From an uncultured Flavobacteriaceae bacterium (lineage in GTDB: Bacteria; Bacteroidota; Bacteroidia; Flavobacteriales; Flavobacteriaceae), in contig CALIIP010000155.1 in the NCBI GenBank assembly GCA_938018045.1, positions 1 through 34,787 on the forward strand: a stretch of 34,787 nucleotides of DNA. Reading direction: 5' to 3'. The notes beneath the pieces were generated by a model. The model made no database searches and was not told where the DNA came from. It saw nothing but the letters and a program-made list of their open reading frames with translations. Position numbers and translations under genes: made by a program. Positions within the stretch are counted from its first letter, which is position 1. The number at the start of each line of letters is the position of its first letter. Shown in pieces: positions 1 through 34,787 of the stretch.

Positions 1-330
1 GTTTATATTTCCGTCTTGAAATAGCAGAATTGGTCCGTCAGGACAATGTTTTAATCTATTTGGGAAATCATCATCTTGAAAATAAGTTGTTTTGATATTA
101 TTTTTAGAAATGTATTTATACTCTTTTTCTGCACGAATAAAGTATTGCTTATCATTTAGGTTTTTAATCGTAAAACTTCCTATTCCGTTAATTTTTTCAA
201 GAAGTGCGCGTTTTTCTGCAAATACGTTTTTGGCGCTTCCACAATGAGCGATTAATTTTTTAGCAATAATATCACCTATCCCTTTGACTTTTTGGAGAGC
301 CAAAACAGCAATTAGTTCTTCTTCTAGCAT
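1..330 (-). CDS. dprA: DNA-processing protein DprA, N-terminal part (runs off the left edge)
   Basis: Reverse strand is open from ATG at 330 to base 1: MLEEELIAVLALQKVKGIGDIIAKKLIAHCGSAKNVFAEKRALLEKINGIGSFTIKNLNDKQYFIRAEKEYKYISKNNIKTTYFQDDDFPNRLKHCPDGPILLFQDGNIN. HhH-like N-terminus plus the 'YP/FP..L..C.D.P..L...GN' DprA signature. Absent from the ORF track because it is partial. Confidence 0.85.
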   Translation of the reverse strand, partial: MLEEELIAVLALQKVKGIGDIIAKKLIAHCGSAKNVFAEKRALLEKINGIGSFTIKNLNDKQYFIRAEKEYKYISKNNIKTTYFQDDDFPNRLKHCPDGPILLFQDGNIN

Positions 331-400
331 TCATAACAATTTGAATTTTAAATATATAAAATAAATAGCGTTTATATGAGTTTGTCCCTTCTTATTTAGT

Positions 401-470
401 TCTGTCTGGTCGAGCGCAGTCGAGACCTAATTAATGTTCTATAGTTCTCGACTCCGCTTGAACCGACAAG
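401..470. repeat. Imperfect inverted repeat (REP-like palindrome)
   Basis: Left arm tctgtctggtcgagcgcagtcgagaccta (401-429) pairs with the reverse complement of 442-470 (cttgtcggttcaagcggagtcgagaacta), 22/29 by eye, 12-nt loop. Locally GC-rich compared with its surroundings. Confidence 0.7.
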
Positions 471-557
471 TTATTGACTTTCAATTGTTTCTAATTTTGT
501 TAATAACTCCTCTATTTTCTCATCAAATCAAAAGGGTATTTTTCTATATTTGTTTTG

Positions 558-1493
558 ATGATTTTAGACAAGTATATTAGTGATTTATTGTATCGTTACG
601 AATGCGTAATTGTACCTGATTTTGGTGGTTTTATTACCAACGAAACTTCAGCCAAAGTAAATCATTTTACCTATACTTTTTATCCGCCAAAAAAACAGAT
701 TACTTTTAATAGTCATCTGAAAAATAATGATGGATTATTAGCAAATTATATTGCCTCTGTTGAAAAAATTCCTTTTTCTGATGCTGTTTTGAGTATCGAA
801 AAAGCAATTCAAAATTGGAAACAAACACTTGAAAATGAATCTGTTGAAATCAATAAAATTGGATCATTATCTTTAAACGTAGATAAAAATCTAGTTTTTG
901 AACCAGCAACTGATACAAATTACCTTACATCTTCTTTTGGATTAAATTCTTTCTCTTCTCCTGCTATAAAACGCTTAGAGTATGCAGAAAAAGTTCGTCA
1001 ATTAGAAACTGTTGCTCCTGTAATTCATACAGAAGAAACAGCGCGAAGAAAAACACCTCTTTTCTTAAAGTATGCTGCAACTGCTGCCATACTTTTTGCG
1101 GTTGGAAGTTTTGGCTGGAATGAATACAATAAAGATCAGTATCAAAATCAATTATTAGCAGAGCAACAACAGCAAGAAAACGTTGAGCAAAAAATTCAAC
1201 AAGCAACATTTGTTATTACAAATCCGTTACCTGCAATCACTTTGAATGTAGCAAAAGAATCCAAAAATTATCATGTTATTGCTGGTGCTTTTAGAGAACC
1301 TCAAAATGCTGAAAAGAAAGTAGCGCAACTTATCAAAAAAGGATATGATGCTAAAATTCTTGGAGTAAATAAATGGAACTTAACGCAAGTTTCTTATGGT
1401 AGTTTTGCTGACAAAAATGATGCTCTTAAAAATTTAAGAACTATCAAGCGTACTATCGCATCTGATGCTTGGCTACTTGTCCAAGAGTTTTAA
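558..1493 (+). CDS. HU-CCDC81-type domain / transmembrane / SPOR-domain protein
   Basis: N-terminus MILDKYISDLLYRYECVIVPDFGGFITN... matches Bacteroidota HU-CCDC81 proteins; hydrophobic segment LKYAATAAILFAVGSFGW; C-terminal SPOR-like YHVIAGAFREPQNAEKKVAQLIKKGYDAKIL...QVSYGSFADKNDALKNLRTIK. ATG at 558 preferred over the TTG at 555 in the track. Confidence 0.85.
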   Translation: MILDKYISDLLYRYECVIVPDFGGFITNETSAKVNHFTYTFYPPKKQITFNSHLKNNDGLLANYIASVEKIPFSDAVLSIEKAIQNWKQTLENESVEINKIGSLSLNVDKNLVFEPATDTNYLTSSFGLNSFSSPAIKRLEYAEKVRQLETVAPVIHTEETARRKTPLFLKYAATAAILFAVGSFGWNEYNKDQYQNQLLAEQQQQENVEQKIQQATFVITNPLPAITLNVAKESKNYHVIAGAFREPQNAEKKVAQLIKKGYDAKILGVNKWNLTQVSYGSFADKNDALKNLRTIKRTIASDAWLLVQEF

Positions 1494-1529
1494 TCTAAGC
1501 ATACTATCCAAATTTTATCACTTTGTTCC

Positions 1530-1560
1530 TTTGCAACTATATCTCTTTGATATATCTTTG
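1530..1560 (+). promoter_or_regulatory. Bacteroidota-type promoter (TTTG-N19-TAnnTTTG) for the thioesterase gene
   Basis: TTTG at 1530-1533, 19-nt spacer, TATCTTTG at 1553-1560, 14 nt before ATG 1575. Confidence 0.6.
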
Positions 1561-1574
1561 CAAAAAAATAAACG

Positions 1575-2084
1575 ATGACTGCAAAAAACCCTAAAGATTC
1601 TTTAACAATACTTACAGATATGGTTCTTCCTGGAGAAACCAATGCTTTAAACAACCTTTTTGGAGGTGAATTACTTGCAAGAATGGATAGAGCTTGTAGT
1701 ATTTCTGCACAAAGACATTCTCGTAGAATTGTAGTTACTGCATCTGTAAATCACGTTGCGTTTAATAAGGCTGTTCCTGTGGGAAGTGTTTTAACAATTG
1801 AATCTAAAGTTTCGCGTGCATTTAAATCTTCAATGGAAATTTATGTAGATGTATGGATGGAGGATCGTGAAACTGGTGAAAAAACTACAGTAAATGAAGG
1901 TATTTATACTTTTGTTGCAGTTGATAGAACTGGATCTCCTGTAAAAGTACCTGAAATAATTCCTGAGACTGAACTTGAAAAGAAACGTTTTGATGGTGCA
2001 CTAAGACGTAAGCAACTTAGTTTATTATTGGCAAATAAAATAAAACCAGAACAAGCGACAGAGTTAAAAGCGTTGTTTAGTTAA
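1575..2084 (+). CDS. Acyl-CoA thioesterase (hotdog fold)
   Basis: MVLPGETNALNNLFGGELLARMDRACSISAQRHSRRIVVTASVNHVAFNKAVPVGSVLTIESKV is typical of the YciA/BACH hotdog thioesterase family. Confidence 0.9.
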   Translation: MTAKNPKDSLTILTDMVLPGETNALNNLFGGELLARMDRACSISAQRHSRRIVVTASVNHVAFNKAVPVGSVLTIESKVSRAFKSSMEIYVDVWMEDRETGEKTTVNEGIYTFVAVDRTGSPVKVPEIIPETELEKKRFDGALRRKQLSLLLANKIKPEQATELKALFS

Positions 2085-3284
2085 CTACATTTTATAAATC
2101 CAAATTGCAGGGTTTAAACGAACAGCATTTTTCCAAATTTGGAATTTAAGTGTTGTTTTTTTAGATATTTTATCAGTATAAACTTTTCCGATTATTTGTT
2201 TAGTTGTAACCTTATCTCCTTTCTTAACACTCACAGTTTCTAAATTATTGTATAGAGTAATATAGTTTCCATGACGAATATATACTGCCTTTTTACCGCT
2301 CACAGACTGAATTTGTAAAACGGTTCCATTGAAAATAGCGCGCGCATTAGAGCCGCTTTCTGTACGTATATGCACACCATTACTTTCAATAGTTATTCCT
2401 GGAAGTGTTGGGTGTTTTTGCTTTCCATAACGTCTAGAAACAACTCCTTTTTCTAAAGGCCAAGGCAATTTTCCTTTATTTTCTTCAAACTTTTTTGCCA
2501 AGAGTTTTGCATCAGCAGTCATGGCAAATCCTGATGATTTTTTTCCTGATGGCTTATTAGATTTTGCTATTGCATCACGAATAATCTTCTCAATTTTATT
2601 ATCGATCTTACGTTCTTCTCTTTGTTTTTTCTTGATTTGAGAAACGTATTTCTTCTCCTGTTTTTTTACTTTAGCAACAACTTCTTCTTGCTCCTTTTCC
2701 CTTTTCTCAATTTCAAGTTCTACTATTTTACTTTCTTTTGCTAATGCTTCTTTTTCTTTTATACGAGTATTTAGCGTATCGTTTAAAACCAGCAATACGT
2801 TAGACTTTGCGCTTATCTGAACACCTTGTGCTTTTCTGAAATCAGTATATTGCTTCATATACTGCAGGCGTTTATATGCTTGATGGAAATCTTCTGATGA
2901 TAATAAAAACATTATTCTACTATTCTGAGACTTACTTTTATATGATTTATAAATCATGTCAGCATAATCTTCTTTAAGTTTTTTTAGTTCGTTAGCAAGT
3001 GTTTTTATTTCTTTCTCGTTGGTTGTGATTTCTTTATTTAAAGATTTTGCTTCGGCATTAAAAGCCTTAACTAGTTTTATTTGAGCGTTTTTTTGTAAAT
3101 TTAATTCGCTCAATTCTTCCAATTCACTTTTTTCAACAGATCGTGTTTGAGAAAGTAATTTCTGTATCTGATTAACTTGTTCTTGCAACTCTTTTCGTTG
3201 CGTCTCTAATTCTTTCCTAGTTTGAGAAATTACACTCAAACTAAGTAAAAAGAAAGCTATAAAAAAGATGTGTTTAACGTTCAT
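2085..3284 (-). CDS. Murein hydrolase activator EnvC-like protein (coiled coil + M23-like domain)
   Basis: Signal peptide, long N-terminal coiled coil, C-terminal LPWPLEKGVVSRRYGKQKHPTLPGITIESNGVHIRT...VYIRHGNYITLYNNLETVSVKKGDKV LytM/M23-like; catalytic His/Asp motifs appear degenerate. Confidence 0.85.
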   Translation of the reverse strand: MNVKHIFFIAFFLLSLSVISQTRKELETQRKELQEQVNQIQKLLSQTRSVEKSELEELSELNLQKNAQIKLVKAFNAEAKSLNKEITTNEKEIKTLANELKKLKEDYADMIYKSYKSKSQNSRIMFLLSSEDFHQAYKRLQYMKQYTDFRKAQGVQISAKSNVLLVLNDTLNTRIKEKEALAKESKIVELEIEKREKEQEEVVAKVKKQEKKYVSQIKKKQREERKIDNKIEKIIRDAIAKSNKPSGKKSSGFAMTADAKLLAKKFEENKGKLPWPLEKGVVSRRYGKQKHPTLPGITIESNGVHIRTESGSNARAIFNGTVLQIQSVSGKKAVYIRHGNYITLYNNLETVSVKKGDKVTTKQIIGKVYTDKISKKTTLKFQIWKNAVRLNPAIWIYKM

Positions 3285-4057
3285 TATTTTAGCATAATTT
3301 CTTTATATCCTGAAGGAATTTCAAATGGAAAAGAAACTTTTTCATTAAACTCAACAGAACGGTATTCTAAATCTAACAATGTTCTCTTTGTTTTATCAAT
3401 TGCGATTAGATTGATTTTTTTAGGAAACACTTCTTTAGATATTTTTTGATATTCTGTATATGAAACTGATAATTTTTTCTGTTCTATTGACTGACGAACT
3501 TCTTGTTTATCAACTTTAAAAGTAGATGGATTTAACCAAAATAGAATGTCATATAATTCTTCTTGTTTTTTAGGTTCAATCAAATAAGACATTCCTTCTA
3601 CTTCAGATGTGTAGCGTTTGTCTTTTAGATTCAATATTGTTTGGCCAATTAATAAGTTTTGTAATTTTTCAAAATCAACTTCTGTACCTAAAAAATTGCT
3701 TAATAAACTAAAATCGCCATCAAAGTACGTCTTTTTTAACTTTTCGTAAAATAGTACGCGATCTGGAGTAATTAATACTTTTGCTACTGGAAAACCAAGA
3801 TATGAACCACTCATCCATATTGCTTTATCCTTTTCAATACGAAGCTTTATTGATAAAGATTGAGTTGTTTTTTTGTCTTGATATTTTGCTTTAACTCTTG
3901 CTTTTATTGTCTTTTTATCAAAACTATTACTATCGTGATTTTTAATAATTTTTTTTGTAGACATTGACATAATAGTAGTATTTGTAGTCGCTTTTTTTGT
4001 CTTACATGAAGAAAAAAGTACGCTCAGAACTAGAAGGTATTTTAAATGTTTTATCAT
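3284..4057 (-). CDS. DUF4292-like lipoprotein
   Basis: MIKHLKYLLVLSVLFSSCKTKK lipobox; WMSGSYLGFPVAKVLITPDRVLFYEKLKKTYFDGDFSLLSNFLGTEVDFEKLQNLLIGQ is typical of Bacteroidota DUF4292 proteins. Confidence 0.8.
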   Translation of the reverse strand: MIKHLKYLLVLSVLFSSCKTKKATTNTTIMSMSTKKIIKNHDSNSFDKKTIKARVKAKYQDKKTTQSLSIKLRIEKDKAIWMSGSYLGFPVAKVLITPDRVLFYEKLKKTYFDGDFSLLSNFLGTEVDFEKLQNLLIGQTILNLKDKRYTSEVEGMSYLIEPKKQEELYDILFWLNPSTFKVDKQEVRQSIEQKKLSVSYTEYQKISKEVFPKKINLIAIDKTKRTLLDLEYRSVEFNEKVSFPFEIPSGYKEIMLK

Positions 4058-5034
4058 TTATTGCTATTGGTTTTCAACCGATTTATCTTATCAAGATATT
4101 GTTTCGCTTCTTTATCTTGGTTTAGAGCCTCAAAACAAATTACATTTTGCTTATAAAAATCGATTTCTAAATTCGTGTCATCAACTACAAAATCGATGCC
4201 ATTATTTAAAACGTCTATTGCATCATTATATTTTTTAGAGTTAATTAACGCCCTCGCATTCATCAAATAAACTAATGGCTGTGCAGGAAACAAATCCAAG
4301 CCTTTGTTGCTATATGTCGACAAATTTTCAAAGTTATTATTCGCAAATTCTTGCGTTAATATTTCTTTTAAAACCTTGTATTGCTTGTTGTTTTCAAACG
4401 ATTTTTTTAAAGCTTCTAACGATGTACCCTCCAAATTAATAGTTGGATTGTTAATTGCTGCTGGTTTTCGGTCAATATACTTTGTAACTGTTTTTTGATA
4501 ATACGCTAACCTAGAAGTGTGTAAATTTTTGGAAGTTAGTTCGTCAATTAATTTTTGTGCCTCTTTATATTTTTTTGCCTGAATATATATCAACACTAAT
4601 TCTTCTGCCTTTTTTGGTTTTTGTAAAACCATTTTTTTTTGAAATTCTATTGCTTCTGGATAATCAAATTGCTTTAATGATATTTTTTTAGCATGTTCTA
4701 TAAACCAGTAATTTTCAGAATCTTTTTCTAATGCATTTTCAATATATAATTCTGCCTCAACAAATTTATTGAGGAAATAGTAGTTTTTAGAAAGTTCAAA
4801 TACTACCGATTTGTCATCAGAAAATAATTGTTGACATTTTTCTAATTCTGTAATTGCACGTGTATAATTTCCAATGGCCTTGTATTTTAATGCATCAAAA
4901 TAATGGTCCTCAAATTTTATAAGACTGCTCTCATCATCTTCAAGTATTGTCATACCATCATCATCTTCTTGAGAAAAAGACAAAAAAGATGTGAAAAATA
5001 ATAGTAGCACAAAAAATTTACAAGAGCTATTCAT
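4054..5034 (-). CDS. Tetratricopeptide-repeat periplasmic protein
   Basis: Signal peptide from ATG 5034 (MNSSCKFFVLLLFFTSFLSFSQ) and several TPR-like helical repeats. The track start at 5070 overlaps the upstream gene and is less likely. Confidence 0.8.
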   Translation of the reverse strand: MNSSCKFFVLLLFFTSFLSFSQEDDDGMTILEDDESSLIKFEDHYFDALKYKAIGNYTRAITELEKCQQLFSDDKSVVFELSKNYYFLNKFVEAELYIENALEKDSENYWFIEHAKKISLKQFDYPEAIEFQKKMVLQKPKKAEELVLIYIQAKKYKEAQKLIDELTSKNLHTSRLAYYQKTVTKYIDRKPAAINNPTINLEGTSLEALKKSFENNKQYKVLKEILTQEFANNNFENLSTYSNKGLDLFPAQPLVYLMNARALINSKKYNDAIDVLNNGIDFVVDDTNLEIDFYKQNVICFEALNQDKEAKQYLDKINRLKTNSNK

Positions 5035-5041
5035 TTTGTTT

Positions 5042-6058
5042 TTATAATAATTCGGTGTAATCTCCAACACTTACTGAAGTAAATTCTCCGTTATATTTTG
5101 CGTGATGACCAATCATAGCATTATCTAAATTGGCATTCGCAATTTTTACATTTGATTGAATTAGAGAGTTTTTAATCGTTGAGTTTTCAACAACACTATC
5201 TTCTCCTAACGAAACATAAGGACCAATTGTTGTGTTTTTCAAAACTACGTTCTTACCAATATAACAAGGTTGGATGATTTTAGAGTTTTCTAGTTTTACA
5301 TCAGCAGAAGTTAAATTTACACCATCTTTTTCAAGTAATTCTAGCACTTTAGAATTTGTTTGAACAGTTACATTTTTATTTCCACAATCCATCCATTCGT
5401 TTACTTTTCCTGGAACAAATTGTAAGCCTTTTTGCTTCATTGCTTCCAAAGCATTTGTCAATTGAAATTCTCCTTTTTCTTTAAGGTCATTGTCTATCAA
5501 ATATTGAATTTCATCTTTTAAAATCGATCCGTTTTTAAAGTAATAAATTCCGATAATAGCCAAATCAGAAACAAATTCTGTTGGTTTTTCAACAAAATCT
5601 GTAATAATACCATCTTTCAATTTTACAACTCCAAATGCGCTTGGATCTTCAACTTGTTTTACCCAAATTGCTCCGTCTGCATTAGCATCCAACGTGAAAT
5701 CTGCTTTAAAAAGTGTGTCTGCAAATGCTACTACACAAGGTCCATCTAACGCCGATTTTGCACATTGAATGGCATGTGCCGTTCCTAATGCTTGTTCCTG
5801 TACAAAAACACTTCCTTTTGCGTTTAAATCTTTAGCGATTTTTAAAAGTCTTTCTTCTGTATCTCCAGGAAATCCTTTTGCAACAGGTCCAATAATAAAT
5901 GCTATTTCGTCTATTTTCTGATTTACTACTTGTGCAATATCTTCTACCAATCTCTGAACTATTGGTTTTCCTGCAATTAAAGTTAAGGGTTTTGGTGTCG
6001 TGAGTGTATGTGGACGCAATCTTGAACCGATTCCAGCCATTGGTACTATTATCTTCAT
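5042..6058 (-). CDS. Sugar-phosphate nucleotidyltransferase with left-handed beta-helix C-terminus
   Basis: MKIIVPMAGIGSRLRPHTLTTPKPLTLIAGKPIVQRLVEDI (nucleotidyltransferase signature); C-terminal hexapeptide-like repeats. Confidence 0.9.
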   Translation of the reverse strand: MKIIVPMAGIGSRLRPHTLTTPKPLTLIAGKPIVQRLVEDIAQVVNQKIDEIAFIIGPVAKGFPGDTEERLLKIAKDLNAKGSVFVQEQALGTAHAIQCAKSALDGPCVVAFADTLFKADFTLDANADGAIWVKQVEDPSAFGVVKLKDGIITDFVEKPTEFVSDLAIIGIYYFKNGSILKDEIQYLIDNDLKEKGEFQLTNALEAMKQKGLQFVPGKVNEWMDCGNKNVTVQTNSKVLELLEKDGVNLTSADVKLENSKIIQPCYIGKNVVLKNTTIGPYVSLGEDSVVENSTIKNSLIQSNVKIANANLDNAMIGHHAKYNGEFTSVSVGDYTELL

Positions 6059-6082
6059 GTATCTTTTTTTAAGGTCTTATTG

Positions 6083-6090
6083 CAAATATA
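6083..6090 (-). promoter_or_regulatory. Candidate -7 element (TAnnTTTG) upstream of the nucleotidyltransferase gene
   Basis: TATATTTG on the minus strand, 24 nt upstream of ATG 6058; no clear -33 TTG seen. Confidence 0.35.
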
Positions 6091-6154
6091 CAACTCTTAA
6101 CATTTAATTTTTTAAAATATTACTATTTCATTCCGTTTTTTGTTTCTTTGCAGC

Positions 6155-8014
6155 ATGAATTATCTTACGGTAGAAAGTATCTCTAAAAGTTATGGTGAAC
6201 GTGTCTTGTTTCAAGACATTTCTTTTGGAATCAATAAAGATCAAAAAATAGCATTTGTAGCCAAAAACGGAACAGGAAAAACATCTATCTTGAATATTAT
6301 TGCAGGATTAGACACTTCCGATTCTGGACAAATTACGTCTCGCAAAGGCTTACACATTGCATATCTTTCTCAAAAAGATGAATTGGATGATTCGCTAACT
6401 ATCGAGCAATCTGTATTTAATTCTGATAATCCTACTTTAGAGGTTTTAAAACAATACGAAACGGCTTTAGAAAATCCAGAAAACGCGGATGCATATCAAC
6501 AAGCATTTGAATTAATGGATACTCATAATGCATGGGATTTTGAAACACAATACAAGCAAATTTTGTCAAAATTGAAGTTCCCAGACCTTAAACAAAAAGT
6601 TTATGATCTTTCTGGTGGCCAAAAAAAACGACTATCATTAGCCATAATTCTAATTAACAAACCTGATTTATTAATTCTAGATGAGCCAACAAATCACTTG
6701 GATTTAGAAATGATTGAGTGGCTTGAAGACTATTTCAAAAAAGAAAAAATAACCTTATTTATGGTTACTCATGACCGTTATTTTTTAGAACGTGTCTGTA
6801 ATGAAATTTTCGAATTAGATCAAGGTAAACTATATAAATACAAAGGAAATTATTCTTATTATTTAGAGAAAAAAGAAGAGCGAATTGCGCAAGAACAAAC
6901 AGAACTTGGAAAGGCAAAAAACCTCTTCAAAAAAGAATTGGATTGGATGCGTAGACAACCAAAAGCCAGAACTACAAAGTCAAAATCTCGAACTGATGAT
7001 TTCTATCAAATAAAAGAGAAAGCACACAAGAGAAGAAATGACCATCAAGTGCAGTTAGAAATAAGTATGTCCCGTCTTGGTAACAAAATTCTTGAACTAC
7101 ATAACGTATCAAAATCGTTTGATGATTTAAAGATTTTGGACAAGTTTGAATATGTATTTAAAAGAGGTGAACGTATTGGAATCATCGGTAAAAATGGAAC
7201 TGGAAAGTCAACTTTTTTAAATATTATCACTGAAAAAATTCCTATTGATTCTGGTAAAATAATGCTTGGCGAAACTGTAAAGTTTGGTTATTATACTCAA
7301 AAAGGAATCGTTGTAAAAGAAGGTCAAAAAGTTATTGATGTAATCAGAGAATTTGGTGATTATATTCCGCTTGCCAAAGGGCGAAAAATTACTGCAAGTG
7401 AATTGCTAGAACGTTTCTTATTCGACAGAAAAAAACAATATGATTTTGTCGAAAAATTATCTGGAGGAGAACAAAAAAGACTCTATTTATGTGCTGTTTT
7501 AATTCAAAACCCAAACTTTTTAATTCTTGATGAGCCAACAAATGATTTGGATGTTGTAACGCTAAATGTTTTAGAAAGTTTCTTGTTAGATTTTCCTGGA
7601 AACTTGATTGTTGTTTCTCACGACCGTTATTTTATGGATAAAATTATGGATTCGCTATTTGTTTTTAGAGGTGATGGTGTAGTTGAAAATTTTCCTGGAA
7701 ATTACTCTGATTTTAGAGCATATGAAGATTCTGCTCCTGTAAAAGAAGAGATTAGAATTGAAAAGAAAGAAAACACGCAAGTAAAAACTTCAAAAAACAA
7801 ACTTTCTTACAAGGATCAAAAGGAATTTGATCGATTAGAAAAAGAAATTTCGAAATTAAACGGACAAAGAATTGATATTGAAAGTCAGTTTGCAAATGGT
7901 GAAATTGAAACTGATAAAATCACCGAAATTTCGCAGGAATTACAAAAAACTATTGACTCAATAGAGCAAAAAGAAGAACGTTGGCTAGAACTTTCTATGC
8001 AGTTAGAAGATTAA
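6155..8014 (+). CDS. ABC-F family ATP-binding protein (Uup-like)
   Basis: Two ABC cassettes: GKNGTGKSTFLNI Walker A, LSGGQKKRLSLA and LSGGEQKRLYL signatures, LILDEPTNHLD/LILDEPTNDLD; no TM segments. ATG at 6155 (MNYLTVESISKSYG) preferred over 6140. Confidence 0.93.
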   Translation: MNYLTVESISKSYGERVLFQDISFGINKDQKIAFVAKNGTGKTSILNIIAGLDTSDSGQITSRKGLHIAYLSQKDELDDSLTIEQSVFNSDNPTLEVLKQYETALENPENADAYQQAFELMDTHNAWDFETQYKQILSKLKFPDLKQKVYDLSGGQKKRLSLAIILINKPDLLILDEPTNHLDLEMIEWLEDYFKKEKITLFMVTHDRYFLERVCNEIFELDQGKLYKYKGNYSYYLEKKEERIAQEQTELGKAKNLFKKELDWMRRQPKARTTKSKSRTDDFYQIKEKAHKRRNDHQVQLEISMSRLGNKILELHNVSKSFDDLKILDKFEYVFKRGERIGIIGKNGTGKSTFLNIITEKIPIDSGKIMLGETVKFGYYTQKGIVVKEGQKVIDVIREFGDYIPLAKGRKITASELLERFLFDRKKQYDFVEKLSGGEQKRLYLCAVLIQNPNFLILDEPTNDLDVVTLNVLESFLLDFPGNLIVVSHDRYFMDKIMDSLFVFRGDGVVENFPGNYSDFRAYEDSAPVKEEIRIEKKENTQVKTSKNKLSYKDQKEFDRLEKEISKLNGQRIDIESQFANGEIETDKITEISQELQKTIDSIEQKEERWLELSMQLED

Positions 8015-8727
8015 ACACTTACTATTTCATCATCTTTTAAAATTTCTAAATTATAGAGTCTCAAAAGTAATTGCACAACTGCAATCGTGTCTTTTTCACA
8101 ATAGTTGACAATGCGTTCCAAGTTTTTTTCTTTGTAGTAAACATCAGCAACTTGACTCCCATCTATATCATCTTTTGGCGATGGTATTCCTAAAATATGT
8201 GTCATTAATTTTAACGAAGTATAATGTTTGTAATCACCAAATTTCCACAATTCCATCGTGTCTAAATGTGGAATTTCCCATGGTTTTTTACCAAATAAAT
8301 TTAACTTTTTCGGCAGTTCTATTCGATTTATTATCATTCTTCGAGCAATGTATGGGAAGTCAAATTCTTTTCCGTTATGAGCGCATAACAAATGATTTAC
8401 ATTATTGAAATGTTTGTCTAGAAGTGCTTTAAATTCGTTCAAAACAATTTTTTCATCCTCATTATAAAACGATTTTACTCTAAAGACTCTTTCTTTATCA
8501 AATGAAGAGAAAAATCCAACAGAAATACATATAATTTTACCGAATTCTGCCCAAATTCCTGCTCGATTATAAAATTCTTCTGGAGTAAATTCTTCTTTGC
8601 GTTGGTACTGTGTTTTTAATGCAAATAACTCTTGTTTTTCTTCTGATAAATCTAAATAATTTTCTGTTTCTGGTACTGTTTCAATATCTAGAAATAAGAT
8701 ATTCTTGAAGTCAATTTTTGCACTCAT
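8011..8727 (-). CDS. Predicted 3'-5' exonuclease (PolB exonuclease-like, RNase H fold)
   Basis: ILFLDIETVPE ... LLCAHNGKEFDFPYIARRM ... LDTMELWKFGDYKHYTSLKLMTHILGIPSPKDDIDGSQV: DEDD exonuclease motifs. Confidence 0.85.
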   Translation of the reverse strand: MSAKIDFKNILFLDIETVPETENYLDLSEEKQELFALKTQYQRKEEFTPEEFYNRAGIWAEFGKIICISVGFFSSFDKERVFRVKSFYNEDEKIVLNEFKALLDKHFNNVNHLLCAHNGKEFDFPYIARRMIINRIELPKKLNLFGKKPWEIPHLDTMELWKFGDYKHYTSLKLMTHILGIPSPKDDIDGSQVADVYYKEKNLERIVNYCEKDTIAVVQLLLRLYNLEILKDDEIVSV

Positions 8728-8790
8728 TTTCTTTTGCTTTTTTTATAAAGATACTAAAATATAGTGAAGTTGTAATTCTCTTTTGTTTTG

Positions 8791-8834
8791 TTACCAAATG
8801 TTTAATTTTTCATTAAATAATAATTACCAAATGT
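8791..8834 (+). promoter_or_regulatory. 11-bp direct repeat TTACCAAATGT, candidate regulator-binding site
   Basis: Identical copies at 8791-8801 and 8824-8834 (33 bp start to start) upstream of the response regulator gene; candidate -7 TATATTTG at 8854-8861. Confidence 0.45.
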
Positions 8835-8884
8835 ATATTCTACTTTTTAACATTATATTTGATATCTATTAAATATACTTCTAA

Positions 8885-9577
8885 ATGAAACCTAAAAACA
8901 TTAAAATTCTTTTGGTTGATGATGAACCAGATATTCTTGAAATTGTTGGCTATAACTTGAGAAATGAAGGTTATGAAATTTCTACTGCAAAAAACGGTTT
9001 AGAAGCATTAAAAATGGCAAAAAAAAATGCACCTAACTTAATTTTAATGGATGTAATGATGCCTGAAATGGATGGTATAGAAGCTTGTGAAAAAATTAGA
9101 GACCTTAAAGGGATGGAAAATGTAATTATTGCATTTTTCACGGCTAGAGGTGAAGATTATTCTCAATTAGCTGGTTTTGAAGCAGGAGCAGATGATTATA
9201 TTACTAAACCTGTAAAGCCGAAAATTCTTGTAAGTAAGGTGAAATCCCTTCTTCGTCGTTTAAAAAATCAAGAAAAAGATGAGGAAATTATTATTGTTGG
9301 ATCAATAACAGTAAATCGCGAACGATATATGGTAACAGTAGATGGACTTGATATTTCTTTGCCAAGAAAGGAATTTGAGTTGTTAACTTTACTTATCTCT
9401 AAACCTGGAAAGGTTTTTAAACGAGAAAATATTCTTAATAAAGTTTGGGGAAATGAGGTTGTTGTTGGAGGACGAACAATTGATGTTCACATAAGAAAAC
9501 TTCGTGAAAAAATTGGGGAAGACTATTTCAAAACTGTTAAAGGTGTTGGTTATAAGTTTGTTGCTGTTGAGGAATAA
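8885..9577 (+). CDS. OmpR/PhoB-family response regulator
   Basis: Receiver domain KILLVDDEPDILEIVGYNL...LILMDVMMPEMDG...GADDYITKPVKP; winged-helix C-terminus GRTIDVHIRKLREKIGEDYFKTVKGVGYKF. Confidence 0.95.
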   Translation: MKPKNIKILLVDDEPDILEIVGYNLRNEGYEISTAKNGLEALKMAKKNAPNLILMDVMMPEMDGIEACEKIRDLKGMENVIIAFFTARGEDYSQLAGFEAGADDYITKPVKPKILVSKVKSLLRRLKNQEKDEEIIIVGSITVNRERYMVTVDGLDISLPRKEFELLTLLISKPGKVFKRENILNKVWGNEVVVGGRTIDVHIRKLREKIGEDYFKTVKGVGYKFVAVEE

Positions 9578-9582
9578 AACAC

Positions 9583-10623
9583 ATGAAATTTAAAAAAACA
9601 TATCGATTTGCATTTTGGAGCGCTATTATTATTGCGTTACTTGATTTCTGTATATTAGTTTTATTAAGTGTTGTTTTTGAAAGACCTGTTGATTATATAC
9701 TAATATTTATTAGTTCGCTATGTGTCTTTTTGTTTTCTATTGTTATCATTCAATTGCGTGTTGAAAAGTTTATTTATAAACGTGTTAAAAGAATTTATGA
9801 TGAAGTTTCTCTATTAAATGCTGATGATTTAAACAAATCTACCATCACAACAAATATGGAAACACTTTCAAAAGAAGTGAAGAAATTTGCTAAAAACAAA
9901 CAAATTGAAATTGCTTCATTAAACGAACGCGAATCATATAGAAGAGAATTTTTAGGAACAATTTCTCATGAATTAAAGACGCCACTTTTTACAGTACAAG
10001 GCTATATTTTAACACTTATTGATGGCGCACTAAATGATAAACAAATACGTGAAAAATATCTTCATAGAGCCGAAAAAGGTGTCGAAAGGTTAGTGTCTAT
10101 TGTAGAAGATTTAGATATGATTTCTAAATTTGAATCAAATGTACTTGATCTAAATATTCAGTCGTTTAATCTTGTTGAATTAATACAAGACGTTTTTGAT
10201 TTACTTGAAATGAAAGCAAAAAAACGCGAAATTAAATTACGTTTTAATAAAAATTATGATGTTCCTGTTTTAGTAAAAGGCGATGTAAAACGTATTGAAC
10301 AAGTGCTAACGAACCTACTTGTAAATTCTATTAAATACGGTTCAACTAATGGAATAACAACCGTAACTATCGAGCCTTATGAACATCAAAAAGTACTTGT
10401 AAGGATTGCAGATAATGGTGAAGGGATAGAACAAAAGCACCTTTCTAGATTGTTTGAACGATTTTATCGTGTAGATCAAAGTAGATCTAGAGAACAAGGC
10501 GGTTCTGGTCTTGGTCTCTCAATTGTTAAGCATATTGTAGAGGCTCACAACGAAACAATTTTGGTAAAAAGTGAGTTTGGAAAAAGCTCAGAATTTTCAT
10601 TTACACTTAAAAAGGTCGAATAG
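9583..10623 (+). CDS. Sensor histidine kinase (PhoR-like)
   Basis: Two N-terminal TM segments; H box FLGTISHELKTPLFTVQGYI; N box LTNLLVNSIKYG; G boxes RIADNGEGIEQKHLSRLFERFYRVDQSRSREQGGSGLGLSIVKHIV. Confidence 0.95.
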   Translation: MKFKKTYRFAFWSAIIIALLDFCILVLLSVVFERPVDYILIFISSLCVFLFSIVIIQLRVEKFIYKRVKRIYDEVSLLNADDLNKSTITTNMETLSKEVKKFAKNKQIEIASLNERESYRREFLGTISHELKTPLFTVQGYILTLIDGALNDKQIREKYLHRAEKGVERLVSIVEDLDMISKFESNVLDLNIQSFNLVELIQDVFDLLEMKAKKREIKLRFNKNYDVPVLVKGDVKRIEQVLTNLLVNSIKYGSTNGITTVTIEPYEHQKVLVRIADNGEGIEQKHLSRLFERFYRVDQSRSREQGGSGLGLSIVKHIVEAHNETILVKSEFGKSSEFSFTLKKVE

Positions 10624-11652
10624 TTCTGTTTTTATTTCTGATGTGTTTTCCTTAAATCCAGCGTAGTTTTTTACCTCATCCAACATTTCTATTTTAAATT
10701 TATTTACAGATGAATAAGGAGCAATTCTTAACTTCTGCATTCTTTTTGCTAAATATACTTGTTCGTATTGTCCTTTTGTTGGAATAAAGAATGCTTTTTT
10801 ACTCAATACAGCCAAATCCATAATTGTTGAATATCCTGACCTTGCAATAATTAAAATACTCTCATTGATCGCAATTTCCAATTCATGAGATAATAAATAA
10901 TTGTAAAATTTGATGTTGTTTTTCTCTGATGATTTCTGTTCTTTTTCTATAACTCCTCGAACAAAAAGAACCTTTCCTTTGTAGTTTTTTAATTCTGATA
11001 ATAACTTATTTTCCAATTGACTACGCAGCGGCTCAATACCTGACAATAAAACCAACAAATCGTACTTTACATCTAAATTGTTTTTCTTAAATCTACTTAA
11101 AAAGCCAATAAATTTCTGATTTTTAACCGTATCAGAAAGTGATAGTTTTTTGGCAAGACTTTCTTCTGAATTTACATCAGGAATCCAACATTCGTCAAAT
11201 TTATTGATGAGTTTTTGATGGATCTTACTGCTTAAAAAAGTTGTACTTCCAGATAGAACATTTAATTGATGTGTTATAAAAACAGAAGGAACTTTATCAC
11301 TTCGAACACCAAATCTATTATCAGAAATAATTCCGCTTAGGTTTTCTGATTGAATTAGTTCCTGAACAATTTCAGTTTCTTTTTTAATAGTTTTTAGTAT
11401 TCTAGGAGCGTCAAAAATTAATTTCCATTTAATAAGATTTCCATTCTTTGGATACTTAATATTATAAGAAGGTAATGCTAGTGATTTTAATTTCGGGAAC
11501 TCTTTTTGAAGTAATTGTAGCGCTTCACCATCACTTGCAATTATAGGATTAAAATCTAATTCTATCAACTTATTAATAATTGGTATACAACGTGTAGCAT
11601 GACCAATTCCCCAATTTAAAGGAGTAACTAATATGTTTTTTTTAGAGGTCAA
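10597..11652 (-). CDS. MurG/GT28-like glycosyltransferase
   Basis: NILVTPLNWGIGHATRCIPIINKLIE ... ARSGYSTIMDLAVLSKKAFFIPTKGQYEQVYLAKRM. Start codon is TTG at 11652. Confidence 0.8.
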   Translation of the reverse strand: MTSKKNILVTPLNWGIGHATRCIPIINKLIELDFNPIIASDGEALQLLQKEFPKLKSLALPSYNIKYPKNGNLIKWKLIFDAPRILKTIKKETEIVQELIQSENLSGIISDNRFGVRSDKVPSVFITHQLNVLSGSTTFLSSKIHQKLINKFDECWIPDVNSEESLAKKLSLSDTVKNQKFIGFLSRFKKNNLDVKYDLLVLLSGIEPLRSQLENKLLSELKNYKGKVLFVRGVIEKEQKSSEKNNIKFYNYLLSHELEIAINESILIIARSGYSTIMDLAVLSKKAFFIPTKGQYEQVYLAKRMQKLRIAPYSSVNKFKIEMLDEVKNYAGFKENTSEIKTELFDLFKCK

Positions 11653-12916
11653 AACCGATATCTTTTCGGTAATTCATCTTATCAAAAGAGATGTTTTTAA
11701 TGCTATTGTAAGATTTGTTAAGTGCATCTTTATAGTCATTTCCGTAAGAAGTTACAGCAATTACACGTCCACCATTTGTGAGCGTTTCACCATTGTTATT
11801 TTTAGTAGTTCCAGCGTGAAAAACAAGAGATTCATTGATGTTTTCAATACCATTAATTTTCTTTCCTTTTTCGTACGCTTCAGGATACCCTCCAGAAACT
11901 AACATTACTGTAGTTGCAGATCTCTTATCAATTTCAATCGAACTATTTTCTAAATCGTTGTTTCCTGTTGCAATCAATAATTCTAATAAATCTGATTTAA
12001 TACGCGGAATAACAACTTCAGTTTCGGGATCTCCCATTCTACAATTATATTCAATAACCATTGGCTCATTATTCACTTTTATCAATCCAAAGAAAATAAA
12101 TCCTTTATATGAAATGTTATCTTTTTGCAAGCCCAAAACAGTCGGTTTAATAACTCTTTCTTCAATTTTATTCAGATAGTCTTCATCTGCAAATGGAACC
12201 GGAGAAATGGCACCCATTCCACCTGTATTGAGCCCTTTATCTCCTTCTCCTATACGTTTGTAATCTTTTGCATTAGGAAGGTTGATATAGTTTTTACCAT
12301 CAGTTAGTATAAAACAACTCATTTCTATACCATCTAAAAACTCTTCTATAACTACTGTTTTACTTGCTTCTCCAAATTTTTCATTGGTTAGCATATCTGT
12401 AAGTTCGTTTTTAGCTTCTTGGATGTTTGGTAAAATCACAACTCCCTTTCCAGCAGCTAAACCGTCAGCTTTTAAAACATATGGAGGTTTTAAACTTTCT
12501 AAAAAATCAAAACCTTCATTCAAGTTGTCTTTGGTAAAACTTTTATATGCTGCCGTAGGAATATTGTGCCTTTGCATGAATTCTTTTGCAAATTCTTTAC
12601 TTCCTTCAAGTTGTGCTGCTAATTTTTGTGGGCCAATGACATGAATATGTTTCAATTTATCGTCAGATAAGAAAAAATCGTGAATACCTTCAACAAGTGG
12701 AATTTCTGGGCCTACTAAAACTAATTTGATATTATGTTTTAATACTGCTTCTTTTATTTTTTGAAAATCAGAAACGAGAATCTGTAAATTTGTTCCAAAT
12801 TCTGCTGTACCAGCATTTCCTGGAGCTATAAAAAGTTCATTTAAGCGGCTGCTTTGTTTCAGTTTCCACGCAATTGCATGTTCTCGTCCTCCTGAACCTA
12901 TGATTAATACATTCAT
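11642..12916 (-). CDS. purD: Phosphoribosylamine--glycine ligase
   Basis: MNVLIIGSGGREHAIAWKL ... LKADGLAAGKGVVI ... NTGGMGAISPVPF ... EYNCRMGDPETEVV: GARS signatures. Confidence 0.97.
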   Translation of the reverse strand: MNVLIIGSGGREHAIAWKLKQSSRLNELFIAPGNAGTAEFGTNLQILVSDFQKIKEAVLKHNIKLVLVGPEIPLVEGIHDFFLSDDKLKHIHVIGPQKLAAQLEGSKEFAKEFMQRHNIPTAAYKSFTKDNLNEGFDFLESLKPPYVLKADGLAAGKGVVILPNIQEAKNELTDMLTNEKFGEASKTVVIEEFLDGIEMSCFILTDGKNYINLPNAKDYKRIGEGDKGLNTGGMGAISPVPFADEDYLNKIEERVIKPTVLGLQKDNISYKGFIFFGLIKVNNEPMVIEYNCRMGDPETEVVIPRIKSDLLELLIATGNNDLENSSIEIDKRSATTVMLVSGGYPEAYEKGKKINGIENINESLVFHAGTTKNNNGETLTNGGRVIAVTSYGNDYKDALNKSYNSIKNISFDKMNYRKDIGFDL

Positions 12917-12919
12917 AAT

Positions 12920-13205
12920 TTATTTTCCTTTTCCTTTTAAAACTACACTAATTGTTGCAAAGATAATTTTTAAATCTGTCCTTAAATTAAAATTTTCTAA
13001 ATACTTTAAATCGTATCGTGCTCTTTGCGGCATATCTTGAATATTATCTGCATAACCAAACCTAATTTGCCCTAAAGATGTTATACCTTGCTTTATTTCT
13101 TGAAGTTTTTTATATTGTGGAATATGAGAAATCGTCTGGTCTGAAAAAAATTGTGATTGTAATTAAAAAAAGTATATCGAAAAGTCTTTTGATAAAGATG
13201 TACAA
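12920..13205 (-). pseudogene. Internally deleted remnant of a priming glycosyl-phosphotransferase (bacterial sugar transferase family)
   Basis: 12920-13162 minus encodes (no start) LQSQFFSDQTISHIPQYKKLQEIKQGITSLGQIRFGYADNIQDMPQRARYDLKYLENFNLRTDLKIIFATISVVLKGKGK*, a sugar-transferase C-terminus. A different frame just upstream (13205 down to about 13143) encodes LYIFIKRLFDILFLITITIFF, the N-terminal 'KRxFDI' membrane segment of the same family. The catalytic middle is missing. Confidence 0.75.
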
Positions 13206-13206
13206 A

Positions 13207-15096
13207 CTATTCTACTTTTAGGTCTAAAGCTTCATATAATGAATTTTGAGACTTATATTCTGGAACGATTTCTTTTATTTTTTTAACGATTTCTTTATTG
13301 TCGCAAGTTTTGCTCAAAACACAAAGTTCAAGAATTTGATTTTTTATGTCTTCAACATCAAATGCCCTTACTTTTGCAATCATAATCTTATCATTATAAG
13401 TAGGAACTGTATTTTCTCCGTTTGCTAAAAGTTCTTCATAAATTTTTTCTCCAGGGCGTAATCCTGTAATTTTTATATCGATGTCTTGAGGATATCTTAA
13501 TCCTGACAATTGAATCATATTAATTGCCAAGTCAAATATTTTTATTGATTCTCCCATATCAAACACATAAATTTCTCCACCTTTACCCATTGCTCCAGCT
13601 TCTAATACTAACTGACAAGCTTCGGGAATTGTCATAAAATATCTTGTGATTTCTTCGTGTGTGACAGTTAAAGGACCTCCATTTTCAATTTGCCTTTTAA
13701 ATAAAGGGATTACAGATCCATTAGAGCCAAGAACATTTCCAAAGCGAGTAGTAATAAATTTTGTTGTGCCTTTATCCTTTAGACAAGCAGCGTAGATTTC
13801 GGCAATGCGTTTTGTTGCTCCCATTACATTGGTTGGATTTACAGCTTTGTCTGTAGAAACCATTACAAATTTTTCCACTTTATGTTTTATAGCCAAATCC
13901 ATAATCAAATGAGTTCCTACAACATTTACGTTTACAGCCTCATAAGGGTTATCTTCCATCAACGGGACATGTTTGTAGGCTGCAGCATGGAAAATTATAT
14001 CTGGTTTGTATACTTCAAGTATTTTATTCATTCTCCTTTCTCCTCGTATATCTGCAATAATAAATTCTATACTAACTTTTCCTAGACTATTAAATTCTTG
14101 TTGTAAATCATATAAAGGGGATTCTGCTTGGTCTATTAAAATTAGTTTTTCATAATTGTAAAAAGAGATTTGTCTTGAAATTTCACTTCCAATTGATCCT
14201 GCTGCTCCAGTAATTAATATTGTCTTTTTATTAAATTCTTTTTTTAGAAGAGAGTTTTCAATGTTTATTACTTCTCTACCAAGAAGGTCTTCAATTTTAA
14301 TATCTTTAATTTGACCAGCTTCTAAATTACCGTCAATCCAGTTTTTTACTGGTGGCACTATTTTAACCTTTAAAGATTTAGATAGTAAATTATCAACAAT
14401 TTCAAGCAAACGATTAGGTTTAACATTTTGGATAGAAACAATTACTTGACTTATTCGATTCTTTTCAATAAAATCTCTAGTTATTTGTTTTGGACTATAA
14501 ATTTTAACTTGATTTATTTTTTTACCAACTTTACTCTTACTATCATCTATAAAACCAACAACATTCAATTTGTTAATTTTCTCTTCATATAAAGCCGAAT
14601 ATGTAATTATCCCTGAATCTCCAGCTCCATATATTAATACTCTTGAACTTGGTTTTAAGTCTAAAACTAAACGTTTATATAAAAGTTTAAAAATAAATCT
14701 ACTTAAGATTAAAACAATAACATTCAATAAAAAATGAATGATAATAATTGTGTATGAAATGTTAAAAAAGGGTCTTTGAAAATAGTGCTTGTCAATTAAA
14801 AAAAGACCTGTTAAAAAGAGCATCAATAAAGAAACGGCTATTAATACATTTAATGCGTCTTTAGATCCTGTGTGCCTTATAACCCCTTTGTATGACCCAA
14901 CTATCACATAACTTAAAAAAGTTGCAATTACTACAATAGGAATTGTATATATTAATTGATTATAATCAAAATCAAAATTATATTGAATTATAAATGCTAA
15001 AATAAATGATTGAACTGTTAGGTAAATGTCTATTACTAGAACAATCCACCTTGGTGTATATTTTTGATTAATATTTTGAAAAAATGTCTTTAGCAA
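13207..15096 (-). CDS. CapD/PglF/FlaA1-like nucleoside-diphosphate-sugar 4,6-dehydratase
   Basis: N-terminal TM segments; KKTILITGAAGSIGSEISRQI; HAAAYKHVPLMEDNPYEAVNVNVVGT; VMVSTDKAVNPTNVMGATKRIAE. Start codon TTG at 15096. Confidence 0.92.
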   Translation of the reverse strand: MLKTFFQNINQKYTPRWIVLVIDIYLTVQSFILAFIIQYNFDFDYNQLIYTIPIVVIATFLSYVIVGSYKGVIRHTGSKDALNVLIAVSLLMLFLTGLFLIDKHYFQRPFFNISYTIIIIHFLLNVIVLILSRFIFKLLYKRLVLDLKPSSRVLIYGAGDSGIITYSALYEEKINKLNVVGFIDDSKSKVGKKINQVKIYSPKQITRDFIEKNRISQVIVSIQNVKPNRLLEIVDNLLSKSLKVKIVPPVKNWIDGNLEAGQIKDIKIEDLLGREVINIENSLLKKEFNKKTILITGAAGSIGSEISRQISFYNYEKLILIDQAESPLYDLQQEFNSLGKVSIEFIIADIRGERRMNKILEVYKPDIIFHAAAYKHVPLMEDNPYEAVNVNVVGTHLIMDLAIKHKVEKFVMVSTDKAVNPTNVMGATKRIAEIYAACLKDKGTTKFITTRFGNVLGSNGSVIPLFKRQIENGGPLTVTHEEITRYFMTIPEACQLVLEAGAMGKGGEIYVFDMGESIKIFDLAINMIQLSGLRYPQDIDIKITGLRPGEKIYEELLANGENTVPTYNDKIMIAKVRAFDVEDIKNQILELCVLSKTCDNKEIVKKIKEIVPEYKSQNSLYEALDLKVE

Positions 15097-15316
15097 CTTT
15101 AAGGTTTATTACAAACATAAACAAAATTTGAACGAATTACTCCGCCTTCTGTTTATTTTTTCTGATTTTCAAAAACATTTTACTTGCTATTACTATTGAA
15201 AATATAAGAAATTATAATAGCATAATATTTGAAATAATAGGCTAAAGTCTTTTTATAAATATATGGAGTAACTTTATATTCGGAAAGTTAATTCTTCTTT
15301 CTCCGTTAAATTTAAA

Positions 15317-16453
15317 TTATTTAATGCCTTTTAAAATTGCTTTTTTTATTCTATTTTTTTCTTCTATCAATAAATTAGAGCCTGACGGTAAACACAAACC
15401 TGTTAAAAATAGTGTTTTACTTATTTTACTTCCTGCATATTCGTACTTTTTAAAAATAGGTTGTAAATGCATCGGTTTCCATAAAGGTCTAGCCTCAATG
15501 TCTTCATCTGATAAAGTGATTCTAAGTTTCTCTGGATTTATATTCGTTAAGTTTGAATCAATTTTAATACAACTCAACCAATGATTAGAATAAAAATCAC
15601 TAGAAGGTTCAACAAAAACCTCTACACCATCAATATTTTTAAATATTTCTTGATAAAACTTGTTATTATCCCTTCTTAGTTTTACATGATCGTCTAATAC
15701 TTCCATTTGCCCTCTTCCAATTCCTGCAACAACATTACTCATCCTATAATTATATCCTATTTCTGAATGCTGATAGTGTGGCGCATCATCTCTAGATTGA
15801 GTTGCGTAAAAAATAGCTTTTTCTTTATCCTTTTGATTTCTACAAACCAATGCTCCTCCTCCTGAAGTTGTAATGATTTTATTCCCATTGAATGATAAAA
15901 TTCCAAAATCCCCAAAAGTTCCACATTTTTGACCTTTATAACTAGATCCTAATGCTTCTGCTGCATCCTCTATTAATATTATATTATACCTTTTAGAAAC
16001 AGCAACAATTTCATCGATTTTTGCAGGCATTCCATATAAGTGAACAACAATAATTGCCTTTGGCTTTTTGCCTTTTGCAATTTTTTCTTCAATCATTTTT
16101 TCTAAATGAATTGGACACATATTCCAAGTGTCTTTTTCACTATCAATAAAAATTGGTTTTGCTCCTTGATAAAGAATCGGATTTGCAGACGCAGAAAATG
16201 TCATGCTTTGGCAGATAACCTCATCATCTCTTTGAACATTTGATAATATTAAAGCCAAATGTATCGCGGCTGTTCCTGAAGATAGTGCTGCCACTTTTGA
16301 ATTTTCTCCTAAATACTTTTCTAAATCTTTTTCAAATCCATTAACATTTGAGCCTAATGGCGCAATCCAATTCGCATCAAATGCTTCTTTGATATATTTT
16401 TGTTCGTTTCCTCCCATGTGTGGTGAGGATAACCATATTTTTTTATTTTGCAT
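15317..16453 (-). CDS. DegT/DnrJ/EryC1/StrS PLP-dependent sugar aminotransferase (PglE-like)
   Basis: NWIAPLGSNVNGFEKDLEKYLG; ALSSGTAAIHLAL; LIEDAAEALGSSYKGQKCGTFGDFGILSFNGNKIITTSGGGALV. ATG 16453 preferred over TTG 16459. Confidence 0.93.
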   Translation of the reverse strand: MQNKKIWLSSPHMGGNEQKYIKEAFDANWIAPLGSNVNGFEKDLEKYLGENSKVAALSSGTAAIHLALILSNVQRDDEVICQSMTFSASANPILYQGAKPIFIDSEKDTWNMCPIHLEKMIEEKIAKGKKPKAIIVVHLYGMPAKIDEIVAVSKRYNIILIEDAAEALGSSYKGQKCGTFGDFGILSFNGNKIITTSGGGALVCRNQKDKEKAIFYATQSRDDAPHYQHSEIGYNYRMSNVVAGIGRGQMEVLDDHVKLRRDNNKFYQEIFKNIDGVEVFVEPSSDFYSNHWLSCIKIDSNLTNINPEKLRITLSDEDIEARPLWKPMHLQPIFKKYEYAGSKISKTLFLTGLCLPSGSNLLIEEKNRIKKAILKGIK

Positions 16454-16502
16454 TATCAATTTGATTTATGTCTGTAAAGTTTGTTTCTCCCTGATTATTG
16501 GA

Positions 16503-17855
16503 TTAATATGCTTTTTGTTCTCCTTTTAAAACATTAAAAAATGTTTGTGCTATTATTTTTAGATCTAACAAGAATGACCATTTGTTAATGTAAAAAATAT
16601 CTAAACGTACTCTATTTTCCATATCAGAAATTTCTTCAATCTCGCCACGATACCCTCTAACTTGTGAAAGCCCTGTTATTCCAGGTTTTACCAAATTTCT
16701 AATAAAATATCTATTTATTATTTTTGAATATTTTTTTGTTTGGCTTATCATATGTGGTCTTGGCCCCACAACACTCATTTCTCCTTTAAAAACATTTATA
16801 AACTGAGGCAATTCATCAATACTTGTTTTTCTAATAAATTTCCCTATTCGAGTAATTCTAACGTCTCCCTTTATTGTTTGTGTTTTATCTGATGATTTAT
16901 TTATTCCCATAGAGCGAAACTTATAACAATAAAATTGTTTTCCGTTCAAACCATCTCTAAGTTGTTTAAATATTAGCGGCCCTTTTGACTCTAGTTTTAT
17001 TAAAATAAAAAAAATAATACTAATCCATGATAAAATAAATACGATAATAAAAAGTGAAAAAATAATGTCAAAAAAACGTTTAGAATATTTAATTATTGGA
17101 TTGTCAAAAGGGAGTTTTTTTAATGATAAAATAGGGATATAATCAAAATAATCTACAACGACTTCTTTGCTAAGAAGCCCTTTAGAGTCTGGTATTAGTT
17201 TTACGGTTATATTATTTTCTTCTCCAAAGTTAATAATATCTTCTATTTCTTCTTTTGTAAGGTCTGAAATAGAGCAGAATATTTCATCTATTTGATTTAA
17301 TATTACAAAATTAAAACTCTCTTTTATTTTCCCTAAATAATTATCTTTTGATTTATCTACATCTGAAAAATACCCTTTAAATCTATACCCTAAATCGTTT
17401 CGTAAATTAAAGAAGGTTCTAAGTGATTCTATTGATTGGTTTTCTCCTAAAATAATAACATCTCTAAAATTTCCTCCACCTAATCTATATCTTCTTAAGG
17501 CATAAAGATAAAGTGTTTTTAATATTAAAATAGCACTGAAAATAATTGTTAATATTGAACCCTTATTCACTGTTTGTATACTCTCTCCAAAGATACTGAA
17601 ATAAGCAAAATAGGATAAAAAGTAAACAGAAAATTGAAATAATAATCGAGAAACTACAGTGGTGAGTTTGGTGTATCTATAAACTTTGTATAGTTTAGTG
17701 TTTAAGGAAATAAGTAGCCATAAAAGATTGAAATAAAGTATATATAAAAAATTGGAATATAAATCTTTTGATAACAAGAACATTGTAAGATTTATAACGG
17801 ATAAATCTACAAGTATAGAAATTGGGGTTAAAAATATTGAGTATCCTTTTTTCAA
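16503..17855 (-). CDS. Undecaprenyl-phosphate glycosyl-phosphotransferase (WcaJ-like priming transferase)
   Basis: N-terminal TM segments and CoA-binding-like domain; KRFFDIIFSLFIIVFILSW...KGPLIFKQLRDGLNGKQFYCYKFRSM...IRKTSIDELPQFINVFKGEMSVVGPRPH...VKPGITGLSQVRGYRG. Start TTG at 17855; in-frame TAA at 17877-17879 with no ATG between. Confidence 0.93.
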   Translation of the reverse strand: MKKGYSIFLTPISILVDLSVINLTMFLLSKDLYSNFLYILYFNLLWLLISLNTKLYKVYRYTKLTTVVSRLLFQFSVYFLSYFAYFSIFGESIQTVNKGSILTIIFSAILILKTLYLYALRRYRLGGGNFRDVIILGENQSIESLRTFFNLRNDLGYRFKGYFSDVDKSKDNYLGKIKESFNFVILNQIDEIFCSISDLTKEEIEDIINFGEENNITVKLIPDSKGLLSKEVVVDYFDYIPILSLKKLPFDNPIIKYSKRFFDIIFSLFIIVFILSWISIIFFILIKLESKGPLIFKQLRDGLNGKQFYCYKFRSMGINKSSDKTQTIKGDVRITRIGKFIRKTSIDELPQFINVFKGEMSVVGPRPHMISQTKKYSKIINRYFIRNLVKPGITGLSQVRGYRGEIEEISDMENRVRLDIFYINKWSFLLDLKIIAQTFFNVLKGEQKAY

Positions 17856-17857
17856 TT

Positions 17858-17886
17858 TTCTCTTTAAGTTACAAACTTAAAGAGAA
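17858..17886. other. Perfect 13-bp stem-loop at the start of the priming transferase gene
   Basis: ttctctttaagtt (17858-17870), aca loop, aacttaaagagaa (17874-17886); 13/13 pairs; 2 nt before the TTG start at 17855 on the minus strand. Confidence 0.85.
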
Positions 17887-17907
17887 TTTTGTTTATTAAG
17901 GGGAAAT

Positions 17908-19119
17908 TTAAAAAGTTTCTAACTGATTAATAAAATCATTCAAAACTTTTTCTTTAGAAAACTTACCTGTAACGTAATTTTGAGCATTTTTACCTATTTT
18001 TTTTGCTAAATCATTATTTTCTTTTAGTCTTTTGGTTGAATCTATAATTTCATCTATTGAATTCCCATCAAAATAATAACCTCCATTTGATGTTTCAAAG
18101 ACTCTGGCGACTTCTGACGCTAGGTTTCCTGTTACTATTGATGGTTTCTTACTCGCCATCATCCCTAAAAGTTTAGAAGGCATTACGGTATCAACAACAT
18201 TGCTTTTTTGAAATAAAATATGTAAATCTGCGCTTGAAAGTAGTTGTGGTAACTCACTATATGGTACCAAATTGTAATGGTTAACAAAAGAATATTTTGT
18301 AAGTTTTTTTAAAACCTTTTCTTTTTCTGCACCTTCACCAACTATAATGACTTCAATAGTCTCAATTTTTTGAAGTTCATCTAAAAACTGGAAAAATAAA
18401 TTCCAGTTTTGTTTCGTTCCAATATTACCTGAATAAAGAATTTTAAACTTACTGGATGTTAAATATTGATGTGGTTCTTTTGGTATATTTTCAAAATGGT
18501 TTGTCTCAATCCAATTAGTAAGATAATATGACTTATTATTCACTTTTTGCTCTAACCTGCTTATCATTCCGTAACTAATCGTGGATATAATATCTGCCTT
18601 CTTCAAGACTGTTTTTTCAATCCATAGAAAAATTTTAATAATCAATTTTTTGTCTTTCCCAACCAATCCTGAATCTACAGCTGCATCAAATTCAAAATCT
18701 TGAATATGAACCCATAATTTGGATTTGTAACGTAATTTTAAAAGCCAGCCTAAAAAAACTGAAGTTGTAAAGGGGATTATTGAAATCACAATGTCTGGCT
18801 TAGACACTTTAAAAATATTTATAAAATTTCCGAAAGTAAAACTTATTAAATGTAGGAGTCTCTTAAAAAATGTTGGGTTTTTAGGCACATATTGTTTGTT
18901 TCTATAAACATTAACTCCATTTATTGTTTCTTTCAGCAAGTAGGATTTATCTTTATATTCCTTTGCTATTTCCCATTGAGGATAATATGGGAAACCCGTA
19001 ATTACAGAAACATTGTAACCTTTAGAGACCAAGTATTCTGCTTTTTGAGTTGTATACAAACCAATCGCGCTGTCTTCTGGATAATAGTTTATGCCAATAA
19101 TTGTAATGTTCTTTTTCAA
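17908..19119 (-). CDS. Glycosyltransferase family 4 (WbuB-like)
   Basis: ITIIGINYYPEDSAIGLYTTQKAEYLVSKGYNVSVITGFPYYPQWEI ... FKILYSGNIGTKQNWNLFFQFLDEL ... VMPSKLLGMMASKKPSIVTG. Start TTG at 19119. Confidence 0.9.
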   Translation of the reverse strand: MKKNITIIGINYYPEDSAIGLYTTQKAEYLVSKGYNVSVITGFPYYPQWEIAKEYKDKSYLLKETINGVNVYRNKQYVPKNPTFFKRLLHLISFTFGNFINIFKVSKPDIVISIIPFTTSVFLGWLLKLRYKSKLWVHIQDFEFDAAVDSGLVGKDKKLIIKIFLWIEKTVLKKADIISTISYGMISRLEQKVNNKSYYLTNWIETNHFENIPKEPHQYLTSSKFKILYSGNIGTKQNWNLFFQFLDELQKIETIEVIIVGEGAEKEKVLKKLTKYSFVNHYNLVPYSELPQLLSSADLHILFQKSNVVDTVMPSKLLGMMASKKPSIVTGNLASEVARVFETSNGGYYFDGNSIDEIIDSTKRLKENNDLAKKIGKNAQNYVTGKFSKEKVLNDFINQLETF

Positions 19120-19673
19120 TCGAATCTATCTTTTATCTTTTTGGTTGGAGAACCTACATATACAGAAAAAGATTCTAAATTTTTCACAACTGTACTTCTA
19201 GCACCTACAACAACACCCTCTTCTATGGTTATTCCTGGCGAAACAAATACATCTGTTGCTAACCAACATTGGTCTTTTATAACAATTGGTTTTGCACTTA
19301 TAGGAAAGTCTATTTTAGAGAAATTATGTGTTCCTGTGCAGATGTATGATCTTTGAGAAATTACGGTATTCGATCCAATCGAAATGTTTCCTAAACTATA
19401 TAACACCACTTCATCTCCAATCCAACTATAATCTCCAATGCTTATTTTCCATGGATATGTAATTTGCACAGATGGTCTGATTATCACTCCTTTTCCAATT
19501 TTAGCTCCAAAAGATCTTAATAAAAACCGCCTCCAACCATAAAAAACTTGTGGAGATAATTTAAAAAATATTGCATGGATAATCCACCATAATTGAACTA
19601 TTACTTTAGATTTTCCTCTAAAATTTTTTGGTGTTTTATAAATACTTAAATCTTGTACTTTATTTGTTTTCAT
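19116..19673 (-). CDS. WcaF-like hexapeptide-repeat acetyltransferase
   Basis: FYGWRRFLLRSFGAKIGKGVIIRPSVQITYPWKISIGDYSWIGDEVVLYSLGNISIGSNTVISQRSYICTGTHNFSKIDFPI...VGSPTKKIKDR. Confidence 0.92.
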   Translation of the reverse strand: MKTNKVQDLSIYKTPKNFRGKSKVIVQLWWIIHAIFFKLSPQVFYGWRRFLLRSFGAKIGKGVIIRPSVQITYPWKISIGDYSWIGDEVVLYSLGNISIGSNTVISQRSYICTGTHNFSKIDFPISAKPIVIKDQCWLATDVFVSPGITIEEGVVVGARSTVVKNLESFSVYVGSPTKKIKDRFD

Positions 19674-20759
19674 TTATTCGTTAAAAATATGTGTTATATT
19701 TTCTATGAAATTTCTGACAGTATATTTCTTTTGAGCCTCTAGAAAATTCACTTGTTTTATTTTATTACAAGTCTCATAATTTTGAACAATATACTGAAGT
19801 TTATCGGCAATACTTTCTGAATTTTGTTTATCTACATAAAACCCATTTATAGTGTCTTTAAAAATGTCTGGGATTCCTGCATGTTTTGTTGTTATTATAA
19901 TATTACCTGTAGCCATTGCTTCTAAAATTGAAATTGGTTGCCCTTCCATATTATAATAAGTCGGTAAAGTGAAGACATTTGCCCATAATAATAAGTTTTT
20001 CTTCTCTTCTCCGTGTACTACACCACAATAGGCCGTGTATTTTAATTTTTTAAAATAATTTTCAATCTTTTCTTTATTTTTTTTGTCGATACTTCCAGCA
20101 ATTTTAGCTTTATATTTAATTCCTTTTTCTTCTAATATTTGCATGGCATCTAAAAATTCAAATATTCCTTTTCCCTCCATTAAATTACTCAAAAAAAGAA
20201 TTTTTAGTTCTGAATCATCTGTTTTATTTTCAATTATTTCTTTTGTTGGAAATAAATAATTTTCAACAAAATTATATAATACATATACATCCTTATTTTT
20301 AATAAATGGATACATATTGTCTTTCAAAGATTCTGATAAGACTATTCCTTTAGATGTTTTGCTCAATAAGTATTTAAAAAAAATCTTTTTTACTCCTTTA
20401 AGAGTTTTGTATTCTGTACCTAAATAATTTCCGTGAATATGGATTACCAATTGTTTTCTTGAAATTTTTGAAATAACAATAAACAATGTGTATTTGATAA
20501 CTCCAAAAAAGGTTTGGCCTGGAGTTATGTAAACAATATCTGATTTAAAAATTTTATAAGCGAATAGGTTCAACTTCAAAAAAAAGAAAAATTTAGATAA
20601 TGAAAATACACCCAAGTTTTCATCAAACTTATTATAAGAAGTGTTAATAGTTTCTGATTTGAAATCATTTTTATTAAGGTTTTCTAAAACAACCTTATTG
20701 GCTAATGAAACTCCTGTTGTTGGTAGCGGAATTGGACCAATTATTAATAATCTCTTCAT
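19674..20759 (-). CDS. Glycosyltransferase family 4
   Basis: LLIIGPIPLPTTGVSLANKVVLENL ... LKILFLSNLMEGKGIFEFLDAM ... LPTYYNMEGQPISILEAMATGNIIITTKHAGIPDI. Confidence 0.9.
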   Translation of the reverse strand: MKRLLIIGPIPLPTTGVSLANKVVLENLNKNDFKSETINTSYNKFDENLGVFSLSKFFFFLKLNLFAYKIFKSDIVYITPGQTFFGVIKYTLFIVISKISRKQLVIHIHGNYLGTEYKTLKGVKKIFFKYLLSKTSKGIVLSESLKDNMYPFIKNKDVYVLYNFVENYLFPTKEIIENKTDDSELKILFLSNLMEGKGIFEFLDAMQILEEKGIKYKAKIAGSIDKKNKEKIENYFKKLKYTAYCGVVHGEEKKNLLLWANVFTLPTYYNMEGQPISILEAMATGNIIITTKHAGIPDIFKDTINGFYVDKQNSESIADKLQYIVQNYETCNKIKQVNFLEAQKKYTVRNFIENITHIFNE

Positions 20760-21967
20760 AATTCATCAGGAATTTTAGAAATACTTTTAAGCGCAAAGAA
20801 ATTTATAAAAAACGAAAAAAATATTACTCCATCTTCTCTTTCTAATATGTTTTCTGAAATCATAACAAAGGAATAGAAAACTAACAATAAAATTAATATT
20901 AAATTACTCCTTTTAAAAGCATTATTAAAATGCTTTAAAAGATTAAAAAGATAAATAAGTAAACCCAACAAACCAATAGATGTCAAAAAACTTAAATATT
21001 GATTATGTGTATTATATTTTTTTTTATAAAGAAATTCTGATTCTCCTTTATATGTTTCATTGAGAACGTCTCTATAATCACCTATTCCATGTCCAATAAT
21101 TGGAGACGATTTAAACGCTTTAATAGCGAATTCATAGATGCTATATCTGATATTAGTAGATGATTTAATATTGTCTTGGTTAATGTTTTCGATTTTAATT
21201 AATTCAACAAATTTTTTGTTGAGTTTTGGAATAATAAAAATTGATGTTATTGAAATAAAAATAAATAGCATAAAAGCAAATTTTATTTTTTTGCTATTCT
21301 TAAAAACTGTATAAATAGTTATTACTATAAAAAGGCCAATTATTGGTCCTTTCTTCAATAATAAAAATAAAAATAAGATTAAGATTGTATTAATGAGTAG
21401 AATTATAACTTTTATTGCTTTCTTTTTTTCTTTTGAAAAAATAAATATTGAAAAAATAATTGCAACACATAAATGCATTGATAAATATATTGGGTGAATG
21501 TTATAACCTCCTTGTGCTATCCTCGTTACTGTAATATAATGCGTGATTAAATCAAACTTATAATGACCAAAATGATAAATAAAAGCAACTATATTTAAAA
21601 TTAAAATTGACGCTATATATGTCCATAAATAAAGGTTAATGTTTTTATACCATTGAACTATTTTTTGGTTTAATGAAAAGGAAAACAAGAAAGGAAATAG
21701 AACTAAAGAAATCATTGTAACTAATTTCTTTAAGCCATAATCAATATTTTCTGTATAAAATAGACTTAATATTAACACAAAAAAGATAGAAGAACTTATT
21801 ATAAAATTTTTAAAACTAAACTTTAGTTTATTTATAATTGCGTATAAAATTATAGATATACCAAAGAGTCCAATAATTATTGATTTAAGAATTGTAGGGA
21901 AAATTGGCAGCGCAAACATCAATAACAAAAACAGATCAATTGATTTATTAATTATATCCTTATTCAT
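20756..21967 (-). CDS. O-antigen ligase/polymerase family membrane protein (WaaL/Wzy-like)
   Basis: About ten hydrophobic segments; SSTNIRYSIYEFAIKAFKSSPIIGHGIGDYRDVLNETY ... YNTHNQYLSFLTSIGLLGLLIYL, typical of the O-antigen ligase domain. Confidence 0.85.
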   Translation of the reverse strand: MNKDIINKSIDLFLLLMFALPIFPTILKSIIIGLFGISIILYAIINKLKFSFKNFIISSSIFFVLILSLFYTENIDYGLKKLVTMISLVLFPFLFSFSLNQKIVQWYKNINLYLWTYIASILILNIVAFIYHFGHYKFDLITHYITVTRIAQGGYNIHPIYLSMHLCVAIIFSIFIFSKEKKKAIKVIILLINTILILFLFLLLKKGPIIGLFIVITIYTVFKNSKKIKFAFMLFIFISITSIFIIPKLNKKFVELIKIENINQDNIKSSTNIRYSIYEFAIKAFKSSPIIGHGIGDYRDVLNETYKGESEFLYKKKYNTHNQYLSFLTSIGLLGLLIYLFNLLKHFNNAFKRSNLILILLLVFYSFVMISENILEREDGVIFFSFFINFFALKSISKIPDEL

Positions 21968-23379
21968 GTTGCTTTTTTAGGAAGTAAATTAATAAATAAT
22001 CGTATCGTTTTCGGGATAACTAATACTCCAATAAGAACGCCAATGAAATATACAAATCCGTTTGTGAAATCTCCTCTTAAAAAAAATATTAAGTGAATAG
22101 CAAAGTAAAAAGCCATAATTTTTTTTAATTCATCCTTTTGCTTTAACCAAATCATAAATTTAACAATAAAATATGCTAAAACAATAGCCATCAAAATAAT
22201 ACCTAGAATTCCAAAATTTAAATATCCTTCAGAAACTAATGGGTTTGATAGATTATTAAAACTAAAACCATAACTATCAATAACATAATCGCCAATTAAT
22301 TCTCCAGAAGAATTAGGCTTTGATGTCCATATGCTCCTTGGAATAAAAAATAATAATCCACTTAACAATTGATAACCATATGACAATCCGTTTATAGAAA
22401 CGTATTCTATCGTGGCTGAAATATTAGAAAAAGCATCATAATTAAGTGTATTATACGTTGTTGAAAAGTTATCAAAGGAGAACTCATCTGTAATATATTT
22501 TGGATTATTAATTATTTCCTGAAAGGAATATTCAACATGTGTAAATATTTGTACTAGTGGAAATATTACTACCATTGAAAAAAATAAAAATAACAGCATT
22601 TTTGTGTTTGAATTTAATAATCTTGGCAGAAATAAAAAAATCAAAGATATATAGATTGGTCCTAATGCATTTCTTTTTTCTGTCAATGGGTTTTTAAACC
22701 AAAAAAGGGATACAATCATAAAAAGAAAGATGAAAAAAATAAAGACTGTGTTTGGCGTTATTTTTTTGATGTTTTTTAAATAAAAGAAACTTAATACCAA
22801 TCCACCAAAGGGAACCATAAATAAAACTTTTTTTTGAACCAATAATTGTATTACAGTATAACTAGATTTTTGCCAACTTGGCCTAGCTATTTCTTCCATC
22901 ATAAAACTATAACTCAAAATAAATATAACAACGCTAACAAGGCTTAAAACGAATATTGTTAGAGGAAGGTTTGCGTCTTTCTTTTTATAATATATGTTTT
23001 CTAATTTGTCCTTAAATTTTTTCTTATAATATAGGTAAGAAATGAAAAAAATAATGTGAAATATTATTATAAAAAAGTTTGTCTTGATCGTTAGACTTTC
23101 ATTGTACGGAAAAAGCTGAGCAAAAACATTTTTCTTTTCATTAAACCCTCCTATTTGAATCATTGGAGCCATTAATAAAAATAAAAAATTAAAAACAATA
23201 TATGCAGATATAAATGGTGAGTAATGTTTTTCTATAAACAAATGATGATATACTATAATTGAAAGTATTGAGAAATTGGCAAAAAAAGAAAACCACACAA
23301 AAATATCTGGCCTAAAACTAACAAACAAAATAGAGCTTATTAATAAATATATAAATAGCAATAATGTTCTTAAATTCAT
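21964..23379 (-). CDS. Oligosaccharide repeat-unit polymerase (Wzy-like)
   Basis: Polytopic; NPLTEKRNALGPIYISLIFLFLPRL, YGYQLLSGLLFFIPRSIWTSKPNSSGELIGDYVIDSYG...LVSEGYLNFGILGIILMAIVLAYF: Wzy-type motifs. Confidence 0.82.
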   Translation of the reverse strand: MNLRTLLLFIYLLISSILFVSFRPDIFVWFSFFANFSILSIIVYHHLFIEKHYSPFISAYIVFNFLFLLMAPMIQIGGFNEKKNVFAQLFPYNESLTIKTNFFIIIFHIIFFISYLYYKKKFKDKLENIYYKKKDANLPLTIFVLSLVSVVIFILSYSFMMEEIARPSWQKSSYTVIQLLVQKKVLFMVPFGGLVLSFFYLKNIKKITPNTVFIFFIFLFMIVSLFWFKNPLTEKRNALGPIYISLIFLFLPRLLNSNTKMLLFLFFSMVVIFPLVQIFTHVEYSFQEIINNPKYITDEFSFDNFSTTYNTLNYDAFSNISATIEYVSINGLSYGYQLLSGLLFFIPRSIWTSKPNSSGELIGDYVIDSYGFSFNNLSNPLVSEGYLNFGILGIILMAIVLAYFIVKFMIWLKQKDELKKIMAFYFAIHLIFFLRGDFTNGFVYFIGVLIGVLVIPKTIRLFINLLPKKAT

Positions 23380-24443
23380 TTTACGGTATTAATAAAGGTT
23401 TGTCCCATTGCCTCTATAGAATAGTTTTCTTGACATTCTTTACAAATATCAGCTCTTTTGTTTAACCAAAAAATTTTGTTGCTAAAAACTTCTGAAATTC
23501 TTTCTGACAGACTCTCAAAATCATCTGTATTATAAAAAAGTGCGTTTTCTCCATTTTTAACTGCTTCTATTTCTGGAGAATGATTTTCATCTTTAGAAAT
23601 TATCATTGGAACTCCAAAACCAAAACTTTGTGTGATTGATAGTCCAACATAACCTGGAGAAACACTTATTAAAGAAGTATTGTATAGGTCTCTTAATTTC
23701 TCATAAGATCCTATATGTCCTAAAACTTTAATTCTACTCTCTAAATTATTTGTCTTTATGTATTTTATAATTAAACTCTTTTCTTCACCTTCACCAACTA
23801 TAAATAATTTTGTTTTATTTGGTAAATCCTTTAGTGTTTTATGAAAGGTTTTTACCAAAAATAATGCTTTTTTAGTTTTTGTCAATCTGCCGACATAAAT
23901 TAGATTGTCTATTAAATTAACTTCTTTAGAAACTATCATTTGATTCTTAAAAAAAACTGCATTAGGTGCTGCAATTATTTTCTTGTTTGGCATTTTTTCT
24001 TGAAGTTCTATCTCTTGAGATTTTGTATAAACTATTATTTCATTGCCAAGTAATCTCATTATATTTCTTAAACTATCACTTTTGCTTTTTTTACCTGCCC
24101 TTGGCCAAGCATGACCCCATAAAACAGATTTTCTTCTTAGCAATCTTCTAATAATTAAGAGTATCCAATTGCTTAAAATTCTTGGATTCATCTCTAAAAT
24201 TATAACGTTTTTTTTGAAAACTTCTTTCCAAAAACCTGTTTGAATTAAAATTTTTCTTTTAAAAAAATAGTGGTTTCTTAATGGTTTTCTAAATGATATT
24301 GAAGAGTCTGTTTTAACAGATGCTTCAAAATATGAATCGCCAGCATATAAATCAAACGAATCTCCTAATTCGTTTTTAATGTATTGATATACATTTTTTC
24401 TGTAATCTGGAGTTGTAGTTTGTATGATAATTAGTTTTTTCAT
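23376..24443 (-). CDS. Glycosyltransferase family 4
   Basis: LIYVGRLTKTKKALFLVKTFHKTL ... LFIVGEGEEKSLI ... VSPGYVGLSITQSFGFGVPMIISKDENHSPEIEAVKNGENALFY. Confidence 0.88.
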   Translation of the reverse strand: MKKLIIIQTTTPDYRKNVYQYIKNELGDSFDLYAGDSYFEASVKTDSSISFRKPLRNHYFFKRKILIQTGFWKEVFKKNVIILEMNPRILSNWILLIIRRLLRRKSVLWGHAWPRAGKKSKSDSLRNIMRLLGNEIIVYTKSQEIELQEKMPNKKIIAAPNAVFFKNQMIVSKEVNLIDNLIYVGRLTKTKKALFLVKTFHKTLKDLPNKTKLFIVGEGEEKSLIIKYIKTNNLESRIKVLGHIGSYEKLRDLYNTSLISVSPGYVGLSITQSFGFGVPMIISKDENHSPEIEAVKNGENALFYNTDDFESLSERISEVFSNKIFWLNKRADICKECQENYSIEAMGQTFINTVK

Positions 24444-25672
24444 TTGGCAATGCGTTTGAAAAAATAATGTCCAAGAAACAAAATTAACAATTCAGTTATA
24501 GCTGCAGAAATTGCTGCACCATAAATACCAAAGAATTTTACTAAAATTAGAATTAAGCCAAGGTGAAAAATACCTGAAGCTACTAAAATTTTCATTCTCG
24601 TATTATATGCTTTTATTGCTGGAAAAAACAATGATACGAATAACATATTTAAAGCAGAAAAAACTGCTATCAATCCTAGAATTTGGAAAATTCTATGATG
24701 ATTTGTAATAATTGGATCGTTGTAAATTAAAGTAAGGATAGTCTTAGACCCAAAAATAATTGTTAACGTTATTATCAAACCAGATATCAAAATAGGAATT
24801 TTAATTTTGTTGATGAACTTATAAATTGATGCTAAAGGTTTCGTAGATAATCTTGGGAAAAGTGATTGGTATAAAGGAATATAGGCGCTTTTTGTTGCTA
24901 GCACTAGTTTTTCCATACTTGCGTAAGCTCCTGCAATAGAATCGCCTGCAAATAGCCCTAAAATTAATGTGTTGGTAGATGTATATAAACTCACAGCAAA
25001 GTTAGAAACAAAAAGGCTGAAACTGCTTTTTATGATGTCTTTCAGTTCTTTTAGTTTTGGAAAAACGATGTTCACATACTTTAAACTAATTAAGAAGCCA
25101 ATAATACCAGTTATTATGAAACTGAGTCCATTTAATATTGGAACATATTGATAATCGTTGGGTGAAAGAATTACAAAGAATATTGAAATTGTAAAAAGTA
25201 ATTTTGCACTTACGTTAATTATAGTAATCATTCGCATTTTTTCTATTCCTTGAAAAAACCATGTTGGAAATATTGCATTCCCAATTACTATCCCAAAACT
25301 ATATAAATATACTGGTGCTTCAACACTAAATCTCCCAATAAAAATAGTCATTCCTAATAACATCAAAAATGTAAAAATGATTAGAATAACTTTTATAAAT
25401 ACTACATTAAAATAAAATTGTGATAATTTTTCTTTGTCGTCTTTTAAGTAAGCAACAACTCTTGTTGCGCTTATATTAAACCCAAAATCAACAATAATAG
25501 TTAAAAATAAAGCAATAGATTGGGCAATCATAACCAATCCGTATTTTTCTAAGCCTAGAGTTCTTACTAAATATGGCAAGGTTATTAGTGGTAAAACAAA
25601 ATTCGCTCCTTGTATCAGCAATAATGCTAAATAATTATTCTTAATTATTTTCTTTTCATAACTTTCGAGCAT
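24440..25672 (-). CDS. Wzx-like oligosaccharide flippase
   Basis: KIIKNNYLALLLIQGANFVLPLITLPYLVRTLGLEKYGLVMIAQSIALFLTIIVDFGFNISATRVVA: polysaccharide synthase/flippase family. Confidence 0.92.
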   Translation of the reverse strand: MLESYEKKIIKNNYLALLLIQGANFVLPLITLPYLVRTLGLEKYGLVMIAQSIALFLTIIVDFGFNISATRVVAYLKDDKEKLSQFYFNVVFIKVILIIFTFLMLLGMTIFIGRFSVEAPVYLYSFGIVIGNAIFPTWFFQGIEKMRMITIINVSAKLLFTISIFFVILSPNDYQYVPILNGLSFIITGIIGFLISLKYVNIVFPKLKELKDIIKSSFSLFVSNFAVSLYTSTNTLILGLFAGDSIAGAYASMEKLVLATKSAYIPLYQSLFPRLSTKPLASIYKFINKIKIPILISGLIITLTIIFGSKTILTLIYNDPIITNHHRIFQILGLIAVFSALNMLFVSLFFPAIKAYNTRMKILVASGIFHLGLILILVKFFGIYGAAISAAITELLILFLGHYFFKRIAK

Positions 25673-25688
25673 CTATCTTCTTTTTTAT

Positions 25689-26306
25689 CTAATTTTTAAT
25701 AAAAAAAATTCCGTCAGACACTCCGTCTTTAGTTATAATTTTTCTCCAATCATTAACTTCTGAAATAAATATTTTCCAAGAATCATTTATTTTACTTAGA
25801 TCTTCTCCTATAGAATAAGGAGAAGTTGTTTTAAAAGGATAGTATCTATTTGCGTCATCTAAATATATAAAACCTCCTTTTTTTATTTTTTTTAATGATT
25901 TTAGAGCAAATATGTCTCTGTGATTCCCATCTATTATTACAAAGTCTAATGATTGGTCTTCAAAAGAATCTATAGACTTACAGTAGTCTGAATCATTTGG
26001 ATTTGAATTATTACTCTCTTTAAATAAAAAAGAAACATTCTCCAATCGCTTTTCTTCTAATTTCCCTTTAATTTTAGAATACCAGTTCTTATCATCTTCA
26101 ATACTTGTTAAATGTTTTACTTTTTTAGAAAACCAAATGGTACTTCTGCCAGATCCAAATTCTACACCTACATCTTTTTTATTTAATAAATTTTCAAAAA
26201 TATTAATCGCTTCTCTATTTACCCAAGGCAAATGAGGGTTGTTCTTTTCAAACAAATAATTTTTTGTTCTGTTAATTATATATCGTGGCGACCAATGCTT
26301 TTTCAT
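25689..26306 (-). CDS. Class I SAM-dependent methyltransferase
   Basis: GVEFGSGRSTIWFSKKVKHLTSIEDDKNWYSKIKGKLEE ... LDFVIIDGNHRDIFALKSLKKIKKGGFIYLDDANRY. ATG 26306 (MKKHWSPRYI) preferred over TTG 26333. Confidence 0.75.
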   Translation of the reverse strand: MKKHWSPRYIINRTKNYLFEKNNPHLPWVNREAINIFENLLNKKDVGVEFGSGRSTIWFSKKVKHLTSIEDDKNWYSKIKGKLEEKRLENVSFLFKESNNSNPNDSDYCKSIDSFEDQSLDFVIIDGNHRDIFALKSLKKIKKGGFIYLDDANRYYPFKTTSPYSIGEDLSKINDSWKIFISEVNDWRKIITKDGVSDGIFFIKN

Positions 26307-26447
26307 CTCTATTTTCTTTCTCAAAGTAATCAATGTTTTTAACTATATAAATATTGTTAACAAAATACCATAAATATTACTTTATTGGTTTTATACTAAT
26401 TCTCGGCAATTTAACTTTTATATATTTTAGAGTGGTAAAAATTCCTT

Positions 26448-28010
26448 CTATAATTCTGTTTGCATAAATACTTTTAGGCTTGACGGTAAAATATAAATAT
26501 CATTTAAGGATTCTATTTTCCCTTCCCAACCTAGAATAATTTTTTCATTTGATGTTGGTCCAAATATTATTCTTATATCTTTTGAGTTGATTTTTCCAAC
26601 TAATTTACACTTGTACCAACCTTCACCTAAGTTCTCAATATAAGCTTCACCATTTTTGAAATCTCCTCCTTTTTCTACACCTTCTACTTCTCCATTTTTT
26701 AAATCAAAAACTGCATCAACTCTATTTGGATAAGCGCCTTGAATTCTTAGACCAAAAAAGTCGCTGTTTTCCCCTTTTTTAACAATCACTTCTGTAAAAT
26801 AATTATCGCCGGAATTCACATTTATAGTTTTAGTAACCATATAAGATGGCTCAGTAATACTATTTCTTTTTATGTGATATACTTCTTTATTATTTAACTC
26901 TTGTAAATTATTTTCTAAATTTAATCGAACTTCAACCCATGTTCTATAATCAGGAATGGTTATTTCTTCATTAATAATTTTCTTTAATTTTATTTTATTT
27001 TTGACTTTTTTTGATGTTTTATTTATAGTTATCTCGAATTTCTGAAGAATTTTTTCTAAAATAAAGGGAGTTATTTTTTTACTTCCAAATTTATTTAAGT
27101 GAGAAAAATCACTGTAATCATCATATCCTAAATTCAATTCATTAAAATTATAATTTAAATTTAAATAGTCAACTTCATTTGTTTTAAATAATGTTTCAAA
27201 ATACTTGAGGTTCCCATAAATGTTTTTATCATAAAGCATATCAATCGCTGGTGGTGTTATAAATAATAAATTAATGTTGTTTTGTTTGCATTTATCTATA
27301 ATATTTAAAAGCACTTCTTCGGACTTTTCACTTATTTTAAGCTCATGAGTTTTATTCATTTCGCTAAAAAAATTATTAGCAAAAAAATTTAATTCATTTC
27401 TCTGTTTTCTTTGACTCTCATTTAATTTATTTGTAACATTAAGTTCGAAACCATCTGCATTGTCTTTTTTAAAATGTTTTAACTTATTATTAGATTCAAC
27501 TAGGTTTTCTGAAAAATCACTGTGAAATCTAATTGTTGAACTGAAAACCTTAGGGTATTCATCAACCGTATACAGCTCTTTTACTAGAGAAAAATAGTTT
27601 TTAGAATATTTTAGTTCATCTAGCCCTGCCATTTGAAGATGTTTCCAAGTTTTTGACTCTGATTTTCTAAAAGCATAAGGAGATATTGATATTACTAAAA
27701 GTTTTGATGGGTGAAAGTCTTTGTTTTTTACTAAATTATTGAAAATTTCATTTGTAATAAAAAAATACTGAGCTGAGCCACCTATATTTAGACTTTTTGT
27801 GTTCATAACACTATCTAAATAATTAACATCGTATGACCTTTGGGATAATGAGTTTCCCATAAAAATGAAATCAAACTTTTCTTTATCTTTAAAAAGACGT
27901 TTATGTGTTGTGTGAATTAATTCATCTTGAATAACTAAACGGTCAATCACGCTAATTATTAGTGTTGTGACTATTAAAAATATAACTGTTTTTTTAAGTA
28001 GTGTATACAT
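26448..28010 (-). CDS. Membrane-anchored SGNH-like protein (AlgJ/DltD-like role) with C-terminal jelly-roll-like domain
   Basis: N-terminal TM MYTLLKKTVIFLIVTTLIISVI; FDFIFMGNSLSQRSYD (Ser block), NIGGSAQ, DYSDFSHLNKFG (Asp/His block). The C-terminal about 170 aa match the lipoprotein at 30839-31459. ATG 28010 preferred over 28064, which overlaps the MBOAT gene. Confidence 0.75.
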   Translation of the reverse strand: MYTLLKKTVIFLIVTTLIISVIDRLVIQDELIHTTHKRLFKDKEKFDFIFMGNSLSQRSYDVNYLDSVMNTKSLNIGGSAQYFFITNEIFNNLVKNKDFHPSKLLVISISPYAFRKSESKTWKHLQMAGLDELKYSKNYFSLVKELYTVDEYPKVFSSTIRFHSDFSENLVESNNKLKHFKKDNADGFELNVTNKLNESQRKQRNELNFFANNFFSEMNKTHELKISEKSEEVLLNIIDKCKQNNINLLFITPPAIDMLYDKNIYGNLKYFETLFKTNEVDYLNLNYNFNELNLGYDDYSDFSHLNKFGSKKITPFILEKILQKFEITINKTSKKVKNKIKLKKIINEEITIPDYRTWVEVRLNLENNLQELNNKEVYHIKRNSITEPSYMVTKTINVNSGDNYFTEVIVKKGENSDFFGLRIQGAYPNRVDAVFDLKNGEVEGVEKGGDFKNGEAYIENLGEGWYKCKLVGKINSKDIRIIFGPTSNEKIILGWEGKIESLNDIYILPSSLKVFMQTEL

Positions 28011-28011
28011 A

Positions 28012-29481
28012 TTAAAATTGAAAATAAATAAATTGTGACGTGTCGTTGTCACCATAAACACCAAAAATTATTATCGTAAATATTATTATACTGTAAAAAA
28101 CCCATCTAAAAAAAAGTGGTTGTTCTCTTAATAAATTTACAACATTTTTTCTTTTATGAATAACCTCAAAACCTAATAGTGATATTATGGCTATCAATAG
28201 TATAATTAATTCGTTTTTTCCAAGCCCTAAATTATATAACTGATCTGTAAACAATATTGTAAAATTCTCTAAAGATATTTTACTGATTAGTATTAAAGCA
28301 TCTTCAAAATTATTGGCTCTAAAAAATATCCACGCAAAACATACAATACTAAATGTAATTATTGAAAACAATAAATTACTTGAGATGGATTTTTTTCCTA
28401 ACCCAATTTTTGAGTAAATATTAAATCTTACCTTTTTTGTTGCTTTTTCTAAAACAATGATTGCTCCATGTATTGCTCCCCAGATTATGAATGTCATTGC
28501 TGCACTATGCCATAATCCACTTACAACAAAAACAATAAATAAATTTTTATAGGTTTTGTACTTTCCATTTTTACTTCCTCCTAGTGGAATATATACATAG
28601 TCTCGAAACCAAGTAGACAGTGATATGTGCCATCGATGCCAAAATTCAGTAATTGACTTAGAAAAATACGGACTATCAAAGTTTTTCATTAAATCAAATC
28701 CTAAAGTTCTAGCAGTTCCAATTGCAATGTCAGAATATCCAGAAAAATCACAATAAATTTGAAAAGCAAATAAAACTGTAGCAATTATAATTTCTACACC
28801 TGAATAATCTGCAGGATTGTTATAGACTTGATTTACAATTATTGCTGCCCTATCTGCAATAACCATTTTTTTAAAGAGTCCAAATGCAATTAATAAAAAC
28901 CCAGATTTTACTTGGTTATAATTAAATTTATTGAGTTTATAAAATTGAGGCAGTAAATGAGAAGCCCGTTCTATAGGTCCAGCTACTAGTTGTGGGAAAA
29001 ACGCAACAAATGAAAAAAATGCAAGAGCATTTTTTGTTGGTTTTAATTTATTTCTATAAATATCTATTGTATAACTCAACGTTTGAAATGTATAAAAACT
29101 AATTCCAACCGGAAGAATAATATTTAATGTAGAGATTTCAAGTTGTTTTCCAAATAAAGTAAATGCATTTACAAAAGTATCTACAAAAAAATTAGTGTAT
29201 TTAAAATAAAATAAAAAACCTAGATTAACAATCAAACTGACAAGTAAAAAGCCTTTTTTCTTTTTTTTACTATTGGCTTTATAAATTTTTTGACCAATAA
29301 TAAAATCTACTAATGAACTAATAGCAATTAAAAAAAGAAATCTCCAGTCCCACCAACCATAAAAGATATAACTAGAAATGAGAATTAGTATGTTTCTTAA
29401 AGTTAGTTTTTTTGCAAACAACCAAAAAAGAAGAAATACTATTGGAAAAAATATCGCAAAGTCAATCGAATTGAATAGCAT
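28012..29481 (-). CDS. MBOAT family O-acyltransferase (AlgI/PatA-like)
   Basis: SSYIFYGWWDWRFLFLI; FFPQLVAGPIERASHLLPQF; YCDFSGYSDIAIGTARTLGFDLMKNFDSPYFSKSITEFWHRWHISLSTWFRDYVYIPLGGSK; VSGLWHSAAMTFIIWGAIHG. Confidence 0.96.
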   Translation of the reverse strand: MLFNSIDFAIFFPIVFLLFWLFAKKLTLRNILILISSYIFYGWWDWRFLFLIAISSLVDFIIGQKIYKANSKKKKKGFLLVSLIVNLGFLFYFKYTNFFVDTFVNAFTLFGKQLEISTLNIILPVGISFYTFQTLSYTIDIYRNKLKPTKNALAFFSFVAFFPQLVAGPIERASHLLPQFYKLNKFNYNQVKSGFLLIAFGLFKKMVIADRAAIIVNQVYNNPADYSGVEIIIATVLFAFQIYCDFSGYSDIAIGTARTLGFDLMKNFDSPYFSKSITEFWHRWHISLSTWFRDYVYIPLGGSKNGKYKTYKNLFIVFVVSGLWHSAAMTFIIWGAIHGAIIVLEKATKKVRFNIYSKIGLGKKSISSNLLFSIITFSIVCFAWIFFRANNFEDALILISKISLENFTILFTDQLYNLGLGKNELIILLIAIISLLGFEVIHKRKNVVNLLREQPLFFRWVFYSIIIFTIIIFGVYGDNDTSQFIYFQF

Positions 29482-29498
29482 AGGGCTTAATTCTTTTA

Positions 29499-30836
29499 TT
29501 AAAATGGTGGTTTATGAATTATTAACCTTTCTAATTTTGGGTTTCCACCTACTATTTTTAAATGCAATTTATGCTTTTTTTCATCAAAACCTCTATATAT
29601 GGTGTATTTCGATTTTCTTCTTTCTAAAGTTATCGTATCACTAACAATAGATTTGACTTGAAAGTTAACTTGAAAATTTTCTGGTGTCAAAGTTTTAGAT
29701 ATTTTTTCAATAGGAAAAATATATAAATCATCCTTTTGTATTTTTATTCTTTTAGAGTTAGAAACAAAATCTGATTTAGAATTTCCTTCACCATCAAAAC
29801 CAGTTTTATTTCCATAAAGTTGGAATTTAAATGATTTGTCTTTTCTATTAATCTCAATTATCTTTAGTTGCCACTCTTCATCTCTAGGTAAAATATCTCC
29901 AAAAGAAACTTTTAGTATCGCTGGCATCCAACTATTTAAACCACTTGAGGGTCTAGTAATGTAAAAGTTATCTTTATATGTAGAAGGGCTTTTGTTATCT
30001 ATTAATATTTTTAATTTGGAATTTTTATTGAATTTTCTCTCTGTTTCAACTACAATAAGTTTTCCGGAAAAATAATAATCTTGTTCTCTTTCAAAACTAA
30101 ATAAATTAACTATGCTTCTTAAATTATCTTTTTGAGTTTCTTGATATGTTGAATTTCTGAAATGTGAGAGCAAGATAGATCTTAATAATTCATTTCCTTT
30201 TTTATTTGGATGTACGTCAGAATCTATTGTGTTTCCTATTAATTCATTCGCTTCAATCTTATTTTTTTCAAGGTACTCTTTCCAATAACTTCTAATACTT
30301 AAAAAACCGCAATTATATTTATCTGCAATTTTTTTTATTTCGTTTGAATAAAAATCATGTGATTCATTAATCTTTTTTAATGTTTCTTTAGATTTATTCC
30401 ATACTAAATGGTGATCCAACAATAGTATTTCAGATGTCATTTTATTCCTTATGTTCTTAATAAGAGTATCATAACTGCCATCATCTATGCCCTCATAAGC
30501 GTGAAAAATAATTAAATCTGGATTTTCATGAAATAGATCGTGATTCGAAGTTTTTAATAATTTAGGGAGTGTGAAGCCACCTATTGGTTTATGTTTAAAC
30601 TTTATTTTACTTTTTGGATAAAATTTCTTTAATGAATCAATAAAAATATCAGAGCCCATGCCTCCAATAATTGATTGGCCATAAAACAAAATTTCTATTT
30701 CTTTATTTTCATTTAAGAGTTTTATTGTTCTGTCTATTCCTGTAAATTCATTTTTAGGAATTGGCTTACCATTTTTTGAATTACAAGAAATTAATAACAA
30801 TAAAATTACAGCAATTAATATTTTACTATTGTACAT
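29499..30836 (-). CDS. SGNH/GDSL-like lipoprotein with beta-rich C-terminal extension
   Basis: Lipobox MYNSKILIAVILLLLISCNSK from ATG 30836; FYGQSIIGGMGSD (Ser block), KPIGGFTL, FHAYEGIDDGSYD, NTIDSDVHPNKKGNELL (Asp-x-His block). Confidence 0.75.
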   Translation of the reverse strand: MYNSKILIAVILLLLISCNSKNGKPIPKNEFTGIDRTIKLLNENKEIEILFYGQSIIGGMGSDIFIDSLKKFYPKSKIKFKHKPIGGFTLPKLLKTSNHDLFHENPDLIIFHAYEGIDDGSYDTLIKNIRNKMTSEILLLDHHLVWNKSKETLKKINESHDFYSNEIKKIADKYNCGFLSIRSYWKEYLEKNKIEANELIGNTIDSDVHPNKKGNELLRSILLSHFRNSTYQETQKDNLRSIVNLFSFEREQDYYFSGKLIVVETERKFNKNSKLKILIDNKSPSTYKDNFYITRPSSGLNSWMPAILKVSFGDILPRDEEWQLKIIEINRKDKSFKFQLYGNKTGFDGEGNSKSDFVSNSKRIKIQKDDLYIFPIEKISKTLTPENFQVNFQVKSIVSDTITLERRKSKYTIYRGFDEKKHKLHLKIVGGNPKLERLIIHKPPF

Positions 30837-30838
30837 GG

Positions 30839-31459
30839 TTACTGAACTAATACTTTTTCTAAACTTAAACTTTGAGGAATAACATATATATCGCAAAATT
30901 CATTAGTGCTCGATTCCCACCCTTCAATTTTCGTTTTTTCATTCGTTGGACCAAAAATTAAATTTATCTTATCTGCTAGTACTGTTGTTTTTATAGTACA
31001 CTTATACCAATCATCACCAAGCGATTCAATTTTAGCACTTTCATTTTCAAAATCTCTGAATTTTTTTACTCCTACAACTATTCCTTTTTCTAAATCAAAA
31101 ACTGCATCTGCTCTGTCAGGATAAGGTCCCGAAATTCTAAAACCAAAAAAACTGGATTTCTCTCCTTTTTTAACAATAATACTAGCTATGTAATCACTAT
31201 CGTATTCAGAAATAATACTTCTTGAAACAAAATAAGATGGTTTAGTATTCGTCAATCGAGCCATTTTAAATGCTTTATTTGTTTTATACATTAAAGAGGT
31301 AGAATCTAAGTCTATTAAAATTTTTCCCCAAGTAATGTAATCAGGAATGTCAATTTTTGTCAACACTTCTTTTTTCTCTGTTGGTTTTACAACTTCTTTT
31401 TTCTCATTTTTACATGAAAATGCAATAACCAATACTATTGCTAAAATTATTTTCCTCAT
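30839..31459 (-). CDS. Lipoprotein consisting mainly of the same jelly-roll-like domain as the SGNH protein C-terminus
   Basis: MRKIILAIVLVIAFSCKNEKK lipobox; IPDYITW...IIVKKGEKSSFFGFRISGPYPDRADAVFDLEKGIVVGVKKFRDFENESAKIESLGDDWYKCTI...INLIFGPTNEKTKIEGWE...DIYVIPQSL aligns along its length with 26451-26960. Confidence 0.8.
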   Translation of the reverse strand: MRKIILAIVLVIAFSCKNEKKEVVKPTEKKEVLTKIDIPDYITWGKILIDLDSTSLMYKTNKAFKMARLTNTKPSYFVSRSIISEYDSDYIASIIVKKGEKSSFFGFRISGPYPDRADAVFDLEKGIVVGVKKFRDFENESAKIESLGDDWYKCTIKTTVLADKINLIFGPTNEKTKIEGWESSTNEFCDIYVIPQSLSLEKVLVQ

Positions 31460-31489
31460 TATATATATTTTACATTATTTGTTTTTAAA

Positions 31490-32557
31490 CTATGCTTTAA
31501 CAGTTTTGTTGTGTTTATTAATATACCAATTATATAATTTATTGATTCCTTCTTCCAATTCAACTGTATGTTTCCATCCAAGATTATTAAGTTTTGAAAC
31601 ATCAGTAAGTTTCCGTAATGTTCCATTAGGTTTGTCAGAATTAAAAACTAAATCTCCTTGAAATCCTATAGTGTTTTTTATCGCTTCTGCTAATTGTTTT
31701 ATTGAAACTTCTTTACCTGAACCAATATTGATATGAGTGTTGCGAATTTGTTTATCTGAATTTATATAGGTGTCTTCAAAATTTAGATTTTGCATTATAA
31801 ATATACACGCCTCTGCCATATCTTCTGACCATAAAAACTCTCTTTTAGGTGTCCCTGAACCCCAAATTTCTACACTATTTTCAGAAATCCCAAAACTAGA
31901 TAAATAGTCTTTTGCTTCCTCAATCGTATTAACATTTAAATCTTTAATTACGGTTTCATAATTAGATTCTGATAGCATCTTAGCTAAATATATTTTACGA
32001 ATTAATGCAGGTAAGACGTGCGATTTTTCTAAATCAAAATTATCATTAGGTCCATACAAATTGGTCGGCATAACTGAAATAAAATTAGTGTTATACTGTA
32101 AATTATAACTTTCGCACATTTTTATTCCAGCAATTTTTGCAATAGCGTAAGGTTCATTTGTGTATTCCAGCGTATCTGTTAATAAAGACTCCTCTTTCAT
32201 AGGTTGTGGAACATTTTTAGGATAAATGCAAGTGCTTCCTAAAAACAATAACTTTTTAACCTTATTTAAATAACTTTGATGAATCACATTGTTTTGAATC
32301 ATTAAGTTCTGATATATAAAATCAGCTCTATAATTATTATTCGCTTGAATTCCACCAACTTTAGCTGCGGCTAAAAAAACATATTCTAATGTCTCTTTTT
32401 TAAAAAAATCTGCTGTTGCTGATTGATTTGTTAAATCAAGTTCTTGATGCGTTTTTGTAATAATATTAGTAAATCCATCTTGTTCTAAATGTTCTAAAAT
32501 GGCGCTTCCAACTAATCCTCTATGACCCGCAACAAAAATTTTAGAATCTTTATTCAT
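31490..32557 (-). CDS. fcl: GDP-L-fucose synthase
   Basis: [80 protein letters not shown]. Confidence 0.96.
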
Positions 32558-33665
32558 AATTTATATTTGTCGTATGTCCTCCGTCTTTAAGATAAATTTC
32601 TTTTTGCATGATTCGAATATCATTTTCCATCATTTCTTTAACCAATTCTTCTAATGAATATTCTGGAATCCAGCCTAGTTTTTCTTTTGCTTTAGTAGCG
32701 TCTCCAATTAATAGATCTACTTCTGTTGGTCTATAATAATGAGAATCAATAGTTATAATCTCTTTTCCAATTTCAACAACAAAATTAGGATTACTACATG
32801 ATTTTATAAATCCCTTTTCATCCTTACCTTTCCCTTTAAATTCAATTTCTATTCCTGTTTCCTTAAAGGCCATTATGACAAAATCTCTAACTGTAGTTGT
32901 TCTACCTGTTGCTATGACCCAATCTTCTGGTTGATCTGCTTGTAAAATCATCCACATCATGCGTACATAATCTTTTGCGTGTCCCCAATCTCTTCTGGCA
33001 TCAAGATTTCCTAAATACAACTTGTCCTGTAAACCTAGAGCAATTTTAGAGGCTGCTCTTGTTATTTTTCGAGTTACAAATGTTTCTCCTCTAACTGGAG
33101 ATTCGTGGTTAAATAAAATTCCATTACAAGCAAATATATTATATGCTTCCCTGTAATTAACTGTTATCCAATAAGCGTATATCTTAGCAACTCCATAAGG
33201 ACTTCTCGGATGAAATGGTGTTGTTTCTGTTTGAGGCACTTCTTTTACCTTACCATACAATTCAGAAGTAGATGCTTGGTATATCTTTGTCTTTTTTTCT
33301 AAGTTCAATATTCTAATCGCTTCTAAGAGTCTTAACGTACCCAATCCATCAACATTTGCAGTATATTCTGGTGTGTCAAATGAAACATGAACATGGCTCA
33401 TTGCAGCTAGATTATATATTTCGTCAGGCTGAACTTCTTGAATTATTCGAATCAGGTTTGTACTGTCAGTCATATCACCATAGTGCAGAAATAAATTTCT
33501 ACTCTCTTCATGAGGGTCTTGATATAAATGATCTATTCTTTGAGTATTAAAACTCGAGGCTCTTCTTTTAATTCCATGGACTACATATCCTTTTTTTAGA
33601 AGAAATTCTGTCAAATAAGCTCCGTCTTGTCCTGTAATTCCGGTAATTAGTGCAATTTTTGACAT
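32550..33665 (-). CDS. gmd: GDP-mannose 4,6-dehydratase
   Basis: [56 protein letters not shown]-like [57 protein letters not shown]. Confidence 0.97.
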
Positions 33666-33668
33666 CCT

Positions 33669-34736
33669 TTAATTGTGCTCTAGTTTATATTTTTTAAGGT
33701 ATTCGTTTAATACTTTAATCAAAATAAAAAACAAAACTAAACCTCCAGATAAAACTCCCCAACGAAACATCTTAGTCTGGTAAATGGTTCCTATTCTCTT
33801 TCCTGACGGATTAAATGTTGTTAAAACATTTACAATATTTACACTTCTTTCTTTTTCTTTTTCTAAATCAATTAAGTTCTCTTTTAACTTTTTTACAATT
33901 TCAAATAATTGGATGTCGTTATTTTGCTTGGTTTCTTTTGAAAAGTCTATGTATGTGCTTGAAGAACTCTTTGTTCTATTAGCGTCTAGAAGAGTAGTCT
34001 CTTTATATAGTTTCCTTAATTCATCTGCCTTATTTATAGCTTCAATTGTTGCTATGGAATCTAATTTTAAAATATTTAGTGTTATTCTTCTGTTATTCTT
34101 TAATGTTTTATTTTTTTCAATATCATTAATAACTATCTTTTCAAAAGATTTTAATTGATTATCCTGAGATACTATTCTAAAAACATACTTGTCCGAATCA
34201 AATTTTGATTCTTTATCTTCTTTAAAAGTAGCAAATGTGAAATTTTTATGAGTTAATGTATCTGTCTCTTTAATAAATTGATCATAAGCTATTAATTTAT
34301 CCTTTTCAGTATCGTACGAAGTCAGCTTAAATTCTACTAAATTATTAGCTTGTTTGTGAGAGATGTCAAACTTTTCTGCTAGCGCAATAGAATCTTCTTG
34401 TTCTATTAACACATTATAGTATTCTACACTCTCAAATATTTGATCAATAGACCTGTAATTTGGCTGAATTATCATATCATAACTGAACTTTGTAGGGCTC
34501 AAATAATCTTTCGTAAAGCCTATAACTGCTCCAAATAGAATCGCGATAATTAGTTTAAAAAAATGTCCTTTTAAAAAGATTAAAAAGAGCATTAAATAAT
34601 GAAACAGCCCTTTTAAAATTCTACCTAAAAAGTTGAAAAAATCTGAAAACATTTTTCCAATAGCAGAAAATAATTGTCCTAAATCTACTTCCTCTTCCTT
34701 AACGCTTATTGGGCTTTTATTGCTTTTTTCACTCAT
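33669..34736 (-). CDS. Wzz-like chain-length-determinant family protein (divergent)
   Basis: Hydrophobic segment FFKLIIAILFGAVIGFTKDYLSPTKFSYDMIIQPN near the N-terminus, long coiled periplasmic region, C-terminal TM WGVLSGGLVLFFILIKVL; located at the head of the polysaccharide operon. Confidence 0.65.
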   Translation of the reverse strand: MSEKSNKSPISVKEEEVDLGQLFSAIGKMFSDFFNFLGRILKGLFHYLMLFLIFLKGHFFKLIIAILFGAVIGFTKDYLSPTKFSYDMIIQPNYRSIDQIFESVEYYNVLIEQEDSIALAEKFDISHKQANNLVEFKLTSYDTEKDKLIAYDQFIKETDTLTHKNFTFATFKEDKESKFDSDKYVFRIVSQDNQLKSFEKIVINDIEKNKTLKNNRRITLNILKLDSIATIEAINKADELRKLYKETTLLDANRTKSSSSTYIDFSKETKQNNDIQLFEIVKKLKENLIDLEKEKERSVNIVNVLTTFNPSGKRIGTIYQTKMFRWGVLSGGLVLFFILIKVLNEYLKKYKLEHN

Positions 34737-34787
34737 ACTAAATCTATTTTTAAAATATTTGTTCTAATATTTTTTTTGTTATAATAT

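Follow-up and report, generated by a model that had tools for sequence, protein, structure and literature searches.

Remnant of a small phosphoglycosyl transferase gene between capD and purD in an uncultured Flavobacteriaceae bacterium

We have analysed a stretch of 34,787 nucleotides from an uncultured, marine, Lutibacter-like Flavobacteriaceae bacterium (contig CALIIP010000155.1 of assembly GCA_938018045.1), here called the window. The features of interest, which are collected in Table 1, lie on the minus strand, where an aminotransferase gene and a capD-like gene are read towards purD. The segment between capD and purD is what remains of a gene for a small monotopic phosphoglycosyl transferase (PGT) of family PF02397 (Bac_transf). 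Its first 63 nt encode the beginning of the protein and the remainder encodes the C-terminus in another minus-strand frame; both peptides quoted in a preliminary description were found in the 2 frames, as described there. Several Flavobacteriaceae genomes have purD at the edge of a variable polysaccharide locus that ends in a PGT (window 12900-34736; L076, L078-L081). Two minus-strand genes of this locus in the window, at 26448-28064 and 30839-31459, have in common a domain of ~175 aa (43% identity, E 7e-46) that matches nothing in Pfam, and the product of the 30839-31459 gene is lipoprotein-like.

Table 1. Features of the window around the PGT remnant
Feature	Position	Strand	Remarks
purD, intact	11642-12916	-	3 nt after the remnant stop
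PGT remnant as a whole	12920-13205	-	286 nt; TTG start at 13205, stop at 12920-12922
C-terminal remnant of small PGT	12920-13144	-	74 codons and stop; PF02397 positions 117-179
-7-like box (TAnnTTTG), TATCTTTG	12958-12965	-	within the remnant, 49 nt before the purD start; promoter role speculative
N-terminal remnant of small PGT	13143-13205	-	TTG start and start of membrane helix (LYIFIKRLFDILFLITITIFF); collinear with NORP37 L033:5638-5700
Deletion junction zone	13146-13157	-	A/T-rich microhomology: window, ACAATTTT; NORP37 ends, ATAGTTTT and ACAATTTT
capD/PglF-like UDP-sugar 4,6-dehydratase, intact	13207-15096	-	89% aa identity to NORP37
DegT/DnrJ/EryC1 (LegC/WcfR-like) aminotransferase, intact	15317-16459	-	85% aa identity to NORP37
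Large PGT (CoA_binding_3 + Bac_transf), intact	16503-17855	-	groups with large PGTs adjacent to purD in other Lutibacter

The C-terminal peptide matched positions 117-179 of the 179 in PF02397 with 48.5 bits (E 9.8e-13; the curated cut-off is 27 bits), and also aligned with the C-terminal ends of several NCBIfam PGT models; the match to the family profile covers its C-terminal third only. The N-terminal 21 codons by themselves gave no match in HMM profile searches, the piece being too short, and their assignment therefore rests on a collinear DNA alignment with the intact orthologue described below, in which this piece directly follows the capD stop (68% nt and 38% aa identity); of the N-terminus, where the reentrant membrane helix would lie, the first ~17-20 residues are left, collinear with the orthologue and 38% identical. 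The remnant as a whole scored 137 bits against that orthologue, while 60 shuffles of the remnant DNA scored at most 18.5 bits. The C-terminal piece also hit a C-type lectin (PDB 3jqh), which was rejected as chance similarity driven by repeats, each repeat matching with only 3-7 bits.

A search with the C-terminal peptide returned one close relative, Lutibacter sp. NORP37 (L033), with 88% identity over 73 aa. In NORP37 the gene order is aminotransferase, capD, PGT, purD, and the PGT is intact (194 aa, 585 nt), matching PF02397 over positions 1-179 with 200.7 bits and no other domain. The preliminary description had pointed to sister strains as the place to look for an intact gene at this site, and NORP37, on which as one close relative the intact-orthologue comparison rests, carries it in the same place. 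Close homologues (65-70% identity) were found in 6 of 301 Flavobacteriaceae genomes; with NORP37 this gives 7 intact genes, every one of them directly upstream of purD, the neighbour on the opposite side being variable (capD in NORP37 and in G095, a genome of another genus with the order capD-PGT-purD; other genes elsewhere). These relatives are 191-199 aa long and consist of the PGT core only, without CoA_binding_3 or a four-helix domain, as is the case for small PGTs; the remnant begins just after the capD stop, which leaves no room for a further N-terminal domain. Its close homology to these genes and its position directly 5' of purD place it in the same orthologue group, and in a maximum-likelihood tree it paired with NORP37 (97/95) inside a clade of purD-linked small PGTs (100/98) that holds the 7 intact members.

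The remnant (286 nt) and the intact NORP37 gene differ by a missing stretch of 299 bp, which appears as a single gap in the DNA alignment and amounts to 99 codons and 2 bases, in keeping with the 100 codons or more estimated earlier. Beyond the gap the DNA is 88% identical to NORP37, and before it the 2 sequences are collinear with a more diverged start. Since 299 is not a multiple of three, the reading frame breaks: the N-terminal frame continues for 10 codons past the deletion before it meets a stop, and the C-terminal frame has no ATG, GTG or TTG until codon 38, the Met of DMPQRAR, and so is unlikely to be translated in this form. The break point can be placed to within about a dozen bases, around 13146-13157, and the deletion probably arose by slipped or illegitimate recombination between short A/T-rich repeats. 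With its frame broken relative to an intact syntenic orthologue, the gene is an ordinary pseudogene, a common kind of gene decay.

As the preliminary description had maintained, it is the catalytic middle that is gone. Alignment to NORP37 shows that residues ~18-117 are lost, including RIDEFPQF, a motif present in all 7 intact relatives, which in the intact protein lines up with the region of PglC and WbaP that holds the catalytic Asp-Glu. The Asp-Glu dyad, by which together with the substrate-binding core a working enzyme is recognized, and the definitions of small and large PGTs are those of PMC10942596. The NORP37 orthologue resembles the small PGT of Campylobacter, PglC, in consisting of the PGT core only (194 aa), and aligns to it with E ~1e-26; in contrast, the copy in the window has lost residues ~18-117 together with the Asp-Glu pair, so that it cannot work and is a remnant, not an enzyme. 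Outside the deletion, 2 of the 41 positions that are invariant among the intact relatives are altered, the Pro of PGIT to Gln and a Leu adjoining the junction to Ser. The dN/dS of the remnant against NORP37 is still low, at 0.16, which indicates that the divergence is mostly older than the break and that little decay has followed it.

Strain mixture or an assembly error could conceivably lie behind the broken gene, the assembly being fragmented (269 contigs) and 82% complete. That the organism carries the gene whole, and that the assembly lost 299 bp of it, we nevertheless consider very unlikely: the window contains no N anywhere, the junction shares at most ~8 bases, which should be far below the usual assembly overlap, and invariant positions outside the deletion, such as the Pro now read as Gln, are altered as well.

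The only PF02397 matches in the whole assembly were the remnant and the intact PGT at 16503-17855, although the portion of the genome absent from the assembly could harbour another small PGT. The latter enzyme is a large PGT of the WbaP/WcaJ type, which has the same catalytic domain family as the remnant; the orthologues of the remnant differ from this type in lacking the N-terminal membrane bundle and CoA_binding_3, and small and large PGTs formed separate, strongly supported clades in our tree. The difference in subtype between remnant and intact enzyme noted earlier is thus borne out. In 3 other Lutibacter genomes (G005, G009 and G011) purD is directly preceded by a large PGT of 449-450 aa, 67-70% identical to that of the window, with which it groups in the tree (100/99; 100/100 for the wider clade), and several further genera have members of this clade at purD or close to it.

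DNA homology between the window and NORP37 runs from 6.9 kb to 16447 of the window and ends there, in the first codons of the aminotransferase gene; downstream of this point the 2 genomes are collinear (82-87% DNA identity) and upstream they are not. Homology to the large PGTs of G005, G009 and G011 ends, for its part, at the stop codon at 16503, where in those genomes purD follows directly. By these 2 homology limits and the clade membership of the enzymes, the window is a mosaic that joins 2 alternative modules, a large-PGT cluster and an aminotransferase-capD-small-PGT module. It was also observed that NORP37 carries a 713-aa open frame (L033:1361-3502) in which a WecA-like polytopic PGT (PF00953) is apparently fused to the LegC/WcfR-like aminotransferase, be it a true fusion or the effect of a lost stop. 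The aminotransferase of the window is free-standing, and the putative NORP37 fusion sits at the mosaic border; its WecA-like sequence found no match in the window's own, 82% complete, genome assembly.

The preliminary description had correctly recognized an internally deleted, frame-broken gene of a different subtype, and had further taken it as a sign that an older polysaccharide or glycosylation pathway had been replaced. This latter part did not hold up as well. A replacement of an older pathway by the large-PGT cluster is compatible with the pseudogene itself, and we regard it as possible but somewhat doubtful. It would account for a collinearity with NORP37 that is confined to the region downstream of 16447, since the large-PGT cluster could have arrived by exchange beside an existing aminotransferase-capD-PGT-purD module, and the occurrence of capD-PGT-purD in another genus (G095) speaks in its favour. 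However, large PGTs of the same clade are themselves adjacent to purD in 3 Lutibacter genomes and at or near it in other genera, while the small PGT is patchy and rare (6 of 301 genomes). Also, when genomes are ranked by purD identity to the window, those of the capD type (G012, G006, G010) are interleaved with those of the large-PGT type (G011, G009, G005), so that neither arrangement is plainly older. The large PGT seems to have been resident for no less time than the small one, and the data fit a single exchange site that can take either of 2 modules and where the redundant small PGT is in decay.

PGT loss at the purD site has occurred more than once, as judged from 2 further genomes. G010 retains the last ~25 codons of a PGT directly before purD, after a capD fragment (L104:4639-4713; 29.3 bits, with 0 of 60 shuffles above 20), and G006 has aminotransferase-capD-purD without the small PGT, no trace of which was found in the 250 bp between its capD and purD. 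Upstream of the aminotransferase, G006 has a piece of a PGT that is frame-broken and contains internal stops (L100:7171-7386). A PGT 3' trace in G004 (20.8 bits, where shuffles reached up to 18.9) was too weak to count. Among 28 purD loci of the family that we surveyed for context, 9 have a PGT within 1.5 kb upstream of purD. Our literature search, in which candidates were judged by title and abstract, turned up no paper on purD-linked polysaccharide loci.

The survival of the 3' piece could have a reason of its own: if the purD promoter or leader lies within it, only the remainder of the gene could be lost freely. We think this unlikely, as we do the broader proposal that small-PGT genes next to purD have a 3' end that also serves as a purD promoter/leader and that, while the enzyme decays, has been retained for purine synthesis across independent lineages (the window, G010 and perhaps G004). 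The element in question resembles the -7-type consensus TAnnTTTG from F. psychrophilum (PMC9723704). G010 and, weakly, G004 likewise keep only the 3' end of the PGT gene, in which TATCTTTG stands at -70 and -45 respectively; most purD genes without a PGT carry a TAnnTTTG box between about -23 and -32; and the remnant has diverged less from NORP37 at synonymous sites (0.425) than has any 72-codon stretch of capD, purD or the next gene, although this comparison concerns one 72-codon window and the start of purD is also low (0.47). Boxes similar to TATCTTTG occur in 4 intact relatives of other genera, and the site shows a bias to the TTG codon (4 of 7 small-PGT genes, against 15-30% of leucine codons) that is suggestive only, the genes being related. 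Yet the distance from box to purD is not constant, the box lies at a different codon in Lutibacter (KIIFA) than in other genera (LSL), G095 and G218 have no box near purD, large-PGT-purD operons have none, and no -33 element is evident. With such varying spacing and codon position, and 2 relatives lacking the box near purD, a promoter role is only an idea; the simplest answer for the persistence of the 3' end is chance together with the need to spare purD.

We are highly confident that the locus holds a small-PGT pseudogene, formed when a mosaic with 2 priming enzymes was followed by one 299-bp deletion of the small-PGT core. In the history that we propose, a large-PGT polysaccharide cluster would have been joined upstream of an aminotransferase-capD-small-PGT-purD module, placing 2 priming enzymes in one locus, and a single deletion, probably between the short A/T-rich repeats, would then have removed the core and shifted the frame while sparing purD; this order of events is one that we infer. 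The small PGT was probably redundant beside the large one, and redundancy the cause of its decay; the large PGT would be the likely initiator now. When intact, the small enzyme would have transferred a sugar-1-phosphate to undecaprenyl phosphate, priming a surface polysaccharide, and the gene families of the neighbouring dehydratase and aminotransferase suggest that the sugar was probably of the amino-deoxy type. These 2 neighbours match in kind those of the PglF/UngD2-WcfR-WcfS route (PMC13063421), and the gene families and their order fit a priming pathway of the AATGal type (PglF/WcfR/WcfS kind), a shared sugar being predicted; WcfS of Bacteroides fragilis is a comparable small PGT by function. 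As capD and the aminotransferase gene are intact in the window, the amino-deoxy sugar may still be made, and may be used inside the repeat unit.

Comparable cases are gene fragments in capsule or O-antigen loci that are open to exchange, such as the wcyO pseudogene reported for a pneumococcal serotype 33F locus (PMC6218050). There, one biosynthesis gene has likewise decayed in a variable polysaccharide locus; the window differs in that the decayed gene is the priming enzyme and purD is a fixed flank. The PGT remnant of the window changes no general picture. For annotators, it shows that an apparent gene-free gap can be the remnant of a PGT. For the Flavobacteriaceae, it shows a purD-anchored polysaccharide locus in which 2 subtypes of priming enzyme alternate and the presumably redundant one decays, and it offers a handle on the swapping of surface polysaccharides in marine Bacteroidota.
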